A model generated the notes under the pieces. It did no database searches. It worked only from the letters and a program-made list of their open reading frames with translations, and was not told the DNA's origin. Positions 1-64,000 of a DNA stretch of 64,000 nt are shown piece after piece. The translations under genes were made by a program, and so were the position numbers. Numbering within the stretch: the stretch's first letter is position 1; every line of letters begins with the position of its first letter. The DNA is from Lasiosphaeria ovina (lineage: Eukaryota > Ascomycota > Sordariomycetes > Sordariales > Lasiosphaeriaceae): the NCBI GenBank assembly GCA_033439765.1, contig JAULSN010000004.1:1002001-1066000 (forward strand), given 5' to 3'.

Positions 1-42
1 GTACGGCCCCTCCGTAACTGATACGAAGCAGCACTGACACAG

Positions 43-1110
43 CCAGGCCTCGGAGTCATGGGCTACCCTATGGCCAAGAACCTGCGCGCCGGGCTGGGCC
101 CTGACAAGACGTTGCTTGTGTGCGACGTCAACGCCGACGCCCTTGCACGGTTTCAGTCCGAGACGGCTGGCCAGGGCCCGGTGCACGTCGTGCAAAACGG
201 CTTCGAGGCCGCCCAGGCAGCGGTGTGTCATTACCTCCTAAACCATATCTAAGCGCAGAACTAACCTGATGATCCCTGGCGTGAAATCCACCAGAACACC
301 GTCATCACCATGCTCCCCGGCTCCGACGCCGTCAAGGCCGTCTACCTGGACGCGCAAACCGGCATCTTAGCCGGCGCCGTCGCCGCCGCCGCCGCCACTG
401 CCACGGCGTCACCCCCAAGCCCCAAGCTGATCATGGAATGCGGCACTATCGAGAACGACACGATCCTAGCCGTCGCCAGCGCCACAGCTACAACCAGCAC
501 GACGCAGCTGAAAAATACGCTCACGTTCGTCGACGCGCCCGTGTCAGGCGGGCCGATGGGCGCGCAGGCCGGCACGCTGACGTTCATGGTCGGGTGCGCA
601 CCGTCTGTCTCAGCACAAATCTTCCCCATCGCAAAAGCGTACCTCACGCACATGGGGCTGGCGGACGGCATCTTCCTGTGCGGGGCGGTGGGGGCGGGCA
701 CGGCGTTCAAGATCATTAATAACTACCTCAGCGCGATCACGTCGCTGGCGGCGTCGGAGGCGCTCAACATTGGCGTCAAGGCGGGGCTCGACCCGGCGCT
801 GCTGACCGACGTCATCAACGCCAGCGGCGGCCAGTGCTGGGTCACCAGCAAGAGCAACCCCGTGCCGGGCGTGCAGGCCAACGTGCCCAGCAGCCGGGGT
901 TACGAGGGCGGGTTCCGCATTGAGCTGTGTGCCAAGGTGCTGGGCATGGGCAGCCGGCTTGCGAGGGATGTTGGCGCGCGCACGGTGCTGGATCAGCCGA
1001 CGTTGGGTGCGTTTAAGGAGGCGATGGCGGACGAGCGGTACCGTGGCAAGGATGCGCGGGTCGTGTACAAGTGGCTGAATGAGAGCGAGGGGGGCAAGGC
1101 TGAGAAGTAA
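43..1110 (+). CDS. 3-hydroxyisobutyrate dehydrogenase-like NAD-binding oxidoreductase (5' end outside window)
   Basis: Member of the beta-hydroxyacid dehydrogenase (6-phosphogluconate/3-hydroxyisobutyrate) family, which oxidises a short hydroxy acid with NAD(P). The first visible exon (43-222) follows a CTGACACAG acceptor and opens with the dinucleotide-binding GLGVMG motif (46-63). An intron at 223-294 (phase 0, branch CTAAC, acceptor CCAG) leads to exon 295-1110, which begins NTVITMLPGS, the usual strand after the Rossmann fold. The substrate-binding DAPVSGG motif lies near 532-552. The catalytic-lysine segment GAGTAFKIINN is near 691-723. About 331 residues are visible against a usual 290-340, so only a short N-terminal exon is missing. 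Family assignment is firm. The real substrate is unknown: fungal paralogues act on varied hydroxy acids. Confidence 0.88.
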
Positions 1111-2619
1111 GGGGGTAGAGTTGTTCTGTGTAATTAGTCGTGGGTTTTTAGGCACTAGAACTAATCGAATCTGTTGCCGAGCCCACCCTTCGAGCGCAGC
1201 GAGCAGCCCGCCGCAGGGGCCCCCGGAGGACTGCCGGAGGCAGAATGGAGGGAAGAATACAAAATAAGGAGGGGTGTGTGAAAAACAGCTGCATGGCTGA
1301 CAGATGATGATGATTGTGTCTGTGGTAGTAGTGTAGGTTGTTTGCCCTGCTTGGTGGGCTTGTTACGGACTAGATTCGTCAGAAAAGGGTGCGTCTAGCA
1401 AGGTACCCCAGTACACTCCTATCCAGGAATGTTTGTTGGCGTGGTACTTGGCACGTGCTTGGGTAGAATAAACGCTATATAGGTACGATAGGAAACAAAC
1501 CGGCTAGTAAAAGCCTTTAAAGAGGAGAGATACGCCTCTAGGATTCTAAAATAGAGGTTCTGATAGCTTTTACCTCCCTCGGCGAAAAACCTTTCGAGCA
1601 AGTCGTAAGGTGTTGAGGCCTTTTAAATCTTGGAAATTCCTCCGCTAAAAAACATTTAGGGAGTCAGCACTCGATCTAAGCCCTGCAGAAGTTCACTTGA
1701 GATTGAGGCGGGGATACAGGTTGCGATTTTCACTATTGCTGTGGCTATCACCGTGCTCTTGTCGACATTCAGCGCTTGACAGCGGAGCGAATAGCGGAAG
1801 CGGGGGCCAGTACCAATGCCGAAAGGGCTAGACGCATAATTAACCGCGGAACAGGAAGTGTGGGATCTTCGGTGCGAAGTCCTCCTGCGGCGTGCTGAAT
1901 CCCCTGGTAACAGGCATGAACCCGTAGTTCTCTCTGCGGTGGAGCGCATCTCCAATGTCCGGCGACGCGTAGTATCGGCCCAGTGTGAGGCCAACGACAA
2001 ATACCTAGTAGTAGTCTGTGCTATTGCAGCTAATACTAGGTACCCGAGACCTAGTTAGTTGATGCTATTTCCCATCTGTTTTGAAGTTTCCTTTCTCCCC
2101 TCACTGCATAATTATACAATCTAATGGCGAGACGAAAAAAAGGGCGACGGACCGCATAAACAGGCAGACAATGGCAGGCCAAGCCGGAAGCACGGCGGGC
2201 GGAACAGGGGCCCATGCCGGCCGCTGCATGGCAGGCTGCGGCGACAGGGGGGCGGCGGTCCGGCGCGCCAACCGCGCGAAGACGATTCGCGCCCCGCTGC
2301 GCCGGGGTCCCTGGGACTGGCGAGACAGTGCTCCCACACAGGGCCGTGGCTGCGGCGTGGAGGAGATGCGTGACCGAGGTGCAGCTGATAATGCAACGCC
2401 ACGCCAGCAGCCAGTGCCCACCCAATCAGCCGGCCTTGCTGTCGGTGATAAAGGCGGGGGAGCAGACAGAACAGACAGAGCAAGCTGGGTGGCTTTCTTC
2501 TCTCTTCCTACACTTTCAGTGAAGAAAGCAAGAAAGGGAGCCAGCTTCACGTCTCTCCACTGCCATCTGACAACCCAAACAAACAACTCCCTATACAAGA
2601 ACCACAGAGCAAACACACC
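1111..2619. other. intergenic region, no gene recognised
   Basis: No credible coding frame on either strand. 1400-1650 is relatively A/T-rich and could be an old transposon remnant, but no protein domain or repeat end can be named. 2160-2480 is GC-rich. The last 150 bases before 2620 are the P450 promoter and leader; no clear TATA element was seen. Confidence 0.5.
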
Positions 2620-4358
2620 ATGTCTTTGCCCAACATCCTCGCTTCCGCGTCAGCTATCACGCTGTGCGGCTGGCTCAGCATACTGCTCGTGAGCTGGTAC
2701 GTCGCGTCAGCATTCGCATCATGGCACCGGCTGCGGCACATCCCGGGGCCGGCACTAGCATCATTCTCGTACCTGTGGATGGTGTGGCACACGGTGCGCG
2801 GATCCACACGGCCGGCCTACACCGACCTCCGAAAGAAGTACGGGCCGGTCGTGCGCGTGGCGCCCAACTACTTGCTGACGTCGGACGCGGACGAGCTGCG
2901 GCGCATCGCCCGCGTGCGCTCGCCGTACTCCCGCGACCCGTGGTACACGGCGCTCGTGTTCCGGCCCAACCAGGCGAATCTGCTAAACATGCTGGACAAT
3001 GCCGAGCACGATGCGTTTAAGGCGCGCACTGCTAGCGCGTACAACGGGCGTGAGAATGGGGGTGGGGCAGATGTGGAGGCCGCCGTCGACTCGCAGGTGG
3101 TTAGGTTGCTGGCGCTGATCCGCCGCAAGTATCTGTCGACGGCGGGACCGGGTAAGGAGGCGGGGACTGAGACTGGCGGCGGCGTTTTCCGGCCCGTCAA
3201 CTTTGCGCCGCTTTCGCGGCACTTCGCCATGGACGTCATCACCCGGCTGGGCTACGGCAAGCCGTTTGGGCATCTGGACGAGGGCAGCGACGTGTACGGC
3301 TGGATCGACCACGTCGACGCGTCGCTGGTTGGCATGTGTCTGGGGTGTGACATTCCGCTGCTACGCCGGATTGCCTTCTCGCCACTGGGCCTGCGCCTGT
3401 TTGGGCCGCACCCGGCCGATAAGCGCGGCGTGGGCAAGGTCATGGGGTGGGTTTTCTGGCCGGTGTTGATGTTCCAGACTGACTGACGGGTGTTTGCAGA
3501 GTCATCAACAATATTATCGCGCAACGCTTTGCGAGGGGCGACAAGCAGACCAGCGACGCCATTGTGTGTTTCCCCCTTCCCCTCTCCGAGCACAGCAATA
3601 CTGACAGACACAACTGCAGGGCGGCTTCATGCGGCACGGCCTGACGCAGGAGCAGTGCGAAGCCGAGGCGATGCTGCAGATCGGCGGCGGGTCCGACACG
3701 ACAGCAACCGCAATCCGCGGCGTCATGATGCACCTGATGGCGTCGCCGCAGGCGTACGGCCGCCTAAAACGCGAGATTGCCGACGCTGTCGCCCGCAACC
3801 CCAGTCTCTCCAGTGGCGCCGACGCTGTCATCGCGCTCGAGCAGGCGCAGAAGCTGCCGTACCTGCAAGCCGTGGTGTCGGAGGGCTTCCGGCTGCGCAA
3901 CCCCGTCAACTACGGGCACTTCAAGCGCGTGCCGGCCGGCGGCGACACCATCGGCGGGCTGTTCGTGCCGGGCGGCACCGCCATCGGCCACAACGTGCTG
4001 GCGCTGACACGCGACGAGGCCGTCTTCGGGTCTGACGCCCACGTGTTCCGCCCCGAGCGCTTCCTCGAGTGCGCGCCCGAGGAAAAGGTGAAGATGACGC
4101 GCGCCCTAGACATCCTGTGGGGCGGCGGCCGCTGGACGTGTGCCGGCCGCGGCATTGCCGTCATGGAGATCAACAAGGTCGTTTTCGAGGTGGGTTGTCC
4201 CCTTTCCCTTTTAGGGCAGCTTTGTTGACATCAGACAGCTCATGCGCGCCTTTGACCTCTCGCTCGTCAACCCCACCCAGCCGTGGGACGAGACGATGCT
4301 GTGCGTGACCATGCACAAGAACATGTGGGTCAGGATTACCGAGGCCGAGAAGGTCTAG
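2620..4358 (+). CDS. cytochrome P450 monooxygenase (microsomal, pisatin-demethylase-like)
   Basis: Heme-thiolate monooxygenase, about 526 aa. Exons: 2620-3446, 3500-3563, 3620-4189, 4239-4358; introns 53, 56 and 49 nt, all GT...AG, giving one continuous frame. The N-terminus has a membrane anchor (residues about 5-30) followed by the Pro-rich HIPGPA hinge. The I-helix reads GGGSDTT, the K-helix ExxR motif is EGFR (about residue 385), the PERF-type motif is FRPERF, and the heme loop is WGGGRWTCAGRG with the axial cysteine at about residue 471. In the heme loop the usual first Phe is Trp. The family resembles fungal pisatin-demethylase-like P450s, but the substrate cannot be read from sequence. 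No biosynthetic cluster surrounds it; the next genes are a phosphotransferase and an amidase. ATG context (CACCATG) is good. Confidence 0.9.
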
Positions 4359-4961
4359 TCCGCTACTATTGTATATAGTCTAGGCTCGCGACGAAGGGAG
4401 GATAATTATGGTGTTGTTGAACAGAAACAATATCTGGCCGAGTCAGCCTTCACTATTCGCACGTGGAATAGACAGCGTAGATACACTATTTTTCAAGCCC
4501 ATACTCGATTGTAGAGGAGTTGGCCATACTATCCAAGGGTAACAAAGGACTTGGCAGCTGAGACAGGAACGAAAGATGGAGGCCGCACAGACCGACCTTT
4601 AGCATGACGTATCCGGACAAGGACCAGTTGAGATGGACATTTCAGCGTGGATAAAACGAGGAGGAAATAAGCTGTATGGGGTACCTACTTGAGTTGGAAA
4701 AGCCTAGTCGTGTAGCAAGTTCCGATGTCTGCTCTTTACGACGAGACGGACTGCGAAAGTGTCTTATGGCTGCCTATTAATTCGAGTCGATGCGCTGCAT
4801 ATGCACCACTTGAATGCACATTGCAAGGAATCCCGGCACGCCCTATTTTAGATACATCTGACCGTATGTATTGTGTGACAGGTCCCAGCCACCCCGCTCA
4901 CCTTCGAAACTGCGCGTGACTCTTGGCCATCACTTCCTTTTCACTTCCAGACCGAGCAACA
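4359..4961. other. intergenic, nothing recognised
   Basis: Terminator/promoter space between two same-strand genes. No repeat, RNA or conserved element was recognised. Confidence 0.5.
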
Positions 4962-6024
4962 ATGGAGAAAAGCCTTGCCGCCCTCGCAGCGTACCAGATA
5001 TCCAATTTCTTCCAGGCAAACGGCCCCACCACACAAGCGGAATGCGACGACCGAGCCCAGAGCATCACCGGCCAGCCCGCCACGCCGACACGACTCCAGG
5101 GTGGAAGCAGCTACACGGTCCTCGCCGGAAACCAAGTGGTGCAGTTTAGGACTCCCAGCGCCTCCCTCGACTTGGAGTTTCTAGGACACGTCCACACGGC
5201 CTATGCCGGGGTCATGCCTTTGCCCAGTGACGAGGGCAGGCTGGGCGAACTATGCGTCTACTCGATGCCGGATGTCGGAGGCGTCTCCATGTACCTCGCC
5301 AGGGACAGTCTCTACGCAGATGGCTGCTCCCTCTTGCGACGAACCCTGGCAGACTTTGCTCGGTATTCTGACCCGCACCTCCTTCCGAACTTAGTTCCCC
5401 GGCTAACCTCGTCGCAGCTTCTTTGCATCAGCATGGCACAAGACACCAGCGACACTCCCGCAGCCAGACCGCGCAGCGCTGCAATCCAAGTACCTAACCC
5501 AGCTCCAGCAGCTCAAAGCAGGGTTCCCGCCGCGCTTCGGCAGCGTGTTGCAGCAGCTGATCCCGCGCATCAAGGACATCACAGCCAACAACTGGCGGCT
5601 CGTGCCCAACCACGGCGACCTGCTCGAGAACAACATCCACGTGGACGCGCTCACGGGCGCGCTGACGGGCGTGTGTGACTGGGCCGACACACAAACCAGC
5701 CCGTTCGGCATGTCGGTCGGCGAGATCGAGAACCTGCTCGGGATCCCCAAGGCGGCCAACAAGCAGACGGGGCGCAACGAGCACACGTACCACGCCAACC
5801 ACGGCGAGCTGCGCGCGCTGTTCTACGACGAGCTGTACCGCGCCATCGGCGGCGCGTCGCCCTATGACAGGGAGCGCATTGAGGATGCGCGGCTGCTCGG
5901 GCTTTTCTTCATGTACGGCTGGCGGTTTGATGGTGATGGGAACCAGCTCCCGGCTGGGGAGGACGATGCGAGCTTGCACCATCTGGACGCGGTGCTGCGG
6001 GCCACCTGTGATGGGTTTCACTGA
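4962..6024 (+). CDS. APH-fold phosphotransferase family protein
   Basis: Kinase-like protein of the aminoglycoside/choline phosphotransferase fold, common and mostly uncharacterised in moulds. Exons 4962-5362 and 5418-6024; the 55-nt intron ends with GGCTAACCTCGTCGCAG and its removal restores one frame (335 aa). The catalytic loop reads NHGDLLENN (His199, Asp201 by this model). The metal-binding CDWAD follows about 20 residues later (about Asp221). The N-terminal lobe is weakly conserved. The start chosen is the ATG in context AACAATGG; an in-frame upstream TTG is not credible. In fungi such proteins are not antibiotic-resistance genes, and the natural substrate is unknown. It is transcribed in the same direction as the P450, about 600 nt downstream. 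Confidence 0.82.
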
Positions 6025-6383
6025 GCGCGGGTGCGACGGACAGGGTTATTCATGGAAAAGCGAGAGCCTCAGCCATGTAGAGCCAAAAAAGCCCGGATTG
6101 CACAACGCAGTGGAGAGAATGACTATTTGTCTCGTGGACATGTATTTCTAACTTATTCTCTCCCGTTCTAATCCCATGATATATGACTGCTCTATCAACT
6201 CTGGATACGAAGCCAAAGTGTCTTGCTCGCATGAAGGATCTACCATCTGAGCCAAGGGAACAGTATATAGGAAGATAATGGTCCGGAGTCCGGGTACACG
6301 AGTCTGGCAAGTGCTCATGGTCACATGTCAGCCTAATCAAAATGCATGGTATTGCCATCGGCGCACTCACAACTATGCAACAA
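6025..6383. other. convergent 3' intergenic spacer
   Basis: Lies between the stop of the phosphotransferase (+) and the stop of the CinA-like gene (-), so it should hold both 3' UTRs. No other signal seen. Confidence 0.5.
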
Positions 6384-7025
6384 CTACTCCTCCACTGCAA
6401 CCGTCTGGCCAGCAGCCCGAGCAGCCAGCGCATCGCGCAACAGCGACAGGGCCTGTTTGATCGTCGCCTGACGAATGGCGTCGCGGTCGCCGGGAAAGAG
6501 GAAAGGGCCCCAGGAGCGGCTACCACCATGAACCGAGGCGACACCAATGAACACCATGCCGACAGGCTTGCCGTCCTGCTGGGCGGGGCCAGCGACGCCA
6601 GTGGTACCAATGCCCCAAGTGGTGGGCGCCGCGCCGGGGAACGAGGTGATGGCGCGGGCGCCCTCGGCCATCTGCAGCGCGACGTCGCCGTGGATGACGC
6701 CCTCGCGCTGGATCAGCGCCTCGTCGACCTTGAGCAGCTTGGCCTTAAGCTCGGTAGCGTACGTGACCACGCCGCCGCGGAACGCCGCGCTCGCGCCCGG
6801 CACGTTGGTGATGGCGGCCTGCACGCCGCCCGCCGTCAGCGACTCGCCCACGCCGACCGTCTCGCCGGCCGCCCGCAGCAGCCGGATCGCTTCGCTGGCG
6901 ACGTCGAACAGCGACTCGCTGGGGTCGGTGCTATTGGCGACAAACGTGAAGGGCTGGGCTGGGCTGGGCGCCGAGTCGAACAGCGACTCGGTGCTGGGGT
7001 TGACCGATGCGGCGTTTGCTGCCAT
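6384..7025 (-). CDS. CinA C-terminal domain protein (PncC-type nicotinamide-nucleotide amidase)
   Basis: Single-exon, 213 aa. Carries the CinA/PncC domain: GESLTAGGVQAAITNVPGAS near residues 70-90, GGVVTYATELKAKLLKV, MAEGAR, and the Gly-rich TWGIGTTGVAGP followed by DGKPVGMVFIGVA. In bacteria the domain deamidates nicotinamide mononucleotide in NAD recycling. Fungal stand-alone copies are common but little studied. I chose the ATG at 7025 (MAANAASVN). A longer in-frame start at 7067 is possible, but the sequence just before 7025 ends in a CTCTGCCAG acceptor-like motif, suggesting a 5'-UTR intron. The first 45 residues are low in conservation. Conserved Ser in GES and the following Thr are present, so an active enzyme is likely. 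Confidence 0.85.
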   Translation of the reverse strand: MAANAASVNPSTESLFDSAPSPAQPFTFVANSTDPSESLFDVASEAIRLLRAAGETVGVGESLTAGGVQAAITNVPGASAAFRGGVVTYATELKAKLLKVDEALIQREGVIHGDVALQMAEGARAITSFPGAAPTTWGIGTTGVAGPAQQDGKPVGMVFIGVASVHGGSRSWGPFLFPGDRDAIRQATIKQALSLLRDALAARAAGQTVAVEE

Positions 7026-8176
7026 TGTGAGTATCTGGCAGAGGATGACGATGGTGCGCTTAATCATTCGCGGTATGGGACGGGTATGCTGTGTGATTGA
7101 AGACGCTGGCAGCCTCGTCTGTTCTCGATCTACCTAGAATATGGCGATGACTCTTCCCCGCCAGAAAGCCACGCAAGCCCAAAGGGGACTGGGAGGTGGG
7201 ATTGGGCAAGTGCTTACATTGTCCATGTGATCTTGCAGCGGAGTTGGGACCGATTGGCTCGCGCTTGCCAAGTTGCGCAGAAAGCTGCAGGCAGCTGCAG
7301 GGGGCCGGCTCAGCCACACTGGACCAGGCAGGAACAGACGGTGTCCTGCCGACCTTCCGGCTGATGAAAAGACGAGAGAGAAGCATCGGCATGCTGGTCA
7401 CCTGGTAAGCCTCATTCTCGGGACGAAAGGCGCTGGACGACGATGATGGTCATTTGATCGAAAGCTGGAGTGATTACCTACTGAAATCCGGTCTAGCAAG
7501 ATCGCATTGCTCAACGGCAGAGAGCGGGAAAATGATGTTATAATTGCGGTCTCCGCGAGCAGGAGCCACCAGCGACTGAGATTACCACGCTGGTGTCAGT
7601 GGACTTGTTTGATATTACTAGCTACCCAAGCGCGAACGCAGATATAGAAGAGCCTTGCTCATTATGGTATTTTCAGGTTAATCTTAAACTTCGCCGAATG
7701 AGACCATTGAAGAACGTGAGGATCATTCTTCATTACATACGGGAATCTAATTGTCTTCTAATCTTCACATGCAGTTAACGTCGGGGTGGTGTGCAGTGCC
7801 AGATTGGTTTTGTCTGTTGGCGCAACAGCACGCTGTTACAGCACCCAGGTCAAATCTGCGAAGGAGGGAACTGCGAATAACTAATACATGGCGTTATTTT
7901 AATTTGTTCCTGAACCACCCACCGCTCCTTCTCTTCTACTTTCTACACCGCACTTCCACCCTCTACATGCCGTTTCAACTCCTCCACAGTCCACACCTCA
8001 CTTCACCTTCTACACGTCGCTTCCACTCCTCCCACACCTCACTTCCACTCTTCTACGCCGCAATCTGTAGTATCCTTTTCCGAGCTGATCACACAGCCTT
8101 TCTCATCACCTTCGTAGTGATTGCGTTCCCCTCGAGAAACAAACCCGAACACGCGACGGTTAATTCCCTGCCACAA
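7026..8176. other. divergent intergenic region with pyrimidine-rich promoter
   Basis: Upstream of two divergently transcribed genes. 7910-8060 is strongly pyrimidine-rich on the + strand (runs of CT and CCAC), a common feature of fungal core promoters ahead of the phosphatase start at 8177. Short open frames here look non-coding. Confidence 0.45.
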
Positions 8177-11100
8177 TGCTCTGCTTCTCACGCTTCGTCG
8201 CCTTTGATCTTGAGTAAGGATTGAAAAATCAGTTTGCGCCTGTTCAATTCCTTGCTAACAAATTTCCGGCAGCGGCACCCTCTGGGGGGGCTGGCTCAAT
8301 GAAGCGAACATCGGGCTCATGGGGCGCGTCAGCAACAAGCTCGAAGATAATCTCGAGCTGGTAGGGGATAGCACCATCATAGACAGAATGTTTGTTCTGT
8401 ACCAGATAAGAGGTCAAGCAGGTCATTAATCAGGCGTGTTTAGGAATCGCAACTTCTGCGTCAAAATGTCGCCCGACATTCCAATCATTTTCGCCCAACT
8501 CATCTCCAACGGCCTACAAATCGCGATCGTTTCGCGAAATACCAACAAGAAAATGTCAGTATCCCATCACAGGCAACTAAAATATTTCGCTAACTATTTG
8601 GCGCAGCTGCCGCCGCGCATTGTGGCTACTCACCACCAAATACCTAGAACCAAGACATCAGCGACGCCCTGTTGAGTGCGTCAAGTATTGTGAGATATAT
8701 GACACTACGAGATTTGCCACGACCGGTGTCTATCTAATAATATTAACATTTGGGAGAACCGAAGAACAGGCATTTCAAAAAGATCTTTGGCTGGAGCAGA
8801 ATAAGACACCGCGATATGGTAATGTTTTCTCGCCACCTATCCACAGAATCGGGGCTACCGGAACATCTTCGTTTGCTAATTTCAGGCAATCCATTCACAG
8901 CTTTTCTTTGACGACCAAGCTATCAATCTAGAGCGGGAACTCTGGCAAGGTAAGATGAATCACATGGCCATTTTTGTAAACGATAGCTGTAAGCAGGAAC
9001 ACTCACCATCTAACAAAATTGGCTAATAGGTGCAGCGCTGCCAACAACTCAAATAAAGTCAACTTAAATAACTCAAATCAACTCAAATAGCCAACTCAAA
9101 TAAGCCATTTTTGAACCCAACTCAATTCAAATAGACTGGTTATTTGAGTTGGGTTTAGCTCAAATATTTCCATCGCTTGGGCCCTTTTTGGGCCCAGTTT
9201 TCCCTGCATTCCTGGGCTCAGGGCAGCATTTGGCTATGGCCAACCTGGTAAGATCTGGGGCTTCCTGGCCTAGGGAAAAATTCGACTGGACTGACCTGGT
9301 TTTCTGCAGTGCTATCGACCTGCGTTGCAGCGCTGTAACTATCGCCAAGTCAACAAGCTTCCTTTCCTGCCTTCCTACTGCGAATTCGCTGCTTCCTCGC
9401 TTCCAATATGCGAGCCTCGACTGTCAATACCGCGGCCCTCTCGTCGAACAGCCCGTACGTAGAAAAACGACCGCTTGACGTTCAAGACCGTACTTCCCGA
9501 ATTGCCCAGCAGTACCCTCGCCTGGCAGCGATCGACCCAGCGGACTTGGCCCACAAGGAAGTGAAGGACTGGCCTACGATAAAAACACCAGATGGTTCCT
9601 TTATACTAGAGTTTTGGGTGGGAAAAAGAATAGCAAGATCGTCGCAAATTGGGGGGCATGGTGACTGGCTGGCTAAGGTCGTTAATAACGTAGTAGAAGA
9701 GGGCTTATACTGGTGGGCGTGCCACTATTATAACAAGACCTTCAAAGTAGTAGCGACTTCGTTAGCGACTATACACCTCAAAAGTTAGCATCGTGAAAGG
9801 TTGAAGGCTGAAGAGGGTGGTGTTGAGCGAGGAAATAAGAGGCAGCGGCTACTATAGTTAGTCTAACAATAAGAGAGGGCAGTATTACTGCCTCATAAGC
9901 TCACCCTGCGAGAGAGGCTGTTAGCGATGATCCTTCGCTTGAACCTGCTATTTAATATCGTTCAATAACAAGAATTTCGCGATTTCTGTACTAATTTGAA
10001 CCCTGATAGGGTAGCTGAGGCGCTTCCTAGCTCACACACGACGATTCGGACGTATTTTGGCGATCGGTTTGATGCCCAGAAGGAAGTCCTGCGCTATAGG
10101 TTATCAGTATCGCTATATAAGAAGCACCTTTCCTTCGATATTTGGACCTCACTATCGACTGTTTCCTATATGGCGATCTTTGTGTACTACGCTGATCGCG
10201 ACGGCGCCCTCCACCACGATTTGTTAGCGATACCGCATATTCACGGCTTATATAGTGGCGAGAATCAGGCTCTTTACCTCATAAAGGTAGCTAAGGAATA
10301 CGGTATCGAGGACTCGCTTGGTTATTTCCAGTGTGATAACGTGGATTCGAACTCCTTGGCGGTTAAATTCATACTTGGCGCCCTGCAAATTGGCCTTAGC
10401 GATTAGGAACTCGAAGAATTGGCCCTATAGCGTCGGCTACGCTGTTTTGGCCACGTTCTAAACCTCGCCGCATAAGCCTTCATTCTAGGGAAGTCAACCC
10501 ACCTTGATCGAGCCTTTGACGATGACTTTATCGGTTAGTTATCGCTTGAAGAAGAAGAGGCCTTGCTAGTAGGTTGGCGGAAGTAAGGGCCAGTTGGTAA
10601 GCTGTATAACGTGGTGTACTTCATTCGCAGGTCGCCACAACGCCGCGAGACCTTCCTTCAAATCGCGCGCGGCCAGTTAAGTGAAGAAGAGGCTCGCGAA
10701 TTCGGCTCTATTGTTTTTGATAGGAATATCGAGGGCTTATAGCTTTATGGCGATAATTCGACGCGTTGGAACTCGGTGTTCTATATGATCTAGCGCGTAG
10801 TGCGATTGCGCGCCCAGGTCGATTTTTGGTGCTATCGCAACCAGGGCGAAAAAGACCCCAAAAAACGCCTCCCTACTGCTGACCTGTTGGAACCCTCTGA
10901 CTGGCATTAACTTACGCTTGTTTTGAATATTCTTGAGCCTTTTAGAAGGATCACGAAGTGGTTTGAAGGCAGATCAGCGAGTTTTCCTGAAGTTATCGCT
11001 ACAATAGAGTGGCTGACTGATCACCTTGCTCACCAGTAGCGAATTCTACACCCAAATTCCGAGGCGCCAACAGAGTTCACGGGTGGGCCTGTCTACGCCC

Positions 11101-12695
11101 AGCCAGAGATCACAGTCGCTAGCTAACAGGCTTAATCAATCGCCCTTGACGACGACGACGATGCCGACGACGATGCCGAGCCTTTCTTCTCTGCCGCAGC
11201 GAATTCGCAGCGACCTCGGCGTAAACGGCGGCTTCCTGGCCGGCTAGCCGACTCGGTCATTGACCTGCCGCGGCGCCTGCCGACCGGCCAGGTTATCCTT
11301 CCAGTCTTTGAGTTGGCCGACGACCTACCTGCCCTGCCCTCCTCCCCTGATCCTAACGACGATCACGTTTCCTTCGTACGAACCAGTCTCCAACTGGCTA
11401 TTCAGAAGCTTCAAGAATATATTGGGTTGATGGAAGAAAGCCCTGCTTACTGGGTCGCTATGCTCTTGCACCCTGGGCATAAGAAGAGGTGGATGGATAA
11501 ATGCCTAAGCCCTGATAGGGCCAGGAAGGTATTCGCTGCCTGCCGTGATCTTTACCAAGCTGAATACGCCGATCTTCCTGTGCCTACAGCGCCGCAGCCA
11601 CCAGCCCTGTCAGGCCCAGGCAGTCATCTTCGCTCTTACGACTACTACGACCCGCCTGAGGACCTGGGCCAGAAAGACGAGCTGGCTGAGTACTTTGCAG
11701 AACCTGTTTGGCCGGTGGATGATATACGAACCTGGTGGTTGGCTCATAAGGAACGCTGGCCTCGATTGTCAAGGATGGCTTTGGACCTGTTGTCGATACC
11801 AGCGATGTCATCTGAGTGTGAGAGGGCCTTTAGCCAAGCCAAGCTGGTCATTGGCACGCAACGACATTCCTTGGCCGACGATACCATTAATATCCTTATG
11901 TGCCTGAAGAGCTGGGGCTTGTTTTGAGGGCGTTGGCTGGATTCAGCGCTCTTTTCTGGTCTAGGGAGTCAATTCGGGGCCAAATTTGGCCAGATATTCG
12001 TGTTTTTTGGTGGTGCGGCAAGTTCCGTCAAATAAGGTCAAATAAAGCCAACTCAACTCAAATAGGGCCTCAACCCAACTCAAATACAGTATTTTGAACT
12101 CAATTCAACTCAAATATAGCTTCATATTTGAGTTATTTGAGTTGTTGGCAGCGCTGAACAGGTGTCGCGTTCCAAAAAGTCTCAAACCCCCACAATGGCG
12201 TCGACTGGGACGACTACCAGCGGGGACTAGAAATCTGGCGCAATCTTCAGGAAATCCACGTTCCTCTACCCAACAGCAGCCTGAAACTGACTCCTCGGGG
12301 TAACTTCTTGCCCCCGTCGGCCCTACAACTACTCCCCAATTGCCAGCCCATTGGTTATGTTGGCACGGATTACGCAACGGCAAAGTGCTACTACACAGGG
12401 AAGCGCCGTCTCAAGAGCAACCGGCCGTCGCGCTGGGGGTGGGGAATGTATGTTACCAACAACTCGGCTATGTATGTGTCCCTTCTGTTATTTTACCGTT
12501 TGCCTTGTTCTAACTCATGTCTACGCTGTATGTAGTGCCGCCGCATTTGCTCGATGGGGACGGGAAGATCGGTCGATCCATGACCTCTGGATACGTCGCG
12601 TATGGGCCCGAGACATAACAAAATTCATGAATATGAACAAGGCACTAAGTCGTTCCCGGCTCCCCGCCAACTTCAAGGCTCAAAACGCCGGCTGA
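8177..12695 (+). CDS. MDP-1-like HAD phosphatase gene with a hAT transposon in one intron
   Basis: Reconstructed exons: 8177-8214, 8273-8389, 8444-8554, from 8607, to 8818, 8901-8949, 12162-12471, 12536-12695. Joining exons 1 and 2 creates the HAD motif I DLDGTLWGGWLNE. Exon 3 gives the motif II region IAIVSRNTN. The exon ending at 8818 (HFKKIFGW) joins 8901 to give LFFDDQAINL, motif IV with the acidic pair. This order matches magnesium-dependent phosphatase-1 (acid phosphatase, HAD class). Exon 8901-8949 splices in phase to GVAFQKV at 12162, across the transposon. The C-terminal about 155 residues are an extension with no recognised domain. One junction is unresolved: between about 8690 and 8775 the frame must shift by one, through either a very short intron (8728-8764), an 85-nt intron (8685-8769) or a frameshift. 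Otherwise every exon is open, so the gene may still work if the long intron is spliced. Confidence 0.72.
9033..9056 (+). repeat. hAT left terminal inverted repeat (24 bp)
   Basis: Exact reverse complement of 12133-12156. Begins CAGCGCTGCC. Preceded by the 8-bp target duplication at 9025-9032. Confidence 0.96.
9046..9156 (+). repeat. hAT left subterminal repeat array
   Basis: The octamer ACTCAAAT occurs four times on the + strand and once inverted, with degenerate copies between. A matching array lies at the right end. In hAT elements such subterminal motifs are transposase-binding sites; that role is inferred here. Confidence 0.8.
9408..11927 (+). pseudogene. hAT transposase, inactivated by in-frame stops
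   Basis: One frame stays in register for 2520 bases with no indel, but carries 16 internal stops: five between 9786 and 9971 and eleven between 10404 and 11135. All are TAA or TAG and none is TGA. Recognisable parts are SFDIWTS and YFQCDNVDSNSLAV in the RNase-H-like core (10130-10370), an acidic linker (11145-11185) and the C-terminal hAT dimerisation region (about 11640-11927) with LLSIPAMSSECERAFSQAK. The stop pattern fits C-to-T change at CpA (Gln codons CAA/CAG, or TGG read through the other strand), as produced by repeat-induced point mutation. The start at 9408 is a guess; the upstream 350 bases are terminal non-coding sequence. Confidence 0.88.
12056..12147 (+). repeat. hAT right subterminal repeat array
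   Basis: Three direct copies of ACTCAAAT followed by two inverted copies (ATTTGAGT) running into the right inverted repeat. It mirrors the left array. Confidence 0.8.
12133..12156 (-). repeat. hAT right terminal inverted repeat (24 bp)
   Basis: Exact reverse complement of 9033-9056. Followed by the target duplication AACAGGTG at 12157-12164, whose internal CAG acts as splice acceptor for the host exon starting at 12162. Confidence 0.96.
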
Positions 12696-12899
12696 CTAGA
12701 GGGTTTAACTCTCTAGTATTTTGCCAGCACGGAATTCTTAAACCTCCATCCAGCTGGCGTCTTGGGCTTTGACCGGTAGATCTCCAGTATGGAAATAATA
12801 ATTAGTGATCTTGAAATACTAATACCCGCCCGCTAGGTTTGGGTCCCGGCGGGTGGCTTGCTGCGCCAAACCGATTCGCAACATTCGTCCGACGAGACA

Positions 12900-13211
12900 A
12901 TGGCTCAAGTCCAAATCGAGCGCGATAACAAAATTGCCGAGGTTTACGGTCTTGAGAAGCCCTACATCGTCTTCTCCAGGCACCACTGGATGTCTATACT
13001 TGAGAATATTCCGGGTCTTACTGCGGGCCAGAAGTTCAACGAGATGGTGGTGTATCCGCAAGTTCAGGAGGCGCTCTGTTTCGGCGAGCCCTGCTGTCCG
13101 TCGGATGCGACGTGGGAGACCTACCCGGTCCTGGGCTACCATATTCGCCTTCCGGAGCGGAACATTAAGCCGTTGCGATCACCGACGCGTCCGGCATTGA
13201 TTTGGCAGTGA
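12900..13211 (+). CDS. small hypothetical protein, 103 aa
   Basis: Open frame from an ATG in good context (GACAATGG) to TGA, with a protein-like composition: MAQVQIERDNK at the start and EALCFGEPCC in the middle. No signal peptide, no membrane segment and no recognised domain. It follows the MDP-1-like gene by about 200 bases. The antisense frame (12819-13142) is also open, so a chance ORF or a gene fragment is possible. Confidence 0.35.
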   Translation: MAQVQIERDNKIAEVYGLEKPYIVFSRHHWMSILENIPGLTAGQKFNEMVVYPQVQEALCFGEPCCPSDATWETYPVLGYHIRLPERNIKPLRSPTRPALIWQ

Positions 13212-13689
13212 ATTGAATGGGGAGAGAAGGTAATCGGGGGAGTCGAGGGTCAACCGCGGAAAGGACGGCACTTCACAAAGTCCCTGCATTCGAGATGGCA
13301 GGAGAGCGAGATTAGAAAGAGAGAAATTAAAATCCGAGCTCTGTTATCGCTTTTGCGCCTCTCAGCTGCTATTGGAGTGATTGGCTGCCCTGTCTACCGG
13401 CCATGCGGATTTCGGATCACCTCTAGCACAGTCCGGACTTTATGACGCCCCTTACGCAGCCCCTAAAAATGTTCGGTAAAACGGAATAAGCTGTGTTCAC
13501 CAAGCGCGAGGATGCAGACTTCATCAAGATGCCCATCTGTGCCAGTAATTTGAGTCCTTCTCCTATCTCTTCTTTCATTTTGAGTTGTCTTTCCTTCCAA
13601 GAGCCTAGCTCCTTCCACTCCTTTGAGGCCTTTCCCGGCTTCCGTCCACTCTTTTACGGCTCTGCAAACTGCACCTGCAGACATGCACC
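13212..13689. other. intergenic, nothing recognised
   Basis: Contains only short open frames of non-coding appearance. It is the upstream flank of the PhoD pseudogene. Confidence 0.45.
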
Positions 13690-14798
13690 TCTTAGCCCGG
13701 TAGTGTGCGTCGACTGGAAGGTCTGGGAGCTCGTCGTGGGCAACAAGCCGGCGGCCTCAAGGCGTTCACGCTCTACAACTTCCGGTTCACCATCTGCGGC
13801 TCCGACAAGGCCAGCGCCCTGGGTCGCACCAAGACGTCTCCCGCGACCAACGACGACGTGAGCCTGATCAACCTGGCCGTGTTTTCGGGCAGCAACTACC
13901 TTGGGCAGCTCCATCCCATAAACAAGGTCAAGATCATTACTGACGATGCATCTCAAGCTCGGGGCTATTTTAACGCGTACGGTAACGCCGCCCGTAAGGA
14001 CAAGCAGGACTACGTTGTAAGACCCTACAGCATGCACGGCTGCAGAAATGGCCGACGGTTGTTAGGAATCATCACTAACCTCTGGCTTAATTAGATTGTC
14101 TTGGGCGACTATATCTTCGAGGACGGACGCACATGTGCCGCGACGGCTCCAGCACGCTCAACAACACGGAGGCGTTGTTCCGGTCGGATGAACCAGCCAT
14201 CAGCGTCGACCAGCGCAAGATGAACGCGGCGCGCGCCTACTATGAGTGGATGCCCATCCGGTGAGTGTCAATCTAAGCCCCTGTCAACTACCCAGCTACA
14301 TACTAACGTCGTGCCCAGCCAAGTCGACGCGGGCGACAACAGCGGGCTCATCGACGCGATCCGCAACGACGCGTCGCGGCACCGCGTGGCGCGTCGTCGC
14401 CAGCCAGGTCGTCTTCTCCCAGCTGCTCTCCTAGGGCAAGCTGCCCGGTGCTAGCTGGAGCGGCTACATTGCCAATCGCAACCGCACGTTTAAGTATCTG
14501 TATGACCACGGCATTGGGAATAACGGCTTTCTCGCGGGGGAAGAGTCGTGCCTCCACACTGACGTTTGCTCATGACTGACTAATGGCACAGGTCTTGGAT
14601 CTCGTATGGCTGGGTGAAAAGCAGTACACTTCGGCGATGGGTGACGGGGCCAGCCTGGCCCGGGCCCGCGTCAATGAGAACCCGCAGCTGCAGTAGCAGG
14701 AGCACTACTACCGCGGCGGCATCGTCGCCGGCACCAACCGTACGCTCGACACGTTGGCCAAGAAGTGGCAGGTCGTTAGCAACTGCGCAAAGATGTAG
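13690..14798 (+). pseudogene. PhoD-like alkaline phosphatase pseudogene
   Basis: Segments match the PhoD phosphatase/phospholipase-D-type family in order but in different frames: VCVDWKVWE (about 13700), FTLYNFRFTICGSDKAS (13767-13817), GYFNAYGNAARKDKQDYV (13963-14013), an intron 14014-14093, LGDYIFEDG (about 14100), DGSSTLNNTEALF, SVDQRKMNAARAYYEWMPIR (to 14262), an intron with GTGAGT donor, WRVVASQVVFSQLLS then TAG (about 14434), ANRNRTFKYLYDHGIGNN, and DLVWLGEKQY after an acceptor at about 14592. The stretch normally holding the WDDHE metal ligands between LGDYI and DGSS is deleted. A second block between WMPIR and the WRVV segment is also lost. Frameshifts near 13745 and 14130 and two in-frame stops complete the inactivation. 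PhoD enzymes are normally secreted phosphodiesterases. Confidence 0.85.
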
Positions 14799-15194
14799 TG
14801 GTGTGTGGATGCCGGATGTTGAAGAGTGGTAATTAATATTGTTCAGGAGCTGGAGTCGTGGTGGTTGTGTTCCGTCGACTTCGAGCTCTGAAACGCTGTA
14901 GTACTAGCTAAACTAATGAAGATGGAGCTACATACAAGCCCCCAACGATCCGTAAATGCGTGGGCGATGTCTTGTCGGCAGAGAATCAGCCCAGCACGTG
15001 CCCAATCAGGTGGGAAGGAGGCCGTTTGAGGAGACCGTTTGGCCCCCAACGGGCCAACATCCGCTAAGAAACCAACTGGTCATTTTAGGCGGCGATGGCA
15101 GCCTGACTGTTCAAAAAATAGCCTCTTGAACGTCGAAAAACGCACGACAAAATGCGTCGTTCAAACCCCTGAACTTGCAGCAATCCGAACATCC
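14799..15194. other. upstream region of the HET gene
   Basis: No gene. A stretch at about 14859-14900 (GTGGTTGTG, then TGAAACGCTG) resembles one at about 17391-17430 downstream of the HET gene, so the gene is loosely bracketed by a degenerate direct repeat. Confidence 0.4.
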
Positions 15195-17174
15195 ATGGCT
15201 TCTCTGAGACACAAGCGGCAGGCGCCGAGGCGACCAACTCCAATCAAACCACAAGATCCTCGTAGACCAAACCGCGCACGAAACAAACCGTCCTACACGT
15301 ACCTGCCGCTGAACCCCGCGCAGCATGAGATCCGCCTGCTCGAGATCGCGCCTGGACGGCCAGGAAGCCGTGTCTGCTGCCGCGTGTTTCACGCCTCATT
15401 AACCTCTGAACCACCGCCCGAGTACGATGCGCTCAGCTACATGTGGTCGGCGCCGCGGCTGTCATACAACATCACCGTCAACGACGACTACGCCTTTGAC
15501 GTTGGGCGCAACCTGCGCAAGGCGCTCGACGACGTGCGGCTGCCCGACGCGGCGCGCGTCGTCTGGTGCGACGCGCTGTGCATCAACCAGGCCGACGACG
15601 ACGAGAAGGGGACCCAAATCCAGCTGATGCGGCGCATCTACTCCGACGCGCGCGTCGTGCGCGCCTGGATCGACGTCAACTTGGGCCCGCTGGCGGGGCC
15701 GTTTGAGGATCTCGCGCAGCTGGGTGAGAGGGGCGGCGGCATGTCGCTCACCGACGTCCACGACCACGAGTATTGGTTCCCCGTCGCGGATGTGTTCAGA
15801 CACCCGTACTGGCGCCGGATCTGGATCCAGCAGGAGCTCGTCCTGGCGCGCGAGGTCGCGGTGCACTGTCGCCGCCAGGTTCTCAGTGGCGAGGAGCTCT
15901 TCGAGTTTCAACGACAGGCATTCGACTCGATAAACTCGTTCAAGGATCTGGAGCACTCAAATGCGACGTCGGCGATCCTGAGATACATCAACACTGACAC
16001 TGGGAATGCAGGCGTTGCACTGTATGGCGGCGGCATCAAACGGGCGCGACGGCTTAGACAGAAGGCTTCCCAGCGGCTGCGAGGAGCGGAAAATGGGACC
16101 ATTGACTCGGTCGCGGTAAAAAATGACTTGCCTGTCGGTGCTGTCAACGGATGGCTGGTCCAGCTCTTCGTGCAATCGCGATACCTCGGCGTGACCCACC
16201 CACACGACCGAGTTTACGGACTATTCGGCCTGGCTGCCGACTATGAAGAGGGCGAGATTGAGGTTGACTACAGCCAGTCCACCATGCAAGTATACGCCAG
16301 TCTCTTCCAGCATTTTATCAGAAAGCACGATAGTCTGGTCTTCCTGTGCTCGGGGGAAAGGGACGGGGTCGAAAACAGCTTTGTCGGTGTCCGTGTTCCC
16401 AGTTGGCTGCCCACGAACGGCATAAAATGGACCTATGCAGCCCGCGGACTCAGTCAGGCATGCGGCACCTGCACCGCCGAAGGGGCACATATCAACCTCC
16501 AGACCGGAGCCCTTCATGCTCAGGGTATCTTGGTTGATCGAATCTCTCTGGTGGAAGACGCAACAATCCTGCAAGGTCTTCCGATTCCGAGTGCCCTGGC
16601 CTGGGTTGAGAAGTTCTGCGAGGAACTGTGGCCTAATATCGCCACCGGCCGGCCATTTTACGAGAGAGAGGAAGTCACCGATGCATTGTTCCCATGGGCC
16701 ACGAAGGAGTTCTATCGTCGTTTCTTACATTCAACAACCGGCAGACCAACTGCGGACCAGCGTCTCAAGATCACCAAGGCGCTTCAAAGAGCCGCCGAGC
16801 TCGCGGACGATCCCAGCGATTTCAACCTTCGCAGGATCATCTGCGGCGGTTACACACCGTCCACTATATTGTCACAAGGGGAACGATCCCAGGCGCTGCA
16901 ACTAAACATGGGCTTGGCAGGCAGGATGCTCGTCGGAACGGAGAAGGGGAGGATAGGGTCCATGCTTTTGCCCAGGCTGGCCATACCAGGGGACGAGGTC
17001 TGGGTCTTGCTTGGCTGTCCCACGCCTGTCGTGCTGCGGAAGAGGGACGGAGTGCAGGGACGTCATGTCCACGTCGGCTTTGTCATCATTCCTCTTCTGA
17101 TGAATGGTGAAGCCGTGGAGGAGCTTCGGATGTCTCATCGTGACGATGCAATCGTTGATGTGGCAATTGACTAA
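15195..17174 (+). CDS. HET-domain (heterokaryon incompatibility) protein
   Basis: Single-exon, 659 aa from the ATG in CATCCATGG; the frame is open 52 codons upstream but has no ATG there. The HET domain spans about residues 77-225: EYDALSYMWSAP, then VVWCDALCINQADDDEKGTQ, MRRIYSDARVVRAWID and YWRRIWIQQELVLAR. After it come the usual helical region, LFGLAADY and a C-terminal module (about 590-645) reading GDEVWVLLGCPTPVVLRK...GEAVEEL, common to this HET class. In fungi HET domains (TIR-related) trigger cell death when partner alleles differ between fusing strains. No NACHT or repeat domain is attached, so this is a short HET-only form. Its partner is unknown. A PhoD pseudogene lies upstream, and several NLR-type relics lie further downstream in the window. 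Confidence 0.92.
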   Translation: MASLRHKRQAPRRPTPIKPQDPRRPNRARNKPSYTYLPLNPAQHEIRLLEIAPGRPGSRVCCRVFHASLTSEPPPEYDALSYMWSAPRLSYNITVNDDYAFDVGRNLRKALDDVRLPDAARVVWCDALCINQADDDEKGTQIQLMRRIYSDARVVRAWIDVNLGPLAGPFEDLAQLGERGGGMSLTDVHDHEYWFPVADVFRHPYWRRIWIQQELVLAREVAVHCRRQVLSGEELFEFQRQAFDSINSFKDLEHSNATSAILRYINTDTGNAGVALYGGGIKRARRLRQKASQRLRGAENGTIDSVAVKNDLPVGAVNGWLVQLFVQSRYLGVTHPHDRVYGLFGLAADYEEGEIEVDYSQSTMQVYASLFQHFIRKHDSLVFLCSGERDGVENSFVGVRVPSWLPTNGIKWTYAARGLSQACGTCTAEGAHINLQTGALHAQGILVDRISLVEDATILQGLPIPSALAWVEKFCEELWPNIATGRPFYEREEVTDALFPWATKEFYRRFLHSTTGRPTADQRLKITKALQRAAELADDPSDFNLRRIICGGYTPSTILSQGERSQALQLNMGLAGRMLVGTEKGRIGSMLLPRLAIPGDEVWVLLGCPTPVVLRKRDGVQGRHVHVGFVIIPLLMNGEAVEELRMSHRDDAIVDVAID

Positions 17175-17271
17175 CGATTTCAGAAGGAGCATAAGTCATG
17201 GCATCCAAGGTACCTAAATAATTAAATCATTTGTCGAATTTCAGCGGCGAATTTGTGGGTGGTATATCTCG

Positions 17272-17380
17272 AAATTGTCTTCGTCAACACAAGACTCATA
17301 AGCCGTAGGTAGTCTTATTTTCCAACTAATTATCCCGTGATCTAAATATTATTCCAGAAACAAACCCGGTTCTCTGGTTT
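17272..17380 (+). repeat. degenerate direct repeat, copy A
   Basis: Roughly 70% alike by eye to 17489-17600: both run from ATTGTCTT.GTCAA through ACTCA.AAGC and TATTTTCC to ACCCGGTTCTC.GGTT. Period about 218 bp. Confidence 0.7.
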
Positions 17381-17488
17381 CGGAGTGGCAGTGGTTGTAG
17401 TCCGTCGGGTTATGAAACGCTGGTAGTTACATCGCTACTGACGTCGCCCCGAGGAATGTGTTGATGGTCGGGTAGTTGCCGTTTCTTG

Positions 17489-17600
17489 GAATTGTCTTTG
17501 TCAATATATGACTCACAAGCGAGACAGCCATGATCCTATTTTCCTATCAATTCTTTCGCGGGTTTTAAAATTCTAGAAATAAAACCCGGTTCTCCGGTTG
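17489..17600 (+). repeat. degenerate direct repeat, copy B
   Basis: Second copy of the unit at 17272-17380. The copies may be remnants of one inserted element or of a local tandem duplication of 3' flanking sequence. Confidence 0.7.
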
Positions 17601-18170
17601 CAGACCCAAACCTGCAATGCAATTCCACGAACCAGCTGTCCGCCGCACTGAGCGATCGCATAATGATCGGACGATGCGAGACTTGGCGCAGACCATTCCA
17701 TGGAAGCACTTGCGAGGCCGTGGTGAAACCACCCGCTGGCGCCGGGCCCAAAAACGTGCGACTTGTTTCCGCTTGCCGGCGATCCCCCTCCGCTAGGCCC
17801 CTTGCGGCGGTTTCACGCCCCCGAACCACCCCCCGCTGCCACCCTGTCAGGCGTCTTACCTCCCCTACCCCAGTAAACTCCCCTGCTGGAAACGAAGGGT
17901 CGCGCGCTAAGGTGAAGCAATGCTTCCCCGTGTCAGCCGGAAATAGCTGCCTTCGTCGACGTACAATATAGGCAGCGTGATCGCCCTCCAGACCACACTG
18001 GGCTTTGGATCTGCACTGATCTGGCTGTTTTTTTCCTGTCTTTTTCTTGGCGCCGGCGTCTTTCTTCCCTCGCATTTTCGGTTGTTGTGTGTTTTTTGTT
18101 TCTGCATCGTCTTCGATCGCTCTCTCTTCTGCTCCTTTCGGCTGTTAATATTGCATTTCCTGACATCACG

Positions 18171-18789
18171 ATGAAGCTATTCGCTCTTCTCGCGCTTGGC
18201 GCAAGTGTGGCTCTGTCTGGTAAGTATCCCATTAATGCAAGGCCCAAGCATCTGGCTGACTCTCTCAGCACCCACCCTGACCGACCGGCAGTCGGCCGCC
18301 TGCTTCGTCATCGGCAAAGTCGCGTTGCCCGCCGAGGTGTCCGCCTCGGTGACAAGCATCCAAAACCGCATCACCTGCAACACAGCCGTCAAGACGCTCT
18401 CAGGCGTGCCAGACGTCACGTCGGGCGGGATCTCGTTCTCGTCGGTCAGCTTCGCCACGTCCAATCAGACGCCGCTGCAGTTCGCCCTCTCCAAGTTCGC
18501 GACCAAGACGCCGCTTGCGGCCAGCGACCTGGCCACGTTCGAGGCTGAGCTCGACGTGTACCTGGCCACCGAGGCCGGCATCCGCTCCGTTGCCGGCAAC
18601 CTCGCCATCAAGGTCCCCAAGTTCTTCCTCGAGTTCCAGGTCTCGCGCATCCAGACTGCCCAGGGAAACCCCCCCACCGCCCCCGGCCTGCAGGTCGACC
18701 ACCTGCGCGACAAAGTGCTCAAGAATGCGGCCGGCGAGAGCAAGGCCCTGCTGGCCCAGGTCACGGCGCTGGCCCAGGTGCTGAAGTAG
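18171..18789 (+). CDS. small secreted protein, 189 aa, unknown function
   Basis: Two exons, 18171-18219 and 18269-18789, separated by a 49-nt intron in phase 1 (GTAAGT ... CTGACTCTCTCAG). The start MKLFALLALGASVALS is a clear signal peptide, with likely cleavage near SA-APT. The mature chain has two cysteines (ACFVIG and ITCNTAV), likely one disulfide, and is rich in Ser/Thr/Val/Ala; no membrane segment follows. I know of no named domain. Similar small secreted proteins are frequent in moulds and are sometimes screened as effector candidates, but nothing here shows such a role. The intron splitting the signal peptide is a common arrangement in fungal secreted genes. Confidence 0.82.
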
Positions 18790-19442
18790 TTGTTTGTTTG
18801 TTTGAAATAGTAATCGAACTGCTGTCATATAATATCCTACTTCTTTGCCCTTGGCCATTTCGTGGTTTTGTTGTGGCCGCTATGAATTTGGAAGCTAGAC
18901 AGACCAGGGAAACTATTCACCGTGAACCGTGCCCCAACTTAAGGTCAAACAATAATCCAAATGCATTATGGCATTTTCTTTTATCTACCTAGACAAAAAG
19001 GATAGATGGCAAGTAATGAATCTCAGCTTATAACAAGCACAAGGAGGCAAAAAGAACATACAACACCAGGGATTCGCTGGCCGTCACCGACCCAACTGCT
19101 AGTCTGGCGGTCTGGCGGTCGCTAGTTTATCTAGGGGAGAACGGACGGGATTCCGAGTTCTGTAGCACCTATGGTCGTATGTGGAGGTAGAGGGCACTAC
19201 GGTGGACTTTGGCCTCGTAACTTGATGCCGACCTCACTCTAGCAATGTCATGGTTCGGTTTTCACAGAAGTAAAAAGAGTACTATAGAATATTGCTTCCT
19301 GCGCCATGCGGGTCGGGTTCTAATCGTGTCATATCTTAACCCGAGAAGATTCAACCAAAACGTAACAATTCTCAACAAAACTCTCTGTCACGCAGTTCAA
19401 CCAAGACGGCCGCACATCAACCATCAACCCTACCAGCCGAAT
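18790..19442. other. 3' spacer between two converging genes
   Basis: No gene or repeat recognised. Confidence 0.45.
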
Positions 19443-20463
19443 TCACATTGGTGACCGCTCAGCGGCTGTGCCCGTGTCCATTACAGCCAGCGGGTCATAC
19501 GTCTCGGGCAGCAGCTTGTCGCTGAGATACCAGATGGCGCGGTCGTTGGCCATGTCCGTCAGGGCGTCGTAGTGAACGAGTGTGTCTGGCCCCAGCCGGT
19601 GCTCAGTGTCCACGAGCCCGTCTCGCCCTTGAGCATCGTGTCAACTAAGCACAGGATACTCTGCCGCAGGTACTCGACGTAGTGCGACTGGTGCTCGACC
19701 TTCTTCTCGTCCAACGCCAGCCACTCCTCGCGCGACGTGCCCATGGACGTGGCGAGGATCGACTGCGCGGGGTTGATTAGCCTGTGACTTTATGGAGAAA
19801 AGGGAACTGCTTAACAGGCAGTGCAGCTGGTGGTACACAGCCAGGATGTAGCCCTTGTAGTGGTCGCCCGGCTCCAGCACGCTGTCCATCTTGAATGGCG
19901 GGTGGATGTTCTGGAACTCGGTGTCGTCGGGCTTGACCTTGACGTAGTCTCTCCCCTCTACACCAAGTCGATGAGTATTCGCACACAATGCTAGAGGCTA
20001 CGCGAGAAACTCACTGGGAAACAGCTGCTGCCAGTTGCGGTGTATCTGCTTCATCCGCGTCTTGTTCCACAGCATCTCGTGGTCGTTGTACACAATGTCC
20101 GGGCCGAACCCGGCCGTGTTGCCCAGAATCACGGGCTTCCTCGGGACTGACCACCAGGTCAGGACTCGTACTGCACACCTCGCACAGACTTTCACGGGAA
20201 AAGAGCTCACCAATCGGGCCAAACGCCAACGGCTTCGTCCGGTTCATCGGCAGATACACTGACCCCGACGCGAACAGCGCGACGAGGGCGGCCACCAGAG
20301 AGACCTCAAACAGAATGTTGAGGTTGCGGAGATTCCAGTCGACTCTTTGGCGCTGGTAATTGCGGCGCGTCCTTGTCAGGAAGCCGGCCGACTCAGACGC
20401 GGATTAGCCGTCGTGGTTGAGCGTGTGGTTCAACGTCACGGCTTCGGACTTGATGTCGTCCAT
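19443..20463 (-). pseudogene. UstYa/DUF3328-family oxidase-like pseudogene
   Basis: The reverse strand encodes a single membrane helix (NILFEVSLVAALVALF), then after a GTGAGC...GTCAG intron NTAGFGPDIVYNDHEM and WNKTRMKQIHRNWQQLFP, a second intron, and GRDYVKVKPDD with EPGDHYKGYILAVYHQLHCL. After a third intron comes HQSHYVEYLRQSILCLVDTML, then DRAIWYLSDKLLPETY. This is the UstYa-like architecture with two HxxHC motifs that serve peptide cyclisation/oxidation in RiPP pathways. Lesions are a TAA at codon 20, a one-base frame change between GWGQTH and the YDAL segment near 19590, and the second motif reading HQSHY, with the conserved Cys replaced by Tyr. No precursor-peptide gene or other RiPP gene was seen nearby. 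Family identity is good; loss of function is likely. Confidence 0.72.
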
Positions 20464-21801
20464 TGTGCTAACTGAGAAACGTCGACGATTGAGGTAGAAG
20501 AGACGCCGAACTAGACAAGTGGCGGATTTGGAAGATGGGGCAAGTGCAGAGTGCGCTCATGGGAGTGAGAAGGGGCCGATCGACAGAAGTGAGAGTGAAG
20601 AGGACAGGGCCGAGTATACCGTGAAGCATGAGCAACTCATGCCCCGCTCTTCTGGTCTCGATATCCCGAGATAGGTGCTGTGTCGGCGTGAGCGGAGACC
20701 GACGTCCAGACAAGCTTTGCATTGTGACAGCGACTCGATGTTGCATCCTTCCCAGGCTGCTCCGCGGACATGACCTCGCTCCTTTATAGAGACCCTGTGG
20801 GGAAGCTTTTCGCGTTATACATCGACCCCTATGCTCTTCCAGCACACCGTCAGGTTATGACGAGTCTTGACACTCATGTGACCGACATAGCACTGAGTGC
20901 GGATTTAGAAGCGGATATGCGAAAGACTGTGCCCGTGAAGATGTGCTGGAAGATATCTCCATGAGATTTGCGGCATATCCTTTGCCGGGGACAGGTTGCA
21001 GTGGCTGTAAATCCTACGGATGTGGTGAGCTTTTCGTTCTATCCGTGGAGTCTAGTGACCTGGTCGTAAAGCTGTACGGTATCAATACGAAGCATACCAC
21101 ACCGATCCTGCGGTCAAGGCCTTAGCTCTAAGACTCAATAGAATCCAAGTCGTTAGGCCCGTAGATATCGCATTCCGCTATAGGTCGACGTGAAACAGTC
21201 GTCGGGCAAGTGGTAACTGTCATGACGTAAGATATATCCGAAGATATTTTATCAGTCTGACACCGGTCCAGATACCTTCCCTCGGTTGTACAGTGACATG
21301 GTGTCAGCTTTGATCGGATCCGTAACCACCGTTACATGATTGGCCAGCACGTTCGGTATGCAGCTTTAAGAAACGAACGGCAGTGGCGGTGTTCATGCCA
21401 GGGCGGCGTGGCGGGATTGGTGAGCCAGTCTGTGTAAGCAGCGAACCGCGTATTTCAAGCTTGGTGGCACACAGCATGTACAGATGCCAAGAAACCCGTC
21501 GATGCCAGTGCGGTTGAAATGCACAGAGTAGCATTGGCTGGGGCGGGTGCGAGTGCGGAACTAACAGCACGCCCGGGGCACAGGCTCATGCACAGAAGCC
21601 AGCTGCCGCTTTGGGTAACACACGGCATCTTGCTCACAGATTGTCACAGGTAATCCCAGTCCACCAAACTCCGAGCTTCTCCGATCCCTCTGACCGCACT
21701 TCGTCTGTAACCAGCCACGGGCAACAGCAAGAAACAGGACTCGCTGCGGTTGATCACAACATCCCCTTTTCACACCCTCCCACCGCCGACGGCCAGCCAC
21801 C
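20464..21801. other. intergenic, nothing recognised
   Basis: 1.3 kb between divergently oriented genes. Open frames are short and of mixed composition; no domain, RNA or repeat recognised. Confidence 0.45.
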
Positions 21802-22719
21802 ATGGTCCAATCGCTGTCGTCTCGCAACAGCGACAGCAGCCTGTCGACGCGCGGCGACCAAAGCGGCGAGGCAGACGACGACAGCGAGGCGGTCTGGCCC
21901 GACCTGCAACTAGCCTCCGCCGCGGGCGACGTTGACCTCGTGTTATCCCTCCTGTCGGGCGGCGCCGACCCCAACGAGCCCCCCGTCGGCTACTACGGCC
22001 GGACGGCGCTGCAAGCGGCGTCGCTTGCCGGCCACCTCGCCGTAGTCGAGGTGCTGCTCGGCCACGGCGCCAGCGTCGACACACCCGGCGGCAACAACAG
22101 CGGCCGCACTGCCCTGACCCTCGCGGCCGAAGGCGGCCACCTTCCCGTTGTCGACGTGCTGCTCGCCCACGGTGCCAACATCAACCGCCCGGCGTCGCGC
22201 TACAACGGCCGCACCGCGCTGCAGGCCGCCGCCGAAGCCGGACACCTGGCCGCCGTGGAGCGGCTGCTCGCGCAGGGCGCCGAGGTCAACGCGCTGCCGT
22301 CGTACAACCACGGCCGCACGCCGCTGCAGGCCGCTGCCGCGTCGGGCCACGTCGCCATCGCCGAGCTGCTGCTGGCGCGTGGCGCACACGTCAACACCAA
22401 GCTGCAGCGCTACAAGGGCCTGACGGCGCTACAGGCCGCCGCGCTCGCTGGCAGCGCGCCGCTAGTCGCGCGGCTGCTGGCCCTCGGCGCCGACGTCAAC
22501 GCCGCCGGCAGCTACTACAACGGCTACACGGCGCTGTGTGCGGCCGCCGAGGCCGGCAGCGAGCCCGTCGTCGATTTGCTCTTGGCTGCAGGCGCTGACG
22601 TGTCTATGACCGCCGGCAACAAGCACTGGACGCCCTGGCGGTTTGCGGTCGCATGGGGCCATGATCGAGTGGCTGAGATACTCAAGGCCGCTGAGGGCAA
22701 AGACACTATTGCAGAGTGA
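21802..22719 (+). CDS. ankyrin-repeat protein, 305 aa
   Basis: Single exon from ATG in CACCATGG. After a 35-residue acidic/Ser-rich leader there are about seven ankyrin repeats (residues about 38-300), each with the pattern GRTALQAAA.AGHLAVVE.LL..GA.VN, and an insertion of about three residues after the beta-hairpin (YYG, YNH, RYK, YYN) that is the same in nearly all copies. The regularity suggests recent internal amplification. No HET, NACHT or kinase domain is attached. The likely role is as a protein-binding scaffold; in moulds such genes often sit among NLR-type genes as here. Very GC-rich third positions. Confidence 0.88.
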   Translation: MVQSLSSRNSDSSLSTRGDQSGEADDDSEAVWPDLQLASAAGDVDLVLSLLSGGADPNEPPVGYYGRTALQAASLAGHLAVVEVLLGHGASVDTPGGNNSGRTALTLAAEGGHLPVVDVLLAHGANINRPASRYNGRTALQAAAEAGHLAAVERLLAQGAEVNALPSYNHGRTPLQAAAASGHVAIAELLLARGAHVNTKLQRYKGLTALQAAALAGSAPLVARLLALGADVNAAGSYYNGYTALCAAAEAGSEPVVDLLLAAGADVSMTAGNKHWTPWRFAVAWGHDRVAEILKAAEGKDTIAE

Positions 22720-23540
22720 GCGGCGCTGCCTGGTGGCTTGAAACGGCGACCCGACAATTACAATACGCCGGTGCACAGTGAGTGTGAGGTAGACGTCTTA
22801 ATTAACTACCAACAAACGAAACGCGACGATTATGGATTAGGCGGTAGGTTGCCCAAGACAGGAGCCATGTCGTCCAAGCTCTCCACTTCGCGTCCACCTT
22901 CATGTCACGTCTGCGCACAACGGGCCTGTGACGGGCTTGCAGAGGTAGAAGAACCATTGATTCGTTGAATCAAAGTTAAGAGCGGCTCAGCGAGGCAGAA
23001 TGACGTTAGTCGCCGCTAATATCCAAATGTTTGGTCTCGTGGCGTGATGGAAACGCTTGATTTCGGTCAGGTGTACTACTCTTTCTGACTTGCTAACTGC
23101 ATGGCGTTGTTTGGTGGTTAATAATGGTCAATTCCATAGCGCTTTGAGCAAGGATTGACTGTATATCATTCAGTAAATTCTCACCATACTGCCCTCTTGT
23201 TGCAAAAGGCACAATTTCAGTTTCTGCAAACTCTCAAGTCTCGGCAACCCCTTTCACCTTCGGCGTCATGTGAAGCCCGCCCGGCGACATAAACTGCCTG
23301 GATACGTTCCCGATCTATCCAATCACAACCCGGCCAATGGAGGGTGAACAACTCAGTCCAATAGACTCACTGTTCGCCCTGATATTGAGTGCGGGGGTCA
23401 AGAGAGCCCTGGAACAAAATGGAATGGAACTGGGCACCCACCCATGCTCTTCAATCAAACTTCGGCTTTGACTAAGGCAAAGAGTTCAACTGGTCGGATC
23501 TTGGACCGAAAACTCCCGAATCGCCACTTGAAGCGCCGCG
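22720..23540. other. intergenic, promoter region of the next gene
   Basis: No gene recognised. Confidence 0.45.
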
Positions 23541-24996
23541 ATGGGGTACTACGATGAAGATGGTATTATACTACCCGTCCATTGCATGAGTTCTGCCACA
23601 ACGGCTTGGTATGCTTACGTGCACAATGCAATCAGGACACTACCACTCCTTCCGGACAGGCTTGCGCGTATCAAATGTTGATCCTGCTGAACGAGCTGAA
23701 GATGTCGGAGGTACGAGGGAGAGTAGGACCAAGATGCAGCCAGCTTCGATTCTGCAGACGCGCATCGTCGATTGTCGGGAGGTTCGCCTAGGAGACATCC
23801 TCGTCCGTTACTGCCAGGTGATCCGCATCTCGCTCAACACCCCTACGGGGAAGTTTAAATATACTGGAGTTGATTTGCACACTAAGATGCTCTGCAACGA
23901 CTCGTCCTTCATCAACCAGCTGCCGTCGGGCGTCGCCGTCCAGTCGGTCCTCGGCCCTATTCTCAAGCAATACCATGTCCTGGACGTGCAGAATGACAAT
24001 AGAAGCATCACGGCTATGACAGATACCGGCATAGTCAAACAACGGGTCCCGGTACTCGACCAATCTTCTCTCGTAGGACGATTATCAAAAGCCTTCCAGG
24101 CCGGTCGGGGAAGCGTCGTTGCCATGGTGGTTTGTGACCAGGATAGCGACATAGAGGTTGTCGTTAATATGAAGGTCGTCCATGGGTCGAGGCTCGATTC
24201 TGACCTTCGCGACGAGGGACCTGCTGATGACGGGAAAAGTGATCTGCATCGGGCATGTCGAGATCGAAAAGAGAGCGTAGTGCGAGATATTTTGCAACAT
24301 GATCTGCAGGCTGTCAATCAGCTAGACAGGGAAAACAGAACCGCTTTGTTTGATGCTGTCGAGTCCGGATTTGAACATGGGGTTCAAATTCTCATCGAAT
24401 CTGGCGTTGACTTTTGCGCTGTGGATATTTCTGGGAAGACGGCGTTGGACGTGGCTCTTTCCAAAAAAGATCCGCATTCCCACGCAATCGCCGTGTTGCT
24501 TCTCGAAAACGACTTTGCTCCCGTCGCCCTTAACAAGACAGAAACAGTCGGGAGTTTACTTCTGGCAGCAGCCAAAGGCGACATTACAAGCCTCGAGAAG
24601 TTGCTCAACGAGGGTACAGATGTCAACTGTCAAGATCATCTGGGGTACACGGCTCTGCACGAGGCAGCCTGTTTCGGTCGCCGCGGAGCTTCGGAATTTC
24701 TGATAAGGCATGGGGCCGACGTTGATGCTGTCCTTGGACTTGGTGGAAACACCATACTGCACGCCATGGTGGACCAGGAACCTGCCAAAATTCACCGCAA
24801 GTTCTACCAGCTACGGTCACCAGAACGGGCAAAAGTACCACCTTTGTGTGGTGAACATGTGGCAATAGTGGAGTTTTTATTGCGAAATCACGCTGCCGCC
24901 GGCCATAACCGCTTCAGCGACGGCCTCAGCGTACAAGATCTTATCTCACAGCGGCTCGAGACCATGGAGCTCGGTGAAGAGAAGCTCATCCTTTAG
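23541..24996 (+). CDS. eIF5A-like domain plus ankyrin-repeat fusion protein
   Basis: Exons 23541-23562 and 23636-24996 (460 aa). The tiny first exon encodes MGYYDEDG, and splicing (donor GTATTA, acceptor AATCAG) continues in frame as HYHSFRTGLRV. Residues about 55-190 resemble an eIF5A-type fold: RLGDILVRYCQVIRISL, GKFKYTGVDLHTK, KQYHVLDVQ, ITAMTDTGIVKQ, SKAFQAGRGSVVAMVV. The hypusine loop of true eIF5A (Lys in a GKHGH context) is replaced by GKFKYTG, so it is not a translation factor. Residues about 205-440 hold degenerate ankyrin repeats, best in YTALHEAACFGRRGASEFL and GNTILHAM. The pairing is reminiscent of Woronin-body HEX1, another eIF5A derivative, but with an added scaffold. Function unknown. 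Confidence 0.78.
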
Positions 24997-25084
24997 ATAA
25001 TCTACGGGGTCCTTAGATCGCCACCGCCGGTGGAAGTGCCTGCCCCAGCAGAGATGAAGACGCAGGAACCGAAGCTACCCGGCA

Positions 25085-25366
25085 ATGACGAGGAAGGCGC
25101 CGCTCGTCACGCCCGCGCCGGGCTCGTTCCTCGGCTGGTCCGCCCGCCCGCGCGTGTGTCCCGGCCAGAAGATGTCGCAGGTCGAGTTTGTGGGTGTCGT
25201 CTCGACGCTGCTGCGCAAGTGCTCTGTCGCGCCGGTTGTCGGAGCTGGCGAGACGCCGCAGCAGGCGCGCGACAGGCTGCTCGAGGTGTTGCGTGATAGT
25301 CAGCCGGAGCTGACGCTGCGCATGAACCGCCCGACGGATATTCATCTGCACTGGACTAGACGGTGA
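25085..25366 (+). pseudogene. cytochrome P450 C-terminal fragment
   Basis: About 93 codons matching only the last part of a P450: heme loop FLGWSARPRVCPGQKMSQVE with the axial Cys, then a helix and ARDRLLEVLRD and TLRMNRPTDIHLHW to the stop. No ExxR, I-helix or N-terminal region exists upstream, since the preceding 90 bases follow the stop of the ankyrin fusion. It is a truncated relic, unrelated in sequence to the P450 at 2620 (different heme-loop context). Confidence 0.78.
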
Positions 25367-25686
25367 GGTTGAGGGGAAATAACCGTCTCTGATGGCTCTT
25401 GATTGTTGAAAGTGCATCGGTTTTTGTCCGTGGTCGTGCCTTGCTGAAGACTGGTTGCAAGTTGAACCGAGTTACTAGATTCAGATACCTATTAAAATGT
25501 CATCCAATGTGCTCCCATAGTTAGGTAGATATAGCAATACAAGCGCAGGCAAACAATACCTAAGTACCTACTCATTAATAATCTAACCTCTGGATCACAG
25601 CTTCCGTATCGCACGCGACAGTACCGAGCCCGCTGTAACAACCATTCATACATAAGTGGAATAAAATAAATAAAAACACCAAATAA
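25367..25686. other. convergent spacer, nothing recognised
   Basis: A/T-rich 3' flank of the membrane-protein gene on the minus strand. Confidence 0.45.
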
Positions 25687-26712
25687 CTATAGTTGGACAT
25701 ATATGGAAATAGACGCGGCAACAACTTGCGCGAACGCAAGTGCAGTTCCCCAGTCCCCCCCTGCGCCCCTCCAGAGAACAAGGCAAAGCCAAATGATAGC
25801 AATTCCAACCCAAGCACATGAGATTCTGAATGGTGCCTCCATCCTAATTCGGTCTTTCTGCAATCCCAGAACAAAGTGTAGGCCTCTCATCTGAACTGTT
25901 CCCTTGAATCGTTGATTCGGAAGCGGCAGCGCTACTTGGTTGGGCCCCCTAACTAGGTCAAAATATGTACCTATCGATAGCAAATATACGGGGGGAGGAG
26001 GTTTGGGGGGAGTTGATGGAAGGAGAAGACGATATACGGGGAGAAATAGGTACTTACTTTGTTTCGTAGATGCAACTGTCCTGTGCCAAACCCCCCAATG
26101 TATGCAACCCATTGGCTCTGGCCGGGTCCTGGGCACAGTCCTTGAGGTCCGACAAGAACAGAAGCTGCTTGCGGCGCTGTTCTGCTTTCGCCGCCTCCAC
26201 CATGATGCATGGTTGAGACCACTCCTCCATACCAATGCAGCATTCGCTGCTATGCAAATAGCCGTCGCAGAAATCGTTATAATCAACGTGTGGACCGGTT
26301 GGATGCCTGGCTATGATCTTCTCGCACTCCTTTAAGACGTGATCGGGCTTCACTGGGTCCATCCAGATGGGATAGCTCCCATCCGATTTGGCAATACCGG
26401 CAAAGTGAAACTGCGTTTTCAACGACGTCAGGTCTGTCCGATAAGTAATTAGCATGGGGTGTTCAGGCTTACATTGACCTCTACCACATCGGTGATTCCG
26501 TAGTAGGGAAGCCATCTCTTCCACCGGCCCAGATACTCGTAGCATGTATCCACCAATCTCCGATAGATGGCGTTGTCTGACTCGATAGCACATTCCCTGG
26601 GCATTACCTTCTCGTATATTATTTCTTCCCATCTTCTTTTCGGATCATCGAGTATCCAATGGATTCGGCGTGATAGCACCCGGCGGGCCTTCGTTGGTCG
26701 AAGACACGGCAC
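25687..26712 (-). CDS. hypothetical membrane protein with C-terminal hydrophobic hairpin (5' end uncertain)
   Basis: Reverse-strand exons as modelled: about 26473-26712, 26058-26410 and 25687-25885, with introns of 62 and 172 nt. Joins are in phase: VVEVN to FHFAGIAKSDGSYP, and CIYETK to GLHFVLGLQKDRIR. The soluble part carries conserved-looking segments (ECEKIIARHP, DFCDGYLHSSEC, WSQPCIMVEAAKAEQRRKQ) with a cluster of cysteines. The C-terminus has two hydrophobic stretches (WVGIAIIWLCLVLW and ALAFAQVVAASISIYV) split by a Gly-rich turn, so it is probably tail-inserted in a membrane. The same segments recur in a family of unannotated proteins I recall from other moulds, but I cannot name it. 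No ATG starts the first exon; the true start lies upstream, perhaps near 26874. Confidence 0.62.
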
Positions 26713-27429
26713 CAGGACAGCAAAATGTTCCTGTCTTGGACTCTCGAGACATAGGAATCAGCCTTGCCCCGCCGGAGTTCGAATGTCTGGCATGTTTCGG
26801 GCGACGAGTGGAACAACCCGGACACCGACGCCGGCATCGCGTTCAATATCGCCCACGTGGCTGGTAGAAGACATCTGTAATGAAATCACAGGTAGGAAGA
26901 GGTTCGGAGAGTGTAGGGTGGAGAGGTGGAGGAGCGGGGATGGTGGGAGCCTGGGAGTGTTGGGCAGAACTCAGGTTCTTATGCAGCCTGCCCAGTTGCT
27001 GTGGCGCATGAGTACATAGGTAGGCTATGCTGTCGCTCTAAAGGGGATCGAGGTGGGGCGATGCAAGCGCCTTGCAGTTGTTTTGTGCCCGACTTTACGA
27101 TAGACGCGGAGGGAGAAATATGCAGTGGGTCCCGGCCGGTCTTCTGCCATGTGCCAAAGTTGGGAGAGTTCGCGAATCGCGACCAGAGGGAGCGAAGACC
27201 TAATCTGTTTTGCTGCCAACTCAGCGAACAGTGTATACGCGAGGCGCGATTCCCGGCGGGTGGAGCAGCGAGTTTGCATTTATTAAAAGCATTTCCGTCT
27301 GGGCCAACTGGCGAACGACAGGTGGAATTGCATTGTACTAATTGCGCCTAGGCTTTCCTCCGAAGAGACCCAAGGTAGGTAGATATATGTACGTGATTAC
27401 ATCGCCGTCTGACTCCCCCTTCCCAAAGC
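26713..27429. other. 5' flank of the membrane-protein gene and 3' flank of the lectin gene
   Basis: May contain the missing first exon of the upstream minus-strand gene (open from an ATG at 26874 on the minus strand). No other gene recognised. Confidence 0.4.
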
Positions 27430-28107
27430 CTAAGCCGTGGCGTTGGCGAGCGGCCAGTTGATGCCCTTGTCGCCGGCGCCCGTGTTGCCCAGGCCCGCAC
27501 AGCTGTACAGCCCGACGGGGTTGTTGGCGGTCGCCCGCATGTACTGCAGGTCGATGCACTCCTCTGCGGCGGGCGTTAGCATAGCTGTAGTTCTCACCAA
27601 GTTAGTCTGGGGTCGACTTACGGGGGCTCGATGCATCGAGGGCGATCCGGCCGTCCTTCATGGCTGTCCACTTCTGGCCCGCCTCGGTGTCGGAGCACGT
27701 CTGCAGGTAGATGTTGCCCATGTCTTTCCAGTTGCCTGCATTGCGTCAGATCTTTTTCTTGTCTCGCCCCAGTTTTCAGTTCTTACTCTTGGCGCCCGCG
27801 TCTAAGCATAGCGTGGTGTCGGCCAGCTGGATCTTGGTGCTGTTGTCCTTGATGAACCAGTGCTGCTCGGGCTTATCGGTGCGCGTTTGGCTAATTATTG
27901 CGCAGGGTGTCAGCAGCGGGTTACCACAAGACGGAGGGGAAAAACGCACACTACAATGGTGGTGCCGGCCTTGACAGGCGTCTTGGGCACCACGACAAAC
28001 TTGGTGTTCACCATGGACGTGATGTACACGCGGCGGTAGCCTTCGGGGATCGTCTGGCTGAGGCCGGCGGCGGCCATGGCCAAGACCAGGAGAGAGGTTG
28101 CCAACAT
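27430..28107 (-). CDS. secreted ricin-B-type beta-trefoil lectin-like protein, 169 aa
   Basis: Four exons on the reverse strand: 27950-28107, 27787-27890, 27622-27735, 27430-27563; introns 59, 51 and 58 nt; total length is a multiple of three. A signal peptide (MLATSLLVLAMAAAGLSQ) is followed by three beta-trefoil units: FVVVPKTPVKAGTTIVV...EQHWFI, TTLCLDAG...IYLQTCSDTEAGQKWTA, and ECIDLQ...VGLYSCAGLGNTG...INWP. The QxW signature is present as QKW and in looser form as QHW and INW. Such domains bind galactose-type glycans. The chain is a lone lectin domain without a catalytic partner, so it is a carbohydrate-binding protein rather than an enzyme or a two-chain toxin. A TATAAA element lies 114 bases upstream of the ATG. 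Confidence 0.85.
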
Positions 28108-29650
28108 GTTGAGCGTGGTGGAATATCAACAACTAACAACGGCTGGTTTCAAGGTTTGCGAGAGAGAGCAAGCGCGACACGGCCAGCCAGCCTGTAGCCC
28201 AGGGACGGACGGGCAAAGCGTTTATATGTCGGCAAAGTTGCCGCGGCGTCGCCAGGTCCCCATTTGTCGGCCAATTTGCGCGACATATGCTTGATAGATT
28301 GGCCGCGGACTCTGGGGGCCTGTCCGTCTCCTCATAGCTCGGCAACAGCCCGAGCTCGACGGGGCTATCGTTTTGAGCGGAGCAGAGCGTGCCACTGTCT
28401 AATTCGCTGCCAAATTTCCAGATTGACCGAGCCAGGCGGCGTCGGCTGCGTCGCGGCCGGCAGATGTTTCCAGAATAACGGGCACCAATCCAGTCCGGCG
28501 GATATTTTTGGCGCCCTGGTGGTGATAATTACAGTCGATATTGTCGCGGGGTAATTGAAAGTGATCAGCCTGCACGGGATAAATCCCCAGCGGCTTTACC
28601 ACGCGCCGAGCTGTCAAAGTCCTCGGGCCTGGATAAATTCCGAGCGCCACCCGTCATCACCCTCTCGTGCTTCGGTAACGTGGCAGCGAGTCAAATGCCA
28701 CGGGGACTCTCGATAGATTCAATTGTTGTTGGGTGGTTCAAATGACCGTCCTTCGGCCTGTTGCCCACCGTATACGGATTCAATATGATTTTGCCACATC
28801 GTAGCCTGATATTGTTCTCGTCAATTGAGCAAAAGAATTGCAAAAACATTTGGAAAGCAAACTGTCAATTTCAGACTCAAATGCATTCGAGACCAGGAGC
28901 TTCGAGTTGTCCAAGCAACATGTGTTGTTTTGTTGGCGTTTAGATAGACAATGTGCTTAGATGTCTAGAGTCTATAGAGGAGCAGATTGAAGAACCTCAC
29001 AGTGTCAGCCTAGTTAATATCAGACCCTTTGCATGCCAAACGATTAGTTCCCATGACTCTTCGAGACTGTGGCGTTTAAGATTACTTGTGGGACTATTAG
29101 TGCTGCCAAGAGAGGCGACAACAATGCCCTGGGTTTCGGTGACTCTTGATCTCGCTTATTCTCAGTCCCAACAACATTCGACTTGGCAATTAGGCTTCTC
29201 TGACCAAATTCTCGTAACGCAGCAGCAAGGCTCTTGTGTGCAACTACTAGCCTCGGCGGCGGGCCCGATGAGGAAGCTGTTATGGCTACAATGGGCTGCG
29301 CCACAGGGCCGAGATGGCACATGGCTTGCCGTTGGCTCGCCATTGGCACGTTTTTGTCGGCAGGACGGCTAGCATTGCATCACTTCATCTATTTCGCGAC
29401 CCGCCACACGGTTACACAGCTGCATTGGCAGGCTAATTCACACGCACCGCCACCGAGGCATCCAACCGTCAATTGAAGCCTGGGCTGAATCCTTCAAATT
29501 TCTCGCGATGGAATACAAATATGAGACGACGAGACGCTCACCTTGAGCTCAGGTAGCTAGAGTCAACCCATTGCCACAGTCCCAAACGACGCTGCCAGCC
29601 CCACACGACGCGGCTTTTTTCAAAACGTCTGATCAATTCCAGCTCCGACA
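28108..29650. other. 1.5-kb divergent intergenic region
   Basis: Shared upstream space for the lectin (-) and the secreted protein at 29651 (+). Apart from the TATA element noted, no gene, repeat or RNA recognised. Confidence 0.45.
28221..28226 (-). promoter_or_regulatory. TATA element of the lectin gene
   Basis: TATAAA on the minus strand, 114 bases before the ATG at 28107. Position is typical for a fungal TATA gene with a short leader. Confidence 0.5.
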
Positions 29651-30280
29651 ATGAAGACTCGCCAAGCCATTTCCATCTTCTGCCTCGCGGCGGCCCAAGT
29701 ATCAGACGTGCTCGCGGTGCCCGAGGTGACAGTCGTGCCTCTCGGCAGCAAGACGTGCGTCAACTGGCCCAGCTGGATCCCGCAGCGCGGCGCCGACGTC
29801 ACGGGCAGCTTCGCGTTCCAGGTCGACCAGGCCGACGACGCCGGGGTCAACGGGCTGCTGACGAGCAGCGTCGAGTTCAACTGGACGGACATCAGCGGCA
29901 CGCACATCACGGTCGACCTGCGGAAGTCGACGAGCTTCGCCAAGCCCTACTACCGCTGCATCGACGGCAACGTGCACTACCTGAGCCGCGACACCATCAT
30001 CAGCGTGGCCAAGGACCGCCGCAACGCCTTCCTGACCTTCAGCGCCGGCTACAAGCTCGAGCCGTACGCGCACGAGGTCGCCAGCGTGCGCCAGGACGGC
30101 GTCTTCCTCGGCGCCCTCAACCAGACCACCTGGGGTTTCCACTACATCTACTCCTCCAAGTGCGGCCAGATCGACTACTACGAGGTCAAGCTGCAGGGCC
30201 TGCCCGACGACCCCGACACGGAGCCGCGTGCTGGCTACGATCCCCAGTTCCTAGGCTTCATGAAGGCTGTGTCGTCGTGA
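29651..30280 (+). CDS. secreted protein of unknown function, 209 aa
   Basis: Single exon from ATG (GACAATGA). An N-terminal signal peptide (about residues 1-22, LAAAQVSDVLA) precedes a mature chain rich in beta-favouring residues with three cysteines (SKTCVNWPSW, YYRCIDGN, SSKCGQIDYY) and two potential N-glycosylation sites (FNWTD, LNQTTW). No membrane segment or named domain seen. The even spread of aromatic residues and the lack of low-complexity sequence suggest a folded domain. It sits between two lectin genes, so a cell-surface or substrate-binding role is possible but unproven. Confidence 0.8.
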   Translation: MKTRQAISIFCLAAAQVSDVLAVPEVTVVPLGSKTCVNWPSWIPQRGADVTGSFAFQVDQADDAGVNGLLTSSVEFNWTDISGTHITVDLRKSTSFAKPYYRCIDGNVHYLSRDTIISVAKDRRNAFLTFSAGYKLEPYAHEVASVRQDGVFLGALNQTTWGFHYIYSSKCGQIDYYEVKLQGLPDDPDTEPRAGYDPQFLGFMKAVSS

Positions 30281-32549
30281 TGGGTGGGTGTTTGTCTCGG
30301 GGGCGCCGTCTGAAGTGGTTCGCATGTTGCAGTGCCAGGGAGACTCGAGATGGGTGTCGCTAGGTATTGGGTTGTTGTGATGGTGGTAATTAATGATAAG
30401 TAATTCCATAATGAAGCTCTTTTCGGCTGCTCGTGGGCCATTGATGTCAGCTTTTCGAAACAAGGGGGAAATGAAGATGAATGAAAATAAATGCATGAGA
30501 GTGTTTGTTGCGGTTTCAGGGGAACACGTCTCCGATAACTGTCTAGTGACCCCCCAGGCCTGGTCTGACATTCACAAACAGAAATGTTTCATGGGAACGT
30601 CCCAGCCATCCCAAGCCCTCCGGCCTCGTTCGACGACTAGAAATAAACATACTGCAAGAGGGGACGAACACCAGCTCACAGAGACAGGATAAAGACAAAA
30701 ACTTTCGGCCCGAGACACGGCCGGGCGCAAGCATCTGAAGGATGACGAGTTGGCGAAAAGGAAAGCGGACATGCCAGCCCGCCATCCGGTCCCGGCCAGA
30801 GGTGGACATGGTCAGGCCAAAACTCAAAGACCAGACCGTGTTGGATCTCGACCTGTCAACCCATCATCCATGTGTGCCAACCCTGCTCTTGAGCCGATAT
30901 GTTGCAGTATCGAGCTTCGCTTGTTCGGCCTCGTTGTGGAGGTGTTCTTTGGGGCTCTCAGCCCTGCGTCCCTGGTCCCTCTGCAGGTGCGGGTGCTCCC
31001 GCCCATTTGCTTGTTTATATCAGTCCAGCTTCTGCTCGAGGACATCACTCTTTGCCTCGCCAAGCATTATCAACGCAGCCGTTGACCCGCTCAGAGACCA
31101 AGGTGTTCTCGCCAACCCACATCACCGCGGCATCTGACAGCTTCTCCAACCCATCAGCAAGGACCATCAGCCCAGAGTTTGTTTCGCGCCCCATCTCGTC
31201 CTACGCCCGGCCATGCGCAACCATGTTCGACAAGGCAGACAGGGTGAATTCCGAGCACAAATCGCTGACCAGGTGCTGACCATATGCCAAGACCAAACTC
31301 ACAATCCATTCGGGCAACTCGCGCTGACGGCTGGCCCAGAAGCGAGCCTGCCAAGAGCTGCTGGAGGCAGATGCCCCTGCATTTCCAACGCGCTCTAACC
31401 GTTTCCGGAGACTCGTACGCCAGACTGCGACGCCAAAATAGCCTCATCTGACTGCCAAGCCTTATCAATGCCCTGTGCCTCTTTGTAAGGTGAGGTAAGC
31501 GGCAAAAGTTGCCTGATGGAAGAACTCGGCCGAGCTGACCAGCCTCAGGTAGGCGGGAAAGTCCGATGGCACTTCACGATGCGAGGGCATGAGTGTGGCT
31601 GCACCAGATCCAAGGCTGCGCGGGTTGCAGTTTGCTTTTCTTCAATGTCATGCGCGTCGTTTGCTCATGCCAGGAGTCTCCCTCGTCGAGTCCGTCTCTG
31701 TTGACTTGCACCCCCTTTTTGTGCCTAAAAGAGGTGAAATCGGCAACCAGTAACCAACTGGCTACAGTACCCGGCTCTCAAAGCCAGAGTGGAATGAACT
31801 GCTTGCACCACTCACTTGAGTGAGCCTCAGCCCGAGTGTGAGCTGAGTCAAGTCTGACTCATGGTGAGCCCGTGCCGCAAAGCAGAGCAGGGACCTGTTT
31901 CAGAACGATGGACCGGTCGGCTGGTCTGTGTCCTATCCTCTCCTGGTAAGCGGCTGCTTGGGACGGACCGGCCCGATGATGTCCCTGCTCCGAGGCAGCG
32001 CGTGCAGCCCCGGCAGCCACGAGACCAGCAAGCGAGGGCAGCTTGTCGAGCCCGCGTGTTTGGTATCGTTCGATTTTGATGACTTTGGCCCAGCACAGGC
32101 CAAACAAGTGAGAAGTGGAGGGGCCGAGGATGGCAAGAGAAAAGTGCGGCTTGTCGATGAGGCCGGCGTCCAGCCTCGCAGCCAGCTGGCTTCCTCTGTC
32201 GGGTCAACATTGGTTGTGTGTTTCGGACCGGCGAAGGGTGATTCAACCATGAGACTCATTTGGGAACAGCATGAGATAATTATGGAGAGAAGAGGGATCG
32301 CAGAGTGATTTTGTGAATATAAATCTCGGCTCCATCTCAAGATTGGGCAGAAGAAACATCACTCTCAGCACCAACATCCACAACTCCACTCAACTCGAGC
32401 CCAACAAACCAGCAAACAATTCAAGTCACAACTCGCTCACACTCCAACCACCCACCTCAACCAGGCACACTGTTCATCCACAGTTCACTTGCTGTCTTCG
32501 CTTCAACTCATCAGTATCACTTACAATAGACCCTTTGAAAATCCCCACA
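30281..32549. other. 2.3-kb intergenic region
   Basis: Longest gene-poor stretch on this side of the window. Many short overlapping frames on both strands, none with domain features. The last 200 bases (32340-32549) are C/A-rich, as in a transcribed leader, and follow a TATA element. Confidence 0.45.
32318..32323 (+). promoter_or_regulatory. TATA element of the CVNH gene
   Basis: TATAAA 232 bases before the ATG at 32550, followed by a C/A-rich leader. Confidence 0.45.
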
Positions 32550-33124
32550 ATGCGCGTTGCTCTCGTCTTTGGATTCCTGGCCGCGGCCACCAGCTCTGTG
32601 CTGGCCGCCCCCGACGCCGCCAGCAGATGCACACAGTTCCAATCGCCCGCCAACTTCGTGGTGCAGGCTCTGTGCGAGACCAAGGCCGGTAATACCCTGG
32701 TAACGACTACGCTGAACATGAACAAGTGCCTCGAGAACAAGGACGGCAAGCTCAAGAAGAAGAAGAAGTTAGGACCCTCCCCCCTCTTCATCCCCCCCCC
32801 CCCCCCCCAAAAAAAAAAAAGCCCCTCAACGGATTTTCTAACTGAATATGTGACCTCGCTTAGTGGCAACCTAGGCGGCGAATGCGGTGCCTGCACCGTG
32901 TCCGATTCTCCCGGCAGGATGGAGTGCGCGTGCCCCAATAAGATCGGCAAGAACCAGATGTCGTCGATCCTGCTCAGTGCGTCCCTCCCTCGCTCTCATT
33001 GTTGTGCCGTATCGCTAGTTAGCTAACCGCCGCCGCAGACACCTTCCTCGATGTCGACAACCAGGGCCGTCTCAAGTGCTCAGGCGGCACGGGCGACATC
33101 GTCAACGAGAGGCCGAGGGAGTAG
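32550..33124 (+). CDS. secreted cyanovirin-N (CVNH)-type lectin, 138 aa
   Basis: Exons 32550-32767, 32864-32976 and 33039-33124. A signal peptide (MRVALVFGFLAAATSSVLA) precedes a single CVNH domain: CTQFQSPANFVVQALCETK, the LNMNKCLENKDGKL repeat core, GNLGGECGACTVSD, MECACPNKIGKNQ, ILLNTFLDVDNQGRLKC. The two-fold repeated L(N)xxhxNxxG-L pattern and paired cysteines are characteristic. CVNH proteins bind high-mannose-type oligosaccharides; in fungi they are usually secreted or cytosolic lectins of unclear role. The first intron (32768-32863) contains a run of about 17 C then 12 A. The donor GTTAGG is weak, and KKKKK just before it suggests the local region is slippage-prone. Confidence 0.85.
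32792..32820 (+). repeat. poly-C / poly-A homopolymer pair inside an intron
   Basis: About 17 C directly followed by 12 A within intron 1 of the CVNH gene. Length may be unreliable in the assembly. Confidence 0.9.
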
Positions 33125-34313
33125 ACGACCAAATCCCCTCTTTCTCGCGTTTGTGCTGGGCAAGGTGCTCGCCGTGGGCGGATGGGGTCTCTTGGTGCTG
33201 GCTTTTCTGATTTGATGTCTTTCCTTTTCGCTGCTTTCCTGTCGCCGCACTCGCTGTGCGCCACTCGTTCCTTTGTTGCTCGATGCTGGATAACTAGGTA
33301 ATTAGGTGGGGAGTTAGTTGCCTGGACACACTCGTTTCAACTCAAGCCGCTACCGACCCGGGTAGCGCGCTTTATTAAAAATGGGATATTTTAGACTAGG
33401 TAGTCACTCTTTTTGAAATTTCATTACTACTTCTTCTCTTGCAATTGTGCCACGCTGGCAGACTTCGCGGGCCTGGGCTTTGCACGGAGCTGTTCATTCC
33501 CGGCACATGCCACGACAAAGACTTGAAAGAAACCTTTTTCACACCGAAAACCACCGGCAGGTCATCGTATTGGCGTCTCTTTCAATCAATCCCTGCATAC
33601 CAATGGCAGGCGAATAACTCTCTAGACAAATTGATTCTTAACTAAAAGCCTCAGACAATAAAGCCTGATGAATATTTCTTTCAACATTACTAAATGCTGC
33701 CATGCACGGCCGAAAGCCCCCAAAGTTCAAGCAATGGTCTCGTTTATCATACGGTTCTGGAGCGGCATATTGAACTAGCACAGCCCATGGCCAAAACCGA
33801 TGAGTAATCCCGAGTCTTCGGCTCTTCCGGAACCACCGCGCAACAGCCGCCATATCCGGCCTATCACAATACAAATACCACGAGTCTGACCACCAAGGCC
33901 GGATTTGTGCTTCGCTCCAACATCACAACCACCCGTGCTCGGGTAGCCGACAGTAGAGCACCGCATTGGTGCAGCAAGAGCGCCCCAATGCGACCCTGTC
34001 AGCAGGCGTTGGCTTCTGGGCCCTCCAATGCGGCCATGATGCCGAAATGTAAACCCGGCAAAAACCAATCACGGCCGCTTCGTGGGGATCACTGGGACCA
34101 ATGGTCGTGACGCGATCCACAAATGGATATCTTAGGGATTTTGGTTCACTAAGGTCAGCCAGGTCAGATCATGGCCACCTATATAACGCCAGGCAGTGAC
34201 CCGTCTTCCAGGAGAAACACCCACCAATTCTTCTCCTGCGTTGTTGGTCGGTTCTCAAATTCCATTGACACGAATTGTTCCAATCCAACATCTTCAACTG
34301 TCAACTCGCTGCC
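33125..34313. other. intergenic, promoter of the FAD enzyme gene
   Basis: No gene recognised. Carries the TATA element at 34180. Confidence 0.45.
34180..34186 (+). promoter_or_regulatory. TATA element of the FAD oxidoreductase gene
   Basis: TATATAA 134 bases upstream of the ATG at 34314. Confidence 0.5.
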
Positions 34314-35798
34314 ATGGCCATCTCACAGCCCTGGACGTGGAGCAGCTCACGGAGCACCCTCGTCCACTTTGCTCTCTTGACTGTGGCTGCCTCCGCCGGA
34401 CCCCACCCCTTTCACATTGGCCTCAGGGATGTGGTGATCCTCGGGGGAGGAGCCAGCGGCACATACGCAGCAGTCCGCCTCCGCGAGGATTACGGGAAAA
34501 GCGTCCTTCTTGTGGAACAGGAGGCTGTCCTGGTACAGTCCCCACCCTTCTTCACGGCCAACATGAGCTGACCACGACATGTCCAACAGGGCGGCCACAC
34601 CAACACTTTCATCATCCCCGAGACGGGCGACGCGATTAACTACGGCGTCCAATCCTACATCGACTACATGGGCGCCAAAGCCTTCTTCGAGCGCTTCAAC
34701 GTCCCGCTGCAGGGCGACGTGCTCTTCGCGTCCAATACGCTGCTCGTCGACCCCAGCACGGGCGCGATCGACACCAACCCCCCTGCGCAACCGCCGCTGA
34801 ACGAGTCCCTCGCCGCGCTCCAAAAATACCACGACATCATCAAGCCCTTCGACGCGATCCAGCTGCCGGGGTACTGGGACTTCCCGAGCGGCGACGACAT
34901 CCCCGCGGACCTGCTGCTGCCGTTCAACGAGTTCATCGCCAAGTACGACCTGCAGGCCATAGCACCCATCCTCACCGAAGTGTCGGGCCAGAGCATCACC
35001 CTGCCGGACCCGACGCTGTTCGTGATCAAGAACTTCGGCACGCCCGTCGTCGAGGGCTTCCTCGAGCAGACGCTATTCGACCCGGTGCCGTTCGACAATA
35101 GCCTGCTGTACGCGGCCGCCGGTGACCTGCTGGGCGCCGACGTGCTGTTGTCCAGCACCGTCTTGCAGGCGACGCGCACCGGCGCCGGTGTTGAGCTGGT
35201 CGTGCAGAACCTGCAGACGGGCGAGCAGAGCCTGGTGGTGGCCAAGCGGCTGCTGGTCGCCGCGCCGCCGTCGACGGCCAACCTCGGGGCGCTCGGGCTC
35301 GACGCACAGGAGACCGCCGTGTTCGACACGTGGTCGTTCCTGACCGTGTACACGGCAACGCTCAAGACGAACCTAGTGCCAGACAACACGTCGATCGCGT
35401 TCTCCGGGCTCATCAACTCGACGTCGAGCTTCAGCGTGACGTGGAACAACGTGCCGGGGTTCTTCTGGGTGATTTTCTTCTCCGTATCGCCGCTCAGCAG
35501 CGAGGCGGCAGCGGATATTATCGTGGACGAGATGGCGGCGCTGCATGCGGCTGGCACGTTTGCGCCCGTCGACGGCAGCAGCGTGGTGGTCAACGAGGTC
35601 GTGGCCATCTCGAACCACTCACAGGTCGTCTGGGGCCAGTCGTTCGAGCAGATCCAGGCTGGTTTTGTTCAGGACCTGTATGCGTTGCAGGGGCACCGCA
35701 GCACGTGGTACACGGGCGGCCTGTGGTGTCCTGACTTTTCGAGCAACGTGTGGGCGTTTACGGATACCGTGTTGCCGAGGCTGCTGAGGGGGATATGA
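34314..35798 (+). CDS. secreted FAD-dependent amine-oxidase-like oxidoreductase
   Basis: Exons 34314-34532 and 34590-35798, intron 57 nt (GTACAG...CCAACAG, branch GCTGACC), 475 aa. An N-terminal hydrophobic stretch (residues about 15-28) reads as a signal peptide or anchor. The Rossmann FAD motif is DVVILGGGASGTYAA, ending in VLLVEQE. The spliced junction gives AVLGGHTNTF, the GGH motif seen in flavin amine-oxidase relatives. The rest (NYGVQSYIDYMGA..., LLYAAAGDLLGADVLLSSTV, VVAKRLLVAAPPST, and HRSTWYTGGLW at the C-terminus) fits fungal flavoproteins related to beta-cyclopiazonate dehydrogenase. Reaction and substrate are unknown; no prenyltransferase or PKS-NRPS is nearby, so a cyclopiazonic-acid role is not implied. 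Confidence 0.85.
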
Positions 35799-36285
35799 GC
35801 GTGGTTGAACTAGTGACCAGCTGTGGGATATTCCAGCATCAGATATTCTACATTAGTATTATCACTTAAATAAATGGTGATCAAGTATTATTGCAAACAA
35901 GGACTGAAAGGTGAACCGTGAACTGGTGAAGGTATTAAACTGAAAAGAAACCACAATCATTCACCAGGTCCATCCGCTGATGCCTCCCGACAAAACAAGA
36001 CATGTACTAAAGACACCACATGAAAGATGTAAATCGAAAATGTTGCGAGGCACACGGAAGAAAGGGTTATTTGCTTCCATTTCAAAGATTGTCAAACAGC
36101 ATACATATAAATATGGCGATACGGGAAAAGACAAAAAAAGTCATGTTAAATATATCTCTTGAGCGACTAGGCAAAGTAACACCATATAACGAGGTGTGAT
36201 ACAGAAAGGTGGGCTAAGAGAGTTGACAGCGTCAAACTCCTTCACAGTTCATCATTACCTTCGGCGACCGAGACCATTACCGGAA
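35799..36285. other. convergent 3' spacer
   Basis: A/T-rich space between the stops of two converging genes; no other signal. Confidence 0.5.
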
Positions 36286-37581
36286 CTATCGGAACTGGCC
36301 CCCGGGCCGAAGGAAATGTGGGAGACCGTAATTCGGAGGGCGCCACCCTCTGGCCGGATTCTGACCTGGGTTCTCGAAAGGGTTTCGACGGGCTCCGTTA
36401 ACACCTAGAGGGTACTGGTAGCCTTGGCGAATGCCGCCGTTGCCTCCGTAGCCGCTGTTGCTTCCGCCACCTCCAGCGTACGGCCCAGTGTTGCCAGGAT
36501 TGCCTCTGAGGTTGCCGCCATAGCCGCTGCCGCTGCCGCCGCCGTAGCCACTGCCACCGCCGACGCCACTGCCACCGCTGCCACTGCCGTAGCCGCTGCC
36601 GCCACCACCGCCATAGCCGCCGTTGTCATTATCGTTGCCGGCAGGTTCGCGAAACCGCTCACGCCGTGGCAGCATGGTGGTGCCTGGGACGATGGGGTAG
36701 CGCGCAGCGGGTTTGCTGGGGGTGGACCAATTTTTGTCGCAGTACTCGTTGCACTTGTGTTTGTGGAAGAAGGTGCGCATGCCCTCGGGGCCGAGGTCGG
36801 TGACGCCGTAGCCGTGACTTTTCGAGATGATGACGGGGTCTGTCAGCACGATGCGGTCGCCGTGGTCGCCCCCCTGCACATCGCAGAGGAGATAGCGGCC
36901 GCCGCTGTCGTGGTACGAGAAGTGGCTCAGTGCCTGCATCTTGCGGGCCGTCCTGGTCTTGGAGTCGTTCCACCCGCTGTTGCTGTTCCACTTCTGGTAC
37001 TTGTCAATGTATGGCTCCACCTGGAACTTGGTGCCGGGCCTACCGGAACCTTGGCCAAACTGGGCCATCTCAGGGACGTTGACCTTGATCTTCTGGCTGA
37101 TGATGTTCTTGTCGTTGAACTTGCGGACAATCTCGAGGGTTCTGGTGACCACCTTCTTGTCGTCTGCAAAAAATTCATCGGCCAGCTCGCCTTTGTTCTT
37201 GAAAAACTTGGCGACGCAGGCCTCGCCCTTGCGGGGACCACTGGTGTATCGGCCTTTGGACACGTAGCGGAAGCTTCCCTCGCCGAAGGGGTGCTTGAGG
37301 TCATGTTCCTCAAACTCGGCGTTGCCCGAGCCGTTGTATCGGCCAGAGGTGGTCTTCTGTCCTCCGCCGCCGCCCCCGCCGCCCCCGCCGCCACCACCGC
37401 CGCCTGGCGGCTGTCTGGGTCGGTCGTCGCGGGATGGCCTGTCACGGTGCTCCGGTTTGCGAGCAGGATGCCTGCCTCTACACTTATCACATCGTGCCGC
37501 ACCTAAGCCCTTAGCGATCTCCTTTGAAGAGAACTCGTAATTATGGCGTCTCTTGCCACAGCCGCAGCAGATGATACTCAT
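36286..37581 (-). CDS. alpha-kinase family protein with N-terminal Cys motif and Gly-rich tails, 431 aa
   Basis: Single exon. The N-terminus MSIICCGCGKRR and AARCDKCRG supplies two CxxC-type pairs, likely a small zinc-binding unit. A poly-Gly linker of about 16 residues follows (about 59-75). The alpha-kinase domain (about 85-300) shows HPFGEGSFRYVSKGRYT, GEACVAKFFK (the ATP-binding Lys), ALSHFSYHDSGGRYLLCDVQGG, TDPVIIS, and the terminal YGVTDLGPEGMRTFFHKHKCNEYC, where the GxxGxxxFxxxHxCxxxC zinc module normal for myosin-heavy-chain/eEF2 kinases is intact. The C-terminal 115 residues are a Gly/Tyr/Ser-rich low-complexity region ending in Asn/Pro/Arg. The kinase appears catalytically competent. 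The targets are unknown. Gly/Tyr-rich tails favour condensate-type interactions, which is speculation here. Confidence 0.9.
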   Translation of the reverse strand: MSIICCGCGKRRHNYEFSSKEIAKGLGAARCDKCRGRHPARKPEHRDRPSRDDRPRQPPGGGGGGGGGGGGGGGQKTTSGRYNGSGNAEFEEHDLKHPFGEGSFRYVSKGRYTSGPRKGEACVAKFFKNKGELADEFFADDKKVVTRTLEIVRKFNDKNIISQKIKVNVPEMAQFGQGSGRPGTKFQVEPYIDKYQKWNSNSGWNDSKTRTARKMQALSHFSYHDSGGRYLLCDVQGGDHGDRIVLTDPVIISKSHGYGVTDLGPEGMRTFFHKHKCNEYCDKNWSTPSKPAARYPIVPGTTMLPRRERFREPAGNDNDNGGYGGGGGSGYGSGSGGSGVGGGSGYGGGSGSGYGGNLRGNPGNTGPYAGGGGSNSGYGGNGGIRQGYQYPLGVNGARRNPFENPGQNPARGWRPPNYGLPHFLRPGGQFR

Positions 37582-38519
37582 GGCGAATATAGAAGGGGGT
37601 TGGGAGTGAAGAAGTACGCTCCAATTATAGCTACGGTATTGAGTACTGTAAAACTAGCGACAATATCGGAGTGATAGTGTCTGTTGCCAGTTTAGACTTG
37701 ACTGAGGTTGCCCGAACGTATTTATAATAACTGATGCTAGCGTGGCATGGCTGTGACCTCATACTTTGGAGAGAAAACATGGGTTTTGATGTTGAGTACT
37801 GCCTTTATTTGTCCCACTGGTCTTTGTCTATTGTTCTCCCCTTGACTTACAGGCTTAGGAAACCCCAGTGGGCACCAGTCTTGTTTAGATAACTTAGAGG
37901 AATCCCGATGAATACAGAGAACAACCATCTCGTGAAGGACAGAGACATAGAAACAGTCGGGCTGGATAGGGCACAATTAGGTGAGTTAAATGCAACTCGG
38001 CCGTCGTGGGCGGTTAGGGGGAATTTACTGTCCTCGCTCGTCAAGCTTGTATAACGCCACCTAAGTCAGTCGCCAGCTGGGCAGAATGCGAGCTTGAGTC
38101 AGATTCGGTCAGGTGGGTCAAATCTTTCAACAAAGCAGCTTGCTTCCTTCGACCGATGGTGTTTCAAAGAATCACATTTCTAACCCTAGGCGTCGGGAGT
38201 GAACACTGACAAACACAATTAACCCAATTGCTGTAACAAAGTAACAATGGCAATTCCATTTCAAGTATGTGCATCTTCCACCACCTTCTAGAATTGATCA
38301 CAATGACCAAATAGATGCCATCACCTCGCATCCGTTGCCTGGCTGGGAGTGTGCTTGCTGTTGCCGGTGCGTCCGAGGAAACCCAAGCCTTTATTAGTGC
38401 AAACTGTTCACTGACCCGTCGGAAAGCTGCTTTTGAACCCATCAGAGCAGGACGCATCCAGGGTACAGAGCCTGGAATAGATCGCTGCCATCATCTGCGA
38501 GTAGAGTAGTCCTGGAGAG
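37582..38519. other. intergenic, upstream of the alpha-kinase
   Basis: No gene recognised; about 37600-37750 would be its promoter (minus strand). Confidence 0.45.
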
Positions 38520-39110
38520 AAACGACGTACGTCAAGCGCTATGAGACGCAGTCGGGCAGAAAGCACCAGCAGGAATTCAAGATCGCTCACGCCAACTACA
38601 GGTAATCCATCAAGGACCTGTACACGCTCATACTCACCTTCCAGGCAACAAGCATATGCTTTCTGTCAAACAGGTGGCCAAAGCAGATGCTAAAGGAGTT
38701 CGCGAAATGGACAGACTGGGGCGACATGGTCGGAACGATCAAGCAGAAGAATGCTGATCTTCATCAGCTGGATGCGCAGTGGTCGGAGTTGCGTAAGCGG
38801 GAAGAATGGGAGTCACGGCAGCAAGCCCACGAAGGCCACATGCGCCTGTCTGACGCAATGAAGGCCAAAATGGAGCGCATTGCCAACGCGATAACCAACG
38901 CCAAAAAAGACACCGACCGCTGGGGATTGTTAGAGTGGCTCCAGAAAGAAGGACAAAACATCAACCCGTCTATATTTCTCAGCGGTGAAAGTACAAAGTC
39001 AAGTACCGCAGACACCGGGGGCTGGATTCTTTAGGGTTCCGAGTTGGTCAAGTGGGGTAAATATAAGGAGCAAACAATAGTGCACAGATTGCGAGAGTCG
39101 AATCTACAGC
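38520..39110 (+). pseudogene. relic of a NACHT-type protein N-terminal region (DUF7708-like)
   Basis: One reading frame gives KRYETQSGRKHQQEF, then a TAA (about 38603), SIKDLYTLILTFQATSICF, MLKEFAKWTDWGDMVGTI, a charged helix (ELRKREEWESRQQ) and LLEWLQKEGQNINPS, then TADTGGWIL, a TAG at 39034, and GSELVKWGKYKE. The order (helical bundle, coiled coil, GTG-WLL and SEF-W type linker) is what precedes the NACHT ATPase in fungal NLR-like proteins. The expected Walker A (GKxGSGKS) is absent; sequence after 39060 is unrecognisable. It looks like an eroded 5' fragment of an NLR gene. Confidence 0.6.
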
Positions 39111-41222
39111 ATCGGCAAAGGACCTCTTAATTATTTAGTCTTTTCCCGTCCTTGGAGGCCACGGTTGAGCGGCAAAATGTTACATGTATCAGTCGGGCAG
39201 ATATCGCAGTAGGTCTCTAAGCCCTTTGGAAGGTTCGACTGGTTAGTCGCTTTGTTTTTCACCCATTTGGGAGGCAACAGAACACTCACAAGGTTTTCCC
39301 CTAGGGTGGTGCGGCCTAGAAGGGGGAAATGGCGCTAAAGAACCCATAGCGTACTATTTGCGTTAGTTGAGAAGAATCTAGCCGTGTGGCACGCGGTCGT
39401 GGAAGAGCTGGAATACACCTATCGAGCATGGTTGACACATGTTAGCAAGATTTTATCTCACACCATCCGATCTTACTTCCTTCAGGCCGTTCCCCGACTT
39501 ACTTTCAAGATATAAAGCGGCAGCTTATCTTAGCTAAGCGAGACGCGGATACCAGCGCCAACACCTAGTTCTACACCATGCCACTTTTTGCCGGCAAGGC
39601 GTCCAGCCAACACGGAGACATGTTGCTCGGGGCCCATGAAGACAACTACACGGCTCCCGAACACGTCAGAAGAGTTCAACTTGGCGTGCTGATATCGGTA
39701 GGGACCTACATCGCAATTTATAGCCCGCATATTCTTCAAGCCGACCATTTTGCGCTGTGAGCTGCTGATGGGGACTTTGTCTTGGTTGATCAATTTCGAA
39801 TGCCTGGTTCTGGTTCAGCAAGTGAGCAAATGGTAGGATTGAAGCGGGGAAAGGAACATGCGGGAAGACGCAAGCCAAGAACCACACAGGACGGGGAAAG
39901 AGTTGTGGAGTGGCGTTTAAGAGGTGGATAGTTCTTTCCTCGGAGTCTTCATGGTGGACCTCATGAGCGTATTCCCATGGCGGAACTACTTCCGCGGTTT
40001 CGGACCCGAGCCTCCTTGGTGCCTACCTGCGCAGCTTTCCAGAACAACCGCAATTACAACGCCAGAATGAGGAGTTGCATATGACTTTTTCTGGTAGAAT
40101 CTTACGGGCAGGCCCGTTCGACATAGGCCTGGGCTTTTTGGCGGGAAGGCCGTGCCGCAAGCACTTGGCCCACCCAAACAAAAAGTTGTTCCGTTCCACC
40201 AACCACCTCATCATATCTCGGCCCGGAGCAGGGTGAGACCACTGGTCCCTCAGGAACTCTCAAGTCGGAGAATTCATGACCCAAAAATCATGGCTCCGTG
40301 GCCGGAGACTTGATTGACTCGGTCTTGACTTTGTCCCCGTTAAGACAGCTGGGAATCATCACGGCGCCACCCACACCTCTCACTCCTTCAATTCTACTAC
40401 AGGTTCTATATCTTTCACAAGAATGCGGCCATCTCTAGCGTTTAGCACAGTTGCGGGGTACATGCCAAATTCTGAATCACGCATCACAGATATGGTCTGG
40501 CGCCTGCCACTTGCCAGGCTCGAGCTAATCAGATCGTGTTTGTGTTATGTAAAGTAGATGCACTTCCACTGGGCTTGTATGAGGCCTCTCGTGTTTATCT
40601 AGGTGGTTGTGCGAGCAAAGGTGTCCCCCATTCTGTAAGTCAGTCCGAGAAATATCTACGCAGCGCCAGGACCGCCTAGGAGGAGAGTTAAATGACAGCG
40701 AAATCCGCCTTCCCACAGCCCTCAAGTTTGTGGCCCGGTCATCCGCCACTGTAGCTTACGGCTTATTCCGTGTGCATCGAAGAGGTAGATACGCACGCGG
40801 CTTTGGCAAGTCTCACAGTCCCTGTGGCTTGTGGTGGTTTAGAACCATGGGTTTCCATTGGTTGGCAGAATCCTGGCTCAGCCCAATCGTATCCCAAAGA
40901 TCCCCTGAAACCGTTGCACTGTAGAGTGAGCTGAATGCAAAGCTGAACGGAAGGATGCAACGGGCGGGAAAAGGGAGCCTAAAGAAAACCTCTCATTGGC
41001 TCATCTGCTTTGACTCTTTGACCACCGGCCTGAGCATTCGGCTCGCTTTCGCACCTCATTTGCTGCAGCACCCTCCTGCATCAAAATCCTCTCGACCCCC
41101 TTGGTCCACACGATGAATAGTCTCCGAGGGCATCAACTCTCGTCTCTCTTCTTCCCCTTCAACAAGCCATCGCCTCGATCATTGAGAGTAGCTATGAGAC
41201 GCAAACGTTCAACGTTGTCGTC
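39111..41222. other. 2.1-kb intergenic region
   Basis: No gene, transposon ends or RNA recognised. 41121-41222 is open in the frame of the next gene but lacks an ATG, so an upstream exon of that gene may exist. Confidence 0.4.
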
Positions 41223-43268
41223 ATGCCTCTCATCAGTCGCGGTTGGTTTCTTATCATTCTGTCGACTGGGCTTGTTCTGCTCGCCTGCCTGCAAGCGAGG
41301 GGCAGCATTCTGACACGCGGAATTCAACTTGTCGACAAATCGCGGGCATATCCCGTATTTGTGTTACGTGCCATCTCCGAACTCGCCGGCTTGGCACTGG
41401 CAGCCACCATCAACGCCACATGGGAGAGGGTGAAATGGGCATTCGTGTGTCGATCTCGATCCAAAGCCACTTTCCTCGACTTTTTAGCCCTCGATGAGGG
41501 AACCGGGGCCATGGGCTTGATAGATCTGGCTGCAGGGCGTACAGGCCTATCACTTCGGACGCGGCTTTGGAGTTTGGGGCGCCTGTTGTCGACTATTGTA
41601 ATACCCGTCACGGGTATCCTGATCATGAGTAGGCAATTATGTCCTGCTTTTCCAAATCTACAAGCCACACATGTCTAATATTTCCCCGAACAGGTCAAGT
41701 CGAGATTCAAATCGCTTTTACTGAAGAGCCATCTCAGCCTCCTTACCTGGGCTACGACCTACAGCCCATGAACGCCTCCATAGCGGTGGAGTACCTTAGC
41801 TTCAGCGATCTCGTCCTGACAGCCAACCTCGGCGCTTTCCTCCACAACCCAGCGCGCTCCGTGGATTTGTCATCGCAGGGCGAGGACGCCTCGCTTTGCC
41901 GTCTTAACGCCGACTCTCAAGGACAACGAACAGGTTGTCACAGAAGTTACTTCATCGCCGGCGAGAGTGTCTTTATGACACCCGAGTTGATCAATGACGC
42001 CGGTTTCCCAAAAGCTGAGATCATCTACGCACCGAACCGCCGTGGCTTCCAACTAGACTTTGACGCTGGAGACTCGACAACGCGCTTCGACCCCGTAACG
42101 GAATGTCGCACTTACTCATCCAGATACTGGGGAGCCAAAGCTGGCGCTGTCCGACTCTGCGTGGGCAACTCCGGCCCAAACGAGCTGCAAGCACGTAAGT
42201 CACGTCTACCGTCCGCCTTCCCTGACTCTAGAACGCAGACTAACAAACACTAAACCAGGTCTTGTAAGCTGCCCGGGTTCCATCGCAACCCTCCAACAAT
42301 GCCAAAACGACATCTCCTGGCACGACAACGTCGACTGGACCGTCAAAATTCCCGCCTACTTTCGCTCCGTCTCCGTCGCCTACAGCCGCTCCAACGGCCC
42401 CATCATCTGGCACTCCTTCACCAACGCCCCCGCCATCCCGCTCAACATCACCCCCGCCCAGATCCTCCTCACCTACGATACCCTCCTCTACGACGCCTCC
42501 ACCTTCTTCGCCAAGAATGTCTCTGCCCCTCCTGCCGCCGCTTTCTCCAGCAGCACCTTTGCCGCCTACCTCTGGATGAGCGAGCCCGTCTTCAGCGGCC
42601 AAAACGCCACCAACCCAGCGACCATCAACGGTGTCTTCTCCAGTCTGCAATCCCTCCTCGCCATTCCGCTATATCTCTGCCAAAACGGCATTGCTCGGCG
42701 TCTGCTCCCCCTCGCTGTCGGCGCCAAGTCCGTCCAAGAGCGGGGGGACGGCAGCAGCCCTGGGCTTAGTGACCTCGTGTCGATGCTGAGCCCCTTGCCT
42801 GAACGTACGAGCCCAGCGTCGTTTGCGTACCACCGGTACCAGGTTGTCGCGAGCACGCCGACGTTGATCGCGTATATTGTTCTGAGTGGTGTGGCGGTCC
42901 TTTGTTGCGCGGCGGCGCATTTGCTTGTCAGGTTCGCTGGGGCGTTGCCTGCGGGCGGAGGTGACCGTCGGCGGGCTGTGCCGGAGTTGAGTCGGTTCCC
43001 GGCGCTGGATTTGTTTGCGCATTGTACGATTGAGGATCAGAATCGGTATGTGGTTTATCAGGGGAGGTCGGGGACGTATCATTATGACGCTGCGCAGAAA
43101 AGTCAGACGGAGTGGCTGGCGACGCTGAGGGTGCGGCATTCTGGTGGCGCGGTTGCTGCGGAGGATGGGTTAAGGCTCTTTAAGTTTGACAGGGGGGCTG
43201 GAAGTAAAGGTGATTCAGGGGCCGAGGAGGAGAGTGTCTCGTATATGGGGTCGAGAGGATCGTTATGA
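41223..43268 (+). CDS. large multi-domain membrane protein of unknown function, 638 aa
   Basis: Exons 41223-41628, 41694-42194 and 42259-43268, introns 65 and 64 nt, both phase 1. N-terminal helix GWFLIILSTGLVLLACLQA; a cytosolic loop with WERVKWAFVCRSRSKATF and FLALDEGTGAMGLIDLAAGR; a second helix LLSTIVIPVTGILIMS; then a long lumenal/extracellular region (about 150-520) with N-glycosylation sequons and cysteines; a C-terminal helix LIAYIVLSGVAVLCCAAAHLLV and an approximately 110-residue tail. The pattern is that of a widespread mould family without assigned function. Residues before the first ATG may be coding (frame open to 41121), so the N-terminus is uncertain. Confidence 0.8.
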
Positions 43269-43599
43269 TGTTTTAAGTCCGGGTACCTGGCCAGGTAGAG
43301 TGAGTCAAGCTTTTGAGTGGCGTGTCAGGAGTGAATACCTTTTCATCGCATTATTAAACTACATGAAACTAATCACGATCTATCTCATCATTCATTGTCA
43401 AAGACGTGGGACTGACAAGGCTGGACTAATAGATGCTATATTCTACACACATGTAGGTGATTCGTAACAGGAAAGGAGGTCTGTGAAGTGTGTTTTGTTT
43501 TCCGGGCGCAGCCTCGGATCTACCTAGCCTACTAAACTTCTCCGCTGTGCTTCAGGTAATGTCCAGGGTTTCTCAAATTCTCCGTCCCGAGGATCATTG
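43269..43599. other. 3' spacer
   Basis: No feature recognised. Confidence 0.45.
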
Positions 43600-45238
43600 C
43601 GTCGCCTCATTTAGAACCGCGGTGCGGACTTGAGGGCCAGCTTGAGTATAGTCACAACCTCCTCATATCCCTATCGCTCAGCCATCTGCAAGGACGTCAT
43701 GCCGAGGAAAGGTAGTAAAGCCTGCCTGTTCCTATTAACGTACTTGGCCCACGCCGGAATGGGAAAGGCCATACGCGCGGCTGGGCCGTAGGACAAAGAA
43801 GGGCCCAAGTGGTAGAGGGCCCTACCAGCAAAACCATCTTCATAGAGAACACCAGTTCGCTGGTCGAATCTAACCGGGAATTGAGTTACGTGAGAAATGT
43901 CGTATCAAGGAGAATCGTCGAGGAAGTCTGGTTGGAAGATCTCAAGAGGATCGGCACCGCCCTCGACCAACAGGCGCACTAGGGTGTTGATGTCCAGCTT
44001 CACGGCGTCCCCGGCAATTAGAGCCATCTGAAGTTGTGACCAGCCATTGGGACTATGAATAGCGGCCATCCTGTGCTACCCGAGATCCAGACTCAGCAGG
44101 TAGTGGACGACATCGCACAGGTCCGGTATACCAAAGTGTCTCCTCGCCCGACGATTTCTCTCGCGTGAGGGTAACTAGAAAGGGAGGAGAGCCTGTCGGT
44201 ACATGAGAGCGTACTCTCAGCCTCAACGCTGCCGCGCAAGGCTCGCTCGTCAATTTGTCATTGTAGATGGCGCTCGAAGAGTCGGTGCAGCATTGTGAGG
44301 GCGCGTATCTGGCCTGAACTGGCGTGGCGCTCTGGACCGCCCAGAAGAGCGGCCTTGATCACGCCGCGAGCAATCAGCATCCCCATGGCCTTGGCAGTTG
44401 TACAGTAAAGTAAGACCGTCATTGGGATGCCTTCCTCCATACCTTCGGTGGCTGTAGGAGTTTCCTCGAGAGAAGTGCCAAGGTCGAGGAGCGTGTGTAT
44501 GGCGGCAGTCACGTTAAACTTGCATGCGAAAGTGAGAAGAGTATGGGCTCTCCGAGTTTTGGGTTGATGTTGAGGATTTCCGAAACCGCTGGGAGGGATC
44601 AAAGCAACCTGGCCTTCAACCCAGGACACACGTAACAGGGAAAAACAGCAAAACAGGGGACTTGCGCCAGCACCGCAGGGAGGTTCAAAGGTGCGGTCTA
44701 TCCTAGAGGCGATAGCTGGTCTAATAGATCCGGCCGTGCGAGGTAACAGGAGGCGCAGACCCTGCTCGAGGAAGCTGTCTGGAAATGAGGGTGCGGTATC
44801 AATCCCCGACCGGCGTATCTTGGTTGAGCACTGGAGAACAGCGAGAAGAAAATGTGCAGGAAGTTTGCCAAAGAGTTTACCAGCGCGTTTGCCAACAAAA
44901 CTGTTCTCGGCATTGTATGCCACGTCACAATCCACGATCAGCTTAGACTCTGGCCTTTCCATGATAGCACTCATTATTTCGAGGATGAAATTGTAGAGGG
45001 GCTGGGTAGTCGTGTGGTCAATGTGCAAGTTAAAGTGGCCATTATTTAATAGAAACCAAAAAATGCTCTCCTCGAATGGCCACCCGCGCAGCAGAGCCAA
45101 ACCTGATCCAGAGACCGGGGACCCCAGGCCACAGGCCAGGAGCAGGCGAGGCTGTGTCGCCTGGACGTGCATCGCGGGGGCGTACATGTTTGCAGAAATC
45201 GTGGAGTAAATAGGCCCATTCCACCTAGGGTTTGACAT
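43600..45238 (-). pseudogene. decayed ankyrin-repeat-type gene
   Basis: The reverse strand opens at an ATG (45238) and runs 326 codons with ankyrin-like pieces: PLYNFILEIMSAIMER, HTLLTFACKFNVTAAIHTLLDLGTS and ALTMLHRLFERHLQ. Beyond its stop at 44258 the same kind of sequence continues in other frames (VHYLLSLDLG, LVRLLVEGGADPLEIF, LPFLGMTSLQMAER, VVTILKLALKSAPRF) with stops between, down to about 43600. This is best read as one longer ankyrin gene broken by stops and a frameshift. The 326-aa part could still be expressed as a truncated protein. Confidence 0.5.
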
Positions 45239-46352
45239 GGGCTAAAACACTCTCGACGGCAACTTTAGTCCACTGGAACTCGGCGCCGTCGTCCCTGATC
45301 AACGGCCCGTTGTTATGGTAAAGCCGTAGGAGACAACGATAGATACCTAAGTGAAAATGTCTTAACTGTCGACCCCCGCCACCGGCGAGAAGGAATTTGG
45401 CGAAAACATCAAGTGATGGAGAGACTATGATCTCTTTGACGAGGCGTCAGTCAAGACACATGCAACGACCGCGGAGCTTAAACCCACGTCTCGGCGTTTC
45501 ACTTGCCATATGGTCCAGCTGGAATGACGTCAACATCTTGTCAATTAGTTCTGGCATTGGTGGTCAGTATGGCTGTGTGGCTTAATTATGTGGCTCATGC
45601 ACTTCACGTCTCTGCACTTCACGTCGTCACTGTACCTGGCCTTTAGCCAACGTGAAACCCTTTAGTAACTTCTTTGGGAACCTCAGTCGCGGCCTCCGAG
45701 AGAACCATGCAAGGGTATTCAAAATGGCGTGTGACATTATGCCGGGCGTTAGGATATCCTTTCATAGGCCCTCTTGGCTTTCGGCGGCTGTGGCTCCTTC
45801 CGGAAGGTAGCCTGATCCTAACTCGGAACACTTCTTCTCATGAATGACTGCGGTGGGTGCGGGGAGTAGTTTCGTTGGACGCTCGTCCACAAAACCCATA
45901 CGCGGAGTGCCCAAAGTATTACTTCAGTGGCTGCTCTACGGAAGCTCAGTGCTTTTCTTCGGGAGGACTTTCGTACATCTCCCTCAAAATTTCTGTTTCA
46001 TATCCGGGGTGGGTCTGGACGCCTCAAACGGTGAGGACCCCACGGTTCTCGCATGAATGAGGAACCCTCTGTCTGATGTTTGCCCGTATCACTCGTTCGC
46101 ACGTATGATTAGCCGGCGCAAATTGTCGCCAGATCCGGTATAGTGCCTAACCTTGACAGCCCGGGGTTTGGTTACTCGTACGGATGTTTTGCAGTACTCC
46201 CATTTACCCGAACTACCTCCTCGCCTTGTATTAAAGAGGTGAGCGTCTGGATCCAAAAACGGCGATTATTTGCGCCAGGTCTAGCCAAACTAGCCACTTC
46301 CTCGCCTGAGCTCATCAGCTGTTCACCCTTCAGTTGAGTACAGACACGGACC
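45239..46352. other. divergent intergenic region
   Basis: Upstream of the Zn2Cys6 gene (+) and of the ankyrin relic (-). No gene recognised. Confidence 0.45.
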
Positions 46353-48041
46353 ATGGTCGGTGTTCCCAGTCGCTCCAAGGCCTGTTCGACCTGCAAGAGA
46401 CGACGCAAAGGAGTGAGTAGGTCCAGTAACCTACGAATTTTGACAACCAAAAAAAAGAGGCTGAACCCCATGTTTTCATGACAATAGTGTGACCTAGTCC
46501 GCCCCGCGTGCTCACAGTGTCGGGCACTCGGCATAGACTGCGGCGGCTACGACAGGGATCTGATCTTTGTCGTCAGCACCCTCGACGACAGGCCAGCCGG
46601 GCGAAGCTACCGTGTTGAGTGCAACGTGCCGCCACCGGGCCAGGAGCTTACCATTCAGACAGGCCCCCAGCTGGCGTCGCTGACGCGGGCAGCGTACGAG
46701 AGCCATTATGCTGGGCGCTTCTGGGAGGCGTACATGCCTCGGGGCCGCCCGATTCCGCCGGAGCTGGTTACCAGCTACATCTGTAATTGGACGATCGTTG
46801 CGCAGAGGCTGTACGACGTTGATGAGACCGTGCGGTTTGCCTTTCTGGCCAATTGTCTTTGCCATGCCACTCGTGGACTTGATGGTGAGGGTGGCGGAGC
46901 GCCTTGGATGGAGGTTGAAGGCCGCTGCATGTACGGGAGGGCGCTGGCCAGTTTGAAGAGATCGCTTTCCAGGAATCCTGAGTCAAATGTGGCTGCCGTA
47001 ATTGCGGCGAAGCTCTTGAGTACTTTTGAGGTGAGTTTCTGTATCACGGATTTCATCTCTCACGCAGTTTGGAGGACATCGTTGACCTTGGTGGCGCTTG
47101 GGGCAATTCTCAGATGTTCTTCGGCACCGAAAAAAAGGCCTTTCTAGATTCGCGAGGCTGGGAGCAACACAATGCTGGCGAGACGGCCCTCCTGGTATCT
47201 CGTGGCCCCTCCGGGTGCTCGCGCGGGAGCGACCACGCAATCTTCATCGACGATCGCGTGGATTTGGTAAGTCTTTCCTTCTCCGCAAAATTAATACTAG
47301 GCACATCTAACGATCCTGAAACGCCAGCTTCTCTCAGCCATCAAAGCCCGAAAGAAATCGCCGCTGAGTACCGACGAGTGGAAAACAAAGCCGTGGTCCG
47401 AGACTCCTAGAAACCTAAAAGACATTCTTGTGGACGTCTTGATACATATGCCGGGGCTCCTCGAGGAGTTCGACCGCATGCGGCTCGGTCAAGACGAGAA
47501 CAAAAAGACAAGGCGCCGCCAACGGCTCCTCACTCGGTGCAATATCTACCAGAGAGACCTTCAGGAGTGGAAGTCGATTGTTTGTGCGGCAGGCGAGATG
47601 GACGTAAGCTGCCTGGGCCGAGCTGAAGCGACTCAGGAGAACGTTGCAATCGTGCAGGGTCTCGCTCTCTACTGGACCACGTGCATCCTTCTCTATACGA
47701 CGCAACGCCTCGCGTCTGGGCCTGAGGCTCTGCTGCCCGCACACACTGATCCGGGTATATATATTCGCAAAATTCTTGATACAGTACCACTTCTTCTCAG
47801 CCCCAAGGCTGGCTTGTACGGCCAGCACGCGGCCATCCTGCCACTGGCCGTGGCAGTACAGTACACACTGGCACTAGAGAGTTCCATAGGCGATTTGCAG
47901 GAGAGGCTAATGGCTGTCCTGGAACAGCCTTCCTGTGCATTGATCAGGTCTTTTCTCGTTGGCAATGGAATGAGCAGCTCAGAAAACTGGGACTTGGAGG
48001 CCATGAGAGACAGGGCTCGAGAATGGGCGGGAACGCCATGA
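46353..48041 (+). CDS. Zn2Cys6 fungal-type transcription factor, 489 aa
   Basis: Exons 46353-46412, 46488-47030, 47114-47266 and 47328-48041, all joined in phase 0 (introns 75, 83 and 61 nt). Splicing of intron 1 assembles the binuclear zinc cluster: CSTCKRRRKG joined to CDLVRPACSQC and then CRALGIDC-type spacing, i.e. C-x2-C-x6-C-x6-C-x2-C-x6-C. The first intron cutting inside the zinc cluster is typical of this class. After it comes CGGYDRDLIF, then the fungal-specific transcription factor region: YVAxx-like helices, LFxxY segments, and GLLEEFDRMR through LPAHTDPG. The intermediate layout and LIFV stretch match the short sterol-uptake-like/unknown class common in Sordariomycetes. Target genes are unknown; the flanking genes are not an evident pathway. 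Confidence 0.9.
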
Positions 48042-48968
48042 TAACTATGACCCTAAAAATGATGGACTGTATGTAAGAACAATGTCACCGTGTCACAGAT
48101 TTATGGTCCCAACTGGTATTGTTGGTAGCGAAACAGTGCTGGTCTGCTGTGCCGAATCTGAACGACGGGAGGTAGAGAAAACTCAGCAGGACAAAGGGGA
48201 TGTGGAACAGAGTCTGTACATATTGGCACCTTAACAGTAATTGGAAATATTCGTGTAAGATACAGAAGCTTGTGGAAGAAGACCAAGTAGTTGCTTCCAT
48301 AAAGTGCCTGAAAACAGACATAGGCACCGGATGGAAACTAAATTGTGTAACCTTGCTCGTCCCGATGTCCATTCTGACGGGCCTGCCTGAGGATGTGTCA
48401 ACGTCCGCGAGAAAGCACGATACCGATTCCCAGTGCCGTAACTGTAGATCGGATCTTGAACTTCGGTGCAAAGAGTAAGGAATGAAACCGAGAAAATAAT
48501 TGCTGGGCTTATGTAACGTCTTAGGACGCAAGGTCCCGACCAGGTACAGCCGTTTCGGGTCACAATCAGCGCATGACTTAGCCGACGCCTCGTCACCGTT
48601 ATTAGCCCCCACAATAACAGCGGGGATAGCAGCCACACGCGCAGCTCCGGGGAACCGGCTCGTTGGGTTGACTGAATTAGAAACTATCAAGAATCGCGGC
48701 CTAGACCGGAAGCAATATCTCCAAACCTCCAGGCGCCTAATTAACTCTATGGTTGCCGAAGAAGATGCCGAGGCGCCAAGTCAGAGCGTAAAGAGAGATC
48801 TCTCAATGTGTATAAAAGGCCAGATCTAAGCCTTAACCAGAGAGAGATCAACACAGCACAACACTCGGCGGTCTCCCTCAGAACACACCAACAAAGCTTC
48901 AACCGTACCAGTCGGCGTGAAATTCCTCCTTCTCACTAGCAAGCACAACCACATCCGCGTCCACAACC
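48042..48968. other. intergenic, promoter of the SGNH esterase gene
   Basis: A 201-codon frame on the minus strand (48085-48690) has no domain or protein-like periodicity and was not called. A TATA element lies at 48811. Confidence 0.45.
48811..48818 (+). promoter_or_regulatory. TATA element of the SGNH esterase gene
   Basis: TATAAAAG, a strong match, 158 bases before the ATG at 48969, followed by a C/A-rich leader. Confidence 0.6.
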
Positions 48969-49583
48969 ATGAAGAACCTCTCCCTCTTCACCCTCCTCAC
49001 CGCCGCCGCGGGGACCTGGGCTGCCCCATCCCCCCAAGCCAGCAGCCCCGCCAAGCCCTCCATGGGCTTCATTGGCTGCTCCATGGCCGAGAACGTAGCC
49101 CAAGGCTACGTAGCCGCCGGCGGCAAGCGCATGTGGGGACCCTACGGCACGGGCGGCCTCGTAGTGCAGTCGTGGACCGACACCAACTCGAACCCGTGGA
49201 AGATGTTTGACACGCAGGCCACCAAGAACGGCAAGCCCAACGCCGTGTGGGTGCAAGTGTGCATCTTCCAGAACCCGGGCGCTACCGCCGCCGAGGTGGC
49301 CAAGATGATTGCCAACGCCCGCCAGCATGCGGCCCCCGGAGCGCAGATCTTTATCACGGGCCAGCCCGTCTACCCAGATAACCCGAGCAGCTGCTTCCTG
49401 GCTGGCGCCACGGGTCCCCAGCTTACGGTTGACCTGGCCAAACAGGCGGCGGCGGACAAGAGCTTGAATGTCACTTACCCTGGCGAGTTCAAGTTGATGC
49501 GTGGTGAGGTGCAGGATGGATGCCATGCGAATACTGCTGGGCAGTTGTCGCTGGGAAAGCAGGCCATTGCTTTCTGGGGTTAA
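48969..49583 (+). CDS. secreted SGNH/GDSL-type hydrolase, 204 aa
   Basis: Single exon. Signal peptide MKNLSLFTLLTAAAGTWA, then MGFIGCSMAENVAQGY, where the Ser of GCS occupies the block-I nucleophile site of SGNH hydrolases. A central VWVQVCIFQNPG corresponds to the block with the oxyanion-hole Asn region. The C-terminal QDGCHANTAGQLSLGKQ carries the DxxH pair (Asp and His) that completes the triad. Four cysteines could form two disulfides. It is likely an extracellular esterase; acetyl-ester or lipid substrates are both possible. Strong TATA promoter and short leader suggest inducible expression. Confidence 0.8.
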   Translation: MKNLSLFTLLTAAAGTWAAPSPQASSPAKPSMGFIGCSMAENVAQGYVAAGGKRMWGPYGTGGLVVQSWTDTNSNPWKMFDTQATKNGKPNAVWVQVCIFQNPGATAAEVAKMIANARQHAAPGAQIFITGQPVYPDNPSSCFLAGATGPQLTVDLAKQAAADKSLNVTYPGEFKLMRGEVQDGCHANTAGQLSLGKQAIAFWG

Positions 49584-50369
49584 GTTTGATGGGGCAATGT
49601 CAAGCTAGATAATTATGGTAACATTAAGCTTTATCGCATGGGTTAACTTGGTGAGGTCTTGGTGATCAAGCTGAAATCTCCTTTTCATGTACTCAAGGGA
49701 CAAAAGAAAATTCGAGGGAAGGGGCGCGAGGATTCGAGTCGGTCTTCACGCTCGTTTAATTAGGACACGTGATCTCAATTCATCTTGTTCTATTCTTATT
49801 GAGCTCTTCTTCTATACTAGACTCTAGACAATTTCTCACAACCCATTCGCAATCAGCCCCCAAATACCAGCTCCTGAGTACCAGCCACTGCGCGGTTCCA
49901 CAGCCGTGATATATTCGGTCGAACGCCGCTGGACCTAGCATTTGAGAACGGCCATGGTCAAATCATCAAAATTATACCGCCGGATCAGTACAGGCATCCC
50001 GAGCTCCTGAATAACATGATATTGAAGGAACAGGCAACAGTCAATATTCCCTCTCATCATACCCCAGAAATATACCTGCCTTCTACCGTCCCTCGCTGTG
50101 AAATAATTTAGGCACCCGTCGTTGATGATAGGACTGGTCAGTCGGCTCGCTTAGAGCTCTTCCGCGGCGACCGCTCGACGCCGTTACGAAACATCCTGAT
50201 GGAGAGTGGGATCCTGATGAAGAGTCGGATCATCAAACCAGGGGTAGGGGGCTCATATTTCTAGTCTAACCCCCTGCTACGCCATCTTCTAACCAGGCAT
50301 CGAATTTTGGAAGAGCTTCATACCTTATGGTCAGCGGAGAAGCCTGACTGTCATGGAAGCGATCTGGCC
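49584..50369. other. intergenic, A/T-rich
   Basis: No gene recognised. Downstream part may hold further eroded pieces of the kinase-like relic. Confidence 0.4.
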
Positions 50370-51355
50370 AATGCACGAAGAAGTTTATACCAAAGGACAG
50401 CGATAACACAGCCTCGCAATACCTGAAAATCCTCGCAATCCTGATTATGCTCGGGCGGCAGAAGGATATCGCTGAATTTATGCAGGCGGAAATATCAGAC
50501 AGGTGCTTGCCGATTCTTCACCTTGAAGAGGATAACCCTCTTTCTGATCTTCTGATGGTTTGGGGAGCCCAAGAAAAATCCCAGTTTGATGACCTGCAAT
50601 GGCGACTCTGTCCCGCTTTCTTCGAACTAAAAGGCCACGGTTTGCACGAATATAATTTCCATGATCGCACAATTCTGCCCTTCGTGTTGCGCGGAGTCAT
50701 TAGCGGCAGCTGGCAGCGCCTCCTGAAGATTGAGATTGATCCATCCAGTCATGCGTTCCATGATCTCCTCACCAAGGCTAGTAAACTACTTGCAATGTAA
50801 TCAATTCGGGAGACTGACCAAATGCAGATGGGAATAAGTGATAATTTCTTGGCAATGAAGATTGCGAGTGATTGGGAGCACGTAGAGGGACTCGGGTCGA
50901 GCATCAACTTTGTTCATGACCATATCCTCCCTATGCTCGCAGTGTTTCATTATCAGTGGGATATTTACACATGATACCCGAAGGCTGACGGCAATATCTT
51001 GGAATTTCTGGCAACAGAAGCTAGCTCAGGTTATGGGGAGGCAGTGGGTGTCTCGCCAGTTCGTCGGCATTTTCGGCGCACTCGACGAAATGCGCGCGGG
51101 AAGGCTCCTCTGGTTCGGGCAATTCAACCACATGGGTATTATTGTACTGTCCAATATGGCCAGGGTAGTGACGAAAAGTTCTCTCAGTTTGTGCACGACG
51201 CCCTTACTGTCGTCCAGCGAGAAATGATCGTCGTGGCTACCGAGTTTCGGGCCGATTTCTTGGAAAACAGGTTTAGGGATATCTCGGCACGGTGCTTTGG
51301 CGACCCCGCGTATTGTACGCCATCGCCAAAACATATCAATGGGTCTCATTCGTAG
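50370..51355 (+). pseudogene. relic resembling the N-terminal part of a mould protein kinase
   Basis: A continuous frame reads KKFIPKDSDNTASQY, LKILAILIMLGRQKDIAEF, ISDRCLPILHL, WRLCPAFFELKGHGLHEYNF, RTILPFVLRG and IEIDPSSHAFHDLL, then stops at 50800. That layout (helical lead, then a strand before FALK) is what precedes the kinase fold in a large family of mould protein kinases. Later pieces such as PKADGNILEFLATE and FVGIFGALDEMRAGRLLWFG appear in two frames, and no ATP-binding Lys, HRD or DFG motif can be found. It is a decayed or truncated copy. Family assignment is moderate. Confidence 0.45.
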
Positions 51356-51589
51356 GAAGTAGACTTACACAGCGTTGGTAGTAAGGATAGGCTACTGGAG
51401 TCTAGTGTTGCTGGGATTCGGTATTCTCTGACACCTTCAGGACCCAGTTCGAGCAAATGAGGCAGAACCAACGACTAATCATGTGCCAAGCTTGTCAGCG
51501 AATTCCAAATGAACGATTCATATTGCTGCTGAATTTACCACTGCAAAACACTTCATACACTGTCAATACCAGCACGATCCTGGCCCGGG

Positions 51590-53647
51590 TTAGTTCACGT
51601 GTGTCGTGTTGAACAGGCGGTTTCCAGTATCGGTGCCGCCCACACCACTAAATTTGTTCTCTGACAGACGCAACGCCACAACCGTGAGGCCCGTATCCCT
51701 TTCAAGAGCCCGGCCGAGGGTTCCCTCTTGGCCAACCGACTGTGACTGGACGACGCCAGCGACCATGACGATGGGAATGTTTGTGCCGAGGGTAATACGG
51801 ATGTGCCTCACAAACTCGAGCACTGACTTTCCCGTGTTCACCACCGAATCTACCAGCATGACGGTGCCGCCTTCTAGGACGTGATGGCGTTTGATGTCTG
51901 CGGGCTTAGTAGCGTGGATGAACATGGCCGTGGGAAACGCATCGTTAACTCCCAACGCCATGGGCTCGCCGCCGCGCATTAGCGCCACGATGGACGTCGC
52001 GCTCTCGCCACGCAGCCGGTGGCCTTGGGTCTGGTGGCCCTGCACGTGCGGGATCGAGTGCTCTTCCAGCCCGACCACATCGCTGACGAATTCCGTCGCA
52101 AGATACCACCCGACGCGGCGGTGGGCGTCTCGCAGTGCCGGGCCGGCAACCCTAGCGTCGCGCGTCGGCGACATGAGCAGTCGAGCGGAACTTCTCTCTG
52201 TTGCGTGCACAAGTCTGGACTGAATGATGGCAGCGAGCCGGTCCGGACCGTGATCCAAGACATCGCCGATGAACTGCTCGCTCGTAATGTCGACCACCGG
52301 CAGCCTGTCTGTGTCCAGCCGCGGCGATGCAGTAGCGGGCAGCAGTGCTTGACGGGCGCGAAGGCCGCTGGAGTCGATGGCACTCGACAAAGCGGCGTCC
52401 ATGCTCTTGCTCCTGGTGTGCTCTTGGCCCACCACAACGACGGCCTGGTGCGCGGCATTCAACATGGGCAGGTCCAGTACGCTATCGCCAAACGTCCACA
52501 CGTACATGTGATGGTAGTTGTGCAAGCGTGTCACTACAGCAGCTTTGACTTCGGGCGTGACAACGAAGCCATCGGATAGCCGGCCCCCGCCGACGACCTG
52601 CACTCGCTCTGACAGTCCCTCGCGCGCCAGCACCATGTCCCAGACCCGGCGCAGCCCACACGTCACAACCAGCGTCACAACATGACCCTGGCCTGCCGCA
52701 CGCCGCACCAACGCTGCCATCTCAGGGTGCACCGTCACCCGTGCTACCACGGCGCGGCAGACGGCGTCGAACTCGCCGTCGTCGGCCGCCTCCTCGTACA
52801 GCAGCATCGCCTGCCGGAAGGCCATGTAAGAGTATCCCTGCGGGCCGCTGAACAGCGTCTTCAAGGGCGACTTGTCCTCTGTCTGCTGCAAGGAGCGCCT
52901 TGTCGCCATCATGTCCCAAAACACCTCGCCCGCATCCTCGGCCGCCAGCGTCTTGTCTGCATCCAGAACAACGGCCGTCGCAGGGTTGCAAGCGATCGAC
53001 GACGCAGCGACAATCTCATCCACCCTCTTCTCGGCAAGCGCCAGGTTCGCCTGGCTGGTGTGCATCTGGAAGTCGGCCAGCAGCGCACACGCCCTGTCAA
53101 GCAGCAGCGGCGTCGACTCGTCGGTTACCGACAGTATTACGGACAAAATTCCGTGGCTACGGCACAAGGCCCGGAGCGCGCGTATGTCTGCCCTCTGCCA
53201 CTTCTGTAAGTGGCTGGTAGGCATGGCGGGCCGGGTGCGCTGCGTATCGTCATGGCGGCGGCGTGCGACGACGTCGGCGTCGACGTCTAGGTACACGAGA
53301 TGCGTGAAGGTAGCGAGGTCAGCGCACGCGCACACGACATTCGGCTCAGCGGCATCGTCGGGCCAGAAGCTGAAATGGCCTGCGACGATGCCGGCGCGCT
53401 GGTTGGTGGCGCACTCCTTGGCAATGGCGTAGATAGCGAGAGCGCGCCAGCGCTGCTGTTCGTCGGGCCCGCACTCTTGGAAGGCTTCGAGGCCGCCTGG
53501 GACCAGGTTGCCAATCACGCTCGAGCCCTCGAAGAAGGCGAAGCGTGTCTCGCCGAGGCGTGACTTGAGTTGGGTCAGCAGGTGCGTTTTGCCGCAGCCG
53601 GGGATGCCGTAGATACCGACGACGGTGGGCTTAGGTGCGGCAGCCAT
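51590..53647 (-). CDS. P-loop kinase / HAD phosphatase / phosphoribosyltransferase fusion, 685 aa
   Basis: Single exon. Domain 1 (about 1-200): nucleotide-kinase-like P-loop, VVGIYGIPGCGKTHLL (Walker A), with a lid-like RRRHDDTQRTRP. Domain 2 (about 220-405): HAD phosphatase of the phosphoserine-phosphatase type, motif I VVLDADKTL (DxDxT), and motif IV GDSVLDLPML. Domain 3 (about 450-675): uracil-phosphoribosyltransferase-like, with SIVALMRGGEPMALGV, a FIHAT segment and the PRPP loop VMLVDSVVNTGKSV. All three sets of catalytic motifs look intact. Together they suggest that one polypeptide phosphorylates, dephosphorylates and phosphoribosylates related small molecules such as nucleobase/nucleotide species. 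That is inference, and the substrate is unknown. The ATG at 53647 gives the expected N-terminus just before the P-loop. Confidence 0.9.
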   Translation of the reverse strand: MAAAPKPTVVGIYGIPGCGKTHLLTQLKSRLGETRFAFFEGSSVIGNLVPGGLEAFQECGPDEQQRWRALAIYAIAKECATNQRAGIVAGHFSFWPDDAAEPNVVCACADLATFTHLVYLDVDADVVARRRHDDTQRTRPAMPTSHLQKWQRADIRALRALCRSHGILSVILSVTDESTPLLLDRACALLADFQMHTSQANLALAEKRVDEIVAASSIACNPATAVVLDADKTLAAEDAGEVFWDMMATRRSLQQTEDKSPLKTLFSGPQGYSYMAFRQAMLLYEEAADDGEFDAVCRAVVARVTVHPEMAALVRRAAGQGHVVTLVVTCGLRRVWDMVLAREGLSERVQVVGGGRLSDGFVVTPEVKAAVVTRLHNYHHMYVWTFGDSVLDLPMLNAAHQAVVVVGQEHTRSKSMDAALSSAIDSSGLRARQALLPATASPRLDTDRLPVVDITSEQFIGDVLDHGPDRLAAIIQSRLVHATERSSARLLMSPTRDARVAGPALRDAHRRVGWYLATEFVSDVVGLEEHSIPHVQGHQTQGHRLRGESATSIVALMRGGEPMALGVNDAFPTAMFIHATKPADIKRHHVLEGGTVMLVDSVVNTGKSVLEFVRHIRITLGTNIPIVMVAGVVQSQSVGQEGTLGRALERDTGLTVVALRLSENKFSGVGGTDTGNRLFNTTHVN

Positions 53648-54570
53648 AGTGGGTGTCGGTCTTGTTCCCCGTAGTAGTGGGAATGGATAAGGGATGAGAT
53701 GTTTGAACGGCGATTGGCAATGAAGTCCAAGAAGGGGTTGTTGGTAGCAGGGTACTGGCGGTGAACCAGTTCAAGAATAGCGTCAAGGGGTGACTGCTTG
53801 AATGTGACTGAGAAGAAAATGCAGCAGATGCCCAGTTTGAGAAATGATGACCGAGAGGAGCAATTCCTATAAGCTGATGAGGGATCAACATGTGGAAGAC
53901 AAAGTCGGCATATGACAAAAGAATACCGATATGATTTCCTTTCTGCTACTGCCCTTCACGGCCCCCCGCGGGTGTGATTAGATTGAGAAGGCCTCACTGC
54001 GTCCGCGTCTTCGTTCATGAATGAGCAACGACGGCGGCCTCATCGCCTCGTGCAACGCGCCCCATGTAACAAAGCTGGCTTCTCTCTAACATGATTTGAC
54101 GAGCACGGAGATATACCAGCCACCGCCCTCACTGGATCGATCGGCAGCTATTCCATTAGCGGAGATGGGCGACAGCAGCTTCCCGGAGCGTAATATCTTG
54201 TTCATCGTGTCGGTGGGCGGCAAACAAGTGATTCTCGTTTGGCTGAAAAGCGCCGAAAGCAAATAATATTTCCTTCTCTATTGCGACATTGTCATCGCTT
54301 GACCGCTACTTTGGAAAGGGTATCAGATGTTGGAACAGAGATTATACAACGTGAAAGGCTACCTGTTCACCGCCGAACCGTATGAAAGGGGACAAAGCAC
54401 ATGTACAAAGATAACCGGGTCCTGGCCAATGGCCTTATACATAGGTAGAGACAGATCCAAGCATACCGCGACCAGTCACCGACTGGCCAGCTGACACCCA
54501 TACCAACCGCACAGAATACTGTTGCCAGATAGATGTCCGTGCGAGTAGGAGCAGATAACCGGATCACGTC
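53648..54570. other. intergenic, promoter of the fusion gene
   Basis: Upstream of the minus-strand fusion gene and downstream of the PEBP gene. No gene recognised. Confidence 0.45.
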
Positions 54571-55560
54571 CTACGCAAGAGCCATGAAACCCAACAGAGC
54601 CGTCACGCCAGCCATGGCCAGCGGGATGCCCATGCCCGCGGCCGAGCTGCCGGCTGCCGGCACGTTGCTCGTGCCCTGGCCGTTGTTGGCGCCCGTGTCG
54701 ACAGTGAAGAAGGTCGCGCCGATGGCAGGGCCGAGGCCGAGCTGCGTGCGCCACCTGGACAACTAACAGCCACAAAAGTCAGCACCATCCATATGCACCC
54801 TATTAGGGTAAGCACTCACATTCCAGTTCTCAATAGCCTCTTCCATGCCGACCGACTCGAAGCCCGTGCTGCTGAACCGCGCCGGCTGCGTGTACAGCGC
54901 GTAGATGAAGCGGTGCACGCCGGAGTTGGCCGTCGGCGCCGGCTGGATGAACGACGTGAACGGCCGCGCCTGCCCCGCCGGGATCACCAGCCGCTGCGCC
55001 GTGCTGAGCACTGTCGAGTTGGCGGTCGCCGCGCTGTAGTTGCCTGCCAGGAAGTAACGCAGGTTGCGCGCCGTCGGATTGCTGCGCGCCGGCGCGTCCG
55101 CGTCGAGCTGTGCGGGTTGTTAGCTTGGTGTCAGATTCTGGTTGATACAGACGGAGATGGGGTGCGTACTAGATAGATTAGATAGCGTGTCTGCGCCGTA
55201 ATGTTGGTTGCGTTTTGCAGGTTCTCGACGGAGAATTCGAGGGGCTGGGCGGTTTCTATGCGTACGTGGCATCGTTAGTCGTGGCCAACGTCTTGCTGCT
55301 GCTTGCTCCGGTCACACACCTCCCACGGTCAGGCTCGACCCCGGCACCAGCAGCTCGCTGTGGCCGTCGGCGGCCCTGTACGTGACGTAGAACGACACGG
55401 CCGGGTCCAGGGCCGCAATCACCTCGGGCACAATGCCCGACTCGCGGAACTTGTTCTTGAACTCCAGCGTGCTGACGCTGCGCGCGTTATCGTCGGCAAG
55501 GCCAGGCGCCGCTGCCGCCAGTATTAAGGCCAGCAGGCTTGCTGTGGGGCAGGAAAGCAT
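54571..55560 (-). CDS. secreted, GPI-anchored PEBP-family protein, 268 aa
   Basis: Reverse-strand exons 55320-55560, 55170-55255, 54820-55107 and 54571-54762; introns 64, 62 and 57 nt; total a multiple of three. Signal peptide about residues 1-22 (LLALILAAAAPGLA). The phosphatidylethanolamine-binding fold shows AQPLEFSVENL, then across intron 2 YLIYL-LDADAPARSNP (the DPDxP-type motif is DADAP), LRYFLAGNYS, FIQPAPTANSGVHRFIYALY (GxHR) and the C-terminal strand WRTQLGLGPAIGATFFTVD. The last 45 residues are Gly/Ser/Asn-rich and end in a hydrophobic tail (MGIPLAMAGVTALLGFMALA), a GPI-attachment signal. Extracellular PEBP-like proteins are common in moulds; ligands are mostly unknown. Confidence 0.87.
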
Positions 55561-56369
55561 GGTGATACTGTCTGTCTAACTGTGTAATGATTATTGGTGA
55601 GAAGTAGAAGTGTCCAGCACTGTCAAAAGGGAAAATGGTTCGGAAGAAACGGACAAAAAGACGAGACCAGCGTTGTGGAAGAAAAATGGAAGAAAGGAAC
55701 ACCTCCCGCACCACCACAGGCACAGCGTGGTTATATGTCCCAACATTCCAAGTCTGCGTTATGATCGTCGCAGTCTTGGTCGGGGCAGCCAAGGCGACGC
55801 GCGCGGGCCAGGAGCTGTTGCTAAAACGCCAACACGGGAATCAGGACCCCGGCGACGACGCCGAGCATGTCGTTTTTGCGGGCAGCACCACCCCCGGCAG
55901 CATTGGCAGACATTGGCAGCCAGAACGGGACGGCAGGGGCAGGGCAAAGCTGCTCGGCGCCCGTTTCAGGCCAATGGCGGCACCAGGAGCAGAGCAGTGC
56001 CGGCTGCCAAGTAGGGCATCAGACCCGGGGGCGCTTGGCGGCTCTCATCCCGTTTCAGGCCGCTGCGCCCAATCCGCCGCTGCGGTGTTTCGTTGCCATG
56101 TTAAACATTCATCCTGTGCCAAGCAAAGTGGCCGGTGGTCTGTGTTTCGGAGATTATTGTGAAAACATTCTCGCCTTTAGTGCCTAGTCAAGGGTTTGTG
56201 ATGTTGTTATTTGGTATCTTCGTTGTTAAATTGTCACCATCTCCTTATAATTCTGGAAAGGTAGGGTAATTATGACGTCTAGAACTAGTTCCGGCACCCA
56301 ATATATCTAAGCCAACTCAATATGGAGCCAGTCCCGTGTCCACAGTTCTCACACCTTACTAGTGTTCTC
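55561..56369. other. intergenic, promoter of the PEBP gene
   Basis: No gene recognised. Confidence 0.45.
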
Positions 56370-58406
56370 ACCAGACCTTAAAATATAATTGCAACTCCCT
56401 CCAGGGTCTCACCCACCCATTAGTAACGATCCTGTCGATTGTCCAAGTGCCGTTATGCACGCAGAACGGAAAGTGGCCTGGCTTCACTGGCAGAGCCGCC
56501 CGAGTCTCCCAAGGGTTCCAATTATAGCTGTTCTGCCAGTCCCGGGGCCTGATGGACGTGTCAAGAATTGCGATTAGCTTTCTGGCATTGGAAGGGACCA
56601 GCTCCAGGTACAGATCCCGCACGCGTGGAAAGTTGTCATCGCTCTCAAACAGGTACAGCCGAACCGGTGCATGTCGTAGGCCGTTAACTCGTGCAGTCTG
56701 ATGGGCTGGGCGGGTGAAAAAGTGTCGGTGAACTCGGCGTGCGGGCGCGAGCTGACGCTGAGCTTGATGTAACTAGCCTTGGCCCAGTCGCGCAGCTGGG
56801 CCGCGAGTCGCTTGTGGTCAAAGGCGTGTGCTTCGTACTCGTCGAGCCCGTCGATGAAGAAGCAAAAGGCCGACGAGTCTGACTGGACGGGCAGCTCCAT
56901 GAGCACGTCAAACGCCGCCTTGATGTGCTGGGGCCGGAACAGGATGGCTTCGAGGCTCTGACTCTGCGACATGGCTGAGGGTTCTGACAGCTTCTCCCAC
57001 TGGTCGTGAAAGGCTTGGAGTATCAGGTTGGGGCACTGGCAGAGGACAAGGAAGAGAATGGCACGGTAGAGGCCGCGTAGGGATATCTGCAACTCGCTGT
57101 CAGAGTTCCAGAAGTATGCCGAGACCAACGCTCTATCGCCGCTCCACTGTTCCAACATCTTGGCTGTGCCTTGGTCGTTGGAGACGAGTTTCATCAGCGT
57201 CGACTTTCCTGATCCTGCTTTGCCGCTGATGTGGAAGACGCCGTGTCTCTCCCGTAGCCAGGTCTGTAGAAGCCGCCGAGAGGCATCTATTGCATTTGAC
57301 ATGAAATCTGGCGGCGGTGCCCTGGTGGGTGAGGTGTTGTCTTCCCCAACCCCTTCGCCATCTACTTCCGTGTCCCCTCCAACTCGTCTTCCGGGTCTGT
57401 ATCGTGGTCCATATTCTCGTCATCTCTCCCGTCCTAATCAGTGTTGACAAAGGCAAAGCTTGCGTAATTGTGTTCTATGACCGGATCCTGTGAGGCAAAC
57501 CGGAACTTCCGGCTCCAGGTCACTTCTCTATCGCCGTTTAGTATCTAGCCAAAGGTTCCTCAGCCGCCTCCTCGATGGCATCCTCGTGGGCGAATATGTC
57601 GTCGAAGTACAGATGTTGCAGAATCCTAGTTTGGCGCTGTGTATAGCAGACGACTTGGCTAAGAGACTCTAGCCGCTGCTTGATGCCGTCCAGCGCCTCG
57701 AAGAGTGTAGACTACCTCCCATTCTTGTCTCTTAGTCGTGCAGAGTGCTCTAGTGCTCCCTATCTGAAGAATCAGACGATGCATTGTCTGCTTTGTCGTC
57801 GTCGAGTTCAGCTTGGTCAAGTGCTTGACTAATTCTTCGCGGACAACCTTTAAGCCGTTGGCCGACACGGCAGAAACCTTGGCCACGTCGCCCTGGATAT
57901 CGTCCAGCTGGCTTTTGATAGACGAGTTCTTTTCGCTAATCCCATCATCAGCAAGCCAGCTACGGTATTCGAGACTATGAGCTCCGAGGGATCACAAACC
58001 TGAGCACGGTACTGGTCAAGGCGGGCCTCTATGGACGCGATTTCGCTTTTCTTGCGCACGCTGGCCCACGTGGTCCTGAGCGACTGCCATTTCGAGTTTT
58101 TGATCTCCCGGAGCCGGCCCAGGATATCCTCCAGCTCAGCTGACAGTATGCACAACTCTGTGCCAGATCGCGCAGGGCTTTCTCATGCTTCGGCGGGAGG
58201 CGGTTCCTGGTTTGGCTCTCGCTGGTCACGGAAAGCTCGAGAGAGTAGTCGTGCAGATCGCTGACGATGGAGCCGATGCGGGCGTTCTCCTTGGTGGTCC
58301 CGCGTCCCGACCCGTGCATCTCTTTGGCGCTGGTCACCAGGCTCCACGAGAAGTCAAGAAAGTTGAATATGGCCGATGCTAGGCCGACGGCCGACAGCGG
58401 ATCCAT
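56368..58406 (-). pseudogene. NACHT-ATPase (NLR-like) gene, frameshifted and truncated
   Basis: Reverse strand. The start MDPLSAVGLASAIFNFLDFS is the classic N-terminus of mould NACHT proteins. The helical N-domain continues (KHEKALRDLAQ, then in another frame AELEDILGRLREIK, after a one-base shift at about 58150). It then runs across an intron-like gap to SIKSQLDDIQGDVAKVS, ILQHLYFDDIFAHEDAIEE, then stops. The ATPase core is open from 57302: GVFHISGKAGSGKSTLMKL (Walker A), AFCFFIDGLDEYE (Walker B), KLSVSSRPHAEFTD. A further one-base shift near 56660 separates HELTAYDMHRF from LYLFESDDNFPRVRDLYLEL. After that the family sequence ends; the last 65 codons (YNWNPWETRA...) are unlike it and no repeat domain follows. 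Several lesions make a working NLR unlikely, though unseen introns could explain one of them. Confidence 0.7.
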
Positions 58407-59567
58407 GGCCTGAGTTTGTTGGTGTTAATTAGGGGTGCTTCTGCCCGAGGCGGCCGTGGACGTGAGCAGCTCGGCACCCAAGAGAGCCGCCCGAACATGT
58501 GCATCCACGGAAACCGTACACAAGGTAGGCAGGTAGAGCTGGGTGGTTGACCTGCAGCAAAGCGCGGTAGCGACTCAGCGTATGGAGGATCGGGGGCGAA
58601 GCCGGGACTGATTCTGCCTTGGGAGCACAACAGATAATACGGCCCAAGCTCTAGACGGCTTATCGTCTCCGTTTCCCTCAGGCCTCATGCACCTTGCATA
58701 CTTAACAAGAGTTTATGAATTAGAATAACAAAAAGGTCGTGTTCCAGTTTAGCTTCAAGATGTATAGGTTCTATTCCGAAACCACCAAATTCGTATATAT
58801 TCTAGGCACTTATAATAAGACTCATTGTCGTGCTTTGAAGGTACCTAGCCACAAACATAAGACTTTGAATCTACTATCACCTCAATATCGAAACTCATAA
58901 AAGGATATAAGGCAACTCGTTACGGCCTGAACTCTTCAATAATATTGTTGTATTTTTTCCCCTTATTCTTCCTAACTATAATTATTTAGCGGTAACGTTA
59001 AGTGATTAATGTCTCCGGCAATTGCTGAGATTTATGTTGCTTAATACCCGTGAGACAGAAAAAATATTATAATTATAATTAACGTTATAGAATAAGGAAA
59101 CCTTTGTCTTTTGCTAGTAAACACACATTTCCAAAATTAGAGTGGTCGGACGAACAGGTCGAAAAAGAACAGCTGAGCAACTCACTACAATCCACCCACA
59201 CCTCGGCGGCAGTCCACAAGAGAGCCACAAACTAAACCTGTTTCCTCTCGCCCAGCACAGGCACGCACACAGCCACCGCCACCCCACCACCACGCGCTGT
59301 CAGACGAGAATTACCCCGCAGTGGTGATGCATCGCCTTCCTACGTCAGCTGTCCCACATCACTGAATGCTCCATCACTTGGGTCCCGACAAGAGATTCGC
59401 GTAGACGCTAAAGTGAGACATTCGAGCAGCCAAACATTACAACCTCATCTCCCCGGAACGCCGACCCGAGTAGATTATCCAGTGGATCTTGCAGCCAGAC
59501 AGACTTTTACCTACAGAACATCACAGACACGCACCCCTGCCGGCCCGACAGCAGTCGCACTACCACC
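58407..59567. other. intergenic with an A/T-rich island
   Basis: 58680-59110 is markedly A/T-rich (runs such as ATTATAATTATAATTAACG) against GC-rich neighbours on both sides, suggesting a mutated repeat or inserted non-genic block. 59150-59560 is the C/A-rich promoter/leader of the PLC gene. No gene recognised. Confidence 0.5.
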
Positions 59568-61418
59568 ATGTCGGACGCGCACATCTCGGCCCACCTGGCC
59601 CGGCTCAGCCTCAAGAACGTCTTTTCGCGCCAGCGCCAGCGCGGCGACGACGACGACGAGGCCGATAATGCAGGCGAGAAGGTCGACGCGGGCACCGTCG
59701 CCGGCGGCGGCCACAGCACGCGGCCGACCGACATCACAGCGCACAAGCTGCGCGTGAGCGAGGCGCTTCGCGCGTTTCTGGCCGAGCAGGGCGCCGTGGC
59801 CGACGGCGACGAAGCCGCGCTGCACGCGCTGGTCGAGAAGCTGCACGTGGCGGTGCCGGCGCACGTCACAGACCGCTCGCACCCGCTGCCCGAGTACTTC
59901 ATCAGCTCGTCGCACAACACATACCTGCTGGCGCACCAGCTGTTCGGCGCATCGTCGGCCGGCGCCTACGAGGCCACGCTGGCCGCCGGCGCGCGCTGCG
60001 TCGAGATCGACGCCTGGGACAACCCCGACGACCCGGCCGAGCCCAAGGTCACGCACGGCTGGACTCTCGTGTCGCACATCAGCTTCCGCGCCGTGTGCGA
60101 GACCATCCGCGACGTCGTCGACCGCGAGAGCGCCGCCCCGACCAGCGACCAGGGCTACGCCGCTGCCCCAATTCTGCTGTCGCTCGAGAACCACTGCGCC
60201 CCCGACGGCCAGCGCCGCCTGGCCACCATCATGCGCGAGGTGTGGGGCGACCGCCTGCTCGGCGGCGCCGTGGCCGTCGAAGGCCAAAGCGAGGCCGACG
60301 CCGCGGCGCACGTGCGGCTGCAGGACCTCGGCTCCAAGATCGTTGTCATCGTCGAGTACCACCTGCCCAACGAGGCGCGCGACAGCGACGACAGCAGCTC
60401 ATCCAGCTCCGAGGACGAAGACGAAGACGGCGACAACCTTAAGCAGATCCCGTCTGCGGCGTCCGGCAACCCCGAGGAAGAAGAACAGGCGCGGCAGACA
60501 TACAAAGCGCAAAAGAAAGCCGTTCCCGCCGCCACCATCATCCCTGAGCTGGCCGAACTCGGCGTCTACGCGCAGTCGGTCAAGCCGAGCGACGACTCGT
60601 GGTACGCCGGCGCGCAGCAGCTGCGCAACGGGCCGCACCACCACCTGATCAACGTGTCCGAGGCCGGACTCGCGGCGCACGTGGCGCGCGGCAGCACCAG
60701 CGCAGCGGCCATCGCGCGCCACAACGCTAGCCATTTGATGCGCGTGTTCCCCAAGGGCACGCGCATCTCGTCGCGCAACCTGCGGCCGCTGGCGTTCTGG
60801 GCGCTGGGCGCGCAGGTCGCCGCGCTCAACTGGCAGACGTTTGGCGCGAGCATGCAGCTCAACGAGGCGCTGTTTGCGGGGACCGCGGGCTACGTGCTCA
60901 AGCCGGCGGCGCTGCGGGCGGGCGGGTCGGGCGTGGTGGGGTCGGGGCGGCGGAATCAGCGGCTGCGGCTGCACGTGGTCGGGGCGACGGACGTGCCGGT
61001 GCGCGAGGCGGGTGACGAGGACAGCGCGGTGCGTCCGTACGTGACGTGTTCGCTGCTGTGGCCGAGCGGGAGCGAAGGCGCGGCCGGGGTGGTGGTGGAG
61101 AAGCGCAAGACAGGCCCGTACCGCCAGCACAAGACGCTGACGTTCCTGCCTGGGCGTGGGGGGGAGGCCAAGAACCCGCCGCCGAGCTGTCCGCTGTGGG
61201 ACGAGACGCTCGAGTGGGAGTATGATGAGAGCGAGCTGGTGTTTGTGCGGATTCTGATCAAGAGCGACGACCGGTTTGCTGCTAACCCCGTGCTGGCCGT
61301 CGCTGCCGTGCGCCTGCTGTATGTGGTGCCGGGGTGGAATTTCATCCGCATGCTCGATCTCAAGGGGCGCGAGACGCGGTGCTCGCTGCTGCTCAAGTTT
61401 GACATTGAGGATGTGTAA
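59568..61418 (+). CDS. phosphoinositide-specific phospholipase C (PLC), 616 aa
   Basis: Intronless. X-box from about residue 105: PLPEYFISSSHNTYLLAHQL (first catalytic His), AGARCVEIDAWD (Glu/Asp metal ligands), THGWTLVSHISFRAVCETI (second His), LLSLENHC. An acidic Ser-rich X/Y linker (SSSSSSEDEDEDGD) is at about 283-296. Y-box: ELAELGVYAQSV, HHLINVSEAGL, FPKGTRISSRNLRPLAFWALGAQVAALNWQTF, NEALFAGTAGYVLKP. A C-terminal C2-like domain (LRLHVVGATDV ... LWDETLEWEYDE ... LVFVRILIKSDD, ending SLLLKFDIED) completes a delta-type layout. PH and EF-hand domains are missing or reduced to the first about 100 residues, as in many fungal PLCs. It cleaves PIP2 for Ca2+/IP signalling. Strong GC3 bias. Confidence 0.95.
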   Translation: MSDAHISAHLARLSLKNVFSRQRQRGDDDDEADNAGEKVDAGTVAGGGHSTRPTDITAHKLRVSEALRAFLAEQGAVADGDEAALHALVEKLHVAVPAHVTDRSHPLPEYFISSSHNTYLLAHQLFGASSAGAYEATLAAGARCVEIDAWDNPDDPAEPKVTHGWTLVSHISFRAVCETIRDVVDRESAAPTSDQGYAAAPILLSLENHCAPDGQRRLATIMREVWGDRLLGGAVAVEGQSEADAAAHVRLQDLGSKIVVIVEYHLPNEARDSDDSSSSSSEDEDEDGDNLKQIPSAASGNPEEEEQARQTYKAQKKAVPAATIIPELAELGVYAQSVKPSDDSWYAGAQQLRNGPHHHLINVSEAGLAAHVARGSTSAAAIARHNASHLMRVFPKGTRISSRNLRPLAFWALGAQVAALNWQTFGASMQLNEALFAGTAGYVLKPAALRAGGSGVVGSGRRNQRLRLHVVGATDVPVREAGDEDSAVRPYVTCSLLWPSGSEGAAGVVVEKRKTGPYRQHKTLTFLPGRGGEAKNPPPSCPLWDETLEWEYDESELVFVRILIKSDDRFAANPVLAVAAVRLLYVVPGWNFIRMLDLKGRETRCSLLLKFDIEDV

Positions 61419-61865
61419 CGTTAGGGTGATTCCCCGTCTTTGATAATCTCTTCTCTTGCTCATTCTCTTTCCTGGTTTAGTTAGGTCTCAGCCATTGTCT
61501 GTTCCACGATTGTGTCTCGGGCAGTGAGTGAACTTGTTTGTTTAACTTCATGTTCGTCTCTCTTCGTCCAAGACAAAGACGGCCAGATCATGAATGCCTT
61601 CACAACTTTTAAGCCTTGGCATGGTAACCAAACAATCATCTCATCTCGCTCCATCACGTGTTGTCGTGTCGACCTACCTAATCCGCCGTCAGTTGAGACC
61701 TCGGCCAACCCCGCGCTGCCAGCAACCCCTGGAGAGCAGCTTGGCGGCGGACCCACCCACATGCAACGCAGCGAGACGAGCAGCGCGCAGCAGGATTTGG
61801 GTGCTTCATCCAATCTCTCCCAAACACCCACCTCACTCGCCGACAACCCCCTCCAGCCCAACACC
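61419..61865. other. intergenic, leader of the YhhN gene
   Basis: The frame of the next gene is open back to 61512, but the sequence looks non-coding, so the start was put at 61866. Confidence 0.5.
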
Positions 61866-62561
61866 ATGACCACCGCCGCCGCCCTGTCGTCGCCCGACAA
61901 CGCCGCGCTCGCCGTCTCGGCCGGCGCGGCCATGTTCTACTGGACCAAGATCCGCTCGCCGCCCAGCGTGGGGCGCATGGCCGTCAAGACGGCGGCCACG
62001 GCACTCCTCGCGGCCGCGGCGTCGCTGCGCGGCGGCAGCCAGCACCTCGTCGGGGCGCTGGCGCTCGGCGCGGCGGGCGACGCGTTTCTATCCTGGGACG
62101 GCGACGCGGCGTTCCTGGGCGGGCTGACGAGCTTCCTGGTCGGCCACACGCTGTACATGTTCGAGTTCGCGCACGCGCACGCGGCCGGGTTCAACGGCAT
62201 CCGCCTGCTCGACGGCGGGCGCGAAATTGCCGCGCTCGTGCTGGCGGGGCTCGTCGCCATCATGATGCTGGTGCTGCCGCCGCGCGTTGCCACCGGCCTC
62301 GGCGTGCCCGTCTTCATCTACGCCGTCGCCATCTTCTTCATGGACCTCACCGCGCTCGCCACCAACAACAACCAGGTCATGGCCGGCGCTCTCATGTTCA
62401 CTGGATCCGACGCACTCCTCGCTGTCGACAGGTTTTTGGTCGCGCCCGCGTCGCCCCACCGCTCGTGGATGCAGAAGGCCGTGTGGTTCCTGTACTACAC
62501 CGGCCAGCTGCTGATGGCCGTTGGCGCGCTTTCCATGGCCCCGGAAGTTTTGCGCCAATAA
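61866..62561 (+). CDS. TMEM86/YhhN-family lysoplasmalogenase-like membrane protein, 231 aa
   Basis: Single exon from ATG in AACACCATGA. About seven to eight hydrophobic segments. Conserved YhhN features are ALALGAAGDAFLSWDGDAAF (the Asp-rich motif), GLTSFLVGHTLYMFEFA (with GH), VPVFIYAVAIFFMDL, AGALMFTGSDALLAVDRF (SD) and WFLYYTGQLLMAVGAL. The family hydrolyses the vinyl-ether bond of lysoplasmalogens in animals. Ascomycetes generally lack plasmalogens, so the fungal substrate may differ. Located 450 bases after PLC in the same orientation; both act on lipids, but co-function is only a guess. Confidence 0.88.
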   Translation: MTTAAALSSPDNAALAVSAGAAMFYWTKIRSPPSVGRMAVKTAATALLAAAASLRGGSQHLVGALALGAAGDAFLSWDGDAAFLGGLTSFLVGHTLYMFEFAHAHAAGFNGIRLLDGGREIAALVLAGLVAIMMLVLPPRVATGLGVPVFIYAVAIFFMDLTALATNNNQVMAGALMFTGSDALLAVDRFLVAPASPHRSWMQKAVWFLYYTGQLLMAVGALSMAPEVLRQ

Positions 62562-62994
62562 AAGACATGCCTGACATGGGTGGTATGGTCTGGGGATATA
62601 GAAGACGGAGTTGTGGTCAGCTAGGGTGCAGCCGTGGGTTAGCTCGTTAACTGATCTCTCATGAGAATAGCAAAATGCTTAACAGATAGATTTAGAGAAG
62701 GACCATAAAAACATACCTAGCTGGTCGTGGAACGCTCTCAACCTGCTTTTTTCCAAGGAAGTAGTATTAATATTTCACCCGTCACTGACAGCAAGATATC
62801 ATGGCGTCATCCAGGAACTCTGCATGTACACGTTCCCGTTCTGCCCCGTGTGGACAAGGCAGTGGAGACATCTCCCAGCGGCACACCGTGGTATCCTTCA
62901 AACAATGGCATGGCATCACTGCCCCGCTGGAGTGGGTGAAGCTAACGGCCCCGCCGGGATGCCAAAAGAAATCGAACAAAAAGCCAAAAAACAT
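62562..62994. other. spacer between YhhN gene and tRNA
   Basis: No gene recognised. An A-run at 62977-62991 on the + strand corresponds to the T-run (TTTTTT) that ends the minus-strand tRNA transcript. Confidence 0.5.
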
Positions 62995-63066
62995 CGACCC
63001 ACCCAGGTCTCGAACCTGGAACCTCCTGATTCGTAGTCAGACGCTCTACCATTGAGCCAGCAGGCC
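62995..63066 (-). tRNA. tRNA-Arg (ACG), 72 nt, no intron
   Basis: Read on the minus strand: acceptor stem GGCCTGC pairs with GTGGGTC over 7 bp with G-U wobbles, D-arm GCTC/GAGC, anticodon stem TCTGA/TCAGG with loop CTACGAA (anticodon ACG, arginine CGN codons after A-to-I editing), T-arm CCAGG/CCTGG with loop TTCGAGA, and discriminator G. A T6 pol III terminator follows the 3' end. B-box GGTTCGAGACC is intact. Confidence 0.95.
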
Positions 63067-63440
63067 TGTTTGCTGTTATTGATATTTTATCCCATCCCAA
63101 AGACTATATGTCCGAAGTCAATGGCGGCGATGCTGGATCAGCTTATGGCTTTGCGGCACAGGTGGCGACGCTCTTGCTTCTAATACGTAGGAGGTCGTCC
63201 ATCGCAGTCAGCATAAGCTGCGCAGCAATAAGAGGGACCTGGGCGACACAAATGGCAACGCGCAAGAGGTAACGGTGGAATAATTATGAACAATAGGCTC
63301 GATTGTCGGCAAGTCGCACGAATGGAATTGTACGAGAAATACGGAGTGATGACATTTTATTTATTTCTTGCTCGCAGCTTTTATCTCCATTTCCACAGCG
63401 ACAATTGTAACTTGTGGATGCATCCGAATTCGGCGCCTTT
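63067..63440. other. 3' flank of the AA8-LysM gene
   Basis: No gene recognised. Confidence 0.45.
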
Positions 63441-64000
63441 CTAGCTGCGTCGGACACACACGACAGCGCCGATCCGCAGCGGGTCGCAGTTCAGACCCGG
63501 GTTGTAGCTCTTGAGCTGGTCCAGCGTGATCCCGTTGTTTGTCGCGATGAGATAGCAATAGTCCCCCGACTTGACCGTGTAAGACTTCGCGCAGCTGGAT
63601 GTCGGGGACGGGCTTTTTGCTGTCGTGGGTGACGGGGACTTCGCTGTCGTCGGAGACGGTGCTTTTGCTGTTGTCGGCGACGGAGCTTTTACCGTCGTTG
63701 CCGTGGGAGCTGGAACCCCAGATCCGCCACAGCTCCCGGTGACCGTCGCTGTGGCCTTGGATGCCCAGCTGGTGTACGCGCGATTAGCAACGGCGCTGTT
63801 GAACCTCGCGGGGAAGATGCCCTGGTTCCCGTGCTGCCGCACCGAGAGGGAGTTGGGACATGCTCCGTTGGTGGGACTAGTCGTCGCGTGGCACCATCCC
63901 AGAACGAGATAGCCCTCGCTGGTGGGTGCGGCGCCGCTTTCCTGGCCCTGCTTCCACTTGAGGCAGTTCTGGCACCGGAAGATGAGAGAGTAGTGCGTTG
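63441..64000 (-). CDS. AA8 (CDH-type cytochrome) domain plus LysM secreted protein, C-terminal part
   Basis: Reverse strand, running in from beyond the window end; 186 codons seen. The first visible part is the end of an AA8/DOMON-like iron-reductase domain: YSLIFRCQNCLKWK, GYLVLGWCHATTSPTNGACP, QGIFPARFNSAVANRAYTSW and TVTGSCGG. This is the usual C-terminal end of the cellobiose-dehydrogenase cytochrome domain. A Ser/Thr/Pro-rich linker of four 8-residue repeats (KAPSPTTA, KSPSPTTA) follows, then one LysM: SYTVKSGDYCYLIATNNG, ITLDQLKSYNPGLNC, DPLRIGAVVCV, ending in VRRS. AA8 is an electron-transfer domain; LysM binds chitin or peptidoglycan. It should therefore be secreted and attached to chitin. 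The heme-ligand Met/His lie in the part outside the window. Confidence 0.85.
   Translation of the reverse strand, partial: THYSLIFRCQNCLKWKQGQESGAAPTSEGYLVLGWCHATTSPTNGACPNSLSVRQHGNQGIFPARFNSAVANRAYTSWASKATATVTGSCGGSGVPAPTATTVKAPSPTTAKAPSPTTAKSPSPTTAKSPSPTSSCAKSYTVKSGDYCYLIATNNGITLDQLKSYNPGLNCDPLRIGAVVCVRRS
63602..63693 (-). repeat. 24-bp coding minisatellite in the AA8-LysM linker
   Basis: About four imperfect tandem copies of a 24-bp unit, in frame, encoding the KxPSPTTA repeats. The repeat number could vary between strains. Confidence 0.85.

What the first reader, a model, noticed from the sequence alone, without database searches (positions are those of the whole stretch)
8950..12164. 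hAT transposon landed on a splice acceptor and its target duplication rebuilt the acceptor
Removing the element gives an 80-nt intron (8950-9029) ending TAATAG before exon base GTGTCGCG. The 8-bp target site AATAGGTG spans that exon boundary. After insertion the right copy reads AACAGGTG, so an acceptor CAG sits directly before the same exon (12162). The host codon across the junction (G from 8949 plus GT from 12162) stays in phase and gives WQGVAFQKV. The gene could thus survive as a gene with a 3.2-kb intron containing the whole element; the left TAG acceptor would instead give an exon running into the transposon. The single T-to-C difference even changes the acceptor from TAG to the stronger CAG.
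Basis: partly seen in the sequence, partly recalled or inferred. Interest (0 to 1): 0.85.

Follow-up and report, generated by a model that had tools for sequence, protein, structure and literature searches.

The report
Fungal transposon inserted across splice site
In a fungus, most likely Lasiosphaeria ovina, a 3.1-kb jumping gene landed exactly on the end of a small intron and copied that intron end to its far side; the sequence suggests it cut the gene short rather than becoming a new spliceable intron, so this is mostly an ordinary, well-preserved gene disruption.

Summary
A 3,124-bp hAT element (9033-12156, 24-nt perfect inverted ends) sits in an MDP-1-like phosphatase gene. Its 8-bp target duplication (9025-9032 AATAGGTG, 12157-12164 AACAGGTG) spans the acceptor of an 80-nt intron, and joining 8949 to 12162 restores a conserved reading frame. 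(1) The T/C difference lies in a TpA/CpA context. RIP-type CpA-to-TpA change dominates this element family, so the left TAG is probably the mutated copy and CAG the original; the "T to stronger C" claim is probably backwards. (2) The distal acceptor has no YTRAY branch site within 270 nt, whereas the original branch site and acceptor remain intact. Using them gives a stop after 11 codons. (3) The deposited L. ovina model for this locus is a truncated 126-aa protein that never reaches 12162. Most likely the gene is truncated. One bold reading is not excluded: the inverted ends pair in RNA, loop out the element and bring the distal CAG to 24 nt from the old branch site, against 16 nt for the proximal TAG, allowing some correct splicing. 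I had no RNA evidence either way.

The parts
8176..8949 (+). 5' part of the host gene (MDP-1/Acid_PPase-like), exons about 8176-8213, 8273-8389, 8444-8554, 8607-8725, 8757-8818, 8901-8949; the 8725|8757 junction is uncertain
   Evidence: Pfam PF12689 E 1.9e-21; homologue alignment; model
8950..9029 (+). original 80-nt intron with donor GTAAGA, branch site CTAAC (9010-9014) and acceptor TAG (9027-9029)
   Evidence: sequence
9025..9032 (+). left target-site duplication AATAGGTG, spanning the acceptor; the T at 9027 is probably a RIP-type C-to-T change (inferred)
9033..12156 (+). hAT element, 3,124 bp, transposase frame broken by stops
9033..9056 (+). left terminal inverted repeat (perfect 24 nt)
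11136..11927 (+). open 3' part of the transposase with hAT C-terminal dimerisation region
   Evidence: PF05699 E 5.7e-21; Hermes transposase 6dww E 6.2e-10
12133..12156 (+). right terminal inverted repeat
12157..12164 (+). right target-site duplication AACAGGTG; duplicated (probably ancestral) acceptor CAG at 12159-12161
12162..13211 (+). 3' part of the host gene: exons 12162-12471, 12536-12641, 12837-13211 (the last intron has a GC donor); end of the phosphatase domain plus a conserved C-terminal domain

Best explanation
A hAT transposon inserted with its usual 8-bp target duplication, and the target happened to span the acceptor (most likely AACAG|GTG) of an 80-nt intron in a phosphatase gene of a fungus, most likely Lasiosphaeria ovina. 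The duplication copied the acceptor to both sides. Later RIP-type mutation (CpA to TpA) of the repeat, leaking a few bases outward, probably turned the left copy into AATAG. The old intron still has its donor, branch site and nearest acceptor, so it should be spliced as before; the exon then reads into the element and stops, giving a truncated protein. Shown: insertion, duplication, intron signals, stop, RIP-type spectrum in the copies. Inferred: polarity of the T/C change, leakage, and the splicing outcome.
For: Boundaries and duplications. Proximal splicing gives ...WQGAALPTTQIKST and a stop at 9065-9067. The six other introns of the gene that I count as well supported all have YTAAY beginning 17-26 nt before the exon (6 of 6; the doubtful 31-nt intron was left out and also has one); upstream of 12161 the nearest YTRAY is at 11887, about 270 nt away. 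RIP-type changes: window versus L003, 220 transitions and 1 transversion; window T against L002 C at 64 sites, 56 of them CpA; C>T changes unique to the window copy 6 of 91 CpA and 0 of 594 other C. The deposited protein P0134 (L. ovina, 126 aa, on a contig of the same length as the window's) is reproduced letter for letter with acceptor 8996 and stop at 9011-9013, before the element. None of the 13 hits to the joined host protein (candidates about 180-572 aa) was over 47% identical, so no deposited full-length model of this gene turned up. RIP leakage into single-copy sequence near repeats is reported (PMC2973834, passages read). Fusarium core-gene introns are 42-529 nt with CTRAY in 91% (PMC5677156, passages read); Fusarium is a relative in the same subphylum, not this genus.
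Against: The host exons carry no stop on either side of the element, which could mean continuing function; with element copies 93-96% identical I take this as weak (inference). The polarity test is not significant for the window copy alone (6/91 against 3/122, p=0.18); of its 14 unique changes 8 go the other way (3 T>C, 5 A>G), all at TpA, possibly because the other copies were hit in parallel. A minor Fusarium branch motif, CTCAA, occurs up to 12109. The deposited model is a database prediction for which I saw no RNA support, uses a different acceptor (8996) and skips exon 8607-8725.
Confidence: 0.75

Rival explanations
1. One reading: the spliceosome uses the right-hand CAG, removes the element inside a 3.2-kb intron and the gene stays functional.
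For: Phase and conserved junction are exact. Of the AGs tested between 9033 and 12161, and the one at 9029, only the one at 12161 leaves the full downstream frame. Exons are free of stops.
Against: No YTRAY within 270 nt of 12161; after the last CTCAA four other AGs come first (ending 12119, 12132, 12141, 12151). 201 AGs, 96 of them YAG, lie between 9015 and 12159. A nearer acceptor is intact. An intron of about 3.2 kb is far outside the 42-529 nt reported for Fusarium core genes. The deposited model is truncated.
Confidence: 0.08
2. Partial rescue by looping: the element's inverted ends pair in the pre-mRNA, so the old branch site sees the distal CAG at an effective 24 nt and a share of transcripts is spliced correctly.
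For: Terminal 24-mers pair at -41.9 kcal/mol; terminal 60-mers -48.1 against a mean of -12.5 (sd 3.0) for 200 shuffles; 23 of 24 terminal pairs are in the minimum-energy fold of 8950-12200; effective distance 24 nt against 16 nt for the proximal TAG. Stems that shorten the branch point-3' splice site distance are described in S. cerevisiae (PMC12350175, PMC9508853; passages read).
Against: The proximal TAG lies outside the stem, is nearer and is transcribed about 3 kb earlier. PMC9508853 says branch-proximal sites are preferred in S. cerevisiae, and that in S. pombe a factor (Sde2) becomes critical at 21 nt or more and introns with 30 nt or more are poorly excised.
Confidence: 0.07
3. The gene was already decaying before or independently of the insertion, so splicing at the element is irrelevant.
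For: Between exons 8607-8725 and 8757-8818 the only in-frame join I found is a 31-nt intron. The deposited model skips that exon. The intron at 12642 has a GC donor.
Against: The other exons are open and align with 12 homologues; GC donors occur at about 1% of Fusarium core introns.
Confidence: 0.1

Closest known systems
hAT superfamily transposons (Hermes; fungal members such as Restless, recalled)
   Same: 8-bp target duplication, terminal inverted repeats, hAT C-terminal dimerisation region
   Different: This copy's transposase frame is broken; catalytic residues were not examined; no search against named fungal hAT families was made
Introners using target duplications as splice sites (PMC9860276, passages read)
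   Same: A duplicated target supplies a 3' splice site next to the element
   Different: Here the intron already existed, the donor is host-derived and 83 nt upstream of the element, and splicing of the element is unproven; that paper calls ascomycetes an outlier for DNA-transposon signatures
Maize Ds insertions spliced as introns (recalled; no paper on this read here)
   Same: A hAT element inside a gene with splice sites at or near its ends
   Different: Ds cases have transcript evidence (recalled); this one has none
RIP and RIP leakage (PMC2973834, passages read)
   Same: CpA-to-TpA changes in repeats and nearby unique sequence
   Different: Only one flanking base is attributed to it here, by inference

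Membership tests
hAT superfamily | 8-bp target-site duplication | tested here: met
   Window 7 of 8; 8 of 8 in each of the three other copies with both ends found; 6 of 8 in a 93-bp derivative
hAT superfamily | short terminal inverted repeats | tested here: met
   24 nt perfect
hAT superfamily | hAT dimerisation region in the transposase | tested here: met
   PF05699 E 5.7e-21; Hermes E 6.2e-10
hAT superfamily | DDE catalytic residues | not tested
Introner | many sequence-similar copies acting as introns | not tested
   Only the flanks of L002 were read, with no gene test; flanks of other copies were seen for 12 bases only
Introner | precise removal by splicing | not testable with these tools
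   no RNA data
Introner | new intron made at a formerly intronless site | tested here: not met
   an intron-like 80-nt stretch with donor, branch site and acceptor already sits there and its removal fits the homologues
RIP | C-to-T changes concentrated at CpA | tested here: met
   L003: 25 of 34 unique C>T and 47 of 56 unique G>A in CpA context; window 6 of 6 unique C>T. L002 does not show it: 0 of 13 unique C>T at CpA
Acid_PPase/MDP-1 (host gene) | PF12689 domain | tested here: met
   E 1.9e-21, 77.1 bits against cut-off 27, on the protein of the joined exons

The most novel reading that the evidence does not exclude
A transposon with inverted ends that lands across a 3' splice site makes itself splice-silent: its ends zip up in the pre-mRNA, loop out the whole element and place the duplicated acceptor within reach of the host's own branch point, so the gene keeps working without any splice signal evolving inside the element. 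RIP of the upstream duplicate can then tune the competition between the two acceptors.
Probability: 0.06. Interest if true: 0.65.

Novelty: new member of a known kind. Interest (0 to 1): 0.3.

Why it matters
It is a clean natural case of a transposon duplicating a splice acceptor, in a genome where a mutation process (RIP) can explain the mismatch between the copies. If RNA showed the distal acceptor in use, it would be a route by which inverted-repeat elements become tolerated introns with no branch site of their own. If not, it is an ordinary gene disruption.

Tried and rejected
Empty site: no second copy of the host locus was found in the genome, and the only Acid_PPase match reported there (L037) is a different gene; that search did not list the window's own gene, which is split into short exons. 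I had no DNA of a fungal relative. The best hit for the neighbouring CinA gene is named L. miniovina (97% identity over 71% of the query), but the L. miniovina protein found for the host gene, P0007, is only 37% identical, so no ortholog could be compared. Target preference for splice acceptors: not pursued for lack of data; the other duplications are ATCTAGGT, CCTTGAGC and CCTAAGAA, and only the flanks of L002 were read, without a gene test. Pfam on the element's 5' open frame gave only one sub-threshold match. Literature: the listings showed no title or abstract start describing this case; only the papers cited were opened, and only passages of them.

Counting choices: for mutation polarity L002 was left out of the pooled test because it is the least mutated copy, so I read its 30 of 148 TpA>C as T shared by the other three. 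Without it CpA>T is 44/295 and TpA>C 10/363 (p 1.4e-8); adding L002 by hand gives 44/379 and 40/511, a much smaller difference. The comparison with L003 was invalid (wrong strand) and was redone.

Full report
Where it is. The window lies in a 51.7-Mb, 32-contig genome. The organism is most likely Lasiosphaeria ovina (Sordariales): the deposited L. ovina protein P0025 matches 100% on contig C31, whose length, 2,979,109, equals the contig length listed for that protein; and the L. ovina protein P0134 is listed on a contig of 5,987,086 bases, the length of the window's contig C27.

What is there. The host gene starts at about 8176 and encodes an Acid_PPase/MDP-1-like phosphatase (PF12689) that continues, by homology, to about 13211. 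It is interrupted by a 3,124-bp element, 9033-12156. The ends are 24-nt perfect inverted repeats starting CAGCGCTGCC; the 3' open frame carries the hAT dimerisation region (PF05699) and matches Hermes transposase. One search lists 44 matches in the genome (a lower bound; self matches, fragments and end-to-end matches included). The three other copies in which both ends were found (96, 93 and 95% identical) have perfect 8-bp duplications; a 93-bp derivative has one with two mismatches.

The duplication and the intron. Left AATAGGTG, right AACAGGTG. Left of the element there is a complete 80-nt intron: GTAAGA donor, CTAAC branch site, TAG acceptor inside the duplication. Right of it, CAG precedes the exon. 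The joined protein reads WQGVAFQKV; 10 of the 12 aligned homologues have W(Q/E)G(V/L)TF there, P0011 reads PEGVTF and P0012 has a gap followed by SVTF. That a duplicated acceptor appears is automatic for any duplication that spans one.

Which way did the T/C change go? Window and L003 differ by 220 transitions and 1 transversion. Changes concentrate at CpA: L003 has 72 of 90 unique C>T/G>A changes in CpA context, and all 6 unique C>T changes of the window copy are at CpA. That is the signature of RIP. L002 is an exception, with 0 of 13 unique C>T at CpA and 14 transversions from the window copy. The duplication mismatch is C in CpA against T in TpA, on the same strand as the window copy's six unique C>T changes (it has no unique G>A). 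In the window, L003 and L004 copies CpA>T runs at 44/295 and TpA>C at 10/363 (p 1.4e-8); for the window copy alone 6/91 against 3/122 (p 0.18); with L002 added by hand 44/379 against 40/511. I therefore hold CAG as ancestral at about 3 to 1, which is a judgement. RIP leaking into single-copy sequence beside repeats is described in Leptosphaeria and, as cited there, in Neurospora to at least 930 bp (PMC2973834, passages). One of the six unique changes (9065) is the first base of the stop that proximal splicing meets.

Would the distal acceptor be used? The six other introns of this gene that I count as well supported all carry YTAAY beginning 17-26 nt before the exon. Before 12161 the nearest YTRAY begins at 11887; only the minor motif CTCAA is closer (last at 12109), and four AGs lie between it and 12161. 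As a yardstick, 328 of 1,843 YAGs in the window have a YTRAY 6-40 nt upstream, so on this score the distal CAG looks like a background CAG. The intact proximal set should win; it yields ...WQGAALPTTQIKST and a stop at 9065-9067. The deposited model P0134 (126 aa) uses an even earlier acceptor (8996), stops at 9013 and skips exon 8607-8725. I saw no RNA support for it, but it does not join 8949 to 12162, and none of the 13 hits to the joined protein (candidates about 180-572 aa) exceeded 47% identity, so a deposited joined model did not turn up.

The reading I cannot exclude. The inverted ends pair strongly as RNA (-41.9 kcal/mol for 24 nt), and 23 of 24 of these pairs are in the minimum-energy fold of 8950-12200. 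With the stem closed, the old branch A (9013) is 24 nt from the distal CAG and 16 nt from the proximal TAG. Stems that shorten this distance are reported in S. cerevisiae (PMC12350175, passages). In S. pombe reporters a factor, Sde2, becomes critical at 21 nt or more and introns with 30 nt or more are poorly excised (PMC9508853, passages). Correct splicing of a minority of transcripts is thus physically possible, though the proximal site is nearer and made about 3 kb earlier.

State of the gene. Exons on both sides are free of stops, which at 93-96% copy identity I take as weak evidence for function. Two junctions are odd: a 31-nt intron at 8726-8756, and a GC donor at 12642. The gene may be decaying for other reasons.

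Verdict. A well-preserved hAT insertion across a splice acceptor; the survival story and the T-to-C strengthening are not supported by the sequence. Interest is modest unless RNA shows 8949|12162 joining.

Noticed in passing
12162-13211: The host phosphatase has a conserved C-terminal domain present in the 12 fungal homologues aligned; in a predicted model of homologue P0001 the Foldseek hits include ADP-ribosyltransferase-fold structures besides MDP-1 (E about 1e-4 to 7e-4, TM-score by query about 0.25), hinting at a phosphatase fused to an ADP-ribosyltransferase-like domain for which Pfam gave no family in P0001 or P0003.
   Followed up: partly
8607-8757: An exon conserved in homologues could be joined in frame only by a 31-nt intron in my model; the deposited gene model skips the exon.
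   Followed up: partly
12642-12836: Homology suggests a GC-AG intron of 195 nt; about 12673-12717 within it is a short repeat with two further matches, both on contig C30.
   Followed up: no
L004: One element copy is itself interrupted by about 1.2 kb of other sequence.
   Followed up: no
L016/L024: A 93-bp miniature derivative with the same inverted ends (one mismatch at the left end) on contig C23.
   Followed up: no
9033-12156: RIP-type differences between the window copy and L002 lie mostly on the + strand (56 CpA sites against 10 TpG sites), a strand bias.
   Followed up: no
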